Shown here in pieces: positions 1 to 64,000 of a stretch of DNA of 64,000 bases (the first letter of the stretch is position 1; the number at the start of each line of letters is the position of its first letter). Both the position numbers and the translations under genes were made by a program. A model generated the notes under the pieces. The model worked only from the letters and a program-made list of their open reading frames with translations. It searched no databases and had not been told where the DNA came from. The DNA comes from Deltaproteobacteria bacterium (GTDB taxonomy: Bacteria > Desulfobacterota > Binatia > Binatales > Binataceae): NCBI GenBank assembly GCA_021831785.1, contig JAKBMB010000032.1, positions 124,001-188,000 on the forward strand. Reading direction: 5' to 3'.

Positions 1-308
1 CAGAACCGCATCGTGGTGTTGAAGGCAAGCTCGAGTATCCGCCGCCAAGCTTCAGACCCGCTAGGCCGCCCCTCAGCCTGTTCCTTAAGGTCGAAGCCGG
101 ACGAAAAACCCCTGCCCGCCCCGCTGAGCACGATCGCTCGGACGCCGCCATCTCGCTCCGCCTCGTCCAAGGCCCCATTCAGGTCGAGAAGCGTGCTGCG
201 CGACAAGGCGTTCAAGCGCTCCGGCCGGTTCAGCTCGACGTGCATAACATGGTCGCAGCGCTCAATCCGTATCGTCTCGAACGCGGACAGATTCTCGTCG
301 GCAGTCAT
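1..308 (-). CDS. enoyl-CoA hydratase/isomerase family protein, 5' part
   Basis: The minus strand is open from an ATG at 308 to the window edge, giving about 102 residues of a crotonase-fold N-terminus. The family signature is visible: the ELNRPERLNALS segment, then IVLSGAGRGFSSGFDL, which forms the first half of the oxyanion hole and CoA pocket. A GAGGG ribosome site lies about 10 bases before the ATG. Members hydrate or isomerise acyl-CoA thioesters in fatty-acid, aromatic or amino-acid breakdown; the specificity residues of the second half lie outside the window, so the substrate cannot be assigned. The gene follows the RND pump operon on the same strand after 137 bases and is probably transcribed separately. 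Confidence 0.85.
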   Translation of the reverse strand, partial: MTADENLSAFETIRIERCDHVMHVELNRPERLNALSRSTLLDLNGALDEAERDGGVRAIVLSGAGRGFSSGFDLKEQAEGRPSGSEAWRRILELAFNTTMRF

Positions 309-445
309 CAGCGTTGCCCTCTTCCGATAGCGATTTTCTCCTGGCGCCCCGTTGTTGCGGCCTTAAGCGCGCCGGAGCCGCGAGCCATCTCGCCAACGAG
401 GCTGCTCGCGAATAATAAAAAATGGATCTTCCCCGCTAACGACAA

Positions 446-3400
446 CTACTGTTGAAGCGGTGCCCCGCGGTAAACCATGTAATAAATAAGCGGTATCACA
501 ATCAGCGTGAAGGCGGTCGAGGCGAAAATGCCGAAGATGAAGCACCAAGCGAGCCCCGAGAAGATTGGGTCGAGCGTGATAACCACCGAACCCAACACCG
601 CCGCGCTTGCGGTGAGCACGATGGGCCTTAGCCGAACCGCGCCGGCCTCCAACACCGCGTCCTCGAGCGTCCGTCCCTGGTCAAGCCCCCGATGGATGAA
701 GTCGATGAGTATGATGGAGTTGCGCACCACGATGCCGGCCAGCGCGATCATCCCAATCATGGCCGTTGCCGTAAAGAACGTCGGATCGGCGTAACCCGCT
801 ACCGGGCGGTTGGTGAGCAGGTTGAGGACAAAGAAACCGGGCATGATTCCGACCAGCGTGAGCGGGATGGCAGTCATGATGATGAGCGGCATGACCATCG
901 AGCCGGTCTGCGCCACCAAAAGCACGTAGATGAAAAAGAGCGCCGCGCCGAAGGCTATCCCCAGATCGCGAAAGACCTGCACCGTGATGTGCCACTCGCC
1001 TTCACCGGTCCACACGATCGTATATCCAGGCGGCAGGGTTTCGGCGGTCTGCTGTTGGAGCCACAAAACTTCATTGACGGGACTAATTCCAGCCGTGCCG
1101 GCCATGACCAGCGCGACCCGCCGCAGGTCCTTATGGTAGACGGGCTGTTCGTCCGCGGTCTGCGCGATCTCGCCAAGCTCGCCCAGCGGCACCAATTGGG
1201 CCCCGGCGCCGCGCACTTTCACCGCGGTCAGGTTTTCGACCGCGGAGCGTTCGGCGCGCGGCAGGCGAAGCTCGATCAAAAGCGGGGCGCGCTCGGAGGG
1301 AATATGAACGGCGCCCGCCGTCTGCCCGCCCAAAGCGATCGCCAAGGTGCCGGCAGCCTCGGCGGTGGTCACTCCGTTCAGCGCAGCTTTCTGCCGGTCG
1401 ATGATATACCGCAGCCGCGGCGCGGCGGCGATGGAATAATCGTCGGCGGATACCAGCCCCGCAGTGTGCGCGAAGAGTTTGCGCAGCGTCTTGCCGTAGG
1501 CAACCAACTGCTCGTACTCGGCGCCGGGCGGCCCATAGATTTCCGCCACCACCGAGGCGAGCACCGGCGGCCCCGGCGGCGTCTCGACTAGCTTCGCCAG
1601 CCGCACCCGATCGCGCCGCGCGATCGCCTCGACTTCGGGATAGAGCCGCAGCGCGAGGTCATGCGAAGGCCGCGCGCGATGCGCTTTGGGCGCCAGGTTG
1701 ATGCGAATGTCGGCCTGCCAGGGTTCATGGCGCATGTAGTAATGGCGGACCATGCCGTTGAAGTCGAAAGGAGAATTGGTGCCGACGTAGGCTTCGAAGT
1801 CGGTCACTTCCGAAACTCGCGCCAGCAGCTTTTCGAAGTCGAGCGCTACAGCGTTGGTGGCCTCAAGCGGCGTATCCTCCGGCATGTCGATGACAAGGTT
1901 CAGCTCGTTCTTGTTGTCGAACGGCAGCATCTTGACCGGAACGAGCCCGAGCACCACCAGCGTCACGGAAGCGGCCAACATACCGCCGATCGCCAGCAAA
2001 AAAAGACGCGCGCGGCGCCGGCTTTCGAGCAGCGGGCGCAAAAGCCGCGTATACCAGCGCCGCACCGCGGCGCCTTCCTCCGGCGCAGTGGAGGCAGGCT
2101 CGTCGTACTCGCGCTTGAGCAGATGGTAAGTCGCCCAAGGGGTGATGGTGAACGCCACCAACAGCGACATCAACATCGCCAGCGGCACATTGAACGGCAT
2201 CGGCCGCATGTAGGGCCCCATCATACCGGTGACGAAGAGCATCGGGATAAACGAGACAATCACGGTAAAGGTCGCGAGGATGGTGGGCGGCCGGACCTCA
2301 TCCACCGCGATCAGCGTGGCGTCGCGCGGCGGCTGCGCGCGAAGCTTGAAGTGGCGATGAATGTTCTCCACGTCCACGATCGGGTCATCCACCAACAGAC
2401 CCAACGAAAGAATCAGTGCAAACAGGGTGACGCGGTTGATGCTGTAGCCGGCCATCAGGTTGCCGAGCAGCGCGATCGAAAGGGTCACCGGCACCGCGAT
2501 CGCGACGATGAAAGCCTCCCTGACACCGAGCGAGAACGCCAGCAGCACGACGATGATTGCGATCGCGATCAGCAGCTCCCGCACCAGCTCGTTTACTTTC
2601 TCGTTGGCGGTCTCGCCGTAATTGCGCGTAACCAACACGCCTACGTCCGACGGAATCGCGACGCGCCTTAGGCTCTCGACCTTGCGCAGCAGCCCTTCCG
2701 CCACTGCCACGGCGTTGGTTCCGTGCCGCTTGGCGAAGGCGATCGTCACCGCGGGATAAATCCTTCCGCGCGCGCCGACCGTAGTCAGCTTAAGTTGACC
2801 CGGCTCGTCGAGCAGCAAGCGGCGGGCCGGGCCGAAGCCGATGCTCGCGTAGGTCTCGGCTTCCGCGGGGCCGTCGATCACTTGGGCCACCTCGTGCAAG
2901 TAAAGCGGTCGGCCGCGGCGCGCCGCGACTACCAACTCGCGCACATCGGCGGCGGCGCTTAAGAAAGGCCCGCTCTCCATGACGAACTCGCGGTTCGCGC
3001 GGGCAAACCTGCCGACGCGCAGGTTTACGTCCGCGCCCCGCAGCGCTTGTTCCACATCGAGTACCGTCAGATCGTGCCCGGCGAGCCTTTGCGGGTCGAG
3101 CAACACGCGCACCTGCCGAGGCCGTCCGCCGACGACGAACGAACGCCCGGTGTCGGCGACCTCCTGCATGCGGTGCAGGATCTCGTCGGCTATGCGGCGC
3201 AAGGCGGCGTCGCTTTCAGCGGCGCCGTAGAGGGTGACGGCGAGAATCGGAACGTCATCGATCCCGACCGGTTTCACAATCCAGCCGGTCACGCCCGGCG
3301 GAACCGCATCGCGGTTGGACTCAAGCTTGTTATAAATCTCGACCAAGGCCTTGGTGCGGTCGTAACCCACCTGAAAACGCACCGTGACCATCGCCATGCC

Positions 3401-3694
3401 CGGCTGCGACACCGAGTAAATGTGGCGCACCCCATCCATCTCCCATAAACGCTTTTCGAGATTGCTGGTGACCAGATTTTCAACTTCTCCGGCGGTTGCG
3501 CCGGGCATCTGAACGATGATGTCCGCCATGGGGACGGAAATCTGCGGGTCCTCCTCGCGCGGCGTCACCGCAAGCGCGACCAAGCCGGCGGCCAGCGATG
3601 CCAGCAGCAAAAGCAGCGACAGATTGGACCCTAGAAAAAGGTCAACGATCCGGGCGGTAAAGCCGAGCTGATGGGCTGCGTTATTGCTCTTCAC
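446..3694 (-). CDS. RND efflux permease (inner-membrane pump)
   Basis: At 1082 residues it is full length for an RND permease (AcrB/MexF/CusA superfamily), the proton-driven trimer that exports substrates through a membrane-fusion protein and TolC. TM1 is about residues 24-44, large periplasmic domains follow each of TM1 and TM7, and the TM4 proton-relay pair is present (LVDDPIVDVEN, D436-D437). In TM10, where AcrB has the relay lysine in AKNAILI, this protein has VVRNSIILIDF, so R991 stands at the lysine position. The ATG overlaps the stop of the upstream membrane-fusion gene by four bases (ATGA), so the two are translationally coupled. It is the last gene of the DUF2892-OsmC-TolC-MFP-RND run. 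The substrate cannot be read from sequence; the sequence is closer to HAE-type than to metal exporters. Confidence 0.95.
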   Translation of the reverse strand: MKSNNAAHQLGFTARIVDLFLGSNLSLLLLLASLAAGLVALAVTPREEDPQISVPMADIIVQMPGATAGEVENLVTSNLEKRLWEMDGVRHIYSVSQPGMAMVTVRFQVGYDRTKALVEIYNKLESNRDAVPPGVTGWIVKPVGIDDVPILAVTLYGAAESDAALRRIADEILHRMQEVADTGRSFVVGGRPRQVRVLLDPQRLAGHDLTVLDVEQALRGADVNLRVGRFARANREFVMESGPFLSAAADVRELVVAARRGRPLYLHEVAQVIDGPAEAETYASIGFGPARRLLLDEPGQLKLTTVGARGRIYPAVTIAFAKRHGTNAVAVAEGLLRKVESLRRVAIPSDVGVLVTRNYGETANEKVNELVRELLIAIAIIVVLLAFSLGVREAFIVAIAVPVTLSIALLGNLMAGYSINRVTLFALILSLGLLVDDPIVDVENIHRHFKLRAQPPRDATLIAVDEVRPPTILATFTVIVSFIPMLFVTGMMGPYMRPMPFNVPLAMLMSLLVAFTITPWATYHLLKREYDEPASTAPEEGAAVRRWYTRLLRPLLESRRRARLFLLAIGGMLAASVTLVVLGLVPVKMLPFDNKNELNLVIDMPEDTPLEATNAVALDFEKLLARVSEVTDFEAYVGTNSPFDFNGMVRHYYMRHEPWQADIRINLAPKAHRARPSHDLALRLYPEVEAIARRDRVRLAKLVETPPGPPVLASVVAEIYGPPGAEYEQLVAYGKTLRKLFAHTAGLVSADDYSIAAAPRLRYIIDRQKAALNGVTTAEAAGTLAIALGGQTAGAVHIPSERAPLLIELRLPRAERSAVENLTAVKVRGAGAQLVPLGELGEIAQTADEQPVYHKDLRRVALVMAGTAGISPVNEVLWLQQQTAETLPPGYTIVWTGEGEWHITVQVFRDLGIAFGAALFFIYVLLVAQTGSMVMPLIIMTAIPLTLVGIMPGFFVLNLLTNRPVAGYADPTFFTATAMIGMIALAGIVVRNSIILIDFIHRGLDQGRTLEDAVLEAGAVRLRPIVLTASAAVLGSVVITLDPIFSGLAWCFIFGIFASTAFTLIVIPLIYYMVYRGAPLQQ

Positions 3695-4776
3695 TGGCGG
3701 GACGACGGTAATGTTCCAAGGAGAACGCGCTCACCCTGGTTGAGCCCGGCCAGTATCTCGACACGATCGCCGAACATGCGTCCGAGCGCCACCTGACGCA
3801 GTTCAACTCCGCCTTGAGAGACGACGCGGACCGTGGCAAGCTGGCCGACTTCCTCAACGGCTCCCCGAGGGATAGTCAGAATGCCTTGCTGTCCGATGGC
3901 GAAAGTCGCCCGCGCAAACATCCCCGGCCGCAACCCCCGGTCGGGCGGCAGGTCGGCGCGGACAATAAAGCTGCGGGTTGACGGATCGGCGGCCGGTACA
4001 ATCTCGCTTACAATCCCGGACAGTTCGGTTCCAACGGCATCGACGCGAACCTTAAGCGGCAGGCCAACTCTCACATATCCGCCTAGTCCCTCCGGCGTCT
4101 CCAGCGAAACCCGCAGCGCCCTTTCATTGTAAAGCCTCACCAGCGGCCTGCCCGGCATCGCCAGGTCCCCCGGCTCGGCCAGTCGCTCCTGAACTATGGC
4201 CGCGATCGGCGAGCGCACCTCGGTATATTTGAGCGCCGCGCGCGCGCCGGCGACGCCGGCCTCGGTCTGGCTCACCCCGGCGGCGGCGGCGCGGTACGCG
4301 GCTTCGACTTGATCAAATTCATGGGGTGTCACCGAACCCAGCGCAAGCAGCGCGCGAAAGCGCTTTTCGTCGGCCGCAGCGCGCGCATACTCGGCTCGCG
4401 CCGCGGTGAGCCGGCCTTGAGCCTCGTTCACACGGGCCTCCAGGTCGGCCGCGTCAAGTCTCGCCAGGACCTGACCCTGCCGCACGGCATCGCCCGCACG
4501 AACGGCGATCTCTTTGATCGTCGCCGCGACCCGGCTCGCGACCTCCATCGGGAACCGAGACTCGATCTGCCCGACGACTTCCCTCCGTATCGGCACCGAT
4601 TCGAGCCGCACTACGGAAACGGGCGCATTGACGACGGCCTGAGCGCCGGTGGCTATCAGACCGGGCCCGATTCGCTGACCGGACAACAGATAGCCGACGA
4701 GCAGAACAACGCCCGCGCCGGCGAACAAAAACGTCGCCGCACGCACGATACGCGAACGTCGAGCTGCGACGTTCAT
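3691..4776 (-). CDS. RND efflux periplasmic adaptor (membrane-fusion protein)
   Basis: A 361-residue HlyD/AcrA-type adaptor bridging the RND permease and TolC. An N-terminal membrane anchor or signal segment (about 14-33) is followed by a lipoyl-like half motif (VAATIKEIAVRAGDAVRQGQ), a helical hairpin rich in Ala, Arg and Glu (about 115-170), the second lipoyl half (YTEVRSPIAAIVQERL) and beta-barrel/membrane-proximal domains with LPPDRGLRPGMFA. No lipobox cysteine is seen, so the protein is probably anchored by the N-terminal helix. The gene starts 4 bases after the TolC stop and overlaps the permease start by 4 bases, so the three form one operon. Confidence 0.94.
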   Translation of the reverse strand: MNVAARRSRIVRAATFLFAGAGVVLLVGYLLSGQRIGPGLIATGAQAVVNAPVSVVRLESVPIRREVVGQIESRFPMEVASRVAATIKEIAVRAGDAVRQGQVLARLDAADLEARVNEAQGRLTAARAEYARAAADEKRFRALLALGSVTPHEFDQVEAAYRAAAAGVSQTEAGVAGARAALKYTEVRSPIAAIVQERLAEPGDLAMPGRPLVRLYNERALRVSLETPEGLGGYVRVGLPLKVRVDAVGTELSGIVSEIVPAADPSTRSFIVRADLPPDRGLRPGMFARATFAIGQQGILTIPRGAVEEVGQLATVRVVSQGGVELRQVALGRMFGDRVEILAGLNQGERVLLGTLPSSRQ

Positions 4777-4779
4777 CGG

Positions 4780-6189
4780 TTATTCAACTCCCGACGGCGC
4801 TTGTCCTACCGCAAGATCGAGCCCGGCGAAGTCCACGGCCACCTCGACCTTCGCCCGCACCGAGCGCGATTCCGCCGACCGGCGCGAAGCTTGAGCGTCA
4901 AGCACGTCGACGTTGGTGGCAAGACCCGCGCCGTAGCGATTTTCCAGAATTCTCAACGCATCGGCCGCATAGGCCCTGTCGCGTTGCGCAACGCCGAGGT
5001 TTTCGCGCGCTGCCTCTAAAGTGCGGTACGCCCGCTCGACTTCAACGCCGATGTCTTGCAAAAGCTGCGCGCGAAGAATTATGGCCCGCTCCCGATCGGA
5101 TTGCGCGATGTCCACCTTGGCCCGAGTCGCAAAGCCGTTGAACAAATTGAACCGAGCAAAGAGGAACACCGAATAATTGTTGCCGGCGCGGATCAGTTCT
5201 TCGGAGTCATTTTCATAGGTGGTCGCCAACGACACCGTGGGCAGATAGCCGGCGTGGGCAATCGTAACCGCCTGCTCCGCCGCCTTCACTCGATCATAAG
5301 CGATTTTCACCTCTGGCCGATGTCTTAGCGCGGTCTCCCGCAGCTCGGCCAGACCGCGAGACTTCAACGCGGCCGGCACTTGCGCGCCAAGAGGCGCAAG
5401 TCTTTCATCCACCCCGAGCGTGTCGGAGAGCTGCGCTCGGGCGATCTCGATCAAGCTCTGCGCGCTTGTAAGCTGCTGGCGGAGGCTTCCTACCACCACC
5501 TGGCTGCGCAGCAGGTCGGCGCTGACCACCATGCCCTGTTTCAGCATGTTGCGCGCGCGGTCGCGATGCGCCCGTGCGGCGGCAAGCGCGCGCGCGATCA
5601 CCGCTTCTTCCTGTTCGGCCAGCAGCGCGCGATAGTACGCTTGGATGACCGCGAACTGGATTTCCTGGCGAACGCGCGTCGTCTGCCAGGTTTCGGCGTC
5701 AGCCTGATACCCGGCCGCCTTATAGGCCGCCCACACGCTGCCGCCCGCAAACAGCGTCTGCGACATCATGATCTGACTTTGAAAGTTAGACAGCGCCGCC
5801 GGAAAGTTGAGTCGACTCAGCGCAAAATCAGCGGACGTGAACTCCTGCTGCGCCAAGAGATTCGAGAACACCAACGGCGGGTTATCGGTGTAGGAGTAGT
5901 TCTCAAGCGCGTCGAGCCTGGGGAGCAAGGCCGCCCGCGCCTCGGTCACCTGATCGGCCGCGCTGCGCCGTTTAAGACTCGCCGCCATAAGGATTCTGCT
6001 ATGCTGGCTCGCGATCTGCAGCGCCTCCGCAAGCAAAATACGCCGCGGCGCCGGCGCGGCCGTGATACCTTGAACCTGAGCAAGACCGTCAACGCCGGCG
6101 ACAAACGCAATGCCGAGAACCAACATCATCGCTGGGGACCACGGCCTGCGGCGCCGGTGTCGGACGAGATGGCATTCGAGCGCATGCAT
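4780..6189 (-). CDS. TolC-family outer-membrane efflux channel
   Basis: A 469-residue TolC/OprM-like protein with two tandem OEP repeats: long amphipathic helices, with the tell-tale ALLPRLDALENY and GYLPTVSLATTYEN segments at equivalent places in each repeat. It would form the outer-membrane/periplasmic tunnel for the adjacent adaptor and permease. The ORF opens at an ATG giving a very basic first 20 residues; a second start (MM at 21-22) leaves a cleaner signal peptide (MLVLGIAFVAGVDGLA) and may be the true one. It is separated by 30 bases from the OsmC gene upstream and 3 bases from the adaptor downstream. Confidence 0.92.
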   Translation of the reverse strand: MHALECHLVRHRRRRPWSPAMMLVLGIAFVAGVDGLAQVQGITAAPAPRRILLAEALQIASQHSRILMAASLKRRSAADQVTEARAALLPRLDALENYSYTDNPPLVFSNLLAQQEFTSADFALSRLNFPAALSNFQSQIMMSQTLFAGGSVWAAYKAAGYQADAETWQTTRVRQEIQFAVIQAYYRALLAEQEEAVIARALAAARAHRDRARNMLKQGMVVSADLLRSQVVVGSLRQQLTSAQSLIEIARAQLSDTLGVDERLAPLGAQVPAALKSRGLAELRETALRHRPEVKIAYDRVKAAEQAVTIAHAGYLPTVSLATTYENDSEELIRAGNNYSVFLFARFNLFNGFATRAKVDIAQSDRERAIILRAQLLQDIGVEVERAYRTLEAARENLGVAQRDRAYAADALRILENRYGAGLATNVDVLDAQASRRSAESRSVRAKVEVAVDFAGLDLAVGQAPSGVE

Positions 6190-6219
6190 GCTACGCTCCC
6201 CGGTCTTTGCTTGAGCGCC

Positions 6220-6654
6220 CTAGACCATCGTCACTTGCGCGTCCAGGCGACGCACAACGGATAGCGAATTGCTGACCAGGCAGGTCTTCTCCGCCTTGTC
6301 CAGGGCGCCACGGGCCTTCTCCTCGCTCGTCCCCTGCGGCACCGTCAGACGAGCGCGCAGCACGAATTCCGTGAACCGCAGCGCGCCGTCTCGGCGTTCG
6401 AGCCTGCCCTCGACCTCACATCCGAGGCTGCTCCAGCTTATAGCCGAAGCGCGCGCGATCGCGCGGAAGGTCAGGATAAAGCAGCCGGCCACCGCGGCCG
6501 TGAGCAAGGTCTCGGGCGACCATAAGTTGCCCGGTCCGCCGAATTCCGCCGGCGGAGCACTCTCCAGCGCCGCGACGCCCGCCGGCTCCAGCGAGAGATT
6601 TCCCTCGCTGTCAGCGCTGGCTTCGACCTTATAGATGTGAGGCAGAGGTTGCAC
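6220..6654 (-). CDS. OsmC-family thiol peroxidase-like protein
   Basis: 144 residues, typical for OsmC/Ohr/YhfA proteins. Both family cysteines are visible: C58 in TAAVAGCFILTF and C125 in AEKTCLVSNSL. OsmC-fold proteins reduce organic hydroperoxides, and some members act on persulfides. Subclass cannot be fixed by eye; the CFILTF helix resembles the YhfA-like branch more than Ohr. It lies 12 bases after a DUF2892 gene and 30 bases before tolC, and this placement is the main argument that the pump operon belongs to a reactive-sulfur or electrophile response. Confidence 0.9.
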   Translation of the reverse strand: MQPLPHIYKVEASADSEGNLSLEPAGVAALESAPPAEFGGPGNLWSPETLLTAAVAGCFILTFRAIARASAISWSSLGCEVEGRLERRDGALRFTEFVLRARLTVPQGTSEEKARGALDKAEKTCLVSNSLSVVRRLDAQVTMV

Positions 6655-6666
6655 AGCCTAAACCTC

Positions 6667-6903
6667 CTAACGGCTAACTGCCGGCGCGTGATCGCCTGAT
6701 TCCCGGGTCTCGCATCCGCTGCCCACGCCGAATCGGCGCATTATGATCTCGGCCGGACAAAACCCCGTGAGCGCAGATTGAGCCAGGTTTAGCCCCACGA
6801 ACAGCGGCAACAGCAACCAGTAGGGGCTCACGAAGTAGGTGAGCGCCACGCCGAGGGTTACCAGCGTGCCGGCCAGCAATCGAATAGCGTTTTCGAGCGA
6901 CAT
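6667..6903 (-). CDS. DUF2892 small inner-membrane protein
   Basis: 78 residues with two transmembrane segments (about 8-24 and 28-44) joined at a Pro-Tyr-Trp turn, then GLNLAQSALTGFCPAEIIMRRFGV. This GFCP motif defines the YgaP-type C-terminal membrane domain (DUF2892/YgaP_TM), which in E. coli is fused to a rhodanese. Here the rhodanese is instead fused to the divergent ArsR regulator 64 bases away. The conserved Cys (in GFCPAE) could take part in sulfur transfer, which is inference. First gene of the five-gene efflux run. Confidence 0.85.
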   Translation of the reverse strand: MSLENAIRLLAGTLVTLGVALTYFVSPYWLLLPLFVGLNLAQSALTGFCPAEIIMRRFGVGSGCETRESGDHAPAVSR

Positions 6904-6919
6904 CGCATCCCTCCATTGC

Positions 6920-6948
6920 TTGCGTTATCCATGAATCTATGGAATACT
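6920..6948 (+). promoter_or_regulatory. putative promoter with operator-like inverted repeat in its spacer
   Basis: In the 64-base divergent gap, TTGCGT (6920-6925) and AATACT (6943-6948) are spaced by 17 bases, a weak -35/-10 pair reading toward the ArsR-rhodanese gene. The spacer holds an imperfect inverted repeat, TATCCAT/ATGGAATA (6926-6946). ArsR-family repressors usually bind such 12-2-12-like sites over the promoter, so autorepression and joint control of the divergent DUF2892-OsmC-pump operon are plausible. The promoter boxes are weak matches and the operator role is inferred. Confidence 0.4.
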
Positions 6949-6967
6949 TTAAACAGGTCAAACCAGT

Positions 6968-7702
6968 ATGTCAATAGCCGAGAAAAACCCGAGCTTGATG
7001 CTCTTCGCGCAGTTTGCGTCGGTTGCCCAGGCGCTGGGACATACCCACCGCCTGCTTCTCCTTCAGCTTCTGGCCCAAGGCGAACGGCCGGTGGTCGCGC
7101 TAGCCAGCGCAAGCGGTGTTGGCCTTACCAACGTGTCTCAACACTTGCAGCGCTTGAGCCGCGCGGGCCTCGTGCTTTCGCGGCGTCAGGGAAGGCAGGT
7201 GTTTTATCGGCTTAGCGACGATATCGTGCTGACGCTTGTCGAGACCTTGCGCAAAGTCGCCGAGCGCCGTCTGGCGGAACTTCGCGCGGTCTTTCAGGAC
7301 TATTTTTTAAACCTCGACAATCTGACCCCCGTTTCGAGGCGCGAGTTGCTAAGGCGTCTGCGAACAAGGGAGGTGGCGGTAGTCGACGTGCGGCCGCCGG
7401 AGGAATTTTCAGCCGGCCATTTACCCGGCGCTATCAATCTGCCCCTGGAGGAACTGCAACGGAGCATGAGCGACGTGCCTCGCGACCGCGAAATTGTCGC
7501 CTACTGTCGGGGACCTTATTGCGTAATGTCCTACGAGGCGGTCCATCTTTTGCGGCAGCGCGGTTTCAAGGCCCTGCGTCTGGAGGACGGCTATCCTGAG
7601 TGGAAGGCCGCGGGATTGCCGATCGAGGGCGGTCAAGGGAACAAGCGCGGCAAACTTTTATCGTTGCGCAACGGTTATCGAAAGAAACGGATCGCCGGAT
7701 AG
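6968..7702 (+). CDS. ArsR-family regulator fused to a rhodanese domain
   Basis: 244 residues in two parts. Residues 10-95 are an ArsR/SmtB winged helix (recognition helix near VGLTNVSQHLQRLSRAGLV); it contains no cysteine, so it lacks both the metal thiolates of ArsR/SmtB and the dithiol of BigR/SqrR persulfide sensors. Residues 125-225 are a rhodanese domain with DVRPPEEFSAGHLPGA and an active loop CRGPYCVMS (C180, second Cys C185). The natural reading is that persulfidation of C180 reports sulfane sulfur to the DNA-binding half, which is inference. It is divergent from the DUF2892-OsmC-TolC-MFP-RND genes. No good Shine-Dalgarno site is seen, but the ATG fits the domain start. Confidence 0.9.
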   Translation: MSIAEKNPSLMLFAQFASVAQALGHTHRLLLLQLLAQGERPVVALASASGVGLTNVSQHLQRLSRAGLVLSRRQGRQVFYRLSDDIVLTLVETLRKVAERRLAELRAVFQDYFLNLDNLTPVSRRELLRRLRTREVAVVDVRPPEEFSAGHLPGAINLPLEELQRSMSDVPRDREIVAYCRGPYCVMSYEAVHLLRQRGFKALRLEDGYPEWKAAGLPIEGGQGNKRGKLLSLRNGYRKKRIAG

Positions 7703-7822
7703 CCGGCGGTTCGCGGCTGCGAGTTATAAGCATCGAGCCAAGGCTTTGACCCGATTTTCGTGTCAAACGAAGACCGTCAACTAAGGCGTCCTACCCGACG
7801 CCCAATTTGGGGTGGCGAATCA

Positions 7823-8074
7823 ATGAACGATTCAAAGCGCGCGCAAAGGGCCGAGGCCGACGCACATGTCGGCGGGACTGTGCGAGCGATGCTGCTTTTT
7901 CTCGTCGTGGGGATTCCGATAGTGCTGTTCGACTGGCGGGTTCTGGACGAGGTGCTGGTCGGCAAGCTTCACTCGCAGGCAATCGCGATCGCGCTGGTGC
8001 TTGCGATCGTGTTCGTGGTCTGCGCGTGGGTCCTGGGCCGGCATATACGCGCTCTTCTTCCACCCGAAGCGTAA
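7823..8074 (+). CDS. small two-helix membrane protein
   Basis: 83 residues from the ATG that follows a GGGGTGG ribosome site. A charged N-terminus (about 1-18) precedes two hydrophobic helices (about 22-38 and 53-73) joined by a short acidic loop, and the protein ends soon after the second helix. No family is recognised. It follows the ArsR-rhodanese gene on the same strand after 120 bases and may be co-transcribed. A longer reading from 7760 would add a basic leader with no support. Confidence 0.6.
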   Translation: MNDSKRAQRAEADAHVGGTVRAMLLFLVVGIPIVLFDWRVLDEVLVGKLHSQAIAIALVLAIVFVVCAWVLGRHIRALLPPEA

Positions 8075-8206
8075 CCGCCGCGCCGCGTCACGGCGAGATG
8101 GTTTTCCTATTCGAGCTTGCTGCGCTAGCGCCGAGTCCGCAGCAATGGTGAAATCAACTCGTATTCGTTCGATGGACTAGAATTACGGTCTTCGCAGGAA
8201 AAGGAT

Positions 8207-9182
8207 GTGGAAATGTCGCCGAAGATCGCTTTTGGCCGACCAGACGAGCAGGAAGCTTTCGTCGAATCGCATCGGCTGTTCTTCGAACGGTTTCTCAACC
8301 TTCAGGCCGCATTGAATATTGCGTTCCGACGCGAGGAAACAACGTCAGGGCTGGCGGACATGGTCGTGTTCTTCCTCGGAAGGCTTTGCGTCGAGGACTT
8401 CACGGAGATCCTTCTGCTTTGCGGCAACGGTTATGGAATGGAAGCAATGAAACTTCTTCGGGGGATGTATGTAACGGGTGGTGACCGCGCGCTACCTGGA
8501 TGCACATCCTGAAGAGGTGCGCGATTTTCTCGACTTCTACTGGATCAACGCTTACAAGATAGCGCAAGCCATCGAGAGTGTCTTCGGAAAGGGTCAGTTA
8601 TCGGCTGCGAAAGTTGCTGAACCGGCGTCGAAACGAAAAGTGGTCGTTTCTCGATTTCTGGTAACGGATTGTAAAAAATGCGGTACGCGGAGGCCCAACT
8701 ACACCTGGAGCAAGCTGGACTTCGTTTCAATGGCGCGCTCAACAGGTGCGACCGGTAATCGAATCGTGGACGCCTATTATCTTCCGATGGAGCAAGCTCA
8801 CAGCACTGCTGCTGCGGTAGCCTCGCGCCTCAAGCAAAAAGAGGACGGCAGCGTCACGTTCGATTACGGGGCAGAGAGACAATTGGCGGGGCGCACTCTA
8901 ATCACCGCCCACAACCTGATGCTCGACATGCTCACTTTACAAAAAGAACATTTCGGATTGTCTGTGCTGGAAGAACCGCTGCAAAAATGCCTGCGTGACT
9001 TCGAAGAAATTTGGGCAGGGTTGAGTCCGGATCGAAACCGGGAGGTCAGTGCCCTCCGTGTCAATGAAGGGTGTCTAGCCGCCGATCTGGAGCTTTGTGT
9101 TCATCGACGACTTGCGCCCCACAAATTAAAAAAGGTAATACCCGGCGTTCCCACCGTTCAAAGTCCCCATACATCAGTTTAA
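8207..9182 (+). pseudogene. DUF5677-like protein broken by a one-base insertion
   Basis: Two overlapping reading frames (8207-8512 and 8478-9182) together read as one DUF5677-type helical protein of about 324 residues: LCVEDFTEILLLCGNGYGMEAMKLLRGMY, then VVTARYLDAHPEEVRDFLDFYW. Removing the T at 8472 joins them exactly as ...LLRGMYERVVTARYLD..., the expected conserved run. A CKKC pair follows around the middle. Function of the family is unknown. The lesion is either a real frameshift or a consensus error; translation from the internal GTG at 8478 would miss the conserved N-terminal helices. Confidence 0.7.
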
Positions 9183-9272
9183 TCACAATCTAATTCGCCT
9201 TAAGTGGACCAGCCCGCCGGTTGCCTCATTCCACCCCGTCCTTTTTATCCGTCATAACGTGCTTTATGATAG

Positions 9273-9638
9273 ATGAAAGCTGAAGGTGAGAAGGCAGCGG
9301 ATCCCATGCCCAAGCAGCCCCAAGAGCCCATACTGTTGACCGCTGACGGCGTGACCGCAGCGCCGCCGGCGCTGATTTTTTTGGCTGACATGCCAACGCA
9401 TACTGCGATCGGAACCTCGCTGGGAGCGCTCCTTCCACCGGTAGGTATTCCTGGCGCGTGAGTTTATTGGCGCGACGGCGCGCTCGACCTTCGCTATGCG
9501 GCATTACTGGCCGTGGGAATTGCCGCCGGGGCCTTCTTCGGGGCGGAAATAGCGGCCCGACTGTCGGGAGCGCTGCTGCGCCGGTTGTTCGCGCTGGTTT
9601 TGGCGGGTTTGGCCGTAAGACTTTTTCTGCCAAGATAA
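9273..9638 (+). pseudogene. TauE/SafE sulfite-exporter remnant with in-frame TGA
   Basis: One frame carries the C-terminal TauE/SafE signature MPTHTAIGTSLGALLPPVG, a TGA at 9459-9461, then, still in frame, VYWRDGALDLRYAALL and a helix LLRRLFALVLAGLAVRLFL to a TAA at 9636-9638. Family members commonly have a tryptophan or other residue followed by a tyrosine-rich turn here, so TGG to TGA is the simplest history. The N-terminal part is short and lacks the usual GGG-rich loop, so the gene is degraded beyond the single stop. TauE/SafE proteins export sulfite or related sulfur species, which fits the nearby rhodanese/OsmC/DUF2892 genes. Confidence 0.65.
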
Positions 9639-9685
9639 TCTCATCGCGAACCTGCCGGATTTAATCCGCTTATCGGAGCCATCTT

Positions 9686-10327
9686 ATGTCCCGCCACCGC
9701 CACTGCACTGACAATGACCCGCCCTGCGACGCGACGCGCGACGCGCCGCTGCGAGACCGCCGCGGCGCGCGTCAGCCCGAACGCTTCGACCCAACTCGGG
9801 CGGCTCTTCTTGATGATCGCGAACGCTTCGACTATTTGCCGCCGGAGCGCGTCATCGCCGTGCTCGACCCACCTCGCGACGGGCTGGTGGTGGACTTCGG
9901 CGCCGGCACCGGAACTTACGCGCTCGAAATCGCGCGCGCGCGGCCTGACCTAACGGTCGTCGCCTTGGATGAGCAGCCCGAAATGCTCGAACGGCTGCGC
10001 GGTAAGCCCGAGGCTTCGCTGCCCAATCTCGAAGCAGCGCTTCCCGATAGGCTGGCGGCGCTGGCCGGACGCGCCGACAGAGTCCTTGCGCTGAACGTTC
10101 TGCATGAGTTGGGCGATGAGGCAATCCGTGAGCTAGCCTCGCTGCTTTCGCCGCAGGGCTTCGTAGTGGTAATCGACTGGGACGCCGAAACCGAGCGACC
10201 CGTCGGGCCGCCGCGTGCGCATGTCTACAACACCGATGAGGCAACAAAGCGGCTCGAAAGCGTCGGCCTGCGGATTGAGCGGCTTGCCCCGATGCGCTAT
10301 CACTTCGTTTTGCGGGCGCGCCGCTGA
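9686..10327 (+). CDS. class I SAM-dependent methyltransferase
   Basis: 213 residues. Motif I of the Rossmann-like SAM site is clear (VVDFGAGTGTYALEIA, about 67-82), followed by the acidic end of strand 2 (VVALDEQPEML), the motif IV region DRVLALNVLHEL and a post-motif GFVVVIDWD. The last strand pair (YHFVLRAR) is the usual C-terminus of Methyltransf_11/25 proteins. The substrate is unknown; the first 40 residues are basic and disordered. The 3' end overlaps the convergent amidotransferase gene by 28 bases. Confidence 0.85.
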   Translation: MSRHRHCTDNDPPCDATRDAPLRDRRGARQPERFDPTRAALLDDRERFDYLPPERVIAVLDPPRDGLVVDFGAGTGTYALEIARARPDLTVVALDEQPEMLERLRGKPEASLPNLEAALPDRLAALAGRADRVLALNVLHELGDEAIRELASLLSPQGFVVVIDWDAETERPVGPPRAHVYNTDEATKRLESVGLRIERLAPMRYHFVLRARR

Positions 10328-11049
10328 TCCATCCGCTCTCGCCGCCCGCTGCGTACGAGCTCGCACCATCGGTCGAAGACCGCCTCGGCGAGCGGAGCTG
10401 CCGCTGCCGCATGCCTGGCGGCCTCCGTCACGCAACTCGCCGGATCGATTCCCGCAAGCCTCAGGCGCGGCTCGAAAGCCCGCACGCAAGTGGCGACCAT
10501 CTCTTGCTTCATCTCCAGATGAAAGAGCAGGCCGTATACCTGGGTGCCGCACCGATAGGCCTGGCACGAGGTCATTCGCGAGCGCGCCAGCGACACCGCC
10601 CCTGCGGGGAGATCGAACACGTCGCCGTGCCACACGCAAGTAATGAAGGATTCGGGCAGATCGTGAAACAGCCGATCGTCGCGCGCCGCCAGCTCGAGAT
10701 GGACCGGCAGCCAGCCGATTTCGACTTGAGACGCGGCCCGCACTCGCGACCCAAGCGCGGCCGCGAGCAGTTGGCTGCCCAGACAGATTCCCAAGATGGG
10801 CACGCCCCGCGACAGCGCTTTACGGATGATTTCCATTTCGCTTCGGACCCACGGATAACGCTCCGGCAGATAGACGCTAAACGGCCCACCAAGCACCACG
10901 AGTCCATCCGCCGTCCCCGCATCCGGCATAACGGCCGCACTTTCGGCCAGAGAGACGTAATCCCAGTGGATCGCGCTTCGCCGCAAGGCGTCGCCGATCG
11001 CTCCCACAGTCTCGCAGCCGTAATGGCGCAATACGATGACCCGAGCCAT
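10300..11049 (-). CDS. class I glutamine amidotransferase
   Basis: 249 residues from the ATG at 11049, which has a GAGGG ribosome site 9 bases upstream; a further 41 in-frame codons upstream look non-coding. The GATase1 triad is complete: nucleophile C89 in GICLGSQL, H177 and E179 in YGLLFHLEMK. The early LVVLGGPFSVY loop matches stand-alone GMP-synthase-type glutaminase paralogs. The acceptor or synthetase partner is not encoded next to it, so the product is unassigned. It is convergent with the methyltransferase, sharing 28 bases. Confidence 0.88.
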   Translation of the reverse strand: MARVIVLRHYGCETVGAIGDALRRSAIHWDYVSLAESAAVMPDAGTADGLVVLGGPFSVYLPERYPWVRSEMEIIRKALSRGVPILGICLGSQLLAAALGSRVRAASQVEIGWLPVHLELAARDDRLFHDLPESFITCVWHGDVFDLPAGAVSLARSRMTSCQAYRCGTQVYGLLFHLEMKQEMVATCVRAFEPRLRLAGIDPASCVTEAARHAAAAAPLAEAVFDRWCELVRSGRRERMDQRRARKTK

Positions 11050-11393
11050 GATCAGTAGCCCTCGAGCTCGATGCGACGAGGCGGAGTTGCCGTCAACATA
11101 GTCCTCGCGTAAGCCAAGCCCGCCGCGCTCGCGCCGGGCTTGAGCCGGCCCCCCCCGCGCCACGCGAAGCATCGCGTCAAAGCACCGAAAGCCTCGATGA
11201 CAAGTCCGATCGATCCGGTTGGCGAGTAGCCGCTCGACGCGATAAAGTAGGTCCCTGGCCGGATGCTAGGAAGCGGCGGTCCCTCCCAACGCTGAACTGC
11301 GCAGGCGCTATATGTTCGGCGAACGCGGGGCGCGGCGCCCGCGCGTTTGGCAGCGCGAAATCGGGGAGCGCCGACAACCGCGCCGAAGACCTC
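11050..11393. other. non-coding gap
   Basis: 344 bases between the amidotransferase start and the truncated channel gene. No supported ORF, tRNA or strong hairpin seen. The amidotransferase promoter must lie here but no convincing boxes stand out. Confidence 0.5.
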
Positions 11394-11693
11394 ATGCTCT
11401 TACTGAAGTGCTTAACACACGGCGAGTTGCGCCTGAACCGGATCGAGGCGTTTAGCGACGGAGTCTTCGCGATCGTCGTCACCCTGCTGGTGCTCGAGCT
11501 CAACGTCCCATCATTGCGCGATCCGCGCAGCGTCGGCGGACTGGGCCATCGTCTCCTCGACCTGCTCCCGAAGTTCCTGAGCCGGATCATCAGCTTTATC
11601 ATGCTATGTAAGTTCTGGCTCAACCATCATCACATTTTCGGGCTCGCGCACCGCTCGGCCGCCCGCGAACAAATGACGCTGCTATTTCGGTAG
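11394..11693 (+). pseudogene. truncated TMEM175-type potassium channel
   Basis: 99 codons. RIEAFSDGVFAIVVTLLVLEL carries the RxxxFSD signature of the bacterial TMEM175 (DUF1211) pore helix, followed by LPKFLSRIISFIMLCKFWLNHHHIF. Functional bacterial members are about 200 residues with six helices; this one ends after roughly three, at TAG 11691-11693, and the next bases already belong to a different gene. The 3' half has been deleted. Start is uncertain (the ATG used, or a TTG just before RLNRIEAF). Confidence 0.7.
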
Positions 11694-11699
11694 ACGCCG

Positions 11700-11942
11700 T
11701 TGGATCACGAGCAGGACCCGCGCGCGGAGACATTGACTGAGGTCTTGCGCAGCATCGACCCGATGGCGGTGCAAATCGCGCGCGACCTGCTGAGCGCGAC
11801 CGGAATCGAGGCTTTCATCTTCGACGGCGCGGCATCGCGGATGCTGGGCGGCACGGCGGCCGTGACCACGCGCTTGATGGTCTACGCGGACCGCGCGCAG
11901 GAAGCGCGCGACTGCCTCAAAGAACTCGGCTTCACGTCTTAA
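11700..11942 (+). CDS. DUF2007 small signal-transduction-like protein
   Basis: 80 residues from a TTG codon. The fold signature of DUF2007 (GlnB-like alpha/beta domain) is visible: SIDPMAVQIARDLLSATGIEAFIFDG, a glycine-rich GGTAAVTTRLMVYADRAQEARDCLKELGF ending. Family function is not established. It begins 7 bases after the truncated TMEM175 stop; the missing channel half is presumably the sequence lost upstream of this gene. Confidence 0.75.
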   Translation: MDHEQDPRAETLTEVLRSIDPMAVQIARDLLSATGIEAFIFDGAASRMLGGTAAVTTRLMVYADRAQEARDCLKELGFTS

Positions 11943-12463
11943 AACCCATCTCCCAAATGCTTGGCTTTCCCCGTCATGCGGACTTTCGCCGTCGGCCGGC
12001 TTTGCCTGGCATACCGAACGAAGCGAAGCATCTACGCAAAGCGATTTGCCTGAAAGGCGACGCCAGAAGGGCATAGAGTCGCTGCGCGCAGATTCTTCGA
12101 TACGCTCAGAACGACAAAACATGTGCGCAGGTTTCTCCTGCCCGCCGTGGCTGCGCGGGCCCGGCTCATCGGCGACTTGGCCGGGACCTGTCCTCAGCCA
12201 AGTCGAAGGAACAGTGATCGGCTGGATGATCCGCTGCTGGGACCGGGTATACAACTAATCGCGCCCAACCGCGCCCGGCACACCTGAGATAGCCGGCCGC
12301 TACAGCGCTACCGGCGGCACCGAAAGGTCGAGCGACTATTCGCCTGGCTACATAACTTCCGTCGCCTGACCGCGTGCTGCGAGCGCCATCCCGAAAATCG
12401 CCTCGGCTTCGTCCACCTCGCCTGCATCCTCATCCTCCTCAGACGGTGTGTAAGGGGCCCCTC
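11943..12463. other. non-coding gap with interspersed-repeat scraps
   Basis: 521 bases with no supportable gene. On the complement strand it contains phrases typical of dispersed intergenic repeats in metagenome bins: one around 12085-12115 whose complement reads as a GTCGTTCTGAGCG-type motif, and one around 12183-12215 whose complement includes GGCTGAGGACAGGTCCC. They look like fragments, not a complete element. The radical SAM gene ends at 12464. Confidence 0.4.
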
Positions 12464-13603
12464 CTAGTGTTTGGGACGGTCATACAAACCTACATAACGG
12501 GCTACGATGAGGTACTTCTTGAAGAACCGGGTCGTTTCCTCCTCGTGTGGGCTCGCAGTAGATCGATCGTAAGGATCGAAGAAGCAGGTGGGGTCCTCGG
12601 CCAGGTAATCGCCGTTGTGGTAGTACGCCATGGCACGGCACCCGCCGCACGTGTACTGGTAGCGGCAGTTGCCGCATTTGCCCTTAAGGTTGCCACGGTC
12701 GAGCAGCTCGGCGAATAGTCTGCTCGAAGCCACCAGTTCGTCGAGCGGCCGTTCTCGCACGTTCCCCGCCTTAAGCACGTCGAGCAGCACTGGGCAAACC
12801 GACAGGTCGCCCTCGGCATTGAGCGCCAGCCACGTTCCCACCCAGCATCCGATCGGCGGGTTCTGCGGCACGGTGCCGTTAGCCACGCCGCCCGACACCG
12901 CAGCGTGCAGTTCCGGAGACAGGAAAAATGGGGTGAAACTTACGTAGCCATTCACGTGGCGGCGCAACACCGGATGGAAGCGCTGTTCTAGGTCGTAGCG
13001 GTCAAAACCGAGACTACCGAATAGATCGCATCCTGAGCCGCGAGCCACGTACGGCGATCGGTTATAAGAAATGCGCCGCTCGACCAGATAACGAACCGTG
13101 TCGGCGAAGCTTTCAGTGTTGTCTTTCGAAATAGTGACGATAACATGGCGATCAATTTTGAGCTCGTCGCATAACGCTAGCACTTCCAGCGCTCGGTCAG
13201 CTTTGGCATCGCGGCTCCATTCGTTGCGCTCGTCAACGGAGTTGAGCCCCACCGAGATCGTCACCTTGCCCGCGGTGGCTTCCTTAATCCTCTCCAGCAT
13301 GGGCCGGTCGAGCATCTCGCCGTTGCTGCACACCTTGCATTGATAGCCCAGTTGAACCGTGAGCGCGAGTAAAGCCAGGGCATCCTTGCGCAGCAAGAAT
13401 TCACCGCCGCTCCAGCCAATCGCGAGGACGCCCAAGTTCTTGGCCGGGACCAGGACCAGTTCGCGAATCTCGTCAAAGCTTAATTCCTTGCCGCGCGCAG
13501 CCCGCACCTTGGACGGGTCGTTGCTACCCGTCATGCACAGCGGGCATCGCAGGTTGCATAGACGAGTCGCCTCAAAATACAATGCGGGAAAGTTGTACTT
13601 CAT
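12464..13603 (-). CDS. radical SAM/SPASM-domain protein
   Basis: 379 residues from the ATG at 13603, which has AAGGAG 10 bases upstream. The radical SAM cluster motif is CNLRCPLC (C16, C20, C23) with the GGE-like SGGEF at about 91-95. The C-terminal SPASM part carries GCW, CPV, then CGNCRYQYTCGGCRAMAYY and DPTCFF, enough cysteines for auxiliary 4Fe-4S clusters. Such proteins modify peptides (RiPP or PqqE/mycofactocin-type) or act in heme d1 and other cofactor pathways; the substrate here is unknown. Its leader contains short ORFs (see the separate entry). Confidence 0.9.
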   Translation of the reverse strand: MKYNFPALYFEATRLCNLRCPLCMTGSNDPSKVRAARGKELSFDEIRELVLVPAKNLGVLAIGWSGGEFLLRKDALALLALTVQLGYQCKVCSNGEMLDRPMLERIKEATAGKVTISVGLNSVDERNEWSRDAKADRALEVLALCDELKIDRHVIVTISKDNTESFADTVRYLVERRISYNRSPYVARGSGCDLFGSLGFDRYDLEQRFHPVLRRHVNGYVSFTPFFLSPELHAAVSGGVANGTVPQNPPIGCWVGTWLALNAEGDLSVCPVLLDVLKAGNVRERPLDELVASSRLFAELLDRGNLKGKCGNCRYQYTCGGCRAMAYYHNGDYLAEDPTCFFDPYDRSTASPHEEETTRFFKKYLIVARYVGLYDRPKH

Positions 13604-13632
13604 GCGCTGGACTCTCCTTGTCGTAACGCGCC

Positions 13633-13830
13633 CTACACAAAGCGTCGCAGTATCAGTTCGGTTGCGCGCTGCTGCATAAGCGTAGCCTCTTTTGGCCTTT
13701 GCTTGCTCCTGAGGGCCGCGACCCGGGTTGACCCTCGACGCGATTGAAACCTTCGAAATTCGAGGATACGTTTTGCCGCCGCCATATAAAACTGAGGCTC
13801 CCTGCAAATGGAGCCCCTCTCGGACGACAC
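13633..13830 (-). CDS. possible small ORF upstream of the radical SAM gene
   Basis: A 65-codon frame (GTG start; or 50 codons from an internal ATG with AGGGAG upstream) ending 29 bases before the radical SAM ATG and lying downstream of a TATAAT box. The product is strongly basic (AAAKRILEFRRFQ, LILRRFV ending) with a single Cys. It could be a peptide substrate or a leader peptide, or chance. No homolog is recognised, so it is listed only because radical SAM/SPASM enzymes often act on an adjacent small peptide. Confidence 0.25.
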   Translation of the reverse strand: MSSERGSICREPQFYMAAAKRILEFRRFQSRRGSTRVAALRSKQRPKEATLMQQRATELILRRFV

Positions 13831-13900
13831 GTTGCTGCTGGCCTAGCCGTATCGAGAACCGCGCTCTATTGGGCCGGAGTTAGCGCTAGCCGGAAACTCC

Positions 13901-13906
13901 ATTATA
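13901..13906 (-). promoter_or_regulatory. consensus -10 box upstream of the radical SAM gene
   Basis: A perfect TATAAT on the minus strand. The expected -35 position (around 13924-13929) is a poor match. Transcription from here would give a roughly 290-base leader before the radical SAM start codon and would include the small ORF. Confidence 0.35.
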
Positions 13907-14401
13907 CTCGCCGATTCCAACGCCCTGTATAGACCAAACGGCCTCCCTCTGCAAGGTTTTAGCCCGGTGCTGGCCGACGGTGTTTCCGCGCCGCCGGCGG
14001 GGCCGGTTTCGCGTCTGCTCCCCATGTCACGCCCGCCAATGCTATCTTTCCCATCGATTCCACCGACACCTTTTCCCTTCCCCACCTCGTCGTCCAACTC
14101 CACCTGCGCGAACCGGCGCATTGACTCGCCGTCGTAGAGCGAATCCTCGGCCCGCGGGTCCGGCACATTGAACCATTGCTGCAGGAAGCAGACCCGCAGC
14201 ATCCTCTCCAGCCCCTGCGGTTGGCGGCTCGTCCGGCCGCCTGAACCGTGTCGCCATGCACCGGCGGTCGCCGATCGCTAAGCGCGTCGCCAAGTGATGA
14301 TCTAATCCGGCCTCATAGCGGGCGCGCACAAGTACCCAGACCGGAAGCAAACGCCAGCGGCATGAGACAGAAAAGAGATTGCGAACTACTCGATCGAGCG
14401 C
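13907..14401. other. decayed spacer containing an IS5 fragment
   Basis: Apart from the transposase scrap at 14083-14241 no coding frame is supported. Long antisense frames exist but show no composition or motif support. Confidence 0.4.
14083..14241 (-). mobile_element. IS5-family transposase N-terminal fragment
   Basis: The minus frame reads RQPQGLERMLRVCFLQQWF followed by NVPDPRAEDSLYDGESMRRF and AQVELDDEV, a clear match to the conserved N-terminal region of IS5-group transposases. The homology stops before the expected PDETT motif and no DDE catalytic region follows. This is a relic of about 53 codons with no visible terminal repeats. Confidence 0.75.
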
Positions 14402-14671
14402 TCAAACCTGACTGGCGAGCCAGATCGTCGGCTGTCCCTTCACGCCGGCTTCGTGCATCTTGCTGCGCAACGCTCCAGAGGAGGTAAAGGCTTCGGCCTG
14501 CTCGCGAGTGGCGAAATCATGCCAGACAGTGATGTCATTCGGGTCAGCGACGGACTAGTACACCGCGTGCGCGGTGACGCCCATCGTGCACCGCTGAGCG
14601 TCGAACTCATCATACGCTTTGCGCCACGCCGCGTAGTTTGCTACCGGGTGCCTTACAAAGAGACGTACCAT
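14402..14671 (-). pseudogene. ABM/cyclase-like small protein with in-frame amber stop
   Basis: An 89-codon frame from ATG 14671 to TGA 14402-14404. It reads MVRLFVRHPVANYAAWRKAY ... MGVTAHAVY, then TAG (14555-14557), then SVADPNDITVWHDFATREQ ... PTIWLASQV. It resembles dimeric alpha/beta-barrel proteins of the antibiotic-biosynthesis-monooxygenase type, in which the residue after HAVY is commonly Gln, so CAG to TAG is the likely event. Everything downstream of the stop is intact. GGAGAAG lies before the ATG. Confidence 0.7.
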
Positions 14672-15103
14672 AGAGCTTCTCCTTAATTCGTCGAAGCTGC
14701 CTGCGAACGATCGCGTCCACGGTCGGCGCGAGCCGACGTAAAGGCACCTCTCGCCAATAGTGAGCCCCCCGATGCTACTCGAAGCAGGCTTAAAGGAAGG
14801 TCACAGCTTTGACATTATTTCTTGAGACAACGTGTAAGGCAATGCCGCCCGTAGCGCAAGGGTTGGGAGGTCTTCTCTCGCTAAGGACCCAGTTTGCTGG
14901 CGAAGCCGCCGGTTTCATCATGTTGGGCAGACGCAAACCCTGTACGAAAATGGAATCCCGGTTCAGATTGCCGCTAGCGGAGGAATGTTCGTGTGCTCCC
15001 GTACACACGAACGCGGGCTCGGCCGGGCGGCCTGGAAGAAACCCATCATGGGGAAGGCTCGGCGCGCGGCAAACGACGCCGCGAGCGGCGCAAGCTCCGC
15101 GTC
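14672..15103. other. non-coding gap
   Basis: 432 bases. Overlapping frames on both strands near 14800-15008 look like proteins but have no motif support. A perfect hairpin lies at 14987-15012 (separate entry). Confidence 0.4.
14987..15012. repeat. perfect 9-bp inverted repeat (hairpin)
   Basis: GTTCGTGTG (14987-14995), an 8-base loop, then CACACGAAC (15004-15012). It lies 92 bases past the stop of the minus-strand asd gene and has no T-run on either side, so it is not a standard terminator. Confidence 0.6.
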
Positions 15104-16192
15104 CTAGCCCAGATAGCCCGCGTGCTTGAGGTACTCGGCGGCCAGCACGGCGCCTTTGCCCGCGCCCATGCGCGCGTTATGGGTCACCAGCAGATAGCGC
15201 ACACCGTTGGGCATCACCGGGTCCGGGCGAATCCGCCCGACCGAGGTGGTCATGCCGCCGTCGGCGTCGCGGTCCAGGCGCGGCTGCGGACGGTTGGGGT
15301 CGTGATGAACGGTAATCATGCGCTTAGGCGAACTGGGGAGCCCAAGCGCGGTGAAGCCGGTTCCGAAACGCTCGAATGTCTCTGCCACCTCTGCGCTCGA
15401 GGCCGGCTTCGTCAACGCGGCCGAGACCGCTTCGGTATGTCCGGCCAGCACTCCGGCGCGGGTGCATGTGGCGCTGACCTTGAGCGGATGGTCGACAACC
15501 TTCCCGCCGCTCAAGCGCCCCAGGATTTTGCGCGTCTCGAGCTCGACCCGCTCTTCCTCCCGCGCGATGTATGGAATGATGTTTTCGACGATGTCCAACG
15601 CCGCGAGGTCGCGCCCGGCGCCCGAGATACCCTGCATCGTGGTGACCACCAGGGCTTCCACGCCGAAACGCTCGTCCAGCGCCTTGAGCGTGACGGCAAG
15701 CCCGGTGGCGGTGCAATTGGGAAGCGTGACCAAAAAGCCGTCCCATTTGCGCCGCTTGCGCTGCTCGGCAAGCAACTCCAGATGCTCAAGGTTGACTCCG
15801 GGTATCAGCAGCGGCACGTCGGGCTCCGTCCGATGCGGGCGCGCAGTGGAGATCGTCGGCGCGCGCGCGGCGTAGAGCGGCTCCAGCTCCCGCGCCGCCT
15901 CGGACTCAATTGCGGCGAACACCAACCCCACGCCGTCCAGCTTAAGCCGCCGCGCGTCCTCAACCGTTAAGCCCAACACCTTAGCGGGCGGTCCGGTCCC
16001 GCTCACGTACCATCGCCGAATGCCGCTCTCCGGCTCGGTGATCGCTTCCTCGAAACTCTTGCCGGCCGAACGCTCCGAGGCTGCCAGCGCCGCAATCTCG
16101 AAGTGCGGATGGTCCTCCAGCGCGGCCAGCACTTGTTGCCCGGCAATGCCCGTGGCTCCAATTACCGCAACCGGGAGCTTCGGCGCACTCAC
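15104..16192 (-). CDS. asd: aspartate-semialdehyde dehydrogenase, archaeal/fungal type
   Basis: 362 residues. It reduces aspartyl phosphate to aspartate semialdehyde for Lys, Thr, Met and diaminopimelate synthesis. The NADP Rossmann loop GATGIAGQQV starts at residue 12, the catalytic cysteine is C160 in LPNCTATG, and the substrate-binding QGISGAG stretch follows. Sequence style and length match the archaeal/yeast-like branch, not the E. coli-type enzyme. Start ATG at 16192. No other lysine-pathway gene adjoins it. Confidence 0.93.
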   Translation of the reverse strand: MSAPKLPVAVIGATGIAGQQVLAALEDHPHFEIAALAASERSAGKSFEEAITEPESGIRRWYVSGTGPPAKVLGLTVEDARRLKLDGVGLVFAAIESEAARELEPLYAARAPTISTARPHRTEPDVPLLIPGVNLEHLELLAEQRKRRKWDGFLVTLPNCTATGLAVTLKALDERFGVEALVVTTMQGISGAGRDLAALDIVENIIPYIAREEERVELETRKILGRLSGGKVVDHPLKVSATCTRAGVLAGHTEAVSAALTKPASSAEVAETFERFGTGFTALGLPSSPKRMITVHHDPNRPQPRLDRDADGGMTTSVGRIRPDPVMPNGVRYLLVTHNARMGAGKGAVLAAEYLKHAGYLG

Positions 16193-16334
16193 GATATCTC
16201 ACTCACAACGGATTTTTTGGCGCCACGCGACACTTGCACGTTAAGTGCTCCTCTTGCTTGCCCAACGCTGCGCCCGCGCGCAGCTCAACGCGCCCGGGCG
16301 TGGCGCCGTGCCCCTTTCCGCGCTCCGGCCCGAA

Positions 16335-17510
16335 TCACGCTCCCTCCAGCGCGCCGTACACTCCGCTCTCGAACTGCGCCAAAAGCCCCACGGCCCGGGC
16401 GTCAGCGAAGGGCAATGTGTGGGCGAGGAACACGCCGGCTACGCGCTTGGTAGGATCAATCCAGAAATAGGTGTTGCCCAACCCGGCCCATGCCAGACTG
16501 CCGGCGCTGCGGCCGGTGGGCAATTTCTGGGTATTGATCAGAAATCCGAGCCCCCACTTCAGCTCCATACCGGGGAAAAAGTCAACGTCGTTCGACAGCT
16601 CCGGCATCGCGGTCTTCATGACGCCGGCTTTGAGCTCGCCGATCTGGTTCGTCCCCATCAACTTCACGGTCTCCTCGCGCAGCAGCCGGGCTCCGTTGAA
16701 TTGACCCCCGTGCAGCAACATCTGTAGCAAGGTCAGATAGTCGCGCCCGGTCCCGTAGAGACCGCCGCCGCCCATAAAGAACTCCGGCTCCTGCGGCACC
16801 TCGAACGGAATCGGCTCCAACGAGCCGTCCGGCTTGCGCTGATGAATCGCCGCAAGACGCGAGCGCTGGCTGGGCGTAAGCACGAAGCCGGTATCATTCA
16901 TACCGAGCGGGGCGAAGATGTGCCCGCTAAAATAGGCATCGAGCGACTTACCGCTGGCCGCCTCGACCGCTTTGCCGACCCAGTCGACGTTGATGCCGTA
17001 CTCCCAACGGTCGCCCGGATCGAACACCAGCGGCGTGCGCAGCGCGTCGTTCTTGCAGGTGATAATGCCGGGAAGCCCGGCATGCTGCATGTAGCGGCCG
17101 ACTTGCGCGTTCCACATGTCGTAGGTGAAACCCGCGGTGTGGGTCAGCAAATGGCGCAGCGTAATCGGCCGCCTCGCCGCGCGCAGCCGTGGGCTCCCCG
17201 CCGCATCGAACCCTTCCAGCACCTGAGGCGACGCCAGTTCGGGGAGCAGCTTGCCCAGCGGCGCATCGAGCGCCAATCTGCCTTGCTCCACCAATTGCAT
17301 CGCGGCAACGGACGTGATGGCCTTGGTCATCGAAGCAATCCAGAACACCGTATCGAGCGTCATCTCGGGCGCCTTCAGCAGATCGCGCTTGCCGAACGCT
17401 CCTTGGTAAAGCTCGCCCTTCTCGGTCGCCGCCATCGCGACCACGCCTGCGACGTCCTTGGCTTCGGCGGCATGGCTAAGCGCCTGATCGATTCGACTCA
17501 ACGTCCCCAT
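16335..17510 (-). CDS. serine hydrolase, beta-lactamase class C / family VIII esterase type
   Basis: 391 residues with the SxxK nucleophile motif SMTK (S60-K63), the tyrosine motif at Y171 (EYGIN) and a C-terminal WAGLGNTYFWIDP block replacing the KTG box, as in EstB-like family VIII esterases. No signal peptide is seen, which argues for a cytoplasmic esterase over a periplasmic beta-lactamase. The natural substrate is unknown. It lies 142 bases upstream of asd on the same strand. Confidence 0.88.
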   Translation of the reverse strand: MGTLSRIDQALSHAAEAKDVAGVVAMAATEKGELYQGAFGKRDLLKAPEMTLDTVFWIASMTKAITSVAAMQLVEQGRLALDAPLGKLLPELASPQVLEGFDAAGSPRLRAARRPITLRHLLTHTAGFTYDMWNAQVGRYMQHAGLPGIITCKNDALRTPLVFDPGDRWEYGINVDWVGKAVEAASGKSLDAYFSGHIFAPLGMNDTGFVLTPSQRSRLAAIHQRKPDGSLEPIPFEVPQEPEFFMGGGGLYGTGRDYLTLLQMLLHGGQFNGARLLREETVKLMGTNQIGELKAGVMKTAMPELSNDVDFFPGMELKWGLGFLINTQKLPTGRSAGSLAWAGLGNTYFWIDPTKRVAGVFLAHTLPFADARAVGLLAQFESGVYGALEGA

Positions 17511-17876
17511 TGTGCTGCCTCCCCAAAGTTATGATTGCTCTTGTATTTATACACTCCCTGCGGTCTCGATGCTCCATGCTGCTCCTTTTGCGCCCGTTAG
17601 TCACACCTGGATTCGGCGCGGCCTCCGCCAGGGCTGAACGTGCGTCACGGCCATGGACGCTTGCAGCCGCTCGCCGAGGCGGCCGATCATAATCTTTTGA
17701 CGCTGATTCTTATCCGGGAGTGCTTCCTGCGACCCGATGGGTATGCGCCGAGAACGCGCGGTTGCGCCGTTGGATCCACCTGCGAGGCATTGAGCCGACT
17801 CCGGCTCTCGATCGGCCGTTCGGAGCGGCGTGAGGTTGTTTACTCGGGCGGCATGGCCTAAATTATAGCAATTATT
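17511..17876. other. divergent intergenic region
   Basis: 366 bases between the esterase and pyrE. Nothing coding is seen. The right end holds the pyrE promoter candidate. Confidence 0.5.
17836..17864 (+). promoter_or_regulatory. putative pyrE promoter
   Basis: TTGTTT (17836-17841), a 17-base spacer, TAAATT (17859-17864). Transcription would begin only a few bases before the ATG at 17877, implying a very short or absent leader; consistent with this, no ribosome site is visible before pyrE. Confidence 0.4.
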
Positions 17877-18431
17877 ATGGAGCAACCGTTACGCGAAGAA
17901 TTATTGGAGATTCTGCGCCGCGAGTCCTACTTCGAACACGAGCTTACACTAAGCTCGGGCCGCGGTTCTAAGTACTATATCGACTGCCGTCGGACGCTCT
18001 ATTTGGGGCGCGGAGCCTACCTCGCAGGGGAACTAATGCTCGACCTGGTCCTTGCGCAGGGCGTTACGCAGGTCGGCGGCATGGCGATGGGGGCGCTGCC
18101 GATAACCGACGCCGTGATCGGGGCGGCCTACCGGCGCAGCCTCGACATGACCGGCTTCTTCGTGCGCAAGGAGAGCAAACCCCACGGGCTGCAGCAGCAA
18201 ATAGAAGGCGCCTTCAGACCTAGCCGCGTAACCGGAGTGCTCGACGACACGGTGACTACCGGCGCGTCCTGTTTAGCGGCGGCCAGCGCTGCGCGCGAAG
18301 CCGGCGCGCGCGTGAGCGCAGCTTTCGCGCTCGTCGACCGCGGCGAGGGCGCGCGCGAGGCCTTCGCCCGCGCCGGACTGACCTACGTCTACCTCTTTGC
18401 GGCCGAAGAGGTGCGCGCTCGCGCGGGTTAG
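17877..18431 (+). CDS. pyrE: orotate phosphoribosyltransferase
   Basis: 184 residues, normal for PyrE. It joins orotate to PRPP to make OMP in de novo pyrimidine synthesis. The PRPP-binding signature is VTGVLDDTVTTGAS (118-131), in which the usual VEDVVTTG is VLDDTVTTG. LSSGRGSKYYIDCR near residue 25-39 and FFVRKESKPHG are the other diagnostic blocks. It is followed after 8 bases by aroE, so the two are probably an operon. Confidence 0.93.
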   Translation: MEQPLREELLEILRRESYFEHELTLSSGRGSKYYIDCRRTLYLGRGAYLAGELMLDLVLAQGVTQVGGMAMGALPITDAVIGAAYRRSLDMTGFFVRKESKPHGLQQQIEGAFRPSRVTGVLDDTVTTGASCLAAASAAREAGARVSAAFALVDRGEGAREAFARAGLTYVYLFAAEEVRARAG

Positions 18432-18439
18432 CGCGTCCG

Positions 18440-19330
18440 ATGGGGCAGGTGCGCACGCGCGTCGGCGCGGTGTTCGGCGATCCGATCGCCCATTCGCTAT
18501 CGCCCGTGATGCATAACGCGGCCTACGCCGCGCTCAAGCTTGACGGCGTTTATCTGCCGTTTCGCGTCGTGGCGAGCGAATTGCCCACCGCGGTACGCGC
18601 GATTCGCGCCCTGGGTTTGACCGGCGCCAACGTTACGCTGCCGCACAAATTCGAGGCGGCGCGGCTCGTCGACACGCTGGGCGCGCAGGCGCGTCTTTTG
18701 GGCGCGGTAAACTGTATCGTTAACCGACCGCGGGGACTTTTTGGCGACAATACCGACGCCCGCGGACTCGAATTCGACCTAAAGCGACTCGGCCTCTCGC
18801 TCAAGGGCAAAAGCGCGCTGGTGGTTGGGGCCGGTGGCGGCGGCGCAGCGGCGCTCCTCGCGGTGCTGAAACTGGGTGCCCGGCGTGTGGCGCTGGTTAA
18901 TCGCACTTACCAGCGCGCTCTGGCACTTGCGCGCCGCTTCGCGCGCGGACAAGTCGAAGCCCTAAAACTTGACGCGCTGCGCGACCGCGTCCTGCTCGCG
19001 GAGCAAAGCCTGGTAATCAACGCAACCTCGGTCAATGCGACAAAGCAGGGCTTTCCGCCGATGGCATACGCGGCGACCGCCGAGGACTGCTTTTTCTATG
19101 ACCTCAGCTACGCGGCCAAGCCCACGGCGTTTCTCCGGCCCGGGCTCAAGCTCGGCCGTCGAGGCGCCGACGGACTCGGGATGCTGCTTTATCAGGGCGC
19201 GCTCGCTTTCGAGCTCTTCAACAGGGTGCCCGCGCCCGTCGACGTGATGCGCCGCGCGCTGTACCAGGCGCTGGGCCGGCCGCTCGATGGCGACGCCACG
19301 GGTGTCCGCGTTCGCCCACCGCTGCCTTGA
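18440..19330 (+). CDS. aroE: shikimate dehydrogenase
   Basis: 296 residues. It reduces 3-dehydroshikimate to shikimate with NADPH. The substrate loop SLSP is at 19-22, catalytic K70 lies in NVTLPHK and D106 in GDNTDARG; the nucleotide loop VVGAGGGGAAALLA follows at about 128-141 and the NRT motif after the next strand. GADGLGMLLYQGALAFELF near the C-terminus is also conserved. It starts 8 bases after pyrE. Confidence 0.95.
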   Translation: MGQVRTRVGAVFGDPIAHSLSPVMHNAAYAALKLDGVYLPFRVVASELPTAVRAIRALGLTGANVTLPHKFEAARLVDTLGAQARLLGAVNCIVNRPRGLFGDNTDARGLEFDLKRLGLSLKGKSALVVGAGGGGAAALLAVLKLGARRVALVNRTYQRALALARRFARGQVEALKLDALRDRVLLAEQSLVINATSVNATKQGFPPMAYAATAEDCFFYDLSYAAKPTAFLRPGLKLGRRGADGLGMLLYQGALAFELFNRVPAPVDVMRRALYQALGRPLDGDATGVRVRPPLP

Positions 19331-19597
19331 TGCGCCGCCGCAGCGCACAGCGGCAGGTGAAGCCGGCTGGGTTGTTTTGGAAGACTCAGCCTAGCCCCAG
19401 TCCCCAGATTCGCGAAGCCCCCGGCCCGGTCCCGGCACGGAAACTCGCCTCATAGGGGGCGTCGAGCCGCAGCGCCGGTGTCCGAGGCTCGGCGACCTGC
19501 GACGCTGCCCCGGCATAGGTCGCCGGCAAGCGGCGGACCTCTGCTTAGCGCGCTGCGGATGAGATAGCGCGCGGGGGCGGCGCGCCGCGGCCAAACG

Positions 19598-20734
19598 TCA
19601 AGGAGTGCCGAACATTTCTCGGATTTTGTCGACGAAGCCCTTGGCCATCGGATGGTGCAGCTCTTCGCCGGAGATCCTCGCAAACTCTTCGAGCAATTCA
19701 CGTTGGCGCGGGTTTAGGCGGCGCGGCGTCTCGACAATGACCTTGACCAGTTGGTCGCCGCGGCCATAGCCGTGCAAGTCGGGAATGCCTTTGCCCTTGA
19801 GCCGCATGACCTTCCCTGACTGGGTGCCGGAGACAATCTTAACCTTGACCTTGCCGTCCAATGTGGGTACTTCAACCTCCGTACCCAACGCCGCTTGCGG
19901 AAAGCTGACCGGCACCTCGACGACAACGTCATTGCCCTGGCGGAGAAATATGGGATGCTCGCGAACGTGGATTACCACATACAAATCGCCGGGCGAGCCG
20001 CCGCTCAAACCGGCCTCGCCGGCACCACCGACCCTCAGCCGCGAGCCGTTGTCCACCCCCGGCGGAATTCGCACCGAGAGCGACTGCATCTTGCGCGTTC
20101 GTCCTTGCCCATGACAGGCCGCGCATGGCTCGACAATTATCTTGCCTTCGCCGCGACATTGGCCGCAGGTTGTAGAGATTGAAAAAAAGCCCTGCTGCAT
20201 CCGGACGTGCCCGCTGCCTCGGCAGTTGGGACAACTGCGAATCCCGCCCGGGCCTGCGCTGCGAGTTCCTTTGCAAACCTCGCAGAGCATGAAGCGGCTT
20301 AGCTTGATGGTTTTTTCGGCCCCGCGTGCCGCCTCCTCGAAGTCAATCTCTAGGTCATAGCGTAGGTCCTCGCCGCGGCGCGCACGCCCGCCGGTGCGCC
20401 CGGCGCCGAAGAAATCGCCGAAGATGTCCGAGAAGACCTCTTCGAAGCCCTGCGTGAAGTCAAAACCGCCAAATCCGCCGAAGCCACCCGCCGCCCGCAT
20501 CCCTTCAAACGCGGCGTGCCCGTAACGGTCGTATTGCGCGCGCTTCTCCGCGTCAGACAGGACCTGATAAGCCTCGTTGACTTCCTTGAAGCGCTCTTCG
20601 GCTTGCTTGTCGCCCGGATTGCGGTCTGGATGGAACTGGATTGCCTGGCGCCGGTAAGCTTTTTTTAGCTCGTCCTCGCCGGCATCGCGGCTGACGCCCA
20701 AGACCTCGTAGTAATCTCGCTTTTTGCCGTTCAT
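19598..20734 (-). CDS. dnaJ: chaperone DnaJ (type I Hsp40)
   Basis: 378 residues with full type I architecture: J domain with HPD (about 35-37), a Gly/Phe-rich linker ([13 protein letters not shown]), a zinc domain with four Cys pairs (CEVC, CPNC, CGQC, CAAC) and the CTD substrate-binding domains. It stimulates DnaK ATPase. The first zinc repeat is slightly unusual (CEVCKGTRS, losing the last Gly of CxxCxGxG). It lies last in the hrcA-grpE-dnaK-dnaJ order but 440 bases from dnaK, so it may have its own promoter; a palindrome lies 41 bases upstream. Confidence 0.96.
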
Positions 20735-21174
20735 TAGCGAATGCGACGCGCCGTCAGCCCGTGCGTCCGTAGATCATAGTACACGTACCATGTAAAGATA
20801 AAAGTCAGCGGCTCCGCGCACTGCGACAACGTTTGCGCCCGGCGCGATCAGCGCGCAAGACTCCGTCCGGGGCAACCGAAAACCGAGAACGTAGATCTCT
20901 GCTCGTGAACGAGCGGCGGAACAAGTCGCCCGAGCCGCTTTTGGGCGACACCAGCCGCGCTCCGGCCCAACAACGATTCAAGGGCGAAAGAAGGCCGGCG
21001 CCGTCCGGGGACGGCTGCGGCCGTTTTGCGCCGCGCTCTGTTGTGGGCGATGGTCTGCAACGCTGGGACCGGCGCTCTCAAGTCTTCAAAAGGCGCCGGC
21101 CCATAACGGCTTCACCGGCCGCGCACAGCTTCGCCACGGACAACCTCGATCTATGACCTATCCGTTCGCGGCCG
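20735..21174. other. dnaK-dnaJ spacer
   Basis: 440 bases without a supported gene. An inverted repeat lies at 20775-20792. No canonical CIRCE is visible. Confidence 0.5.
20775..20792. promoter_or_regulatory. palindrome upstream of dnaJ
   Basis: CATAGTAC-AC-GTACCATG, arms matching at 7 of 8 positions, 41 bases before the dnaJ start codon. The sequence around it is locally AT-rich and a TATGAT lies at its edge on the minus strand, so it could be an operator over a dnaJ promoter. It does not resemble CIRCE. Confidence 0.35.
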
Positions 21175-23130
21175 CTAATTCTTAACTTCCTTGTAATCCG
21201 CATCAACCACGTCTTCCTTGCCGCTCGTACCGCCCGTACCGCCCGCCTCGCCGCTTTTCCCGTCAGCGGCGGCGGAGCCGGCACCCGTGCTCGAAGAGCC
21301 TTCGGCACCGGCCTGGCCTTGCTGACGGGCTTTGCTATACATCGCCTCGGCCAGTTTATGCGACGCGGCAGATAAGGTCTCGGCGGCGCGGTTGAGCTCC
21401 TCGGGGTCGGTGGACTCAAGCTTGCCCTTGGCCGCGGCAAGCGCGTCCTCGATGCCTTTTTTTGTACCGTCGTCGAGCGACCCGCCGTACTCCTTGAGCG
21501 ATTTTTCCGTGGCGTATACGAGGTTGTCGAGCTTGTTGCGCGCGTCGGCCGCAGCGCGACGCTGGCGATCCTCGCCGGCGTGCTTTTCAGCCTCGGAGAC
21601 CATGCGCTTGATCTCCGACTCGGTGAGACCGGAAGAAGCAGTGATGCGGATCGACTGCTCCTTGCTGGTCGCCTGGTCCTTGGCCGAGACGTTCAGTATA
21701 CCGTTGGCGTCGATGTCGAACGTGACCTCGATTTGCGGCATCCCGCGGGGCGCGGGAGGGATGCCGATAAGGTCGAACTGGCCGAGCAGCTTGTTATCCG
21801 CGGCCATCTCGCGCTCGCCCTGGTAGATGCGGATCGTGACGGCGTTCTGATTGTCCTGAGCGGTGGAGAAGATCTGGCTCTTGCGGGTCGGGATCGTGGT
21901 GTTCTTCTCGATTAACTTGGTGAATACGCCGCCCAGCGTCTCAATCCCCAGCGAAAGCGGGGTGACGTCGAGCAGCAAAACGTCCTTAACCTCACCCTTG
22001 AGCACGCCGGCCTGAATTGCCGCGCCGATGGCGACCACCTCGTCCGGATTGACCCCCTTGTGCCCTTCCTTGCCGAACAAGCGCCGCACGCGCGCTTGAA
22101 CCGCCGGCATGCGAGTCATCCCACCCACCAACACCACCTCATTGATGTCTCCCGCGGAGAGACCGGCGTCCTTAAGCGCGGTAATGCACGGCTGCTCGAG
22201 CCGGTCAAGCAACTCGGAGCATAGCGCTTCGAGCTTGGCACGCGTGAGCTTTATTGCAAGGTGCTTAGGCCCGGACTGATCGGCGGTAATAAAGGGCAGA
22301 TTGATCTCGGTTTCCGCAACCGTAGAAAGCTCGCATTTGGCTTTTTCCGCAGCCTCTTTGAGCCGCTGCAAGGCCATCCGATCTTTACGTAAGTCGATTC
22401 CCTGGTCTTTGCGGAACTCGTCGGCCAGATAGTCAATCACGTGCTGGTCGAAGTCTTCGCCGCCGAGAAAGGTGTCGCCGTTGGTGGCCTTGACCTCGAA
22501 CACACCGTCACCGAGCTCAAGAATGGAGATATCGAACGTCCCTCCACCCAGATCGAAGACCGCTATTTTCTCGTCTTTTTTCTTGTCCAAACCATAGGCC
22601 AGCGAAGCGGCCGTGGGCTCGTTGATAATCCGCAGCACGTTGAGGCCCGCGATGCGGCCCGCGTCCTTGGTCGCCTGACGCTGGCTGTCGTTGAAATATG
22701 CCGGTACGGTGATGACCGCGTCGGTAACCTTCTCGCCCAGGTAGTCTTCAGCGGTCTGCCTCATCTTTTGCAGAATGAACGCTGAGATTTCCGGGGGGCT
22801 GTACTTCTTATCCCTTACTTCGACCCAGGCGGCGCCGTCTTCGTGCTTAACTACCTTATAAGGCAGCACCTTGACCGCTTTTTGCACCTCGGTCTCTTCA
22901 TAGCGCCGACCCATCAGCCGCTTGACCGCAAAGATCGTATTAGCCGGGTTAGTCACCGCCTGACGCTTAGCTATCTGCCCCACCAGGCGTTCACCGGAGT
23001 CGGTGAAGGCCACTACCGAGGGTGTAGTGCGACTGCCCTCTGAGTTGGCGATCACCACGGGATCGCCGCCCTCCATGATCGCAACGCAGCTATTGGTCGT
23101 GCCGAGATCGATTCCTATAACCTTGGACAT
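21175..23130 (-). CDS. dnaK: chaperone DnaK (Hsp70)
   Basis: 651 residues beginning [22 protein letters not shown], with the nucleotide-binding signatures IFDLGGGT-like [12 protein letters not shown] and [13 protein letters not shown], the substrate-binding domain [14 protein letters not shown] and a Gly/Ser/Ala-rich tail ending in VDADYKEV, the usual bacterial terminus. ATP-driven folding chaperone working with GrpE and DnaJ. A GAGG ribosome site lies 10 bases before the ATG. Confidence 0.98.
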
Positions 23131-23438
23131 CAGTAAAAAGCCTCTTTATGGACTGTTTTTCTTCCCTTGCTCAACGCCGCGCACCTGTCGCAAGCCGCCC
23201 GCTTCCATCGCGCTTCGGCGAGCGGCAGACTAAAAACCGCTCCTTAAACAACCGTCCCTGGTTAACTTCTGTTGCGTCCTGGCCGCAGCGGCTTAAACAC
23301 CCGTGCTATCAGCCGAAAATTAACCATGAAGCCGCGGTTTTCAATCCATTCTTTCGTTTTGCTTGCCCTCAGCGCTTATGCTCGGAGCGGCCTTTGACCG
23401 CGATTCGTCCGATCCAGACAGGAGTCTCGATCCTCCTA
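23131..23438. other. grpE-dnaK spacer
   Basis: 308 bases with no supported gene and no CIRCE. It must hold whatever drives dnaK if the genes are not one transcript. Confidence 0.5.
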
Positions 23439-24116
23439 TTATGACGGCTCCTCCTCGCCTCCGTTGCGTTCGGTTTTGGCCCGATGGGCATCGCCACCCG
23501 CGCTTGGCGCCTCTTGCGCCCGGGCAGCATCACCCCGCCTCGGCGGCGCCTTGGCCACGGTCACGCGCGCCGGCCGAAGCACGCGGTCGCCGATCTTGTA
23601 GCCGGCATGAAGCTCGCCGACAACCGTGCCGGGCTCATGTCCGCTATTCTCGACGTGGTCGAGCGCCTCATGCTGGGCAGGGTCGAAACGCTCACCTTTG
23701 GCGCTAATTTGCACCACTCCATGCGCGCGTAAAAAATCCATCATCGAGCGTAGAACCAATTCCGCGCCTTCCACGATCGGCTTGCCGTTGCCGCCGCCGC
23801 GCGCGGCCGCCACCGTGCGCTCGAGGTTGTCGACCACCGGCAACAACTCACGCAAAAGCTTTTCGCGTTCCATTCGGACGTTGTCCTCGGCCTGCTGACG
23901 CATTCGCTTGCGCGCATTCTCGTTCTCAGCCAGCACCCGCAGGTATTTGTCCTTAAGCTCGGCTAGTTCGCGCGCCGTCTCTGCCAAATGCGCGCGCAGG
24001 TCCTCTGTCTCGCCGCGCTCACCAACCTCGGCGACTTCCGTTTCACCGGTCTCGGTCGTCTGTGCCGTGGCGGACGAAGAATCGAAGCCTTGCTGCTGCT
24101 TTGTTTTTTCGGTCAT
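23439..24116 (-). CDS. grpE: nucleotide-exchange factor GrpE
   Basis: 225 residues from the ATG at 24116 (an in-frame TTG lies 9 bases upstream). An acidic N-terminus leads into the long dimerisation helix (about 45-90: ARELAELKDKYLRVLAENENARKR), and the beta domain holds FDPAQHEAL and VGELHAGYKIGDRVLRPARVTV. It releases ADP from DnaK. The tail after VTVAK is longer and more basic/acidic mixed than usual. Confidence 0.94.
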   Translation of the reverse strand: MTEKTKQQQGFDSSSATAQTTETGETEVAEVGERGETEDLRAHLAETARELAELKDKYLRVLAENENARKRMRQQAEDNVRMEREKLLRELLPVVDNLERTVAAARGGGNGKPIVEGAELVLRSMMDFLRAHGVVQISAKGERFDPAQHEALDHVENSGHEPGTVVGELHAGYKIGDRVLRPARVTVAKAPPRRGDAARAQEAPSAGGDAHRAKTERNGGEEEPS

Positions 24117-24453
24117 TTTATCCAATCGTTAGCGGTATTCCTCTCAACCGCAAAAATATAAGCATCATATGTCTGCCGCCCAAGCTTGAAGGCGCAAGCT
24201 CTAACCGCGCCCGTATCGCGTGGCGAAGCGTTGGGCAAAAAGCGGCCCTTAAGCGCTCCCTCGGCCATTCAGCCTCGCGCCCGAAGCGCCCGGGCAACTG
24301 ATATCCCCCCGGAGTCCGGGACAGCGCGAGGCTAAGTCTAACCGCGTCCCCCTCCACGCTGCTTAAAGCACGCGCGTTCAAGGAACGTTCCGAATTTTTT
24401 CTGGCCATGGTGCCGCTTTACCGGCCAGCGGTCGGCGGCGCGAGATTCCGCGG
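24117..24453. other. hrcA-grpE spacer
   Basis: 337 bases, no gene. An imperfect inverted repeat (GTTAGCGGT 24128-24136 and ACCGCAAAA 24147-24155) lies just before grpE; its arms and spacer differ from CIRCE. Confidence 0.4.
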
Positions 24454-25497
24454 TTAATTCCACACGCGCGAGAGCACGCGCGCCGTGTAGTCAACCAACG
24501 CAATCACGCGGCCGTAGTCCATGCGCAACGGCCCTATTACGGCCAGGCTGCCGAGCCTAACCGGGCCGCTGGCGTAGGCTGCGGCGACGACACTGAATTC
24601 GCTCAGGCGTGCGTCCGTGTTTTCGTGTCCGATCGCAACATTGGGATTGCTCTGGTCCACGATTTGGCCCAGCGCCTTGGCCAGCGCGGCGCGGTCCTCG
24701 AGCGCATCCAACAGTTCCTGCGCTTTCTTGGGTTCAGCGAACTCCGGCCGGTCCAGCACTCGGGCGCTGCCTTGCACATAAACCGCGTCGAATTCGGAGC
24801 GGACGAGCAGATCCGCGCCCAGTTGCAGGGCCTCATGGACCAACGAATGAGCGCGCGTTCGCTGCTCCTGCAAGGCGCGGCTGACCCTGATCTTGGCCTG
24901 CTCAGGCGTGCAACCTTTGATCAGCGAGGTCATGAAGTTGCTCACGCGGTTTAAGTCGTCCTGCGTGTAGTCACGCGTGGTCTCGAGCACGCAGTCGCGC
25001 ACGCCCGCTCCAGCGGGAACGAGCAGGGCCGTCACCTGGCACGTGCGCAGATAGACCAGCTCGATTCGCTCGAGAGTCATCAAATCGAAGCACGGGCCGG
25101 TGGCGACCGCGGTATGACCGGTCAGCGTCGATAGCAGACCGGACGTATCACGCACTAATTGCGCCGGGTCGCGAGCATGGTCAGAGTAATAGAATTCGAT
25201 TTGCGCGCGTTCCCGCAGCCCTACCTCCGGGCACGGCGTCAGACCGTCGACGAAGTGACGAAACGCCTTAGCGGTCGGGATCCTGCCGGCCGAGGTATGC
25301 GGCTGATAAAGGTAGCCCTCCTGCTCCAAGCCGGCCATTATGTTGCGCACCGTCGCCGGCCGCACTCCGAGCACATAGTTTTGCGCGATACGCCGCGAGC
25401 TGACCGCTTGGGCGGTATCGATAAATTCCTGTACGATTGCCCTAAGCAGCGCGCGCCGGCGCGGCTCCAGTTCCGGCCTCTGCTCCGGAGTAGCCAT
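24454..25497 (-). CDS. hrcA: heat-inducible transcription repressor HrcA
   Basis: 347 residues from the ATG at 25497 (the frame extends to a TTG at 25530). The N-terminal winged helix has YVLGVRPATVRNIMAGLEQEGYL and the family phrase HTSAGRIPTAKAFRHFVD; the C-terminal GAF-like part ends with LAVIGPLRMDYGRVIALVDYTARVLS. HrcA represses chaperone genes at CIRCE sites with GroE as co-factor. No canonical CIRCE could be found in this gene's upstream region or those of grpE, dnaK or dnaJ. Confidence 0.95.
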   Translation of the reverse strand: MATPEQRPELEPRRRALLRAIVQEFIDTAQAVSSRRIAQNYVLGVRPATVRNIMAGLEQEGYLYQPHTSAGRIPTAKAFRHFVDGLTPCPEVGLRERAQIEFYYSDHARDPAQLVRDTSGLLSTLTGHTAVATGPCFDLMTLERIELVYLRTCQVTALLVPAGAGVRDCVLETTRDYTQDDLNRVSNFMTSLIKGCTPEQAKIRVSRALQEQRTRAHSLVHEALQLGADLLVRSEFDAVYVQGSARVLDRPEFAEPKKAQELLDALEDRAALAKALGQIVDQSNPNVAIGHENTDARLSEFSVVAAAYASGPVRLGSLAVIGPLRMDYGRVIALVDYTARVLSRVWN

Positions 25498-25825
25498 GAA
25501 ACGAAACAACTGTCCCGTTTGGACCGCCAATTCGACGCCGGCCGCCCACGCGGGATAGCTCTTTGGTTAGCGGGTTTTCAGCCGCCACACAAGGCTTGAC
25601 CCATAGCAGATTGTCCTCCATGTCGGCCGCTTTATTCAAACATCGCGCGGCTCACGGCCGGACCCTCAGCAAGCCGCCGGGCGGAGATAGAGGCTGGGCG
25701 CCGATGCGCGCGGCAGGGTTCAGCGACGAAACGGCGGGCGCCGTCCGATTCGCGCCCGGCGCAAACAAGACCACCGCGCCCGCGGCGCCGGCCTAAGACG
25801 CGGCGCGAAAAGAGGCCAACTCGCA
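25498..25825. other. divergent intergenic region
   Basis: 328 bases between hrcA and the VWA gene. No gene and no CIRCE recognised. Confidence 0.5.
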
Positions 25826-27412
25826 GTGACACCAGGTCGAATCAAGCAGCGCAAGCGCGACCGCGTCTACATGCCCGTCGTCGCGCGCCATGAAGCGTGG
25901 ATCGAGAGCGACAGCTATGACCGCAGCGCCTGGCGCCAGATCGTCGAGCAGGCGCCTAGCGTGGCCGGCTTGCTCGAGTCCGGGATGAATCTGATCCCCC
26001 ATTTCGCGGCCTTCGCACAAGACCTGTTTTGCGCTTTGTTCAAGTACAACGTGGCGTGGCGCGATCCCGCCGCAGTAAGGCCCAGCGCGGCGCTCAATCG
26101 AATGATCCTGCGACGGCTGCTGGCCTCGGCGGCCTTCGCCTCGCTGCGCGAGCGCACCGTGCTCGAGGAGGACAAGGCCGCGATCGCCGCGTTGGTGCTA
26201 AGTCAGCAGGCGCTTGAGATGATTCGCAGCGAACGGCTGGTCAATCGCCGTGAGATGCTCGAGCTGTGGGACCTGGAACATCAGGAAAACGAATTGAGCG
26301 AGTGGGCCGCAGCGCTGAAAAACGCGCAGGAAATGGCCGAGCAGCCAGAGCCGGGCCAAGCGCCCGCGACGGCGCAAAGCGCCCGCGCGCTCAAGCAGGC
26401 CGCTCAGCGCGCAGCGCAGGTCAGCGAAGCCCGCCTTAACCAGAAGGCGCGGCGCTTGGAGGAGGCGCTCAAGCAAATCCGCCACGTCGAGCTCGGGCGC
26501 CTTGAGCTGGAGAGCGCCGAGCTGGCCAACAAAATCGAACAGGTCGCCGAAGACGCTCATCAGGTCGGGCTGGAATTCCACTCCGCCGCGCGCCTGTCGG
26601 CAGCCGAGCGCCTGGAACTGGGACGCAGGCTCGCCAGAAACCCGAAGCTCGGCGAATTGGCGCGCTTGGTCGGTCGCTTCAAGCAAGTTGCGCGCGCCGT
26701 CAGGCGCCACTCCTTAGACCGCGGCGCCGCTGAAGTTTACGACATTACGCGCGGCGCAGATGTCGGCCGACTGATTCCGGCCGAGCTCCTCGCCCTCGGC
26801 AATCCGCAACTGCGCGGCGAGTTCAAACGCCGCCTGCTCGAAGGCGCGCTGCTTCAGTATCAGTTGCGGCAAGATGAGGAAAAAGGCAAAGGCCCGATGA
26901 TCGTGTGTCTTGACGTGAGCTCCTCGATGGCGGGCGAGAAGGAGCTGTGGGCTAAAGCCCTGACGCTGACGCTGTTAGACATCGCGCGGCGCCGGCGCAG
27001 GCTGTTTCGCGCCGTGCTTTTCTCGTCCGGCCCCGACAGCCCGCGTGTTTTCCACCTCAATCGCGAGCGGCGCTACGAACCGGCGCTAAAGGAAGTCCTG
27101 GATTTGGCCGAGTACTTCCCGGGCGGAGGAACCGATTTCGAATCGCCGCTGTCGGCTGCAATCACGTTGCTCCAACGCAAGGAGCTTAAGCGCGCGGACA
27201 TCGTGCTTATCACTGACGGCGAATGCGAGGTCAGCCCGCAATGGCTGGCCCGCTTCGAGCAGACCAAGCGCGAGCTTGAGTTCTTGCTCTTCGCGGTGCT
27301 CGTCGATGTCGGGTCAAGCCGGCTTTCGACCTTGGCGCAGTTAGCCGATCAAGCGACCTCGGTTTCCAAGCTCGTGGCCGAAAGCGCGCGCAGCCTGTTC
27401 CTGGAAATCTAG
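25826..27412 (+). CDS. ViaA-like von Willebrand factor A protein
   Basis: 528 residues. A helical, Glu/Ala-rich N-terminal two-thirds (coiled-coil tendency at about 175-255) leads to a C-terminal VWA domain with the MIDAS motif DVSSSM (about 362-367), a distal GGGTDF and LITDGE. This arrangement matches ViaA, the partner of the MoxR ATPase RavA. A RavA-like gene is in the window but 25 kb away at 52355-53488, whereas the two are normally adjacent. MoxR/VWA pairs act in metallo-centre or respiratory-complex maturation; ViaA assignment is by architecture. Confidence 0.8.
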   Translation: MTPGRIKQRKRDRVYMPVVARHEAWIESDSYDRSAWRQIVEQAPSVAGLLESGMNLIPHFAAFAQDLFCALFKYNVAWRDPAAVRPSAALNRMILRRLLASAAFASLRERTVLEEDKAAIAALVLSQQALEMIRSERLVNRREMLELWDLEHQENELSEWAAALKNAQEMAEQPEPGQAPATAQSARALKQAAQRAAQVSEARLNQKARRLEEALKQIRHVELGRLELESAELANKIEQVAEDAHQVGLEFHSAARLSAAERLELGRRLARNPKLGELARLVGRFKQVARAVRRHSLDRGAAEVYDITRGADVGRLIPAELLALGNPQLRGEFKRRLLEGALLQYQLRQDEEKGKGPMIVCLDVSSSMAGEKELWAKALTLTLLDIARRRRRLFRAVLFSSGPDSPRVFHLNRERRYEPALKEVLDLAEYFPGGGTDFESPLSAAITLLQRKELKRADIVLITDGECEVSPQWLARFEQTKRELEFLLFAVLVDVGSSRLSTLAQLADQATSVSKLVAESARSLFLEI

Positions 27413-27787
27413 CCCGCAACGCTGACGTTTTCTGTCGAGGACTGCGGAATATAGTGATAGGCAGGCTCTGAGGTTGGCCGTGGGACAGGCGTCCCGCGTG
27501 CCATCTCGGGCTGGAAGCCCGCGCAGCGAGCACCAGGCCCACCCCTCACGACTGCGCGCCGTATCAATATTTTGCAATCCTCAATAGGTGGACTACCGAA
27601 TTGATAAAATGCCCGCAAAACCCTGATAGACACGAACTCGGATGCGCCGGGGGGCCAGGGCGTGGCCGGCGGACGTATTCGCCACTCCTGCCGGCGCCGA
27701 TAGACAGACGCCGGACCAAAACCAGACGGAAACCTTGCACAGCGAAAGCGTCTGATCTATAAGGGCCTCTGAAGTCAGGAACCGCTA
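27413..27787. other. non-coding gap
   Basis: 375 bases. Around 27478-27535 it contains GGGACAGGCGTCCC and GGGCTGGAAGCCCG, two short self-complementary phrases typical of dispersed intergenic repeats. No gene supported. Confidence 0.4.
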
Positions 27788-30625
27788 ATGGAAATCCCGG
27801 ATTACCGCTACAAACAGTTGTCCGGCGCTAAAGGCAAACCCTTGGCAAAATCCAAATTAAGCCCTGCGCGCAATCCCGAGCAAGTCAGAATGGATGAGGA
27901 CACCGCGCGGCGCGGCAACTGGAGACGCTGGGGACCCTACCTTTCCGAACGGCAATGGGGCACGGTACGCGAAGACTACTCGGCCGACGGCAATACCTGG
28001 AGCAGCTTCCTGCATGACCAGGCGCGCAGCAAGGCCTACCGCTGGGGCGAAGACGGGCTGCTGGGCATATGCGACCGCCAATGCCGGCTGTGTTTTGCGC
28101 TTGCTCTATGGAACGGACGTGACCCGATCCTCAAAGAACGCTTATTTGGGTTGACCGGCAATGAGGGCAACCACGGTGAGGACGTCAAGGAATGCTACTT
28201 CTATCTCGACGCGTTGCCGACCAGCTCATATCTTAAGGCGCTCTATAAGTATCCGCAGACGCCGTTCCCGTATGACCGCTTGGTGGAAGAAAATCGTCGT
28301 AGGGGCCGCAACGACCCGGAATTCGAGTTGCTCGACTGCGGCGTATTCGACGCAAATCGCTACTTCGACGTCTTTGTGGAGTACGCCAAGGCCGGGCCAG
28401 AAGACATCTTAATTCGAATCACCGCCGCCAACCGCGGGCCCGAAGCGGCCCCGCTGCATCTGCTGCCGACGCTATGGTTTCGCAACACCTGGGTCTGGGG
28501 CCGGCAAGGAGAGGACTATTCTGCCAGGCCACGGCTTAAGCGCGTCGCAGCGGGACAGATCAGCGCGGAGCACGAGACTCTAGGTAACTATCTCTTCTGC
28601 GTTGAGTCGAGCCCGGACGGCGGGCCTGAACTGCTGTTCACCGAGAACGAGACCAATACTGAGCGCCTCTACGGCCTGGCTAACGCGCAGCCTTACGTCA
28701 AGGACGCTTTCCATCGCTACCTAATCGAAGGGCAAAGGGAAGCGGTCAATCCGGCCGCAAACGGCACCCGGATGGCCGCGTACTACCGGTTCGTCGTCCC
28801 CGCGGGCGGGGAGTGCACGGTTCAGCTACGGTTGACCGAGGCATCCGGCGCGGGCGGGCAAGCTTTTGGCGCCGAGTTCGACCGCATCGCGGCTCAGCGC
28901 TTAAGCGAGTGCGAGCAGTTCTACCAGGATTTGCGCAAGAGCATCGAACGAATTTACCTCGAAGGAGCGCCGGCGGGCGCGGGCGTCCCGACACAACAGG
29001 CGCCGTGGGATTCGGAGCAGCTATTGATGATGCGCCAGGCACTCGCCGGCATGTATTGGACTACGCAGTTTTATCACCTCGACGGCAAGGAATGGCTCGA
29101 AGGCGATCCTGCTTATCCTCCGCCACCGCCCGAACATGCAAAGACCAGAAACGGCGACTGGCAGCACCTGCACTGTAAAAACCTGATTTTGATGCCGGAC
29201 AAGTGGGAATATCCGTACTTCTGCAGTTGGGACCTGGCCTTTCACGCTCTGGCGCTTGCTTCGGTCGATCCGGATTTCTCCAAGCGCCAAGTGGAACTGG
29301 TGCTGCATGACAACTATATGCACCCGAACGGGCAAATCCCGGCCTATGAATTCAACTTCTCCGACGTCAATCCGCCAGTCCAAGCGTGGGCGGCGTTTCG
29401 CATCTACAAAACCGAGGGCTTGGTGAAGGGCGTGGCGGACCGTGTATTCCTAGCCCGGCTGTTTCAGAGGCTGCTACTCAACTTCTCATGGTGGGTTAAT
29501 CGCAAGGACCCGGAGGGCAGAAACATCTTCGGCGGAGGGTTTTTGGGGCTGGACAATATTGGGGTGTTCGATCGCTCCCGCCCGTCGCCGACAGGAGGGC
29601 GTCTGGAGCAGGCCGATGCCACCGCGTGGATGGCCTTTTACTGCGCCAGCATGCTCGACATCGCGCTCGAACTGGCCTATCACGACCGAGCCTACGAAGA
29701 CATCGCCTACAAATTCTTCGAGCATTTCAGCGCGATCGTTGACGCGATCAATACCTTGGGTGGGACCGGGCTGTGGAACGACGAGGACGGCTTTTACTAC
29801 GACCAAGTGGATATTGACGGTCGCCCAGTACCGCTGCGCTCGCGCTCGATGGTGGGTCTGATTCCGGTGCTTGCCGCGGCCGTAGTCGATTCCAGCATGC
29901 TCAACAAGATGCCTGATCTCTTCAAGCGAGTGAGCTGGTTTATGCGCCATAGGCCCAATCTCGCGCGCCACCTGACGTTCGCGCAGAGTAAGGACGGAGC
30001 TCCGATGGCGCTGCTGGCCCTGCCCCCGGCGCATCGATTGGTTCGAGTCTTGCGCTACGTTCTGGATGAAGCCGAATTTCTTTCGCCTTACGGGATACGT
30101 TCACTTTCACGCTATCATGCGGAACACCCGATCGTCTTCGCCGCCGGGGGTGGGGAGCATCGCGTCGTTTACACCCCAGGAGAATCCGATAGCGGGATGT
30201 TCGGCGGCAACTCGAACTGGCGCGGTCCGGTATGGTTCCCAATCAATTATCTATTGATTGAGGCCTTGGAAGCCTACAACGTGTTTTACGGCGAGCAATT
30301 GAAAGTGGAATGTCCGACCGGTTCGGGACGCATGATGAACCTGGCGGAGGTTGCCCGCGAGATCGCAACTCGCGTTTCTCGGCTATTCATCCCCGACGCT
30401 ACTGGACAACGGTCCTGTCATGGAACGGAGCGCCGCTTCGCCCGCGACCCGCACTGGAAGGATTTGGTGCTGTTTCACGAGTATTTTCATGGCGACACCG
30501 GACGCGGCCTTGGCGCCAGCCATCAAACCGGCTGGACCGGCTTGGTCCTTAGGTGCGCGCGCCGCGCCGCCATGCGTTTTCATCGCTTCAACTACCAGCC
30601 CGGGCCAAGCGTGCGCTTGAGTTAG
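27788..30625 (+). CDS. GH63/MGH1-like glucosidase
   Basis: 945 residues of a large cytosolic glycoside hydrolase of the MGH1-like/GH63 (alpha,alpha)6-barrel type. Recognisable family blocks are RWGPYLSERQWGTVREDYS (about 47-65), KECYFYLDALPTSSY, the central WDLAFHAL near residue 480, GGGFLGLDNIGVFDRS and the late FGGNSNWRGPVWFPINYLL. GH63 members remove terminal alpha-glucose units; bacterial ones with this layout are often annotated as glucosidases of unknown substrate. No secretion signal. AGGA lies 8 bases before the ATG. An alternative start at residue 36 sits nearer the conserved region. Confidence 0.85.
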   Translation: MEIPDYRYKQLSGAKGKPLAKSKLSPARNPEQVRMDEDTARRGNWRRWGPYLSERQWGTVREDYSADGNTWSSFLHDQARSKAYRWGEDGLLGICDRQCRLCFALALWNGRDPILKERLFGLTGNEGNHGEDVKECYFYLDALPTSSYLKALYKYPQTPFPYDRLVEENRRRGRNDPEFELLDCGVFDANRYFDVFVEYAKAGPEDILIRITAANRGPEAAPLHLLPTLWFRNTWVWGRQGEDYSARPRLKRVAAGQISAEHETLGNYLFCVESSPDGGPELLFTENETNTERLYGLANAQPYVKDAFHRYLIEGQREAVNPAANGTRMAAYYRFVVPAGGECTVQLRLTEASGAGGQAFGAEFDRIAAQRLSECEQFYQDLRKSIERIYLEGAPAGAGVPTQQAPWDSEQLLMMRQALAGMYWTTQFYHLDGKEWLEGDPAYPPPPPEHAKTRNGDWQHLHCKNLILMPDKWEYPYFCSWDLAFHALALASVDPDFSKRQVELVLHDNYMHPNGQIPAYEFNFSDVNPPVQAWAAFRIYKTEGLVKGVADRVFLARLFQRLLLNFSWWVNRKDPEGRNIFGGGFLGLDNIGVFDRSRPSPTGGRLEQADATAWMAFYCASMLDIALELAYHDRAYEDIAYKFFEHFSAIVDAINTLGGTGLWNDEDGFYYDQVDIDGRPVPLRSRSMVGLIPVLAAAVVDSSMLNKMPDLFKRVSWFMRHRPNLARHLTFAQSKDGAPMALLALPPAHRLVRVLRYVLDEAEFLSPYGIRSLSRYHAEHPIVFAAGGGEHRVVYTPGESDSGMFGGNSNWRGPVWFPINYLLIEALEAYNVFYGEQLKVECPTGSGRMMNLAEVAREIATRVSRLFIPDATGQRSCHGTERRFARDPHWKDLVLFHEYFHGDTGRGLGASHQTGWTGLVLRCARRAAMRFHRFNYQPGPSVRLS

Positions 30626-30995
30626 TGCAGTGATCGGCAAGCATTCCACGAGCGCCGGCGGATGGTGCGCGGCATCAAGCAACGCGGTTACAATGCCGCG
30701 AGCATTTGCCGCGCCGGCGCCGGCACCATAAATCTCCGTTGAATCGCCGGAAAGCTCGGGACCGAAGACCTGAACCAATCAAAAGGCTTCGCCCATGAGT
30801 TTCAATCGCGACGGAGCGGAAACCCACCCCAAACCGTAAGCCCAACGGGGGCTTTCGACCATCCGGGCGCGGCAGGTCACCGCTCGAGCAGGCGGTCACG
30901 CCGGGCAGCAAAATTTTCGCCCACAGCAAACCTCGCGCTCGGCCCAAATAATCTGGGCGGCCTAAGCCCGGCGTTTGAGGGTCGGAGGCCGGCGG
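30626..30995. other. non-coding gap
   Basis: 370 bases after the glucosidase; nothing recognised. Confidence 0.4.
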
Positions 30996-31796
30996 CTAGC
31001 GCGAGCCTGGGCCGGCGGGCTGGGTTTGCCGCTCGCTGCTGCTCGCGGGTCTCTGGCTCTCCTCAGTGTCTGCGTCACCGGCGTTGCGTGGCTCCTCCCG
31101 ATTCGCGCCGGGGAGCGTAAAGAACTGGGACGAGACGTCGCAGCAAAGCTCGTAGCTATCGCCCGCACGCGGATCGGCGTCGTAGACTTCGATCTCGCCG
31201 TTCGCGTCCAGCCTTACGACCTGATAGTTGGTGACGCCGAAGGCGCGCTCGACCCGCACCATGTAATATTCTCCGGTCTCCAGAGGATCGGGCGGACCCG
31301 CCTCCGGCAGGGTTTGAATAAGGCCGCGCGGCAGCTTGCCGTAAGCGACGGCGCTGACGCGCAGGTCGCCGTTGACGTTTGCTACGGGAATGTCCGAGAG
31401 AACCGAGAACGGCGAGGCGCGCGACAGCAGCGTCCGCTTGACCGGTTTAGGCTCGATCCGCCAAATCGTAGTTCCGCCGCCAAAGCGCACCAGCGAGCGC
31501 GCATGGCCCTCGGACGCCGGTCTCGCCATAAGAAGTTGCGCCCGCTGATACTCGACCACGGTCAGCGAACGCAAGAAATCACGCCTCTCGGCGTACTCGA
31601 TATGAACTAAGAAGGAGTTGTTCTCCTGCACCGGCTCAGGCGCCCGACTCTGCTCGTCATTCGCAGACGCAGGCGCGGTCGGCTTTTTTGACCAGAAGTT
31701 AAGATGCGTCTGATAGAACGAGCATCCTTGCCCTAGCCAGAGGCAAACGAAAATAAGGCCGAGCCACAACCAGGCGCGCCTCGCAGCGCCGCCCAT
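30996..31796 (-). CDS. putative lipoprotein of unknown function
   Basis: 266 residues from the ATG at 31796; 60 further upstream codons look non-coding. A basic start and hydrophobic helix (WLWLGLIFVCLWLGQGC) end in a lipobox with C25. The mature part is a mostly beta region with FLVHIEYAERRDFLRSLTVVEYQRAQLL and, late, EYYMVRVERAFGVTNYQVVRLDANGEIEVYD. The tail is low-complexity (Pro, Gln, Ser). No family recognised; it is expected at the outer membrane. Confidence 0.7.
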   Translation of the reverse strand: MGGAARRAWLWLGLIFVCLWLGQGCSFYQTHLNFWSKKPTAPASANDEQSRAPEPVQENNSFLVHIEYAERRDFLRSLTVVEYQRAQLLMARPASEGHARSLVRFGGGTTIWRIEPKPVKRTLLSRASPFSVLSDIPVANVNGDLRVSAVAYGKLPRGLIQTLPEAGPPDPLETGEYYMVRVERAFGVTNYQVVRLDANGEIEVYDADPRAGDSYELCCDVSSQFFTLPGANREEPRNAGDADTEESQRPASSSERQTQPAGPGSR

Positions 31797-32489
31797 TAAA
31801 CGGCCCGAACGTGACCAAGTAGGCCGCGCTTGCCGGCGCCTGCGGCCGCCACGGTTAGCTAGTGCGCCGCTCAATGGCCGCTGAGGATGGGGAGCGAGTG
31901 CCGGAAGTCTTGGATTGTTACGTTGAACGAGCACCAGACCGTCGCTTGATAACCGTTCGCGACCGACAGCGAGCATCGCTTCCGGTCAGGCACGCGGCAA
32001 ACGCCGCGCCGTCGCGGTTAGACGAAGCAAAGCAGCGGAGCGCATTCGTTGCCGTGCGCGCTCGAGGGAAGAGCGAGGCTCGGCTCCCCAAGGGCGGGGA
32101 CTGTTGACGTCACGTCCATCATAGGTCGTACGGCGACAGTGACCAAACGCTCAGCCCATTTCCTACAAAGCATAGCGCACAACCCAGCGCCGTTTGCACC
32201 GGGAAGCTCGATGACGAACCAAAACCGCCTGATACTGGACATGCTCTTGAGCCATGGCCTTCGTACGGAGGTCGCCCGCTCTCAATGGCCGGCACTTGCA
32301 CGGCGCAACTAACATGCACCGCTCCGTCTCCGGCGAATAAGATTACGTCCCTTTCAGGTAGGCGAATCCGGCCAAAGGCGTCATTCACGTCGGAACTAAG
32401 TAAGACCGCCGGAGGTCTGGGCTGAATCGCAGCGCCCGCGCGCTGCTGAGGCGGCTCGCCCGCAATCGGCCTCAGCGCCGCTTAGCGCT
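31797..32489. other. non-coding gap
   Basis: 693 bases. Open frames exist on both strands but none carries motif or composition support. A stem-loop sits at its right end (32445-32476). Confidence 0.4.
32445..32476 (-). terminator. stem-loop after the LysM gene
   Basis: GCTGAGGC (32445-32452) and GCCTCAGC (32469-32476) form a perfect 8-bp stem with a 16-base loop, 13 bases past the stop of the minus-strand LysM gene. No T-run follows, so it may act as a pause or RNA-stabilising structure and not a classic intrinsic terminator. Confidence 0.4.
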
Positions 32490-33503
32490 CTACCTGCGGC
32501 TCCAGCGCGCCGCTGCCGGCGTGCTGGAGCCGGCCAGAATTTCTCGCACACGCGAGCGCTTGTAATTACCCGGCGGTGCCAAACCTAGCCGAACGAGCTC
32601 GGCCTCCAGCACTTGCTTGAGTTCCTGACTACACTGCTCGATCTCGAATTCTTCCGGCGTTTTTCCCGCCTCCGGGCCTTCGAGCTCGGCACCGCGCCGG
32701 CGGCCGTAGATCTGCTGCAGGCGAAGCTCGGCCTTGGCCAGCAACAGGCGGTATTTATGATCCAGGCGGCGCAGCGATTCGTTAGCCTCTACCAGCGCAA
32801 AAACGCGCGCGCGCAGCCGGCGCCATTCAAGGACCGTCAAGAGCATGACGATCAGCATCACCGCGGCGGCGGCGCCGGCGCTGGTCGCCGCGGTCCGCCA
32901 CCATGGAAGAACGCGGACATCACGCTGCAGCGCGCGATTAAGCGCGACCAGTTCGGCGTTGCGCGCATCGGTCGCGTGGACTTCCTTTTCCAGCGTGCCG
33001 ATCTTGCTGCGCGCCTGCTCCAGTTGCCGGCTAAGGTCGCCGACCTTTTGCGTCAGCTCGCCCACCTGCGCGGCGAAAGGATTGGGAATGCGCAACGGCT
33101 GGCCGACCTTCAACACCGTTTCCGGGGCAACATGGTTGAGCCGCATTAGCTCGGCGGTTTCGACGTGAAACAGCGCCCCTATGGAAGACAATGAGTCGCC
33201 CGTGCGCACCGCATAGGAAAAGTCCGCGGCGCTCTGGGCGCTCGCGGACGGATTTTGCTCGATGTTACCAGGCTGCTGGTTCGTTTCGGGCTTCGCGCCG
33301 ACCGCGCCTGCGGCTCTCGCCGCCGGCTGATGAGTACTCCCGGCGGCGGACGGCGCGCGTTGAGCCGGCGAAAGGTTCTCCTCGGTCAGTACCGGCGGCT
33401 CCGCCTGCAACTGCACAGCCAGGAGAAGGAGCAACACGCCGCCTGCCGTGAGGCCGGTTAAGCCAAGCCTCTGAGCGCCGCGAGCCATGCGGACATAAGC
33501 CAT
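32490..33503 (-). CDS. LysM-domain membrane protein with coiled coils
   Basis: 337 residues. Domains in order: signal segment (about 13-34), Pro/Ala-rich linker, one LysM (about 96-140: YAVRTGDSLSSIGALFHV ... VGQPLRIPN), a coiled coil (about 148-190), a single transmembrane helix (about 206-226) and a second charged helix reaching the C-terminus. LysM binds N-acetylglucosamine polymers, so the protein probably tethers peptidoglycan to the inner membrane. The overall layout recalls FimV-like proteins, but no TPR or other FimV-specific domain is seen. Confidence 0.8.
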   Translation of the reverse strand: MAYVRMARGAQRLGLTGLTAGGVLLLLLAVQLQAEPPVLTEENLSPAQRAPSAAGSTHQPAARAAGAVGAKPETNQQPGNIEQNPSASAQSAADFSYAVRTGDSLSSIGALFHVETAELMRLNHVAPETVLKVGQPLRIPNPFAAQVGELTQKVGDLSRQLEQARSKIGTLEKEVHATDARNAELVALNRALQRDVRVLPWWRTAATSAGAAAAVMLIVMLLTVLEWRRLRARVFALVEANESLRRLDHKYRLLLAKAELRLQQIYGRRRGAELEGPEAGKTPEEFEIEQCSQELKQVLEAELVRLGLAPPGNYKRSRVREILAGSSTPAAARWSRR

Positions 33504-34111
33504 CTTAAATCGAAGTTTAATGCCTCACGCCTCGGATGCCAAGCTTGCGTTCTTGCGCCCGGCCCTCCGCCATAGCCGAAGCGACTGGCCAACAACAACA
33601 TTATATGGTATGCGAAGCGCCTTTGTCGGGCCGACATCCGCATCCTCGCGGGCCCGATGCAGGGCGTCTGTCATGGCGTAGCCCGCACGTGCCGTGTGGC
33701 GTGCCTCGCCACTTCCTGCCGAGGGACGCCAGCCGCGGCCTTTTCGAAGCACCGCGAGGCGCTGGCCGGGGCGCAGGCCGAGCCCTCGTCGGGCGCCATC
33801 TCGGACACGTGCTGGGCCCTCGCGTGCACCGGCGCGGCGAAAACCCGCTTTGAGCGCGACCTGCCTGAGAGGCGCCGGATACTAACCGGTTACTAAACGA
33901 TGTCAACTTAGGTAAGCTGTGCGCACGCGATAACTTGGCGGAATAACGACGGAATTCGCTCGCGGATGCCCGGGGTAGAAGCCGCGCCACGGAGCTTTTA
34001 TTGGTCTCTAAGTTGGCGCGCACGGCATCGGCCGGCGCCACTGAGCCGGGCCGCGCCCGGAGCAAAAGCGCCGCCGGCTCGCCGCTTCTGTCGCGCTCTA
34101 TTCGGACCACA
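33504..34111. other. non-coding gap
   Basis: 608 bases between divergently oriented genes. No tRNA, RNase P, SRP or tmRNA signature found by eye; no supportable ORF. Confidence 0.4.
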
Positions 34112-35128
34112 ATGAAGCTTAGACCGATTGAACCACGCAACGCGCGCACGCAAAAACTCTCGACCCTGTCGCGCTTGGTCGGGCGCGCGCAGCTTGCGCG
34201 CCCAATCCGGCCTGGGGCAAGTATGCGGGAGTTTCTCGATGCATTGCCCGACACCGATGCCGCGCGCGACCTGCGGGCGCTGGCGCGGCAGATCGCGCGC
34301 GCCCGCCGGGGCGGCCGCGTGTTTCTTCTGTTGAGCGGCGCACATCCGATAAAGACCGGGCTGGGTCCGCTGATCTGCGAGCTTATGCGCGGCAAGATTC
34401 TGAGTGCTATCGCCTGCAACGGCGCGATGATGATTCACGACTTCGAGTTTGCTTTGGCCGGCCGCACCTCCGAGGACGTCGGCGCGGGACTGGCCGAGGG
34501 CCGGTTCGGGATGGCCGAGGAGACCGGCGCCTTTCTCAATCAGGCGGCGGCCAGCGCGGCGCGCGAGGGCAAGGGCTTGGGCGAGGTCGTAGGCCGCGAG
34601 ATCTTGCGCCGGCGCCTTAAGTACCGCGCCACCAGCGTGTTCGCCTGCGCCTGCGAGGAGGGCGTTCCGCTGACGGTTCACGTCGCCCTGGGCGCCGACA
34701 TCGTGCATATGCATCCGCAGGCCGACGGAGCGGCGATCGGCCAAGCCACCATGAACGATTTTCATCGCCTGACGGCGGTAGTGAGCCGGCTTTCGCGCGG
34801 CGTGGTGGTGAATCTGGGCTCGGCGGTGGTGATGCCCGAGGTTTTTCTCAAAGCGCTCAACCTCGCGCGCAATCTCGGCGCCAAGGCGGCGGATTTTACC
34901 GCCGCAGACATGGACTTCGTGCGCCATTATCGGCCGCGCGTGAACGTAGTCGAGCGGCCGACGGCGAGCGGTGGGCGGCGCGTCCTGTTGACCGGCCATC
35001 ATGAGCTGATGTTCCCCTTGCTATGCGCCGCGATTGGTGAGGAAATGTCGCTTCTAGGCCGCGTCGGAAAAGACCGCGGCGCAGCCCGGACGCGCGCCGG
35101 CCGTGCGCCCCGCGGCGATGGAAGATAA
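34112..35128 (+). CDS. deoxyhypusine-synthase-like protein of unknown function
   Basis: 338 residues from the ATG at 34112; upstream in-frame codons begin at a TTG and are less convincing. The body carries a well-conserved run: GAHPIKTGLGPLICELMRG, ACNGAMMIHDFEFALAGRTSEDV, GRFGMAEETG, HVALGADIVHMHPQADGAAIG, NLGSAVVMPEVFLKALNLARNLG and the final RPRVNVVERPT plus TGHHELM. I recognise this as a widespread bacterial family with resemblance to deoxyhypusine synthase (NAD-binding Rossmann-like). Bacteria lack eIF5A, so the classical reaction is unlikely. It overlaps the SAM hydrolase start and heads a plus-strand run. Confidence 0.6.
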   Translation: MKLRPIEPRNARTQKLSTLSRLVGRAQLARPIRPGASMREFLDALPDTDAARDLRALARQIARARRGGRVFLLLSGAHPIKTGLGPLICELMRGKILSAIACNGAMMIHDFEFALAGRTSEDVGAGLAEGRFGMAEETGAFLNQAAASAAREGKGLGEVVGREILRRRLKYRATSVFACACEEGVPLTVHVALGADIVHMHPQADGAAIGQATMNDFHRLTAVVSRLSRGVVVNLGSAVVMPEVFLKALNLARNLGAKAADFTAADMDFVRHYRPRVNVVERPTASGGRRVLLTGHHELMFPLLCAAIGEEMSLLGRVGKDRGAARTRAGRAPRGDGR

Positions 35129-35966
35129 GTTGCCGAGCGACCGTGCTAAAGCGACGCGCAAGGACTTGCCGCCGATCGCGCTACTCAGTGATTTCGGCTC
35201 GCGCGACCACTATGTCGGGGTGATGAAGGGCGTGATCGCCGGTCTTGCTCCGTCGGCGCCGATTATCGACCTGACCCACGGCGTGCCGGCGCAGTGCGTG
35301 ACCGCCGGCGCCCTGGCGTTGCGCGAATCGTGGCGGTTTTTTCCCCGGCGCACGGTCTTTTTAGCGGTAGTCGACCCTGGGGTCGGCACCGCGCGGCGAG
35401 CGGTGGCGATCGAAACCGCGGCCGGCGCGCGCCTGGTGGGACCGGACAACGGAGTTCTATGGCTGGCGGCCGAGCAGGCCAAAGTTAAGCGCGCGGTCGA
35501 GCTTGACGCGCCGCGCTACCGCCTGGCGCGCGTCTGCGACACGTTTCACGGCCGCGACGTATTTGCGCCGGCGGCGGCTTATCTCTGGCGCGGCGTCGCG
35601 CTGCGCGCCTTCGGCCCCGCGGTAGCCGACCTCGCGCGCCTCGACCTGGGAGCGGTGGAGCAGCGCGCGCGCCGGCTTTGCGGCGCCGTGATCTACGTCG
35701 ACCATTTTGGGAACCTCATCAGCAACATCACGCGCGAGCAGTTTGAGGACTTTGCGGCGCGCTTTCCAGGCCGCGGGGTTTCGATTAAGATCGGCGCCAG
35801 AGCGCGGGTGAGATTGGCCCGCACTTACGCACAGAGCGCGGCGGGCGCGGCAATGGCGTTGTTCGGCAGCTTCGAACTGCTCGAGATCGCCGTGCGCGAC
35901 GCCAGTGCCGCGCGACGCTTCCATGCCGGAGCCGGAACCGCGGTCGAGGTAAATATAGATAGATGA
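35118..35966 (+). CDS. SAM hydrolase / SAM hydroxide adenosyltransferase (DUF62)
   Basis: 282 residues from the ATG at 35118 (a GTG at 35103 is also in frame). Family blocks: LLSDFGSRDHYVGVMKGVI, the DPGVGTARR loop, GPDNGVLW, FHGRDVFAPAAAYL and DHFGNLISNI. Members hydrolyse S-adenosylmethionine to adenosine and methionine. The fold is shared with fluorinases, but the fluorinase-specific insertion is absent. It starts inside the previous gene and its stop overlaps the next start by four bases, so the three are translationally coupled. Confidence 0.93.
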   Translation: MEDKLPSDRAKATRKDLPPIALLSDFGSRDHYVGVMKGVIAGLAPSAPIIDLTHGVPAQCVTAGALALRESWRFFPRRTVFLAVVDPGVGTARRAVAIETAAGARLVGPDNGVLWLAAEQAKVKRAVELDAPRYRLARVCDTFHGRDVFAPAAAYLWRGVALRAFGPAVADLARLDLGAVEQRARRLCGAVIYVDHFGNLISNITREQFEDFAARFPGRGVSIKIGARARVRLARTYAQSAAGAAMALFGSFELLEIAVRDASAARRFHAGAGTAVEVNIDR

Positions 35967-37012
35967 ACGAGGAAAAAGTTTCGCCGCCCGTTCTAACGGA
36001 AATCCCGCGCCTGGCCGCCGAGGGACAGCCCCAAACCTACTCCGGCGAGGTCAGCTCGCGGCGCGCGATTCCGGCGCTCAACCTGGTATTGTTTCTGCTT
36101 ACCCTGCTGACCACGACTATGGCGGGGGCGTATCTGGAGGGCGCCGAGCGGCCGCTGTCAAGCGCGCGCGAGCTGATGCTTGGGTTGCCGTTTTCGGCCG
36201 CGTTGATGGTGATACTCCTGTGCCATGAGCTGGGGCACTACGTGACCGCGCGCTACCACCGCGTCAACACCAGCCTGCCCTACTTTATCCCGGTTCCGTT
36301 TCCGTCGGTGTTCATGATCGGGACCTTCGGCGCTTTTATCCGGATCAAGACGCCGCCGCAATCGCGCCGGGTGATGTTTGACGTCGGCGCCGCAGGCCCC
36401 TGGGCAGGAATGGTTCCGGCGATAATCGCGGTGTATATCGGGCTTAAGCTTTCTCAGGTAACGCCGCTGGACAAAAGCCTCGGCGGCTTGGAACTGGGAG
36501 ATTCCTTGCTGTTTTCCTTTCTGACGCAGCGGTTTCTGGGGGTCGATCCGAACACGGTTATGATCAACCTTCATCCGATCGCGTTCGCCGGATGGCTGGG
36601 GCTGTTCATCACGTCGTTGAACCTGCTGCCGGTGGGCCAGCTTGACGGCGGGCACGTGGTGTACGCGCTGTTCGGCCGCGGCCACGCACTGATCTCGCGG
36701 CTCTTCGTGCTGCTCTGCTTTGTGGTTGTCGGCGGGGCGCGTCTGCTGGGCTTGCCGCATTGGGACGGCTGGCTGATGTGGGGTTTTCTGTTGCTCTTTT
36801 TGGGCTTAAGTCATCCGCGGGCGGTCGATCAGGAGACGCCGCTTAATCCCGCGCGGCGGCTTGTGGCCTGGCTTACGCTGGTGCTGTTCGTCGTCACGTT
36901 GAGCCCGGTACCGTTTTCATTGACCGAGCCGTCGCCGGGCAATTCCGTCGAGCAGGTTTACGAGATTCTCTGCCGGGGTGCGCATGCCCTGCCGCTGCTG
37001 CATTCGATGTAG
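35963..37012 (+). CDS. site-2 protease family (M50) membrane metalloprotease
   Basis: 349 residues, multi-pass. The zinc motif is HELGH (H88-H92, in LLCHELGHYVTARY) and the second metal-ligand region is NLLPVGQLDGGHVVYAL (Asp near residue 227). IPVPFPSVFMIGTFGAFIRI is characteristic of the plastid EGY-like and bacterial short S2P branch without a PDZ domain. It cleaves membrane-embedded substrates such as anti-sigma factors or regulators; the target is not evident. Four-base overlap (ATGA) with the SAM hydrolase. Confidence 0.92.
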   Translation: MNEEKVSPPVLTEIPRLAAEGQPQTYSGEVSSRRAIPALNLVLFLLTLLTTTMAGAYLEGAERPLSSARELMLGLPFSAALMVILLCHELGHYVTARYHRVNTSLPYFIPVPFPSVFMIGTFGAFIRIKTPPQSRRVMFDVGAAGPWAGMVPAIIAVYIGLKLSQVTPLDKSLGGLELGDSLLFSFLTQRFLGVDPNTVMINLHPIAFAGWLGLFITSLNLLPVGQLDGGHVVYALFGRGHALISRLFVLLCFVVVGGARLLGLPHWDGWLMWGFLLLFLGLSHPRAVDQETPLNPARRLVAWLTLVLFVVTLSPVPFSLTEPSPGNSVEQVYEILCRGAHALPLLHSM

Positions 37013-37103
37013 GCGCGATCGAAGCGGCGGCGCCGGAGCGCCGATCATCGCGGGCTCGGCTGCCGGCGCGGCAAATCGGCGCGCTCGTACGGGATAGCGA
37101 GCG

Positions 37104-37574
37104 ATGGAGCGCCCGAGCTGGGATCAATACTTCATGACCATCACGCGCCAGGTCGCCGAGCGCTCGACCTGTCTTCGCGCCAAGGTGGGCGCGGTGATCG
37201 TGCGCGAACGCAGCATTCTCGCCACCGGCTACAACGGCGCGCCGGCCGGCTTTCCCCATTGCACCGAAGTGGGATGCCTAATCTACGAATCGCGCACGCC
37301 GACGGGCGAGGTCGAGCTCAACTGCTATCGCAGCATCCACGCCGAGATGAACGCCATCTCGCAAGCGGCCAAGAACGGCGTGATGATCGCCGCAGCAGAC
37401 ATCTACGTGACGCATACGCCATGCGTCCACTGCCTCAAAGTACTGGTCAACACGCGGCTTAGCACCATCTTTTACGAGACCGAGTACAAGCTTCACACCA
37501 TCTCCGAGTGGCTCGACTACGGCCGCATCAAACTGGTTCACGTCGCCCCGCCGCTGGCATCCCCGCCCTCATGA
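37104..37574 (+). CDS. deoxycytidylate (dCMP) deaminase family
   Basis: 156 residues. Zinc and catalytic residues are visible in SIHAEMNAI (H79, E81) and TPCVHC (C107, C110); RAKVGAVIVRERSILATGYNGAPAGF is the usual start of the ComEB/dCMP-deaminase domain. It converts dCMP to dUMP for thymidylate synthesis. It follows the S2P gene after 91 bases and marks the left edge of the accessory island. Confidence 0.92.
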   Translation: MERPSWDQYFMTITRQVAERSTCLRAKVGAVIVRERSILATGYNGAPAGFPHCTEVGCLIYESRTPTGEVELNCYRSIHAEMNAISQAAKNGVMIAAADIYVTHTPCVHCLKVLVNTRLSTIFYETEYKLHTISEWLDYGRIKLVHVAPPLASPPS

Positions 37575-37691
37575 TCAACCCCGCCGCAGATCGAATCGCT
37601 GGGCATACGACGGCAAGCGCTCGGTGGCGCTTCGAGAAAGAGGATTTGCTTAAGCGCGCGATATGAATGCAAACAAGGCGCGTTCCGACCG

Positions 37692-39386
37692 ATGACCGCG
37701 ACGATGCCACGCATCAAACTGTATTCAATAAAAATAAGAAACTACTTGGGCGCGGGTGACCCGCCGGTAGAGCTTGAGTTCAACGGCGACTCTGGGCTTC
37801 TTTGTGGTCCGAACAACAGTGGAAAGAGCACCATCCTTAAAGCGCTTGCGGCCCTAAAGCAAATTGCCCACGATTTACTGAGTGGGAGCAGCTTTGGGGT
37901 GCAGGCGGGTTGGAGAGCGGAGCCCCTGGCGACAGCGGATGTATTTCATTGGGGAACGGGGTCTTTCGAGCTTGGTGCGACCTTCCTTGTACCGCACGGC
38001 TTGTTCGGTGTAAGCAACGCATTGAGCGCGTTGGGGATGCAAGCGGCCGATTCGATGCAGGTACGCTTTGAGGTCGCTCTTACTGCCCAGCGAAAGTCTT
38101 TATTGGGTATATGGTTCAAAGACCACAAAGTTTTTGACCCTAAGGGAAACACCGGAGCATTCCGAAGGCAAGATGGCTGGCTCGTAGCGGAGCGTCGGTT
38201 GTCGGATGTCTTGAGCCCGATTCTGGACTTGCCGAAATTGCTCGCCGCCCGTGTGTGGTACTTCCCTTCTCTTCGTTCGATAGGGACCGGGAACGTTAGT
38301 GACCTTGACCGCTTAGCCGCCGGCGCGGGGATTCCCGACTGGGTGCGAATGGCGAGGAATCCGGACGCCTATAAGTCGGAGCAGCGTCGTGCCGCCAACC
38401 TGCTGCAGGAATTCGAGGCAGAATTCGCGACGTTCGCAGGTTTTGGAAAGCTGGAGCTCATGGTCCGGGAAAGCGGGAGCGAAATCAACGCGCAGATTGA
38501 CGACCATCTCCGGCCGCTCTCGAATCTTGGTTCGGGAATTGGGGAAACTTTGCTGATCCTGCTATGCGCGAAGATCGCTTATTCCGGGTCAGTCGCCCGC
38601 GATCTCGATGTTTTGCTCCTTGAAGAGCCCGAACTGCACTTACATCCGGCACTGCAGCGCAAGCTCCTTGAGCAACTCAGCCAGTACGGCGTGCAGGTCA
38701 TCGCAACCACTCACAGTCCCACTGTTGTCAATTGGTTCGCGCGCAATCAGAAGCGCGTGTTCCGCACGGAACTCGTTGGCGAGTTACCATCAAAGGCGGT
38801 CAGAGCTCGGCCGGCGAAGGGGTTGGCCGAGCTGCGTGAACTGATTGAGAGCATCGGGCTTTCACCCGCCGACGTGTTGCTGGCGGACAAGGTGCTGCTG
38901 GTCGAAGGCACCAACGACGTGCCCGTATTCAAGGCCTGGTTGTCGAAGGCGCCTTCCTACAGGGGGCAGAACGTTGCGGTCTTGTCTCTGGGCGGCAGCG
39001 ACGCCGCCGGCGCGAACTTCGATCCGAACCAGTGGACGAGCTTGCATCCGAGAATTCGCGCAATTCTTGATAGCGAGCGGAAATCTGCAGAGGAAGACCC
39101 ATCAGCGCAACGACAGCAGATGAAGCACAGGTTGGGCGCCTCAGGTATCCATTGCCACCTGACTGAGTGGCGCTCAATCGAAAGCTACTTTACGCCGCGC
39201 GCGCTGAAGCAGGTCTATGGCGATTGCCCCGCCGACTTGGATCAGTTCGGCGCTCCAAATCTCATCGAGCAGGGCGTAAAACAGTTCAGCAAGTCACGCA
39301 ACGGCGAAGTCGCACAGGCGATGGAATGGGGCGAAATCGAAGCCACCGACATCGGCAGAGAAATGGAGGATTTCCTGAAATCCTGA
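37692..39386 (+). CDS. OLD-family ATP-dependent nuclease (AAA + TOPRIM)
   Basis: 564 residues. An N-terminal ABC-type ATPase has Walker A GPNNSGKST (39-47), a glutamine-loop region, LLEEPELHLHP (Walker B) and TTHSPTVV (H-loop). A C-terminal TOPRIM domain begins near residue 398 (DKVLLVEGTNDVPVFKAW) with later acidic LDSERKSAEED. This is the OLD layout used by phage-defence nucleases, including GajA of Gabija. No UvrD-like GajB or reverse transcriptase is next to it, so it looks like a solitary (class 1) OLD. Lower G+C and different codon choice from its neighbours suggest acquisition. Confidence 0.88.
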   Translation: MTATMPRIKLYSIKIRNYLGAGDPPVELEFNGDSGLLCGPNNSGKSTILKALAALKQIAHDLLSGSSFGVQAGWRAEPLATADVFHWGTGSFELGATFLVPHGLFGVSNALSALGMQAADSMQVRFEVALTAQRKSLLGIWFKDHKVFDPKGNTGAFRRQDGWLVAERRLSDVLSPILDLPKLLAARVWYFPSLRSIGTGNVSDLDRLAAGAGIPDWVRMARNPDAYKSEQRRAANLLQEFEAEFATFAGFGKLELMVRESGSEINAQIDDHLRPLSNLGSGIGETLLILLCAKIAYSGSVARDLDVLLLEEPELHLHPALQRKLLEQLSQYGVQVIATTHSPTVVNWFARNQKRVFRTELVGELPSKAVRARPAKGLAELRELIESIGLSPADVLLADKVLLVEGTNDVPVFKAWLSKAPSYRGQNVAVLSLGGSDAAGANFDPNQWTSLHPRIRAILDSERKSAEEDPSAQRQQMKHRLGASGIHCHLTEWRSIESYFTPRALKQVYGDCPADLDQFGAPNLIEQGVKQFSKSRNGEVAQAMEWGEIEATDIGREMEDFLKS

Positions 39387-39481
39387 GTTTGTTGCGACAG
39401 CGTCTACACGCTCCATTCTGCGAAGACCCGTGTCTATGCTACCATTACTCCTGCCATCGGTAGGAAGATATTTGTATAAGC

Positions 39482-39863
39482 GTGGCAAAGCTGTCTGTCT
39501 CATTGCCTGGGCCGCTGGCTGGGTTCGTCGAGAACTACCCGAAAAAGCGCCGTTTGAACCGCTCGAAGGTTATACTCGAAGGTTATAGAAGAGGCGGTCA
39601 ACTTACTTCGGAGCCGGGAGCTGGAGGCTGCCTATCGCGAAGCCGATGCAGAGTACGACCGAGCTTGAGAGAGCACGGTCGCGGATGGGCTTGCCGACCA
39701 AACGTGGTGACATTTACTACGCCAGTTAAGCCCCAAAAAACATGGCTCAAACCTGGGACTGCAAGAGAAACGACTAATTATTGAAGGCAATCTGAAAGGG
39801 GTTAGCAAAAAGGCGCTTAGGAAAAAAGCAGCCGCCCAGCGGCTGGCCAGAATTAGAGCGTGA
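39482..39863 (+). pseudogene. mazE/parD-type antitoxin relic with toxin scrap
   Basis: A ribbon-helix-helix antitoxin can be followed across two frames: AKLSVSLPGPLAGFVENY ... LNRSKVI, then after a shift EEAVNLLRSRELEAAYREADAEYDRA, a TGA where the family has Trp, and ESTVADGLADQTW. The shift is caused by a perfect 13-bp tandem duplication (39562-39587). Immediately after, KRGDIYYAS is the start of a MazF-like toxin, cut by TAA within 15 codons. A further basic frame runs to TGA 39861-39863. Neither partner can be functional as written. Confidence 0.7.
39562..39587. repeat. 13-bp tandem duplication
   Basis: CTCGAAGGTTATA occurs twice head-to-tail (39562-39574, 39575-39587). Removing one copy restores NRSKVIEEAVNLLR in the antitoxin frame, so the duplication is the inactivating event. 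Confidence 0.9.
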
Positions 39864-39878
39864 ACACACGCAAAGCCA

Positions 39879-40286
39879 ATGGAAGATGTAGCGATATCGG
39901 TTGTGTGCGGCCAGTGCCGAACAGCTTTAACGGAGAACCCGGACGCGACGCCGGAAACGCGGGAACCCTGTGCTCAGTGCGGTTCGACCGCGCGTAGCCT
40001 TGAGGTGGCCGTAGGCGCGAAAGTGAGTACTCACGCCGGAATCAAGGGCAAGGGGCGTCAACTTCAGACGGGGAGGCCCGCATTTGAGTTTGTGACCCGC
40101 GAAGACTATTGGCGCAAAACAGGTGAATGGCGATGGTATGAAGTGTTCATCGATCGAGTCCGAAACATCTATCGGAAAGTAGTACGCGACCGCAAGACTG
40201 GTCAGGAATTGTACAGATGCGAGGAATCGTTGCGTGAGCACACCGGGCATGGGCGCACAAAGCTCCCGGGCCGACGCAAAAAGTAA
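39879..40286 (+). CDS. zinc-ribbon hypothetical protein
   Basis: 135 residues. CGQC (10-13) and CAQC (32-35) form a probable zinc ribbon; the rest is charged with FEFVTREDYWRKTGEWRWYEVFIDR, a motif I recognise from small uncharacterised proteins in accessory regions. Function unknown. Ends in a basic tail (RTKLPGRRKK). It lies between the antitoxin relic and the 200-bp repeat. Confidence 0.65.
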   Translation: MEDVAISVVCGQCRTALTENPDATPETREPCAQCGSTARSLEVAVGAKVSTHAGIKGKGRQLQTGRPAFEFVTREDYWRKTGEWRWYEVFIDRVRNIYRKVVRDRKTGQELYRCEESLREHTGHGRTKLPGRRKK

Positions 40287-40603
40287 CTGTACAGGCCCGC
40301 ATATCATAGTGACAATTCTGGTCTTGCTGGATTCCTTTCCGTATCATTCTCGCGCGTGGCTGCCGCGCGAGGAATCCCGGGCTTTTCGCCTCCTGTGGAA
40401 TGACCAACCGACATTCCTCGCCCGCGCCGGACACGTGCGCGGGAATCACAACCGCAGCTGCATCGGAGCAGATTCGGTGGCACGATCTTATGCAGGACTC
40501 AATAGCCTTCCGTGGGACCGTCAATCGCCTGGATAAGGAGGAATAGTTGCCACCACGCATCGTCGCCTCGAGGGCGCGAAGTTAGAACCCAGGCGGGTGT
40601 TCG
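40287..40603. other. non-coding gap holding repeat copy 1
   Basis: 317 bases; 200 of them are the dispersed repeat, and the last 50 are the segment duplicated upstream of the second hemW (46848 onward). Confidence 0.6.
40305..40504 (+). repeat. 200-bp dispersed repeat, copy 1
   Basis: Aligns without a gap over 200 positions to 56183-56382 at about 75% identity by hand count; the block at 40345-40380 differs at one of 36 positions. The core contains inverted symmetry (ATTCTCGCGCG ... CGCGCGAGGAAT, then ATTCCTCGCCCGCG ... GCGCGGGAAT), and the right end shares ATCTTATGCAG and TCAATA. No coding capacity; it looks like a non-autonomous palindromic element. Confidence 0.85.
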
Positions 40604-41752
40604 GTGGCGTTTTCGCTCTACGTTCATATTCCGTATTGTCTTTCGAAGTGCCCATACTGCGACTTTAACTCCTACGCGGCCGCGGTATTTCCGGAGCAGG
40701 ACTATACGCGCGCGCTGATAGCCGAGCTTCGCCGCCGCGCGCAGGAGCCGCCTTGGGCGGGTGAGCGTATCGCGACGATCTTCTTCGGCGGCGGGACACC
40801 GTCGCTTTTCGCCGCGTGCTCGATCGGCGAAGTTATCGAGGCGTGCGAAAACCTATTCGGTATCGAAGCCGGCGCCAAAATCACGCTCGAAGCCAACCCG
40901 GGCACCATAGACCTCCGCAAGCTTCTCGGTCTGCGCCGCGCCGGTGTGAATCGTATCAGCTTCGGCGCGCAATCTTTCAAAGATGAGACGCTGAAATTTC
41001 TCGGGCGAATCCACGATGCCGAACAGACACGACGCTCGGTGGCGACAGCCCTCGACGTTGGCTTTGAGCATCTCAACGTCGATTTGATTTTCGCGGTGCC
41101 CGGTCAGACCTTCGACGACTTGGTGAGAGATATTGACGAAGCGGCCGCACTCAACCCCGACCACATCTCATGCTACAACCTCACATTCGAGGAAGGCACG
41201 GCGTTTTACGCCGCGCTTAAGCGCGGGCGCATTCGGCCGCTCGGACAGCGCGCCGAGTCCCTGATGTACGCGCTCGCCCGCAAGCGATTGGCTGAGTACG
41301 GCTACGCGATGTACGAAATCTCGAACTACGCGCGCCCGGGCGGTCAATGCCGGCATAATCTGGCCTACTGGCGGGCGCAGAGTTTTCTCGGCGTGGGGGC
41401 GGGCGCGCATAGCTACGCTCGGCGCGGGCCGGGCGGCCGTCGATGGTGGAACGAGCGCGCGCCGACGACGTATATCAAGCGTGCTCTAAACGATGGAATT
41501 GCCGAGAGCGGCGGCGAGTCTGTCGACGACCGCACGGCTGCCGGCGAGTTCGTATTTTTGAATCTGCGCCTGAACGAGGGCTTTGCTCGGGCCGATTTCG
41601 AGCATCGGTTTGGTAGGAGCTTCGACGGTTTTTTCGGCGCGGTACCGGCGCGGCTTTTCGCCGACGGGCTGCTCATGAGCGAGCACGGTCGCGTACGCTT
41701 GAGCGAGCGCGGACTTGAACTCGCCGACGCTGTGGCCGCTGAGTTCGTCTAG
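40604..41752 (+). CDS. hemW: HemW-type radical SAM heme chaperone, copy 1
   Basis: 382 residues from a GTG aligned with the ATG of copy 2. The 4Fe-4S motif is CLSKCPYC (C12, C16, C19), followed by FFGGGTPSLF, LEANPGT, NRISFGAQSF and the HemW hallmark HNLAYW. HemW (formerly mis-called oxygen-independent coproporphyrinogen oxidase) inserts heme into acceptor proteins. It is the same length as the copy at 46896 with about 71 differences and no gaps. Both retain all motifs, so both could be active. Confidence 0.92.
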   Translation: MAFSLYVHIPYCLSKCPYCDFNSYAAAVFPEQDYTRALIAELRRRAQEPPWAGERIATIFFGGGTPSLFAACSIGEVIEACENLFGIEAGAKITLEANPGTIDLRKLLGLRRAGVNRISFGAQSFKDETLKFLGRIHDAEQTRRSVATALDVGFEHLNVDLIFAVPGQTFDDLVRDIDEAAALNPDHISCYNLTFEEGTAFYAALKRGRIRPLGQRAESLMYALARKRLAEYGYAMYEISNYARPGGQCRHNLAYWRAQSFLGVGAGAHSYARRGPGGRRWWNERAPTTYIKRALNDGIAESGGESVDDRTAAGEFVFLNLRLNEGFARADFEHRFGRSFDGFFGAVPARLFADGLLMSEHGRVRLSERGLELADAVAAEFV

Positions 41753-41861
41753 ACTCGGAGGCTCAACATGGTGTCGGGTCGCCGCTATCCATGTTAAATG
41801 CCGCGCGACAGGGACAGCAGGTTAAGGTGGCAAACCGGTACGAGCCTTAAGTCCGTGTCGT

Positions 41862-42617
41862 TCAGCTACTCGGCTTGCTTGGAGGCAGTGTGCTGCCCGT
41901 TGTAACTAGGCGCTTGAGCCGTTCGGAGGTCTTCTCCGCCCACAGATCTATCGCGGCCTCGGCGTCGCCCCACTGCCATTGCGCAGCTGCCTTCATCGCA
42001 GTTCCCCCAGTTCGTATGTCCACCGCCGCCGCGAGTAATTCGCCGGTCTGCGCGTCAATAACCTTCCCTGCCATTTCGGCCGAACCGACGAACGCATAGC
42101 TACCCGTGGCCAGCGACTGGAGCGCGTTGACCAGCCGGATCTGCGGCACCACCAGCGAAACCGAGCGCAACACCGGAACCGCACCGCTGGCACTAATCAG
42201 CGCCACCTGAACGACCATGACATCTGGACCGCCCTGATCCGTCATGACGAAATTCTTGGCGATGTCTTCCTTCAGCTTGTTATAGTAATAAGCTGTCAGG
42301 ACCTGCTGATCGGTCGGTGAGACGGACGAGTTCTGCGCATCCCAGAATTGAACCGGCTGCAACATGATCTTACGGTACTTGCTCCACTGCACATGCGGGT
42401 TGATGTAGACGAGCGCCGCCTGACCTTCTTTACCCGGTTTCAGCAGCCTTTCGTCTTTGCCGAAAAAGCCTCGTGGCAGCTCAACCGTGGGCTTTTCACC
42501 CTCGAGCCGCTGAATCAAATTCGGCGCCGGTCTGTTGGTCTCCGAACACCCGGCGATCAGGCCCGCGACTAGAGCAGCCGCTAACAATCCAACGAACTTA
42601 TTCAATGTTGCCACCAT
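41862..42617 (-). CDS. DUF3313-family lipoprotein
   Basis: 251 residues with a signal peptide ending in a lipobox (LIAGC, C24). The mature part has the DUF3313 style: GFFGKDERLLKPGKEGQAALVYINPHVQWSKYRKIMLQPVQFW, then LTAYYYNKLKEDIAKNF and a late GGTAMKAAAQWQWGDAEAAIDLWAEK. Function unknown; such proteins are outer-membrane-associated. It lies alone on the minus strand between the two hemW copies. Confidence 0.88.
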   Translation of the reverse strand: MVATLNKFVGLLAAALVAGLIAGCSETNRPAPNLIQRLEGEKPTVELPRGFFGKDERLLKPGKEGQAALVYINPHVQWSKYRKIMLQPVQFWDAQNSSVSPTDQQVLTAYYYNKLKEDIAKNFVMTDQGGPDVMVVQVALISASGAVPVLRSVSLVVPQIRLVNALQSLATGSYAFVGSAEMAGKVIDAQTGELLAAAVDIRTGGTAMKAAAQWQWGDAEAAIDLWAEKTSERLKRLVTTGSTLPPSKPSS

Positions 42618-43373
42618 CTCTGTTTATCCAGGTTCCTGAGCTAAACGCCTTACTCCGAGGCGGACCCGATCTTCCAAACCACGATCGGCGAGCTTAAAGT
42701 GGGAAATCCTGCCCCGCTTTGAACCTCATCGTGCCGGCAATTTCCCGTTCGCTTTGGGATTTTCTCCCCGCGCCGCACCGGCAAGCTGCATCGCCTGCTC
42801 GAAGACCTGCCGCCCACCTAAGCGACGGCCTGACCGCTGAAGCCGCCTGCATCACCTCTGCCTCCAATGCCGTAACGCTTCCCCCGCTTCCAGGCAGCTA
42901 CGCGGCGAGAGGTCTGATAATCGGATGCGAGCGCGTGGCCTTGACGAACTTCAGTTCCCTTCTCGTCCGGCCGGGTGCATCTCGCACAGCTTCTCCTTCA
43001 GAAACCTTGACGTGCCGCAGCCCAACGCACTGAGCCCGAAGCTTTCCGCCAACTCCGAGATTCCGGGAAAGCGAGCCTGCGAGTCCTTCGGCAAGGAAAC
43101 CAACCCGGCTTCCGCCACGTCATTCAGCACCTCAACCGCGCACCAAGCCACTCGGCCCTTATAGCACTGTTACCAGTTTGAATGAATAGCCCAGCGGCCT
43201 TAAACGCGACGCCGATCCGTGCGGCAGGGGCGACCTTCTGCAAAGGGGCCGGAGCCGCACGGAGAAAAATTGCCTCCGGCCATTCACGCCCGTGGAGGAT
43301 TCGCCTACGCTTGCTTCAGTTACAGTGGCCAAAACGGCAATCCCCGTTATGAATTCTACCCACCCGGGCAAGG
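42618..43373. other. non-coding or decayed stretch
   Basis: About 750 bases. A minus frame near 42951-43151 (VLNDVAEAGLVSLPKDSQ ...) has protein-like composition but no recognisable family and no continuation; it may be the tail of a lost gene. Confidence 0.4.
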
Positions 43374-43586
43374 GTGAATCGTCGCTCCAAGGCGCGGCAC
43401 CTAATGCAAGGCCCGCGAGCGGCGCGATGCAACCCGCTCGGCAATGGCATCTTCATGGTGCTGCAGGGCCGGAATGGAGAGGTGGTTCGGCTCCCAACGG
43501 AGAGAAAGGCCGCCGCTCTCATTGCGCGGGAACTTCATGGGGGCCACTACGTGATGCTCGAATTGTTGCCAAATGCCGGAGGCTGA
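43374..43586 (+). CDS. small hypothetical protein before the restriction operon
   Basis: 70 codons from a GTG (60 from an internal ATG). The C-terminal part, FMVLQGRNGEVVRLPTERKAAALIARELHGGHYVMLELL, has the look of a compact alpha/beta protein. It ends 19 bases before the endonuclease gene, so it could be a controller or an unrelated leader. No helix-turn-helix is evident. Confidence 0.4.
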   Translation: MNRRSKARHLMQGPRAARCNPLGNGIFMVLQGRNGEVVRLPTERKAAALIARELHGGHYVMLELLPNAGG

Positions 43587-43605
43587 GGTAGTGAGGATTT
43601 GATAG

Positions 43606-44429
43606 ATGCCGGCGATCAGTAACGAAGACCGGCGCTACCTCAATGCCGTGCTCGACCCAATCCGGGTGCGCGCTCGGTATAAGCCGAAGTTCGGACAGGG
43701 CACCAAGGCACCAGGTCTAACGCTTGAAGAATTTCAGACGCTTTACGGCAGAGACCCTTTCTACACCTGGTTTGGGCTTAATAATCCCCTGCTGTACGCG
43801 GCGCACAAGGCGGCAGGGGGAATGACAAGCGTTTACCGGCAAATCGGCATTGGCTGCGAGAAGCTTTTCCGGACAATCCTGAAGGATTCTTTCCAGTTGT
43901 CGGCGACGGATGTCATCTGGTCCTACAAGGTGCCGCGTCGGAACGGTAAAACGCGTACCCTTCATCTCGATGGCCGCGTCCCTCTGGACAAGGTGCCCGA
44001 TCCTGCGAAGCGCGAACGTTTCAAAGATTGGATGCGTCAATCTGCTGCAAAGCTAGAGGTCGATCCGAAGGTTTTCGATTCACTAAAAGGCACGGTGTTT
44101 GAAGTCCGGCAGGGGCACAAGAGCAAGGACTCAAAGCGCCAAACGCCGACATTGGTAACGCGAGCGCGGCCTACGCGAAAGCCTATTTCCCCTGCGCCGT
44201 AATTCTGTCTGCGCAGATTGACGGCGATATTTTGGCGCGTTACCGTGCGGCGGGATGGTCTATTGTCACCGGGATTGTGGGGACTAACGATTCTCTGGTT
44301 TCGACATACGATTTCATGCGTGATGTCGCGGGCTATGATCTGGCCGCTTTCTTTGAGCGTAACCGCGGGACGCTTCGCACGGAAATTTATGCCGTACTGA
44401 AAGCCCTTCTGGTGCCGGAAACAAAATGA
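43606..44429 (+). pseudogene. type II restriction endonuclease with one-base frameshift
   Basis: Reads in frame 1 to about residue 179 (GMTSVYRQIGIGCEKLFRTIL, KGTVFEVRQGHKSKDSKRQ), where the frame changes at the A-run 44141-44143. Adding one A gives RQNADIGNASAAYAKAYFPC and an uninterrupted run to TGA 44427-44429 (RNRGTLRTEIYAVLKALLVPETK), total about 274 residues. The EVRQGHKSKDSKRQNAD segment looks like a PD-(D/E)xK-type core (E, then QxK), which is inference. The stop overlaps the methyltransferase ATG by four bases, the usual R-M arrangement. As written the product is truncated to 198 residues. Confidence 0.7.
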
Positions 44430-45664
44430 ACGCGGCTGTGGGACACAACCTCCAGCAACGAGCGGAATACACGCATAAGCACAACCTCCGTACCGGGCGG
44501 CACGGCTGGCTGCGCCTAACACCTGCCTACTCGGTTAAGTTGGTAGAAGCACTAATCGCCCAGTGCGACCGCCCCATGCTGGTGTTAGATCCGTTTTCGG
44601 GTACAGCGACCACGGCGCTGTGCGCCGCGTATCACGGTCACAAAGCGGTGACGATCGAGATTAACCCCTTCCTCGTGTGGCTTGGGGAAGCAAAGACCGC
44701 GCATTACTCCGAGGCGACATTGGCGGTGACCCGCGATACATGCGCGGGCGTGATTGATCTCGTAAAGCGGAAGAGGATCGAGCCCGTACCACCTCCGCCC
44801 ATTCATAACATCGAACGATGGTGGGCGCCGCGAGAGTTGGGCTTCTTATGCGCGGTGCGCGCGGCAATTGATGCGGTTACGGACAAGACGAGTCCACAGC
44901 ACAGGCTTCTTTTGGTCTCGTTTTGCCGCACCCTGATCGCTCTCTCGAACGCAGCGTTCGATCATCAATCTATGTCATTCAAAGACAACAGCCAGCTTCC
45001 CTTAATTCCCGATGCCGATATGTGTGCCGTGTTCGCTAAAAACGCGCAGTTCGTTCTCAATGGAGCCGGGGATAACCCTGGCGCAACGGGAGAAGTGCTC
45101 CTGGGCGACTCACGTAACCCGGCCGCAGTCACCGAAGCAATCTTCGATCGCGTAATTACCTCACCACCTTATGCAAACCGCATGTCCTACATCCGTGAGC
45201 TTCGCCCCTACATGTACTGGCTCGGCTTTCTCATAAACGGACGTGACGCTGGGGAGTTGGACTGGTTGGCTATCGGCGGCACCTGGGGTCTGGCTACAAG
45301 CCGTCTCATCGAATGGAAATCAAGCGGCAACAGCTACTTGAACCACCTCTTGCAAAACAGTCTTAACGGCATCGCCCGCCATGAGAATAAGAGCGGGCGC
45401 ATCCTGTCCAACTACGTTGCAAAGTACTTTGACGATATGTGGGCACATTTCCAAGCATTGCCGCGCAGACTCGCGCCAAAGGCGGAGCTTCACTACATTG
45501 TCGGGAATTCTACGTTCTACGGCATTCTACTACCGGTTGAACAGATATATGCGTCGATGCTCCAGCGGTTGGGATTCGAAAACATTCAGTGCAGTCCCGT
45601 TCGCAAACGCAACTCGAAGAAGGAACTGATCGAATTTGACGTGACAGCCAGGTGGCCCGGCTAA
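44426..45664 (+). CDS. DNA methyltransferase (N4-cytosine/N6-adenine class)
   Basis: 412 residues. SAM-binding motif I is LDPFSGTATTAL (54-65) and catalytic motif IV is TSPPYANR (about 245-252); SPPY is typical of N4-cytosine and some N6-adenine enzymes. MSFKDNSQ, LGDSRN and a C-terminal KAELHYIVGNSTFYG complete the catalytic domain. It should protect the target site of the adjacent endonuclease; the recognition sequence is not predictable by eye. The ATG sits within the endonuclease stop (ATGA). Confidence 0.88.
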   Translation: MNAAVGHNLQQRAEYTHKHNLRTGRHGWLRLTPAYSVKLVEALIAQCDRPMLVLDPFSGTATTALCAAYHGHKAVTIEINPFLVWLGEAKTAHYSEATLAVTRDTCAGVIDLVKRKRIEPVPPPPIHNIERWWAPRELGFLCAVRAAIDAVTDKTSPQHRLLLVSFCRTLIALSNAAFDHQSMSFKDNSQLPLIPDADMCAVFAKNAQFVLNGAGDNPGATGEVLLGDSRNPAAVTEAIFDRVITSPPYANRMSYIRELRPYMYWLGFLINGRDAGELDWLAIGGTWGLATSRLIEWKSSGNSYLNHLLQNSLNGIARHENKSGRILSNYVAKYFDDMWAHFQALPRRLAPKAELHYIVGNSTFYGILLPVEQIYASMLQRLGFENIQCSPVRKRNSKKELIEFDVTARWPG

Positions 45665-45936
45665 CGCTCCAGTATGGGCGCAAGGGAAGTGGAACCGCAT
45701 CGGAAAGACAAGTTTCCGGCCCCAAGAAATGGCCCGGTTACCGGAAGCGCGAGATTCTCGGACGCAGCCTGACGAGCCACGAGATGCGTACCGTCACGGA
45801 GATCGCGCGGCGCATCGCCGCAATTCTCCTACTCGAACCCGAACTCGATGCCAATTACGCGGCGGCCCGGGGAACGCCTTACCGATGGTCAAGCGCCCTG
45901 CTACGACTCACGGTAAAGGAGGCAAATAACGTGTGA
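45652..45936 (+). CDS. small protein resembling the tail of a large DNA methylase
   Basis: 94 residues from a GTG overlapping the methyltransferase end by 13 bases. KREILGRSLTSHEMRTVTEIARRIAAILLLEPELDANYAA resembles the extreme C-terminus of large adenine-specific methylases (Type ISP/Eco57I style), here as a free-standing gene. Role unknown; possibly an accessory subunit. The stop overlaps the next start. Confidence 0.5.
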   Translation: MARLTLQYGRKGSGTASERQVSGPKKWPGYRKREILGRSLTSHEMRTVTEIARRIAAILLLEPELDANYAAARGTPYRWSSALLRLTVKEANNV

Positions 45937-46814
45937 GGCTCCAAGGGTATCAATGCACGATCCTGGCATTATTCCTTGCCACAACGGCTCATGTCGCGTC
46001 AGCACACCTGTCACTACATCCGAGTCCAAGCCCGCGTGAACTCACGGAGGCTTCACTGCACAGCGGCTTATCCACACAGCAAGACCCCAATGCGACCTCA
46101 TCCGCAGAAACGGAGGGGAGCAAACAGCCCACCGCTCTAGCCACGAGGAATGCGGTGGAAGTCATCGTTCCCCCGATTGATGTCCGCAAGGATTGGCTCG
46201 ACTACGCCTTCGTGGTGTTTAGCGCTCTGCTCGTTCTGGTGGGCGGCTTCCAAGTGATCTGGCTGAGAAAGACAATGCGGGCCACAAAAGAGAGCGCCGA
46301 CGCGGCTAAGGCTAGCGCCGAGGCACTGATGAGTAGTGAACGCCCATGGTTGATGCTGGATCCGTTCGATCCGCTGGAGCTCGTCGCTATGCCGGTATCC
46401 GGTCCGGTGACCGCCAACGGAACCACGATCCGCTATGGCAACTATGGTAAGACACCGGCTTGGTTGGTGGAAAGCGCTGTGCGCTTTGTCAAGGAAAGGA
46501 CCAAAAACATTCCGGCACCGCTCGATTATGGCGAAATAACTCGACCTCCAAGTGAGTTGGCGGTTCTACCCGGGAAGGGCAGCAACCCCATCTGGTGCTG
46601 TCTCGAGCCGAACGGCTGTCTGTCGGAAAACGAGATCCAGAGTATCGAACGCCAAGAGTTGTTCCTCTTTCTCTTCGGTTTCATCAAATACCGCGATACC
46701 TTCGACCGATCGCACGAGACCAGGTTCTGCTTTCGTTATGACGTGCCGTCCGGCTTTAGTCCTTATCCCCTGTTCGTTTATGCCGGGCCTGCGGGCAGCA
46801 ATAAATGCACATAA
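45933..46814 (+). CDS. membrane-anchored protein coupled to the R-M operon
   Basis: 293 residues from a GTG that overlaps the preceding stop (GTGTGA), with AGGAGG 11 bases upstream. An N-terminal signal or helix (LALFLATTAHVASAH), a low-complexity Ser/Thr/Pro linker, a transmembrane helix (about 90-109, FVVFSALLVLVGGFQVIWL), a short Ala/Lys helix (RATKESADAAKASAEAL) and a cytosolic beta-rich domain starting SERPWLMLDP. Proteins with this layout are common in accessory regions and uncharacterised. Coupling to the R-M genes suggests co-expression. Confidence 0.7.
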   Translation: MRLQGYQCTILALFLATTAHVASAHLSLHPSPSPRELTEASLHSGLSTQQDPNATSSAETEGSKQPTALATRNAVEVIVPPIDVRKDWLDYAFVVFSALLVLVGGFQVIWLRKTMRATKESADAAKASAEALMSSERPWLMLDPFDPLELVAMPVSGPVTANGTTIRYGNYGKTPAWLVESAVRFVKERTKNIPAPLDYGEITRPPSELAVLPGKGSNPIWCCLEPNGCLSENEIQSIERQELFLFLFGFIKYRDTFDRSHETRFCFRYDVPSGFSPYPLFVYAGPAGSNKCT

Positions 46815-46895
46815 GAGCGCCAGTTGCAATTTTAACCATCGGTTACCGCGCATGGCCGCCTTGAGGGCGCGAAGTTAGCTCGCGGGCGTTTTTCC

Positions 46896-48044
46896 ATGTC
46901 GTTTTCGCTCTACATTCATATTCCGTATTGCCGCTCGAAGTGCCCGTACTGTGATTTCAACTCGCACGCCGCCGCGGTTTGGCCCGAGCAAGACTACACG
47001 CGCGCGCTGATCGCCGAGCTTGAGCGACGCGCGCAGGAGCCGCCCTGGGCGGGCGAGCGTGTCGCGACAATCTTTTTCGGTGGCGGCACGCCTTCGCTTT
47101 TCGCCACGCCCTCGATCGCGGAAGCTATCGAGGCCTGCGAAAGGCTTTACGGAATCGAAGCCGGCGCGGAGATCTCGCTGGAGGCCAACCCTGGCACGGT
47201 TGACCGCGCGAAGCTCTGCGGGCTGCGCCGCGCAGGAGTGAACCGGATCAGCTTCGGCGCACAATCGTTCAAGGCCGAGACGTTAAAATTCCTCGGGCGC
47301 ATCCACGACGCCGAACAAACGCGCCGCTCTGCGCGCCTGGCTTTCGAGGCCGGGTTTGAGCGCCTGAACCTGGATTTAATCTTCGCCGTGCCCGGCCAAA
47401 CGTTTGAGGATTTGCTGCGCGATCTGGACGAGGCGGCGGCGCTCAAGCCGGACCATATCTCGTGCTACAACCTCACGTTCGAGGAAGGCACCGCGTTTTT
47501 CGCCGCGCTTCGGCGCGGGCAAATCCGACCGCTGGCGCAAAGCGTCGAGGCGCGCATGTACGCGCTGGTGCGCAGGCGCATGGCCGAGCTCGGCTACACG
47601 ATGTACGAAATCTCGAACTACGCCCGCGCGGGCGGCCAATGCAGGCATAATCTGGCTTACTGGCGCGCGCAAAGCTTCCTCGGCGTGGGCGCCGGAGCGC
47701 ATAGTTACGCCCGCCGCGGAGCTGGCGGCCGCCGATGGTGGAACGAGCGCGCGCCGGCGGCGTACATCGAGCACGCGCTGCGCGAGGGAGTCGCCGAAAG
47801 CGGCGGCGAAGTGATCGACGAGCGCACCGCGGCCGGCGAGTTCGTGTTTTTGCACCTGCGGCTGCGCGAGGGCTTTGCTATCGCTGAGTTCGAGCGCAGG
47901 TTCGGCCGCGGCTTCGAGGCGTTTTTCGGCGCGACCCCGACGCGGCTTTTCGCCGGCGGCCTGCTCGTGCGCGAGCACGGACGCGTGTGCTTGAGCGAAC
48001 GCGGCCTTGAGCTCGCCGACGCGGTCGCGGCCGAATTCGTCTAG
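46896..48044 (+). CDS. hemW: HemW-type radical SAM heme chaperone, copy 2
   Basis: 382 residues from an ATG. CRSKCPYC (C12, C16, C19), GGGTPS, FGAQSF and HNLAYW are all present. About 81% identical to copy 1 (hand count, 71 differences, no gap). The upstream 45 or so bases also match copy 1, including a 16-base identical stretch (GAGGGCGCGAAGTTAG); downstream sequences do not match. It is convergent with lysS and is the likelier resident copy. Confidence 0.93.
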   Translation: MSFSLYIHIPYCRSKCPYCDFNSHAAAVWPEQDYTRALIAELERRAQEPPWAGERVATIFFGGGTPSLFATPSIAEAIEACERLYGIEAGAEISLEANPGTVDRAKLCGLRRAGVNRISFGAQSFKAETLKFLGRIHDAEQTRRSARLAFEAGFERLNLDLIFAVPGQTFEDLLRDLDEAAALKPDHISCYNLTFEEGTAFFAALRRGQIRPLAQSVEARMYALVRRRMAELGYTMYEISNYARAGGQCRHNLAYWRAQSFLGVGAGAHSYARRGAGGRRWWNERAPAAYIEHALREGVAESGGEVIDERTAAGEFVFLHLRLREGFAIAEFERRFGRGFEAFFGATPTRLFAGGLLVREHGRVCLSERGLELADAVAAEFV

Positions 48045-48162
48045 CATCGCAACGAATGCCTGACGCGGACTGGACCCATCGCAGCGGCAGTCGCCCACGC
48101 TGATGGCGCAGCGAGCGCCGGGCGCGCAGCGTGGCCGAAAGGCAACGGGCGCGGGCGCACGG

Positions 48163-49752
48163 TCAGCGCCCCAGGCGCTGCTCCAGGATAGCAATTACCC
48201 GCTGCGGCGTCGCCAGCCGAATGAACGCGCCCAGCCGTGGTCCGCGGTCTTGCTGCATGATCATTCGGTAGAGCGGCTGAAAGACCTTGCCCGGCTTTTC
48301 CGGGAAGAGCTCCCGACCAATATCGTAGATCGCCGTTTCTATGTCGCGCGCGCCGGCGTCGGGCGCGTTGGTCAGGAAGGCGATCAGCTTTTCTGCAATT
48401 GCATGGTCCTCGGCCTGGGGTTCGTAGGGCAAGAGCGCGGGCTCCAGATAATCGCGCCTGAAATTCAGCGCGCAATCGAGCAGAGCCTCCGCCATTTTGC
48501 GCGTATCCTCGTCGGCGACTATCCCCGGGTCATAGCGCGTAAGATAGTTCCACATCAGCTCCCGGTCGGAGACGCCCAGCGCCGAAGCCAGGTTCATTAT
48601 AAGGCTGAAGCTTAAGTCCGAGTTGAAGCGGCGCGGGCTCGTGCCGGACAGCACGAACTCGAGCGGGGAATCGAGCCGCTTCTCGTCAACGTCCGCCGCG
48701 GCGTAGGCGCGCAATTCGTCCAGGTAGTCATCCACGTACTGGGGAATCGCGCCCAAAAAGAGCTTGCGCGCGCGCCGCGGGTTGACAAACAGAAAGTACT
48801 TCAGCGCCTCGATCGGCGCGTAGCGCTGCCATTGTTCGACGGTCACGCCTCTGCCGACCGACTTTGAGACTTTGTGCCCCTGTTCGTCAAGGAACATCTC
48901 GAAGGGAAAGCCGAGCGGCGGCTCGCCGCAGAGCAGGCGCACGATCTGGCCCGACAGTCGCGCCGAGTCAATAAGGTCTTTACCGTAAAGCTCGTAATCG
49001 ACGCCGAGCACGCGCCAGCGCAGCGCCCAGTCAATCTTCCACTGGACCTTCGCCCGCCCGCCGAGCACGCTCTGCTCGGCGCTCAGGCCGCACGGGCGCG
49101 CGTTGCCGAAAGTCCGGTCGCACGAAAACTCAACCGTGCCGCGCTCCGGGTGATACGCCGTCACCCGGGTCGAGTTAACCTGACCGCAGCGCGGACAGAT
49201 CGGTAGGAAGGGGGACCAGCCGGCGCGGTTTTCGTCGCGCAGCGTCGGCGTCATGATGCCGATGATTTCACGGTGCTTGTGCAAGATCAGGCGCAGGACA
49301 GGGTCGAAGCGGCCGCTTGCGTAAGTGCGACTCGCGCGCATCAACTCGTACTCCAGCGCGAGCGGCTCGAGAAACTTGCGCAGGAGATCAACCATGTGGC
49401 CGGCAAAACTTTCACAGCAGCCGAAAGGGTCCGGAATGTCCGACACCGGCCGGCCCAGAAACTGCTCGACGCGCTCGCGATCGGGAACGTTCTCCGGCAC
49501 CTTACGCAAGCCGTCCATGTCGTCGATAAAAACCGTCAGCCGCGAAGGCCGCTCCGGCGCGAGCAGTCGCAGCGCATGGCGCACGAAAGAGGGGCGCAGG
49601 ATTTCGGCCATAGTGCCCAAATGCGGCAAACCGGAAGGACCGAAACCCGCCTCGAAGACGAACTCGCCCGCGTTGCCGGCGCCGCGCGTGAGCAGCCTGC
49701 GCGCCTCCTCATAGGGCCAGAGCTTAAGGCCGTCCAGGCGCGCGCCGGCCAT
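48163..49752 (-). CDS. lysS: lysyl-tRNA synthetase, class I
   Basis: 529 residues with class I signatures: the HIGH-like HLGT in FGPSGLPHLGTMAEI, and KVSKS (about residue 295) in GHKVSKSVGRGVT. Internal zinc-type cysteines (CPRCGQ ... CDRTFGNARPCG) fit class I LysRS. This archaeal-type enzyme replaces the class II LysRS in scattered bacteria, so its presence is a useful lineage marker. It lies 17 bases after a small zinc-ribbon gene. Confidence 0.95.
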   Translation of the reverse strand: MAGARLDGLKLWPYEEARRLLTRGAGNAGEFVFEAGFGPSGLPHLGTMAEILRPSFVRHALRLLAPERPSRLTVFIDDMDGLRKVPENVPDRERVEQFLGRPVSDIPDPFGCCESFAGHMVDLLRKFLEPLALEYELMRASRTYASGRFDPVLRLILHKHREIIGIMTPTLRDENRAGWSPFLPICPRCGQVNSTRVTAYHPERGTVEFSCDRTFGNARPCGLSAEQSVLGGRAKVQWKIDWALRWRVLGVDYELYGKDLIDSARLSGQIVRLLCGEPPLGFPFEMFLDEQGHKVSKSVGRGVTVEQWQRYAPIEALKYFLFVNPRRARKLFLGAIPQYVDDYLDELRAYAAADVDEKRLDSPLEFVLSGTSPRRFNSDLSFSLIMNLASALGVSDRELMWNYLTRYDPGIVADEDTRKMAEALLDCALNFRRDYLEPALLPYEPQAEDHAIAEKLIAFLTNAPDAGARDIETAIYDIGRELFPEKPGKVFQPLYRMIMQQDRGPRLGAFIRLATPQRVIAILEQRLGR

Positions 49753-49769
49753 ATTGTCCTGAAGGAGTT

Positions 49770-49994
49770 TCAGCTTTTGTCCGGATCCTTACCCTTGAGC
49801 ACTCGCGCTACGGCCTCGTGCACCCAGGGGTCTATCTGCAGGCCACGCAGCTTCTCCGAAGACAGCCGAAGTCTGACGCCGCAATTGGCGCAAATCAGCG
49901 CCTGTTCGCGGCATCCGCCACGGTCCTCGATCAGGATGCGCAAAAACCATTCGTCGAGCGGCCGCTCGCACATTTGACAGCACGGCTGGTCCAT
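49770..49994 (-). CDS. small zinc-ribbon protein upstream of lysS
   Basis: 74 residues from the ATG at 49994 (an ATG six codons further upstream is possible). CCQMC and CANC pairs, separated by about 30 residues, form a probable zinc ribbon; IDPWVHEAVARVLKGK ends the protein. No family recognised. The 17-base gap to lysS suggests co-transcription. Confidence 0.6.
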   Translation of the reverse strand: MDQPCCQMCERPLDEWFLRILIEDRGGCREQALICANCGVRLRLSSEKLRGLQIDPWVHEAVARVLKGKDPDKS

Positions 49995-50348
49995 CACATG
50001 CCGGCCGGTCAAAGCGTCGATGACACGGCGCGAGGCGCCGCGAACGCCGACTGCGCCCGCTCACCGATCATAGCTGCGGCGTTGCTGGAGCGCGAGCCGT
50101 CATGTTATTATTTGTGCACGCTGCTACGCAGCGTCAAAGCCCGGCCTAATTACCTGCCGGCGGGCTTGCGACGGGGGCGCTCAAACTCTTACACTTAGAC
50201 CGCGAGACAGGCACTTAGACCGCAAGACCGGGGGCCGCCATATGGAAGGGCAAACGTTCCAAGGCGCTCGCGATGTCTTATCCGCAAGCTACCGCCGCCC
50301 ACAGCGGCGGCGTGTCGGGAAGCCACCCCGGCATGATGCTCATAAATT
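49995..50348. other. divergent intergenic region
   Basis: 354 bases; contains the 20-base-period direct repeat at 50192-50228. No gene supported. Confidence 0.5.
50192..50228. repeat. direct repeat, 17 bp, 20-bp period
   Basis: CACTTAGACCGCGAGAC (50192-50208) and CACTTAGACCGCAAGAC (50212-50228), one mismatch. The 20-base period is close to two helical turns, so a regulator could bind both copies on one face, about 120 bases upstream of the DHH gene. Function unknown. Confidence 0.6.
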
Positions 50349-51389
50349 ATGGATCAAGCATTGACTAGCCTCAAACTCAAGGAACTGCGAGAACTTGTCC
50401 GTCCTGAACACCGCGTCGCGATCCTGCTTCAGGACGATCCCGACCCCGACGCTTTGGGCAGCGCGATCGCGCTGCGCACGGTACTGGGGCGCAACAAGCA
50501 GACCACGCCGATATTCAGCTTCCGAAGGGTCACCAGGCCGGAAAATTGCAACATGGTGCGGCTGCTTGACATCGATGTCGCCGAGGCCCGCACCGACGAG
50601 CTGCGGAGCTTCGACAGGATAGCGACGCTCGACGTTCAGCCCGCCTATTTCAACGACCGCCTGCCGCGCGTTGACGTCGTCATCGACCATCATCCGGGCT
50701 ACCCTTCGGGCGCGGCTGCTTTCGAGGATGTGCGCGTTCGCTACGGCGCTACCTCGACGATCATGACCGAATATCTGATGACCGCGCAGGAGCGAGTCAG
50801 CGAACGGCTGGCGACGGCCCTGGTCTACGGGATCAAGTCCGACACATTGGCGCTGTCGCGCCGTGCCACGGAAGAGGATTTCGAAGCGTTCGCCTTTCTC
50901 GCCCGCCTGGCAAACTATAGCCTCCTGCGGCGCATCGAGCGCCCCGAACTGCCGCTCAGTTTTGCCCCGGCGATGGCGCGGGCAATTCGCCGAATCCGGG
51001 TTGACAGCGGATTGCTGCTGCTTTATCTCGGCGTGGTGGAGCGCGACGACGTGATCGTCCAAATAGCCGACCTGTGTCTTTGCTTCGAGGGCGTAGAATG
51101 GGTCGCGTCGGTCGGCAAGCTCGGGCCTAACCTGGTAATCGCGGTCCGCAATCACGGCACCGGTCGCAGCGCCGGAGAGGTCATGCGCCGGTTGTTTGGA
51201 CATATCGGCAGCGCCGGCGGCCATCGCAACATGGCCAAGGCGGTAATCGCGCTTAAGGCGTGGCGCCAGCACCAAGGCAGCGTGAGCGGCGCTGCGATAG
51301 AATCGCGGCTGCGCGAATTGTTTCTAGCGGAACTCGAGCGCGCGAACGAACCCGCCGACAATCGCGCGTCCGAGAAGCACGCCTTGTAG
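50349..51389 (+). CDS. DHH-family phosphoesterase (NrnA-like)
   Basis: 346 residues. Metal-binding blocks: DDPDPDALGSA (29-39), a DVQP in place of the usual D-T/S-x motif, IDHHPG near 113-117, YGATSTIMTEYL and the DHHA1 glycine motif GHIGSAGGHRNMA near 282-294. Relatives degrade nanoRNAs and dephosphorylate pAp. Ends in an Ala/Glu-rich tail. Function by family; the missing Ser/Thr at the third motif is worth noting. Confidence 0.88.
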   Translation: MDQALTSLKLKELRELVRPEHRVAILLQDDPDPDALGSAIALRTVLGRNKQTTPIFSFRRVTRPENCNMVRLLDIDVAEARTDELRSFDRIATLDVQPAYFNDRLPRVDVVIDHHPGYPSGAAAFEDVRVRYGATSTIMTEYLMTAQERVSERLATALVYGIKSDTLALSRRATEEDFEAFAFLARLANYSLLRRIERPELPLSFAPAMARAIRRIRVDSGLLLLYLGVVERDDVIVQIADLCLCFEGVEWVASVGKLGPNLVIAVRNHGTGRSAGEVMRRLFGHIGSAGGHRNMAKAVIALKAWRQHQGSVSGAAIESRLRELFLAELERANEPADNRASEKHAL

Positions 51390-51561
51390 CCCGCGGCGCT
51401 TCGCTCGCTTGGGGACACGTGCGTTAAGTCGGCGCAGGCGCCGATACGGGTCGCTTGGATTAGGAGCGGCGCTTCTCCGGCGATTCGCTTTTTCACCTCT
51501 TACGGTCTTGGGCCTGGTCAGGAGGTGACGGCGCCGAGCGTGAGCCTAATCCCACTGCTCG

Positions 51562-52341
51562 TCACGATTGAGCGCGAACCGACGCCGGAAGCATCGCTTC
51601 GAGAAAAGCGAGCGAGCGCAGCTTGCGTTCGAGCGTATAGGCGATGAAGCGGTTGATAGCACCGCCAGCGTCAGCCAAAGCTGCCGGCTCGGCGCAGGCG
51701 GCATCGATTGGAAGGATGGTCAGACGCTGAAGCTGCCCAAGGCTAATCGGGGCGAGCGCCTGCGCCCCGGTTGAGCTTGCGCGCCGGCAGCGCTCGCACA
51801 GCAGGCCGCCCTCGGCAACGACGAAAGCGAAGCGTAAATCGTGCTCGCCGGCGCCAACCGCGCATCGGCGGCAGCAACTGAAGTCCAGTCCGTAGCCGGC
51901 CCAGCGCAAAAGCTTAAGCTCGAAGGCCTGGCGCAGCGCGTTCGAGGCGCCGCGACGGCACAGCTCGCCGAGCGCGCCGGCAAGCAAATCATAGGCGCCG
52001 GCGGCGTCGCTGCCCTCGCGAATCAGGGCGCTGCTGAGTTCCAGCATGTAAGCGCCGAGCGCGAACTTCGCCAGATCATCGCCGGGCTCATAAACCTCGA
52101 GTCCGGCGGACTCCGCGCGCGTGATAAACACCAACTCGCCGTGGGGTCGGCGGCGGAAGCAGAGCATCACATGGGAGAACGGTTCGAGCCGGCGCTCGAA
52201 GCGGCCGCGCGACTTTCTCAGGCCGCGCGCGATGCCGCCGAGCTTGCCGTGCTCGCGCGTCAGCGCGGAGACGATGCGGTCCGCTTCGCCGTAGTCGCTC
52301 GCGCGCAGAACGATCGCCGCCGCCCTTTCTTCCGCCGCCAT
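51562..52341 (-). CDS. recO: DNA repair protein RecO
   Basis: 259 residues from the ATG at 52341, 13 bases after the RavA stop. The N-terminal OB fold has AIVLRASDYGEADRIVSALTREHGKLGGIARGLRKSRGRF; the C-terminal helical domain carries a four-Cys zinc site (CCRRC and LLCERCR). RecO loads RecA onto SSB-coated DNA with RecR. The upstream 44 in-frame codons overlap ravA and are rejected. Confidence 0.94.
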   Translation of the reverse strand: MAAEERAAAIVLRASDYGEADRIVSALTREHGKLGGIARGLRKSRGRFERRLEPFSHVMLCFRRRPHGELVFITRAESAGLEVYEPGDDLAKFALGAYMLELSSALIREGSDAAGAYDLLAGALGELCRRGASNALRQAFELKLLRWAGYGLDFSCCRRCAVGAGEHDLRFAFVVAEGGLLCERCRRASSTGAQALAPISLGQLQRLTILPIDAACAEPAALADAGGAINRFIAYTLERKLRSLAFLEAMLPASVRAQS

Positions 52342-52354
52342 CGATCCGGCCCCG

Positions 52355-53488
52355 TCACAGCCGGCGCAGCATCGAACGCTGCAGCTCTTTGACCTGCGCG
52401 CGCATCTGCTCGACAAATTGCACGGGCCGGCCGCTTTCGCTCGCCTCGCGCGCGAGCGCGTCGAATTTCTCAAGAATTCTGGCCAGTTTGGCGTGCAATT
52501 CGACCAGCGCGCGATTTTTCATCTCCCCGCTGTCCCATTGACGCTCTTGGTAGTCTTGGCAAAGCTCCTGGCCTTGAATCAACAATTGGCGCGCCTGCTC
52601 CTCAAAACCCTTTACCAGACGATGGAGCGTGTCATGAACTTTGGGCCGTTCTTCCGGGTCCTTCCATAGCAGGTGCTCGAGAAACAGTAGATCGTCTTCT
52701 CTCACCTCTTCGCTGCCGGCCAGCACCGCATGAGCTTTCAGTACCGCGAGCGCGCCTCGCCAGCGCCGGTCGGAGACGATCAGTTCCTGGCGCGCAAGCT
52801 CGCGCCGCGCGTCCGTCACGAGCTTGAGCACCGCGCCTGGCAGCGCAACGCTTTCGACCTTCCGGCGCAGCTCGCCGAACTCGGCCCAGGTCAGCCGCGT
52901 GCGGCTCGGCGCACGCGCGCCCTGCAGCATCTTAAGAAAGCGGAAGTCCTCGACGATATAGTCGACCACGAAGCGCAGCATGAAGCGGTCATACAGGGCC
53001 GTCAGTTCCTCCTCGTCGGGAAGTTCGTTTGAGGCCCCGAACAGGCTTATCAAAGGCACGCTCACACGCTCCCGGCCATTGTGAAACAGCCGTTCGTTGA
53101 TGAGCGTGAGCAGCGCGTTCAGGATCGAAGAGTTGGACTTGAAGACCTCGTCCAGAAAAGCGATATGCGCCTCGGGCAACTTGCCCGTCGTTACGCGCCG
53201 ATAGTCGTCGTTCTCGAGTCCTTTGAGGCTCACCGCGCCGAAAACCTCTTCCGGAGTGCTGAACTTGGTAAGCAGCCACTGGAAGTAGTTGGCCCCTTCG
53301 ATACGCTGACACAGCTCCTCGGCCAGCATCGATTTCGCCGTCCCCGGCGGGCCGATGATAAGCACGTGATTCGCCGAGAGCAGAGCGCACAGCGCGCCGT
53401 CGATAAGCTCGGCACGCTCCATGAACGCCTGATTAAGTTCCTCGCGAATCCGGCTAAGTTTGGCCTCTGCTTGGCTCATTGGGTTCAC
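52355..53488 (-). CDS. ravA: MoxR-family AAA ATPase, RavA-like
   Basis: 377 residues. Walker A GPPGTAKS (46-53), Walker B FLDEVFKSNS and the MoxR sensor ASNELPDEEE. The C-terminal helical extension (EEQARQLLIQGQEL ... LVELHAKLARILEKF) resembles the RavA triple-helix/LARA region in a short form. The usual partner ViaA is not adjacent; a ViaA-like gene lies at 25826-27412. recO follows after 13 bases. Confidence 0.88.
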   Translation of the reverse strand: MNPMSQAEAKLSRIREELNQAFMERAELIDGALCALLSANHVLIIGPPGTAKSMLAEELCQRIEGANYFQWLLTKFSTPEEVFGAVSLKGLENDDYRRVTTGKLPEAHIAFLDEVFKSNSSILNALLTLINERLFHNGRERVSVPLISLFGASNELPDEEELTALYDRFMLRFVVDYIVEDFRFLKMLQGARAPSRTRLTWAEFGELRRKVESVALPGAVLKLVTDARRELARQELIVSDRRWRGALAVLKAHAVLAGSEEVREDDLLFLEHLLWKDPEERPKVHDTLHRLVKGFEEQARQLLIQGQELCQDYQERQWDSGEMKNRALVELHAKLARILEKFDALAREASESGRPVQFVEQMRAQVKELQRSMLRRL

Positions 53489-53768
53489 GCCACCTCGGCG
53501 TCAACCTAAACTTACCAGACCAGGCCCGGTGCTCAAACGACGGCGCTAAGGCCGGATCCGAGGGCACAGCGTCCTCTTGCCGAGCTAAGCACCATGCCGT
53601 TCGAGGGTTGCCTTCAACACCGGCCCCGCCTAACTTAGGTGGCAACCGCTAGGTACGCAGACACGCTCGCGGCGGTCTGCGTTGGGGTCATGTGGGCCAG
53701 GAGCGGCCCGCACCCCAGGCTGGAGGAATGCTGAAGGCTGAACTCAAATGTAAAAAAGGAGGGCCGGC

Positions 53769-54656
53769 ATGAGCACGGCGAAGACCATCTTTGCGGCATT
53801 CGGGGTCGATGTAGACGCGGTGGCGGGATGGCTGGGTTCCTACGGCGGCGCGGACTCGCCGATGGACATCTCGCGGGGATTGTTCTCCGGCGAGATAGGC
53901 ACGCCAAGGCTGCTTAAGCTTTTCGGCCGCTGCGGAATCAAAACTAGCTGGTTTATCCCGGGTCATTCCATCGAGACATTTCCCGAACAGATGCGCGAAA
54001 TACACGACGCCGGACACGAAATCGGCGCCCATGGCTACTCGCACGAAAATCCTGTCTCGATGACTCCGCGGCAGGAAGAGGACGTCTTAAAGAAATCGAT
54101 CGAGCTGATCGAGAAGTTGTCCGGCAAAAAGCCCCGCGGCTACGTTGCCCCGTGGTGGGAGATGTCCGCGGTCACGGCGGACCTACTGCTCAAGCATGGT
54201 TTCAAGTACGACCATAGCCAAGGACACGGCGACTTTCAGCCGTACTACGCGCGGGTCGGCGACTCGTGGACCAAGATTGACTATTCCAAGCCGGCCGGCG
54301 AGTGGATGAAACCGCTTAAGCGCGGGCGCGCGGTTGATTTGGTCGAGTTCTCCGCCAACTGGTACGTCGATGACCTGCCGCCGATGATGTTTATCAAGGC
54401 CGCGCCCAACAGCCACGGCTTCGTCAATCCCAGGGACATCGAGCAGATGTGGTGCGACCAGTTCGACTGGGTTTACCGTGAGCATGACTACGCCGTCTTT
54501 CCGATCACGATTCATCCCGACGTCTCGGGGCGTCCGCAGGTGCTGCTGATGCTCGAGCGGGTGATCGCGCACATCAGCAGCCATCCCGGGGTAAAGTGGT
54601 GCACCTTTGAAGAGATGGCCGAGGACTTCCGACGGCGCCATCCGTTCCGCGGCTAA
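53769..54656 (+). CDS. polysaccharide deacetylase-fold protein (PuuE/HpPgdA-like)
   Basis: 295 residues with a very strong AAAGGAGG site 7 bases before the ATG. NodB-fold motif 1 is [11 protein letters not shown] (D14, D16), motif 2 is GAHGYSHEN (H88, H92), motif 3 is APWWEMS. This variant (LGSYGG near 22-27, [14 protein letters not shown]) matches the subgroup that includes HpPgdA and PuuE-type allantoinase-like enzymes, not classical secreted CE4 enzymes; no signal peptide. Neighbouring amidase, hydantoinase and carbamoylase genes make a role in N-heterocycle or ureide breakdown plausible. Confidence 0.85.
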
Positions 54657-54820
54657 TCTGCCGCGCCTCGAGCCACGGCCATCTTAGGTCTGGCGGACGA
54701 CCCGTGCCGTCGCTACCCCGGCCGTGCAGCCTTAGGAACCGGGGCTGGCGCTTATTCTCGCGGTCCGTCGAAGACGCGGCTACTTGACCCGGCAAAGTGG
54801 GCCTGACTCGGCCCGGAAAG

Positions 54821-56029
54821 TTAGCCACGGGCGGTGCGCAACCGCTCGTCGAGCTTTTTCGCGACCTCGAGGAGTTGCAGGTCGCTGCCTTTCGGCCCGG
54901 TCAGGGCAATGCCGACCGGCAGCTCGTCGTCTTTCGTCGCCGGCACGACGACCACGGGCAGCCCGCAGGTGCTTGCCAGATTGGTGAGCCGCAGGATTTT
55001 CCCCCGCGCCTCGAACGTGGCCTGCGGGTCGTCAAAAACACTGAACTTCGGCGCCGGCCCCGGCGCGGCCGGAAGCACAAGGATCGAGCGCCCGGCGAGC
55101 AGCGCCTCGATCTGCCTGACTATCGCGTTGCGAGCAGCCGAGGCGCGGCCCACTTCCCCGGCCTTTATCTCGCCGGCGGCTTGCAGCAGCCGAGCGACAT
55201 CCTGGCCCAGCCGCGGCTTGCGCTCGATGACCCACTGCTCGTGGACGCCCCAAACCTCGGCGGCTTGCACGATTCGCTGCGAATCAAAGGCGGCCTGCAG
55301 CAGACCCGTGCGAACCTCCGCGCTGCAAAGACCCATCTCTTCAAATGCGCTTCGCGCGCGCTCGACCACGGCTCGTCCCGCCGGCTCGGCCAATCCCAGC
55401 GCGTCGCTCTCGACTAACACGCGGTCAAGCGCGAGCGTCGGCAGGCTTACCGGCGGCCGCAGCAGCACTCTGCCCACAGTTTCGAGCAAGGAAGCGCTTG
55501 CGGCGAAAATTCCGACGGTATCGAAGGAGGCGGCAAGCGGCACTACACCGGCGGCCGGTATGTGATCATGGGTCGGGCGAAATCCGTAGATGCCGCAAAA
55601 AGAGGCGGGAACGCGAACCGAGCCGCCGGTATCGGTGCCAAGCGCGAAAGGCACCAACTCCGCGCCCACGGCGACCGCCGACCCCGAGCTTGACCCGCCC
55701 GGAATACGTTCGGGATCGCGAGGATTTTTCGGCGTGCCGAAGTGGGGGTTTATCCCGGTGATGCCATAGGCTAGCTCGTGCAAATTGGCTTTGCCGACCA
55801 GCTCCGCTCCGGCCTGCTCGAGGGCCTTGATCACCCACGCGTCCTCGGCCGGCACGCCGTGCCATTCGGCGAAGTCGGGATTGCCGGCGGTAGTCGGAAC
55901 TCCTGCCACGTCGAACAAGTCCTTCGCGACGTACTTGAGCCCCCAAAGCTCCCCCGACGGCGCCCCCTTGCGCCCTTCAATCGTCCTGAGCAAACAGTGC
56001 GCTAAATCAAACTTCTTCACCTGCTTCAT
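54821..56029 (-). CDS. amidase-signature amidohydrolase
   Basis: 402 residues from the ATG at 56029; the 41 upstream in-frame codons are probably not translated. Ser-cisSer-Lys triad: K36 (YVAKD), the GGSSSGS loop (111-117) and nucleophile S137 (GTDTGGSVRVP). Amidase-signature enzymes hydrolyse C-N bonds in amides, ureides or allophanate. Convergent with the deacetylase-fold gene and divergent from the hydantoinase; substrate unknown. Confidence 0.88.
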   Translation of the reverse strand: MKQVKKFDLAHCLLRTIEGRKGAPSGELWGLKYVAKDLFDVAGVPTTAGNPDFAEWHGVPAEDAWVIKALEQAGAELVGKANLHELAYGITGINPHFGTPKNPRDPERIPGGSSSGSAVAVGAELVPFALGTDTGGSVRVPASFCGIYGFRPTHDHIPAAGVVPLAASFDTVGIFAASASLLETVGRVLLRPPVSLPTLALDRVLVESDALGLAEPAGRAVVERARSAFEEMGLCSAEVRTGLLQAAFDSQRIVQAAEVWGVHEQWVIERKPRLGQDVARLLQAAGEIKAGEVGRASAARNAIVRQIEALLAGRSILVLPAAPGPAPKFSVFDDPQATFEARGKILRLTNLASTCGLPVVVVPATKDDELPVGIALTGPKGSDLQLLEVAKKLDERLRTARG

Positions 56030-56509
56030 CCGGGTCGTCCGCTCCTGCTCTGGTCTCTTTAAATTGTTGAGCTTCGCATGGTCGGGTTGCAAACCGAACG
56101 CAAGCCTTGATGCCGCGGCCCCGGCGTCCAACGTCATGCGAAGCGCGACCACGCGCGCCGCGGCCTACTGAGAACTGCACATCAGAGTGACACTTCCGCT
56201 CTTGCCGGATTCCCTGGTTCGTCATTCTCGCGCGTGGCTGCCGCGCGAAGAATCCCGGTTTTTCCGCCCGCCGTGGCAGCGCAATCCGGGATTCCTCGCG
56301 CGCGCCGGACACCCGCGCGGGAATGACACAAAGAGCCGCAGTAGAGCGGGGCCCTTGTCACTATCTTATGCAGTATTCAATAAGACCCCTCTCGAAGCGG
56401 CAGTGGGCTGCGCGGACGCCGACCGCAGAATCTGGAGCGCCTTCGCGCCTCGTATGGTAGGATGAGCGCCATCGGCCAAAGGAGCCGCAGGACAAGGCGG
56501 GTTATTAAG
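56030..56509. other. divergent gap with repeat copy 2
   Basis: 480 bases; 200 are the dispersed repeat (56183-56382). The dihydropyrimidinase promoter should lie to its right. Confidence 0.6.
56183..56382 (+). repeat. 200-bp dispersed repeat, copy 2
   Basis: Same orientation and length as 40305-40504, about 75% identical without gaps. Here the inverted symmetry is clearer: GTCATTCTCGCGCG ... GAATCCCGG at 56221-56258 is answered by CCGGGATTCCTCGCGCGC ... GGGAATGAC at 56286-56327, so the whole core can fold into one long imperfect hairpin. Confidence 0.85.
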
Positions 56510-57922
56510 ATGGGACTCATCGCAATAAAAAACGGGCGAATCGTTACTGCCAGCGACGATTATCAGGCGGATATTCTGGTCAAGGACGGACGCGTCGAGA
56601 CCATCGCGCGTCAGCTCCCGCTCGCGCCGGATGTCCAAAGCTATGACGCCGGCGGCCTTTTGGTTTTGCCAGGGGGCGTGGATGTTCACACGCATATCGA
56701 CTGGGAATTCGGTGCCGCGCGCACGGCCGACACCTTTTATACCGCGAGCATGGCTGCGGCCTTCGGCGGCACCACGACCATCATCGACTTCTGCAATCAG
56801 CCTCCGGGCCGCAGCCCGCTGCTCGGCCTGGAGGACTGGCATCGGCGCAGGGCCAACGCGTCGGTCGACGTCGGCGCCCATATGATTTTGCTTGACGTCA
56901 ACGACCAGGCGCTGGCCGATATGAAGACGTTGATCGAGCGCGAAGGAGTGACCAGCTTCAAGCTCTTCATGGCCTACCCGGGCGTGCTGATGGTGGACGA
57001 CGGAGCGCTGTTCAAGGCGATGCGCGTGGCGGCGCACAAGAGCGCGCTGATTTGCGTACACGCCGAAAACGGCCCGGTGATCAAAGTCTTGGCCGACGAA
57101 GCCGTGGCGCGCGGCGACCTCGCGCCGAGATATCACGCGCTCACGCGGCCGTCGCTGATGGAGGGCGAGGCGACTCATCGCGCGATCAGGCTCGCCGAGC
57201 TCGCCGGCGCGCCGCTTTACATCGTTCATCTCTCGGCCGGCGAGGCGCTCGCCGCGGTTGTCGAGGCCCGCGACCAGGCCCTGCCGATATACGCGGAGAC
57301 TTGTCCGCACTACTTATTCCTGACCCGCGAGGAGTACGAGCGCGCAGCGTTCGAGGGCGCGAAGTACGTGATGACGCCGCCGCTGCGTGACCGGTCGCAT
57401 CAAGAGCGCCTGTGGCGCGGCCTCAAGACCGACGATCTGCAGGTCGTCTCCACCGATCACTGCCCGTTTTGCTTCAACGAACAGCCCTACGGACTCAAAT
57501 TCTCAAAGCAGCAGGGAGCCAACGACTTCAGCAAAATTCCCAATGGCGCGCCCGGACTCGAAACGCGCATGGCGCTGCTCTTTGACGGCGGCGTAGGCGA
57601 GCGCCGGATGTCACTTAATCGATTCGTCGAGCTCACCGCGACCGCGCCGGCCAAGTTATTCGGCTTGTTTCCTCGCAAAGGCACGATCGCGGTAGGCTCG
57701 GACGCGGACATCGTCCTGCTCGACCCCGAAGAATCCTGGACCATTAACGCGTCGACCCATCACAGCCGCGTCGACTATAGCCTCTTCGAGGGCCGCCGGG
57801 TGCGCGGCCGCGTAAAGAAGGTCTTCTTGCGCGGCAATCTGATCGTGGACGGCGAGCGATGGCACGGGCGCGAAGGGCTGGGACAATTTCTCGCCCGCCG
57901 CGCGTTTAACGTTCCATACTGA
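56510..57922 (+). CDS. dihydropyrimidinase / D-hydantoinase
   Basis: 470 residues from the ATG at 56510 (a further ATG at 56462 gives a basic 16-residue leader). Cyclic amidohydrolase metal ligands: HTH (H60, H62), carboxylated K151 in TSFKLFM, His in CVHAEN and IVHLSAGEA, Asp in STDHCPF. It opens dihydropyrimidine or hydantoin rings to N-carbamoyl acids. The matching N-carbamoyl hydrolase is 4.3 kb away at 62239, beyond the SbcCD-like pair. Confidence 0.93.
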   Translation: MGLIAIKNGRIVTASDDYQADILVKDGRVETIARQLPLAPDVQSYDAGGLLVLPGGVDVHTHIDWEFGAARTADTFYTASMAAAFGGTTTIIDFCNQPPGRSPLLGLEDWHRRRANASVDVGAHMILLDVNDQALADMKTLIEREGVTSFKLFMAYPGVLMVDDGALFKAMRVAAHKSALICVHAENGPVIKVLADEAVARGDLAPRYHALTRPSLMEGEATHRAIRLAELAGAPLYIVHLSAGEALAAVVEARDQALPIYAETCPHYLFLTREEYERAAFEGAKYVMTPPLRDRSHQERLWRGLKTDDLQVVSTDHCPFCFNEQPYGLKFSKQQGANDFSKIPNGAPGLETRMALLFDGGVGERRMSLNRFVELTATAPAKLFGLFPRKGTIAVGSDADIVLLDPEESWTINASTHHSRVDYSLFEGRRVRGRVKKVFLRGNLIVDGERWHGREGLGQFLARRAFNVPY

Positions 57923-58184
57923 CTAGAAACAGCAGGCCGGCTTGCTGAGTACGCTGCGGCATCATCCAACCAACTGATTCGGAGAGGTCAACCGGGTGCA
58001 GGCAGACGTAGAACATGACTTTATTTATGTGGACCAAGAAAGTTTAGAGCGATACAAGCCTACCTCAATTCGGCAACTGGTTGATGGCTTCGGGGAATAC
58101 AGAGGGAAAATCTAACCAGGGGCTGCACCTGACCACTATTCCGCAGCGCCTCATAGCGGCAGGTGAGCTTTCAGGAGCCAACGC

Positions 58185-59312
58185 ATGAAGTTTCTCCACA
58201 CCGCAGACTGGCAGATCGGCATGCGCGCCGCGCACGTTGGGGCGGCGGGGCCGCGCGTGCGCGAGGAACGGCTGATCGCTGCGCGGCGAGTGATCGATGC
58301 GGCGCGCAGTGCGGGAGCGGAGTTTGTGGTCGTCTGCGGAGACACGTTCGAGGACAACGGCGTCGACCGCGTGCTTGTGCAGAAAGTGGCGGACATCCTG
58401 GATGCATCCGGCAGACCGGTTTATGTAACCCCCGGAAATCATGATCCGTTGATGCCCGGGTCGGTATGGGAGCATCCGGCGTGGCGGTCGAGCGACAACC
58501 TACACGTGCTACGGGAAGAAACACCGATCAAGGTGTCGGACGGAACGCTTTTCCCGTGTCCGGCGCGAGAGCAGCACTCGGGCAAGGATCCGACGGCGTG
58601 GATTCCCGCAGGTGACTCGCGCGGGATTCGCGTAGGGCTGGCGCACGGGACAGTTGAAGGGGTGTACCAGGAGGAGCCCGATTATCCGATCCCACGCAAT
58701 GCAGCGGTGCGGGCGGGTCTGGACTACCTCGCCATCGGCCATTGGCACTCAACGGCAACCTATCCGGCAACCGACGGAACAGTCCGCATGGCCTACTCCG
58801 GTACGCACGAGACGACGAAGTTCGGCGAACGGGATAGCGGGAACGCATTGATCGTGGAGATCGCCGGAGCCGGCGCAGCGCCGGTCATCACTCCGGTTCG
58901 AACAGGTGGACTTACGTGGTCGGTGATCGAGGAGGAGCTGCGCCAGCCGGGCGACCTCGCGCGTCTGCGTCAACGCGCCGAAGCGCTCGAGAATCCGAGC
59001 GCCACGCTGCTGGACCTGCGCGTCGCGGGTTTGCTGTCCGCGCAAGATCGCGACGAACTGGCACGCATCGAGGAGATTCTCGCGTCACGATTCCTCTTCG
59101 GCCGCATTGACTCGGCGCGGCTGCGGCCGTCGCCGAGCGATGACAGCTGGATCGCCGGTCTGCCGGCAGGCGCGCTGCGCGAGGCCGCGGCAAACCTACG
59201 GGAGCTGGCGGACCCGGCGTACGCCGGCCAACGTCCGGAAGGCGCGTCGCCTGAAGTCGCGTGCCGGGCGTTGTTGGAGTTGTATGCGTTGGCGTCGGAG
59301 AGTGCCGCGTGA
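58185..59312 (+). CDS. SbcD/Mre11-like exonuclease (YhaO-type)
   Basis: 375 residues, calcineurin-like phosphoesterase: HTADWQIG, VVVCGDTFEDN, TPGNHDP, GLAHGT and GHWHS supply the di-metal site. AGGAG lies 8 bases before the ATG. The C-terminal part (about 270-375) is helical and would bind the partner coiled coil. It overlaps the ATPase gene by four bases (GTGA). It is closer to YhaO-like proteins than to E. coli SbcD in lacking the longer capping domain. Confidence 0.88.
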   Translation: MKFLHTADWQIGMRAAHVGAAGPRVREERLIAARRVIDAARSAGAEFVVVCGDTFEDNGVDRVLVQKVADILDASGRPVYVTPGNHDPLMPGSVWEHPAWRSSDNLHVLREETPIKVSDGTLFPCPAREQHSGKDPTAWIPAGDSRGIRVGLAHGTVEGVYQEEPDYPIPRNAAVRAGLDYLAIGHWHSTATYPATDGTVRMAYSGTHETTKFGERDSGNALIVEIAGAGAAPVITPVRTGGLTWSVIEEELRQPGDLARLRQRAEALENPSATLLDLRVAGLLSAQDRDELARIEEILASRFLFGRIDSARLRPSPSDDSWIAGLPAGALREAAANLRELADPAYAGQRPEGASPEVACRALLELYALASESAA

Positions 59313-62029
59313 TTCTTCGCTCGATTGCCGTCCAAGGGTGGAGGTGTTTTGCGAACCCGGTCTCGGTTGGTCCGTTCACCGACGGTTTGAATGTTTTGCA
59401 CGCACCTAACGCCACCGGGAAGTCCACGCTCTTTGAAGCCCTGCTACGCGGCCTGCTCGACGGGTATCGAGTCACTGGCCGTGATGTCGAAACCCTACGG
59501 CCATGGGGACGCGAGCTGGCTCCCACCGTTACGGTAGAGTTCTCGCACGGCGGTGCGGACTACCGAATGACGAAACGCTTCCTCGACCATCCGGCGGCTG
59601 AGCTGGAGCGTGGTGAAAATGGAAGCTTCGTTCGGATGGCGGAGGGCGAGGCCGCGGACGAAAAGATCCGAGGGATTCTCACGCGCAATCCGCCGGGACG
59701 CGGCTTGTCACGCCCAGAGAATTGGGGACTTGCTCAGGTCTTATGGGCACCACAGGGCGACCTGGCGCTCGGCAAATTGTCGGGCGATCTTGTGGCAGAC
59801 ATTCGAACCGCCCTTGGTGTGCAGGTGTCGGGTCCGGGCAGCGGGCCGCTGGAGGAGCGAATCGAGACGGCGTACCTTCGTTTCTTCACTGCTGGCGGCC
59901 AGTACCGGCGAGGCAAGGATGCGCCAGCAGTGGTGCGGTTGCGTGAGAGCTTGCAGGCCGCACTCGAAGCGCAGCGCGCTGCGGGTGAGCAGCAGCGGGC
60001 ATTCGAGGAGGCGGCACGTCGGGTCGAGGATCTGCGCGCGCGCCGCGCACAAGCCCGCCGCGACGCCGAAGCGCTCACCAAATCCCTCCGCGACGCACGG
60101 GCGCGAGTTGAAGCGTACAGGGAGCTCATCTCAAATAAGGCACAACGCGTGGAGCGGGTGAAGGCCGCCGAGGCTCAGCACCGCGAGCTGAAGCAGCGAA
60201 TCGACGCTATCAAGACTGCGGCAAAGGAGCTGGGCGACGTGCGGCTCGACCTCACCCAACTTCGTTCCGAGTTGCCGTCGTGGGTTCGCGAGGTGGAACA
60301 ACGCGAGAAAGAAGCCGCGCGGACGCAGACGGCGCTCGAAGATGTCCGCAAGACGCGCGACGCGAATGAAGCGACCAGGCAGCGCGCCGAGCTCGCGGGC
60401 CGGTATCTCGATGAGTTGCGTCGGGCGTCGGCCCTTGGTGATCGATTGCGCAGAATTGCCGAGGCGTCGGAAGCTCTTGTGCAGCACAAATTGGAGCGTA
60501 GCCGCTTGGTCGCACCCGATGCGAAGACGCTGCGCGCGATTCGCAAGGCAATGAAGGACCGCGACGACGCACGGATGCGTCTCGATGCCGCGCTGATCAC
60601 GCTGGAGATCGTTCCCCAGAAAGCCGGTGCGGTGATTGTCGTGTCTGGTGAGCAACCGGGAGAATTCTCACTCTCAGCGGGAATACCCGCGCAAGTAAAA
60701 GGATCACCCGAAGTCGTTGTTGATTTGCCCGGCATCGCCCGCCTCCGCGCCCGCGGGCCCACCGGATCGATCGCTGAGATCCGCGCCGAACGCGAGAAGG
60801 CGGCGCAAAAGCTGAAGGCTTTGACGGAGGCATTTGGGAGCGCAGACCTCGAAATTCTGGACGCGTTGCAGGACAAGGCGACGGAGCTGGACCAACGAGT
60901 AGCGGCCGCGCAAACAGAAAGCGACACCCTGCTGGCTGGGGAAACGGTCGAGCAGATCGAAACGGAACGCGCTACGCTCGCGGCGGCGATCTCGCGAACC
61001 ATCGCGGATTATCCGGACTGGCGCGACGCACCTCCCGACGCGGCAGGTCTCAAAGCTGCGGCCGAGGCGAGCAAGCGCGCCTTCCTCGCCGCTCTCGACA
61101 CAGCCGAGGCCGCGCGCGACGCCGCGCAAGCCGCACTCAACGATGCCAGCCAGCAACGGGGCACGGTTGAGGTGCGCATTGAAGAGACCGACCGACGCGA
61201 GCGATCGCTGGCCGCCACGCTCGCCGAGCTCACCAACGACGGCAAGTCTGAGGGAGACCGCGGGAGTGAGATGAGAAGAGTCGCCCTTGCCTGGGAGGCT
61301 GCGCGCGCAGGTCTCGAAGAGATCGAAGCCAAGCTCGCCGAGTTTGGCGATGATCCCGGCGCCACGGCGACCACGTTGGAGAAGCAACTACAGGCGGCCG
61401 ACGATACGGCAACCAAAGCGCTCGAACAGGAAAAGCGCGAAGAGGGCCGCCTCTCGCACGTTTCAGCGCAGGGCCCGTACTCTGCCCTCGCTCGGGCGGA
61501 GGAGGAAGTCGCGCGGTTGAACCGCGAGATTACCGGCGAAGAATTGCAGATGGCCGCCATCCGCCTGCTGCGGACAACAGTGGAGCAGTCTCGAAACGCA
61601 GCGCTAGCCGCCATAGCGGCTCCGGTCGAAGCCGCTGCAACGCGCACGCTACAGCGCATTGCCGGCAATCGGCTGGGCCGCGTCCAGCTCGGGGAAGCGT
61701 TCGAGCCCACGCAGATGACGCCGGGGATTGCGGATGCACCGGTTTCGATCGAAAGCATGTCGGGCGGCGAGCGCGAGCAAATCTATCTCGCCACGCGTCT
61801 CGCGTTGGCCGACGTGCTTGCCAAAGGCGAGCGCCAACTCGTGGTGCTGGATGACGTGTTGGTTGCGACAGACTCCGGCCGCTTCGCCCGTGTCATGCGA
61901 ATCCTGGAAGAGGCCGCGCAGCGATTGCAGTTGCTCATCCTTACGTGTCACCCAGAACGGTACCGGGGTCTGGAAGGCGCACGCTTCTTCGATCTGGAGG
62001 TAATTCTTCGTGATAGTGCGGCGGCGTGA
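59309..62029 (+). CDS. SbcC/Rad50-like ATPase without zinc hook (YhaN-type)
   Basis: 906 residues from the GTG overlapping the previous stop. Walker A NATGKST (34-40), ABC signature SMSGGEREQ (about 817-825), Walker B LVVLDDVLVATDS and an H-loop CHPERY close the ATPase head. Between lies about 600 residues of Glu/Arg/Ala coiled coil. No CxxC hook exists: the only cysteines are near the two ends. At the coiled-coil apex (about 428-488) is a beta-like, Gly/Val-rich segment (AGAVIVVSGEQPGEFSLSAG, VVVDLPGIARLRARG). Forms a DNA-end processing complex with the SbcD-like protein. Confidence 0.88.
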   Translation: MILRSIAVQGWRCFANPVSVGPFTDGLNVLHAPNATGKSTLFEALLRGLLDGYRVTGRDVETLRPWGRELAPTVTVEFSHGGADYRMTKRFLDHPAAELERGENGSFVRMAEGEAADEKIRGILTRNPPGRGLSRPENWGLAQVLWAPQGDLALGKLSGDLVADIRTALGVQVSGPGSGPLEERIETAYLRFFTAGGQYRRGKDAPAVVRLRESLQAALEAQRAAGEQQRAFEEAARRVEDLRARRAQARRDAEALTKSLRDARARVEAYRELISNKAQRVERVKAAEAQHRELKQRIDAIKTAAKELGDVRLDLTQLRSELPSWVREVEQREKEAARTQTALEDVRKTRDANEATRQRAELAGRYLDELRRASALGDRLRRIAEASEALVQHKLERSRLVAPDAKTLRAIRKAMKDRDDARMRLDAALITLEIVPQKAGAVIVVSGEQPGEFSLSAGIPAQVKGSPEVVVDLPGIARLRARGPTGSIAEIRAEREKAAQKLKALTEAFGSADLEILDALQDKATELDQRVAAAQTESDTLLAGETVEQIETERATLAAAISRTIADYPDWRDAPPDAAGLKAAAEASKRAFLAALDTAEAARDAAQAALNDASQQRGTVEVRIEETDRRERSLAATLAELTNDGKSEGDRGSEMRRVALAWEAARAGLEEIEAKLAEFGDDPGATATTLEKQLQAADDTATKALEQEKREEGRLSHVSAQGPYSALARAEEEVARLNREITGEELQMAAIRLLRTTVEQSRNAALAAIAAPVEAAATRTLQRIAGNRLGRVQLGEAFEPTQMTPGIADAPVSIESMSGGEREQIYLATRLALADVLAKGERQLVVLDDVLVATDSGRFARVMRILEEAAQRLQLLILTCHPERYRGLEGARFFDLEVILRDSAAA

Positions 62030-62238
62030 TCCTTATGAGGCACAATGCCGTCAGCGCGGTGGACGCTTGCGCCCGCCAAGCGGATTGCTCGCTCTGCAAA
62101 GCCGCCGTCGCCTTATAGGAGCGGTGAGACCAGCGATAAGCGGACCCTTTTGCGCGGTCAGCCTGGCAACGGAGCAGATAGATGCTATCGCGATAAGGCG
62201 GCTGCGCAGAATGAAGCACTCGCGGCATGGAGGAAATC

Positions 62239-63501
62239 ATGGCGCAATCGGAGTCGGCGGCGTTCGCGGTCGTGCGCGCCGTCAGCGAGCAGCGCTTATG
62301 GCAGCGCCATATGGTGATTGCGCGGTTCGGAGCCACCGGGCGCGGCGGCGTCAATCGGCAGGCGCTCACGTCCGAGGACATCCGGGCGCGCAAACGGCTG
62401 CTTGCCTGGGCCGAGGCCCGGGGTTACGAGGCGGCGGTGGACGCCATCGGAAATCTGTTCATCCGCCGCCCGGGACGCGACAACAGCGCGCCGCCGGTCG
62501 TCGCCGGCTCGCATCTCGACACCCAACCGACCGGCGGCAACTTCGACGGCGCCTATGGCGTGCTCGCCGCGCTGGAAGTCATGGAAGCGGCCGACGACGC
62601 CGGAATTGCGACCGAGCGGGCGCTCGAGACGGTGGTCTGGACCAACGAAGAAGGCGCGCGCTTTCAGCCGACCACGATGGGCTCGGCGGTGTTCGCCGGC
62701 GCGCTTGCCTTGGAGGCCGCCTTGGCGACGACGGATTGCGCCGGCGTGAGCGTCGAGGCGGCGTTGGCGCAGATGCTCGCCTCGCTCGGGGTCGCCCGAC
62801 GAAAAGAGTTTCGCTTTCCCATGACGGCCTACCTCGAGGCGCATATCGAGCAGGGGCCGCTGCTCGAGGCCCAGCGAAAGAAGATCGGCGCCGTGACGGG
62901 GATCCAAGGCTTGCGTTGGTTCCAGGTCGAGGTGCGCGGCCAAGAAGCCCACGCCGGCACGACGCCGTTGCGCTCGCGCCGCGACGCGCTGGCCTCGGCC
63001 GTGGCGATGATCGCGGCGCTTGGCGAATCGATGCACGACGAGAACGACGCGGTGCGCTTCACCGTCGGGCGATGCGAGGTTTTTCCCAATTCGCCGAACA
63101 CGGTGCCGAGCCGGGTTCTCTTCACTATCGACCTGCGGCACCCCGAGCGCGAGACCTTGGCCACCCTGGGCGACCCCATCGAGGCAATCTGCCGCGCTCG
63201 GGCCGGCGGATGTGAAGTCAAGGTGACGGAAACCTTGAACGCCGCGCCGACGGTCTTCGATCCGCGGATTGTCGAACTTGTTCGCGCGGCCGCCAAACGT
63301 CAGAATCTCCCCAGCATCGACCTCGTGTCCGGCGCCACTCACGACGCGAAGTTCATGGCGCAGCTATGCCCGAGCGGGATGATCTTCGTTCCGTGCGCCG
63401 GCGGAGTAAGCCATAGCGAGGCGGAAGCGGCCGCGCCAAGTGATCTCGCGGCGGGGACGCGAGTGCTGGCCGAGGTGGCGCTCAAGCTGGCCAACAGCTA
63501 A
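62239..63501 (+). CDS. M20-family N-carbamoyl amino acid hydrolase / allantoate amidohydrolase type
   Basis: 420 residues from the ATG at 62239, with GGAGG 6 bases upstream (ATG at 62227 is also in frame). Zinc ligands: H92 in GSHLDTQPTGG, D103 in FDGAYG, E138 in TNEEGARF, later AHIEQGP and the terminal GVSHSEAE. The RGQEAHAGTTP dimer-domain motif is the hallmark of HyuC/AllC/beta-ureidopropionase enzymes. It removes the carbamoyl group produced by a hydantoinase/dihydropyrimidinase. Confidence 0.92.
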   Translation: MAQSESAAFAVVRAVSEQRLWQRHMVIARFGATGRGGVNRQALTSEDIRARKRLLAWAEARGYEAAVDAIGNLFIRRPGRDNSAPPVVAGSHLDTQPTGGNFDGAYGVLAALEVMEAADDAGIATERALETVVWTNEEGARFQPTTMGSAVFAGALALEAALATTDCAGVSVEAALAQMLASLGVARRKEFRFPMTAYLEAHIEQGPLLEAQRKKIGAVTGIQGLRWFQVEVRGQEAHAGTTPLRSRRDALASAVAMIAALGESMHDENDAVRFTVGRCEVFPNSPNTVPSRVLFTIDLRHPERETLATLGDPIEAICRARAGGCEVKVTETLNAAPTVFDPRIVELVRAAAKRQNLPSIDLVSGATHDAKFMAQLCPSGMIFVPCAGGVSHSEAEAAAPSDLAAGTRVLAEVALKLANS

Positions 63502-63519
63502 GGGCGGCCTACCTTCGGC

Positions 63520-63789
63520 GTGCGGCGGTATGGATGTGGGCATCTCAGGCGGGCCAGCGTAACGCCGCGGAAAAATCGCGCACTATGCCCTCTGAATATC
63601 AAGACTGCTCGCCTGTCAGCAATCGCGCGGCAGCCGCTGAACCAGCGCGCCGCACGCACGGGGAACGCGATTGAGGCGCGATCGCGCCAGGTCTTGAGCT
63701 TGCGCCGGCGCGCAGGTCTGAACAGCGCGGTGGCAGCCCTCGTGGCGGTCGGCGCATCTGCGGCTTGGCGGTGGAGGAAGCGCAAATGA
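63520..63789 (+). CDS. possible small basic membrane protein
   Basis: 89 codons; the C-terminal half (NAIEARSRQVLSLRRRAGLNSAVAALVAVGASAAWRWRKRK) has a short hydrophobic helix ending in Arg/Lys. No family recognised. The TGA overlaps an ATG (63786) that opens the final frame. Weak case. Confidence 0.3.
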   Translation: MRRYGCGHLRRASVTPRKNRALCPLNIKTARLSAIARQPLNQRAARTGNAIEARSRQVLSLRRRAGLNSAVAALVAVGASAAWRWRKRK

Positions 63790-64000
63790 GACCCATCAAA
63801 CGCTTTGCACGAACGGTTAGTCATAAAGCGAGGCTCCGGAATGCCCGGTTGATCATTCGCGCGGCGGCTCGCGTCGCGATGGCGGCGCGATGGGCGCCCA
63901 GCGCGGCGCGCGCGCTGATTGCGATGCGGGCACTGAACGAAGCGCGCGCGCGGAGCACAGCCCGAGTGCGCGCGCTCACCGCGGTAGCCGCTGCGGTCTG
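63786..64000 (+). CDS. hypothetical protein, 5' part, runs off the window
   Basis: Open from ATG 63786 to the end (71 codons): MRPIKRFARTVSHKARL then an Ala/Arg-rich helix. The four-base overlap (ATGA) with the preceding frame is the main support; composition is biased as expected from high G+C, so it may be chance. Confidence 0.3.
   Translation, partial: MRPIKRFARTVSHKARLRNARLIIRAAARVAMAARWAPSAARALIAMRALNEARARSTARVRALTAVAAAV

Follow-up and report, generated by a model that had tools for sequence, protein, structure and literature searches.

Organization of the locus

The window, which is the whole 64,000-nucleotide stretch analysed, carries near its start an ArsR-rhodanese regulator gene that faces five minus-strand genes across a 64-bp spacer. 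This arrangement had been proposed in a sequence-only reading, and all six open reading frames lie where it placed them, with spacings computed from the coordinates of 12 bp (DUF2892-OsmC), 30 bp (OsmC-TolC), 3 bp (TolC-MFP) and -4 bp (MFP-RND). The features are as follows.

6968..7702, plus strand: ArsR-rhodanese regulator, 244 aa; ArsR winged helix at about residues 10-102, rhodanese at about 125-215, loop CRGPYC (C180, C185)
6946..6974, minus strand: candidate sigma-70-like promoter of the pump operon, TTGACA-17-TAAAGT, 10/12 matches
6926..6945, no strand assigned: TATCCATGAATCTATGGAAT, a degenerate putative operator between the divergent genes, directly after the operon -10
6667..6903, minus strand: DUF2892 / YgaP-like transmembrane protein, 78 aa; Pfam YgaP-like_TM PF11127 (the DUF2892 model), 38.2 bits
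6220..6654, minus strand: OsmC-family protein, 144 aa; Pfam OsmC, 66.1 bits
4780..6189, minus strand: TolC-family outer-membrane channel, 469 aa; Pfam OEP, 170.4 bits
3691..4776, minus strand: periplasmic adaptor (RND MFP), 361 aa; Pfam HlyD_D23, 79.9 bits
446..3694, minus strand: RND permease of a distinct subfamily, 1082 aa; Pfam ACR_tran, 498.6 bits

As had been claimed, a complete tripartite pump of permease, adaptor and outer-membrane channel appears to be encoded within one predicted operon. We rejected an operon ending before tolC, as a search of the 30-bp gap preceding that gene found no terminator-like site, although this does not in itself prove a single transcript; across positions 300-8200 such sites show no excess (12 found, 8.9 ± 4.0 expected). 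Two promoter-like sites were found in the same interval with 1.6 expected, which makes the promoter weak evidence when taken alone. Cysteines are conserved in both small proteins, C49 of the DUF2892 protein in 26 of 26 aligned sequences and C58 and C125 of the OsmC protein in 13 of 13 (query included in each case).

A cysteine pair confined to the rhodanese half of the regulator

Pfam recognizes both halves of the regulator (HTH_5, 23.9 bits, cut-off 22; PF00581, 66.4 bits, cut-off 22.2), and the protein scores as an ArsR/SmtB member (NF033788, 74.5 bits, cut-off 55). C180 and C185 are its sole cysteines and both lie in the rhodanese half, leaving the ArsR half cysteine-free, so the earlier argument that any thiol sensing must use this pair holds for the window protein. 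The family is common, as a scan of bacterial genomes returned 255 candidate stretches encoding a relative; the pair is present in 80 of the 80 homologues aligned from it, and the aligned ArsR half is cysteine-free in 61 of those 80. When aligned with the 3tp9 rhodanese domain, C180 falls on its YCR cysteine, and the sulfurtransferase cysteine is kept in the loop. The ArsR-rhodanese cluster comprises 122 sequences including that of the window, 22 of them without CxxxxC; none of these 22 matches an ArsR HMM, as against 100 of 100 proteins with the motif, and the three inspected are VTT-rhodanese proteins. A structure model (pLDDT 78.7), predicted from a 33-row alignment reduced from 49 and then 42 by dropping rows with or risking stop codons, supports two domains, not their coupling; its linker (residues 111-120) has a pLDDT of 61, a low confidence that makes any coupling between the halves invisible in the model.

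The ArsR proteins known to sense persulfide do so through a dithiol within the ArsR fold. The sulfane-sulfur repressors BigR, SqrR, YgaV and SoxR(sHdrR) share the ArsR/SmtB fold with the window protein (Foldseek match to SqrR, 6o8k), whereas the latter differs from BigR/SqrR in its cysteine-free ArsR half and its added rhodanese with a CxxxxC loop. Membership of BigR/SqrR was rejected, the protein reaching 48.8 bits against the BigR NF040642 cut-off of 155 and its ArsR half lacking the dithiol: the SqrR cysteine in 'rlmimcyla' aligns with a glutamine in the window's 'rllllqlla'. The sole dithiol has here moved from the ArsR fold into a fused sulfurtransferase domain. For the ArsR half, the closest solved structures are of the Mb0332/Rv0324 type (2kko, 3gw2; E 1.7e-16; Foldseek rank 1, 44% identity), which cover the ArsR fragment 1-100 only; we take Mb0332 to equal Rv0324, and the full-length protein of this type presumably has a rhodanese half. 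Literature searches at the level of titles and abstract openings found no description of an ArsR-rhodanese sensor.

A common operator and the linkage of regulator and pump

An EM motif search yielded an operator for the regulator family, predicted from sequence as ATTCAAT-N6-ATTGAAT. It scores at least 10 bits in front of 83 out of 100 ArsR-rhodanese genes, and its LLR of 871 compares with 24 in base-shuffled promoters, for which fewer restarts were run. Its half-sites, ATTC/GAAT, are those of the SqrR operator, given as ATTC-N8-GAAT in PMC9774250, and are spaced by N12 here as against N8 in SqrR; a text search within PMC10451225 found no promoter motif in the text covered. Defining the operator allows target promoters to be predicted.

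In the window's family, the pump is found in 22 of 41 genomes, and an ArsR-rhodanese gene lies within a few kb of it in 15 of these 22, or 17 when two contig-end splits are counted, with neighbours called by our own greedy open reading frame script, which may miss some. Gene order at the pump loci is variable and gene content persistent; OsmC, present in 10 of 21 loci, is therefore an optional part. A held-out operator model, trained on 82 promoters that all lie outside pump loci, places the operator before the pump in 15 of the family's 21 pump loci at 15.9 bits or more, with at most 0.05 expected at each, although the related loci are not independent and the p-values are therefore optimistic. 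At L160 and L161, where the pump has no adjacent regulator (it is on another contig), the operator lies about 50 bp before tolC at 34.8 and 33.0 bits, and at L162-L164 the regulator is downstream of the RND gene, yet the operator precedes DUF2892. No site was found at L157-L159; genomes G014 and G018 carry an ArsR-rhodanese gene elsewhere.

The operator in the window itself is degenerate. The site proposed earlier at 6920-6948 does contain it, but its score is weak: 12.5 bits under the full model and 11.2 under the held-out model (best overlapping register, 11.5), where chance would give about 0.19 such sites in the 4.5-kb region; this is not significant alone, and two other sites in the window score about equally or higher. 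A degenerate-pattern search of the whole genome was unspecific (131 matches per strand, 81 in the control); among the matches listed, the one-mismatch sites above 6 bits were C24:93646 (19.9) and C24:130926 (the window site, 12.5), and C1:19717 reached 11.5 bits among three two-mismatch matches scored. The position of the window site, directly past the -10 box, fits a repressor.

The linkage across genomes and the common operator contradict the notion that regulator and pump are never linked at homologous loci, and on the same two grounds a chance neighbourhood was rejected. Regulation of the pump operon by the ArsR-rhodanese protein, as predicted from these comparisons, is well supported.

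Sulfur and arsenic genes near the regulator

Away from the pump, the neighbourhood of ArsR-rhodanese genes does not decide the ligand: among 86 pump-free loci, 23 have DsrE/SQR/TSUP genes and 19 have arsenic-type genes (an ArsM-like methyltransferase cluster in 16; arsenosugar genes in 7, with ArsS TIGR04167 at 438 bits, TIGR04283 and TIGR04282). Once two duplicate entries and three pump loci at contig ends are removed, 22 are clearly sulfur and 17 arsenic-type, of 81. An MBL cluster, which had brought the sulfur loci to 34 of 86, was set aside, its representative being under the Blh and GloB cut-offs, and the recount lowers the odds for a sulfur ligand.

These nearly equal counts give some credit to a metalloid or soft-metal sensor, in which the CxxxxC pair would bind a thiophile such as As(III) or Sb(III) and the pump would export the toxicant or a conjugate. 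Classical ArsR proteins bind such ligands, a CxxxxC pair can in principle bind As(III), and CusA/CzcA-type RND genes are found near some ArsR-rhodanese genes of Gammaproteobacteria (L113, 1043 bits; L108, 798 bits). The sulfur genes are nonetheless slightly the commoner, and they occur together with arsenosugar genes at 0 loci (with ArsM-like genes at 6); the proteins of the ArsM-like cluster vary in length from 103 to 387 aa, and the 341 bits of its representative fall short of the ArsM cut-off of 500. The window's own pump was rejected as a CzcA-type metal pump, with 274.7 bits for the RND against the CusA/CzcA TIGR00914 cut-off of 701 and 136 bits for the MFP against the CzcB cut-off of 319, and near its subfamily arsenosugar glycosyltransferases and the ArsM-like cluster each appear at 1 of 89 loci, as against 7 for SQR. 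We regard arsenic or a similar metalloid as unlikely, though a serious rival, and reactive sulfur or persulfide as the likely ligand.

An RND subfamily associated with sulfur genes

Phylogenetic comparison of 86 of the 89 family sequences (three outside the length filter were left out) with 40 control RNDs, of which two genomes in the window's family supplied three, resolves the permease as a monophyletic subfamily, a separate clade with 70 signature positions. It has the ACR_tran architecture and the paired aspartates (proton-relay D436/D437) common to HAE-type pumps such as AcrB, CmeB and their relatives. Unlike these, it carries R991, an arginine in 86 of 86 members and 1 of 40 controls (most commonly lysine), at what we take from AcrB to be the relay-lysine position, and the window RND reaches no curated cut-off among the NCBIfam RND models, including those for HAE pumps (NF033617, 432.1/1250; NF000282, 326.5/1250; TIGR00915, 275.7/940 bits).

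The sulfur theme of the locus, already suggested by the first reading, is supported by the surroundings of this subfamily, which lies repeatedly beside SQR. In the order of the Burkholderiales MAG G417, SQR (E 9e-173 to solved sulfide-quinone reductases) is at most 6 kb from the pump in 23 of the 69 genomes with both, where about 0.4 would be expected, roughly 60 times a crude chance estimate, although the query was taken from the centre genome, at a locus where the two are linked, and the count leans towards linkage. DUF2892 occurs in 33 of 89 pump loci, five duplicates having been dropped beforehand, and in 0 of 40 control RND loci; against the same controls it occurs in 6 of 20 loci from named-record genomes (p 8e-4) and in 15 of 68 outside the window's family, whereas the excess of SQR over all 89 loci (7 versus 0/40) is not significant (p 0.069), and all these comparisons lean towards linkage since pump loci are among the clusters from which the DUF2892 and SQR models were made. 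SQR lies between the MFP and pump genes at L165 and L260, and in four Alphaproteobacteria (L268-L270, L272) a BigR/SqrR-like ArsR with both cysteines adjoins the pump. By eye, LysR-like genes (cluster 28) are also seen near the pump, and a sigma-like gene before DUF2892 at L149 and L156.

In Azospira suillum, Dsui_3440-3443 (MFP, SQR, efflux pump) is highly expressed with H2S and was flagged by Bar-seq, with no fitness sign given in the available text, and deletion of the operon left the H2S oxidation rate unchanged (PMC5358917). By locus number its SQR sits between MFP and pump, as at L165 and L260; the likeness to the subfamily is one of gene order, and the ArsR-rhodanese protein is unmentioned in the portion of that paper available. 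Titles and abstract openings on SQR or sulfane sulfur with RND contained no description of this subfamily.

Of 297 genomes of the phylum, 102 carry the subfamily, a breadth that would also suit a general multidrug or envelope-stress pump with no sulfur-related substrate, to which the ArsR-rhodanese link was a lineage-specific recruitment. Neither DUF2892 nor SQR is present at 52 of the 68 loci outside the window's family, and the regulators may differ, as the LysR-like and sigma-like genes hint; the SQR linkage in the G417 order and the outside-family DUF2892 count speak against such a pump, which we judge improbable.

Proposed mechanism

On balance, we slightly favour an autoregulated stress-export module in which an ArsR-rhodanese repressor released by sulfane sulfur controls DUF2892-osmC-tolC-mfp-rnd, and we infer its ligand, loop chemistry, direction of regulation and pump substrate as follows. 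The ArsR half, as a dimer, would bind the palindrome in the 64-bp spacer just past the operon -10 box and block transcription of the five genes, probably together with its own. As sulfane sulfur rises (glutathione or cysteine persulfide, polysulfide), Cys180 of the rhodanese would take up sulfur, and Cys185, which shares its lengthened loop and lies five residues further along, would close a di- or polysulfide with it; loop persulfidation would then alter the contact between the halves, so that the dimer leaves the DNA and the pump is derepressed. The pump is thus probably switched on by a build-up of reactive sulfur or of some similar toxicant that attacks thiols. RND-MFP-TolC may export a thiophilic or sulfur-derived toxicant, OsmC may reduce peroxide or persulfide-type oxidants, and the DUF2892 protein may handle sulfane sulfur at the membrane. 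That the rhodanese instead acts as an enzyme or carries persulfide, joined to an ArsR half that senses something else, or that the regulator is an activator, is very improbable: the retained sulfurtransferase cysteine and the low-confidence linker would allow the former, but the ArsR half is cysteine-free and the second loop cysteine, unneeded by a plain rhodanese, is as invariant as the first, and the operator lies where a repressor's would.

The one-protein persulfide sensor controlling export that had been proposed is partly supported: control of the pump stands on the linkage and the common operator, and the distinctness from BigR/SqrR on the cysteines and the BigR cut-off; persulfide as ligand, in preference to arsenic or another thiophile, is presumed, and export of a sulfur compound is conjectural. 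More speculatively, and with considerable doubt, the locus may represent a new sensor class for sulfane sulfur, made of one protein, in which a persulfide-accepting rhodanese domain with its CxxxxC loop switches a cysteine-free ArsR and controls a widespread, unnamed RND subfamily with an ancestral role in sulfide/polysulfide-stress export, lineages having swapped sensors (ArsR-rhodanese, BigR/SqrR-like ArsR, possibly sigma factors) and kept the pump. If this is true, a pump that is widespread but uncharacterised and a regulator architecture that is unassigned would gain a function open to testing, and we would know where reactive sulfur, or the toxic products formed from it, goes in some cells.

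In E. coli, the membrane protein YgaP, after which PF11127 is named, joins a rhodanese to a DUF2892-type membrane part. The E. coli ygaVP unit (ArsR YgaV plus YgaP) accordingly combines the same three domains in one regulatory unit as the window does; here, however, the rhodanese is fused to ArsR, DUF2892 is separate, and the unit is extended by a tripartite pump and OsmC.

Regulator and pump as a linked unit

Gene calls and profile matches place all six genes of the locus as the sequence-only reading had them, with the five pump-operon genes divergent from a 244-aa regulator that fuses an ArsR winged helix to a rhodanese domain.

Genes of the pump operon and its divergent regulator (gene calls and profile matches)
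446-3694, minus strand: RND permease
3691-4776, minus strand: MFP periplasmic adaptor
4780-6189, minus strand: TolC channel
6220-6654, minus strand: OsmC
6667-6903, minus strand: DUF2892
6968-7702, plus strand: ArsR-rhodanese

The window's genome has a single place with a full-length ArsR-rhodanese match and a single place matching this RND at E ≤ 1e-120. Each protein was also searched against 96 genomes, comprising the window's own and its relatives. The RND occurs in 22 of the 41 genomes of Binataceae, and the proposed neighbourhood search across genomes found ArsR-rhodanese within a few kb of the pump in 15 of these 22. In two further genomes (G037 and G039) a contig break separates regulator from pump; the ArsR-rhodanese contig holds DUF2892 in both, and TolC as well in G039. 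Five family genomes (G004, G012, G014, G018 and G025) carry the pump with no adjacent regulator.

Gene order within the family is fluid. The regulator is divergent from the operon in the window and in loci L038, L062, L169 and L175, and lies downstream of the RND gene in L162-L164, while OsmC adjoins the regulator in L169, L172, L174 and L175, and DUF2892 follows the RND gene in L160, L161, L170 and L174. That gene content persists through these rearrangements speaks for a function. Eight pump loci in the class's other families keep DUF2892, TolC and MFP in part, and no full-length ArsR-rhodanese was found within the stretches fetched for them.

A SAM methyltransferase (9686-10327, plus strand) that may be part of the pump module has homologues with 57-63% identity near the pump in L038, L062, L170 and L174 and near the ArsR-rhodanese locus of G014 (L315). 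A 104-aa protein lacking a Pfam match (7760-8074, plus strand) begins 57 bp past the regulator gene, with which it may be co-transcribed; L038, from the same genus, has the protein beside its regulator too (47% over 78 aa). A crotonase-like gene, named by eye (L118:9472-10308, minus strand; window 1-308 and beyond), lies on the same strand 137 bp after the RND gene, and its homologue in L038 is farther downstream of the RND gene. The pump operon may extend beyond the window's edge.

A shared operator

Expectation maximization over 100 ArsR-rhodanese promoters returned the palindrome ATTCAATtaATtaATTGAAT, with a log-likelihood of 871 (40 restarts) versus 24 for base-shuffled promoters (15 restarts); 83 of the 100 promoters score at least 10 bits. 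To guard against circularity, the model was retrained on the 82 promoters outside pump loci, and this held-out model was applied to 21 pump loci of the window's family, taking the 4.5 kb that precede the pump in each. An operator of at least 15.9 bits precedes the pump in 15 of the 21 (chance at most 0.05 each).

The operator tracks the pump promoter in L160-L164, since sites precede the pump there when the regulator lies elsewhere. Near-perfect operators stand about 50 bp before tolC in L160 and L161, yet no regulator sits beside the pump; the ArsR-rhodanese genes are on other contigs (L317 and L318) and bear the same operator, at 32.3 and 27.6 bits, respectively. In L162-L164 the operator precedes DUF2892, and the region upstream of the regulator itself scores below 0 bits. 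We judge it very probable that ArsR-rhodanese regulates the pump.

The held-out model found no operator in the 4.5 kb upstream of the pump in L157, L158 and L159, and G004, the genome of L157, has no ArsR-rhodanese at E ≤ 1e-25. G014 and G018 both encode the regulator elsewhere, G014 behind a good operator (L315, 29.6 bits) and G018 without one (L316). The L165 sequence begins inside the operon. The window (11.5 bits, in a register overlapping 6926-6945) and its genus neighbour L038 (11.6 bits) have only weak sites, where chance would give about 0.19 in each. The window's site is directly 3' of the -10 element of a promoter TTGACA-17-TAAAGT, the placing expected of a repressor. Outside the family, the full model reaches at least 12 bits in 3/68 pump loci versus 1/40 control RND loci, the latter scanned on both sides.

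The proposed sensor half

The regulator's only cysteines are C180 and C185, both located in the rhodanese loop CRGPYC; the ArsR half has none, as the sequence-only reading had it. They occur together in 80/80 homologues and are invariant in 33/33 aligned rows; the aligned ArsR half lacks cysteine in 61 of the 80. In alignment, C180 matches the YCR cysteine of the 3tp9 rhodanese domain and C185 falls in a loop two residues longer than that of 3tp9, while the SqrR cysteine in 'rlmimcyla' stands opposite a glutamine. A structure model (pLDDT 78.7, pTM 0.66) combines a rhodanese fold with an ArsR fold whose nearest match is 3gw2/2kko and whose further matches include SqrR; coupling between the halves is not visible because the linker is poorly defined.

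In published work, SqrR recognizes ATTC-N8-GAAT, ygaVP is repressed by YgaV (PMC9774250), and SqrR leaves DNA upon tetrasulfide formation and is influenced by SQR and a rhodanese (PMC9995734). The present system would work like BigR/SqrR, yet the tests that define those proteins came out negative, and we therefore class it as a variant within ArsR-type thiol sensing that stands outside the BigR/SqrR group. No description of an ArsR-rhodanese fusion sensor was found in the literature searched.

We hold sulfane sulfur, acting through C180/C185, to be somewhat more likely than not the main signal. Arsenic or another thiophile stays a serious rival ligand because of what accompanies ArsR-rhodanese in the 86 loci where it occurs without the pump: 23 loci have clear sulfur genes (DsrE, SQR or TSUP) and 19 have genes of the arsenic type (ArsM-like or arsenosugar), a recount that slightly lowered our confidence in sulfane sulfur. 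Individually, DsrE occurs in 17/86, SQR in 6/86, TSUP (named by eye) in 6/86, an ArsM-like cluster in 16/86, arsenosugar genes in 7/86, an MBL-fold cluster of uncertain function in 16/86 and MFS in 18/86. Clear sulfur genes coincide with arsenosugar genes in none of the 86 and with ArsM-like genes in six.

Pump subfamily and substrate

The window's RND scores far under the listed NCBIfam RND cut-offs. A tree set 86 RNDs of this subfamily against 40 other RNDs, taken as controls from genomes selected for carrying ArsR-rhodanese; two of these genomes, contributing three controls, are of the window's own family. The 86 form one clade (support 0.974), within which the 19 from the window's family form an inner clade (0.996). 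Seventy signature positions distinguish the subfamily from the controls; R991 is present in 86/86 versus 1/40, where K is commonest, and D436 and D437 occur in 86/86 and 84/86 members, respectively. Of 297 genomes from the phylum, 102 carry the subfamily; it is also found in 98 of 250 genomes of the order of G417 (a Burkholderiales MAG), and in 25 of 40 genomes selected for carrying ArsR-rhodanese, two of the 25 belonging to the window's family.

Neighbours within 6 kb were counted for 89 pump loci and 40 control RND loci: DUF2892 33/89 versus 0/40 (p 5e-7), ArsR 24/89 versus 2/40, rhodanese 20/89 versus 3/40, OsmC 10/89 versus 0/40 and SQR 7/89 versus 0/40 (p 0.069). DsrE (3), MBL (5) and TSUP (3 of 89), each against 0/40, are not significant. 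Among 20 pump loci from named records, mostly Proteobacteria, DUF2892 (6/20 versus 0/40, p 8e-4), ArsR (6/20 versus 2/40, p 0.013) and SQR (3/20 versus 0/40, p 0.033) are enriched. Both sets of counts used HMMs that drew some of their sequences from pump loci, a bias towards such loci.

This RND and SQR are both present in 69 of the 250 genomes of G417's order. In 23 of these the two genes are no more than 6 kb apart, where a crude estimate from genome size predicts about 0.4, and in 10 of them they are no more than 200 bp apart; the centre genome, source of the SQR query, is itself among the 23 and the 10. That query hits sulfide-quinone reductases of solved structure at E 9e-173, and the order MFP-SQR-RND is common to L165, from the window's family, and L260, from G417. 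Pump-adjacent ArsR genes of L266, L268-L270 and L272 carry, by sequence, a BigR/SqrR-type cysteine pair. Their scores against the BigR model, 79-95 bits, fall short of its cut-off of 155; in the one aligned, both cysteines are matched in SqrR and HlyU. The same pump thus has the ArsR-rhodanese fusion as its partner in one lineage and, in another, a sulfane-sulfur sensor of a known type.

A survey states that sulfane-sulfur ArsR regulators apparently act on RND pumps too (PMC12423496). The Azospira suillum PS operon Dsui_3440-3443 comprises an unknown gene and genes for a cation/multidrug efflux pump, SQR and the MFP subunit of an RND system. It is highly expressed in the presence of H2S and was flagged by Bar-seq, and its deletion left the H2S oxidation rate unchanged (PMC5358917). 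A sulfur-related substrate is a tentative reading, to which we give slightly less than even chances. The substrates may instead be wider or different, since 52 of the 68 pump loci outside the family have neither DUF2892 nor SQR.

A sigma-factor-like gene, by eye with a cysteine-rich domain at its end, precedes DUF2892-TolC-MFP-RND at L149:12283-13098 and L156:2127-3044, and is possibly a different regulator of the same pump.

Pump-free loci and possible other targets of the regulator family

FA_hydroxylase occurs in 41 of the 86 pump-free loci (for example, L112:8839-9705). In 36 of the 86 it adjoins ArsR-rhodanese and faces away from it, and genes of the rhodanese cluster, DsrE or SQR often come next; we read it as a second target of the same regulator family. 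In six gammaproteobacterial loci (L108, L113, L063, L098, L112 and L115) ArsR-rhodanese lies near unrelated RND pumps; among those scanned with NCBIfam, the RNDs of L108 and L113 are of the CusA/CzcA type and that of L112 is not.

In the window's own genome, a strong operator (24.5 bits) that shares the pump's contig at a distance of some 37 kb (G000:C24:91.8-94.0 kb; L314:5775-8000) precedes FA_hydroxylase-like and VTT-rhodanese-like genes named by eye from relatives. A decayed ArsR-rhodanese remnant adjoins it, and control of this gene pair may now come in trans from the regulator beside the pump, of which no other full-length copy was found.
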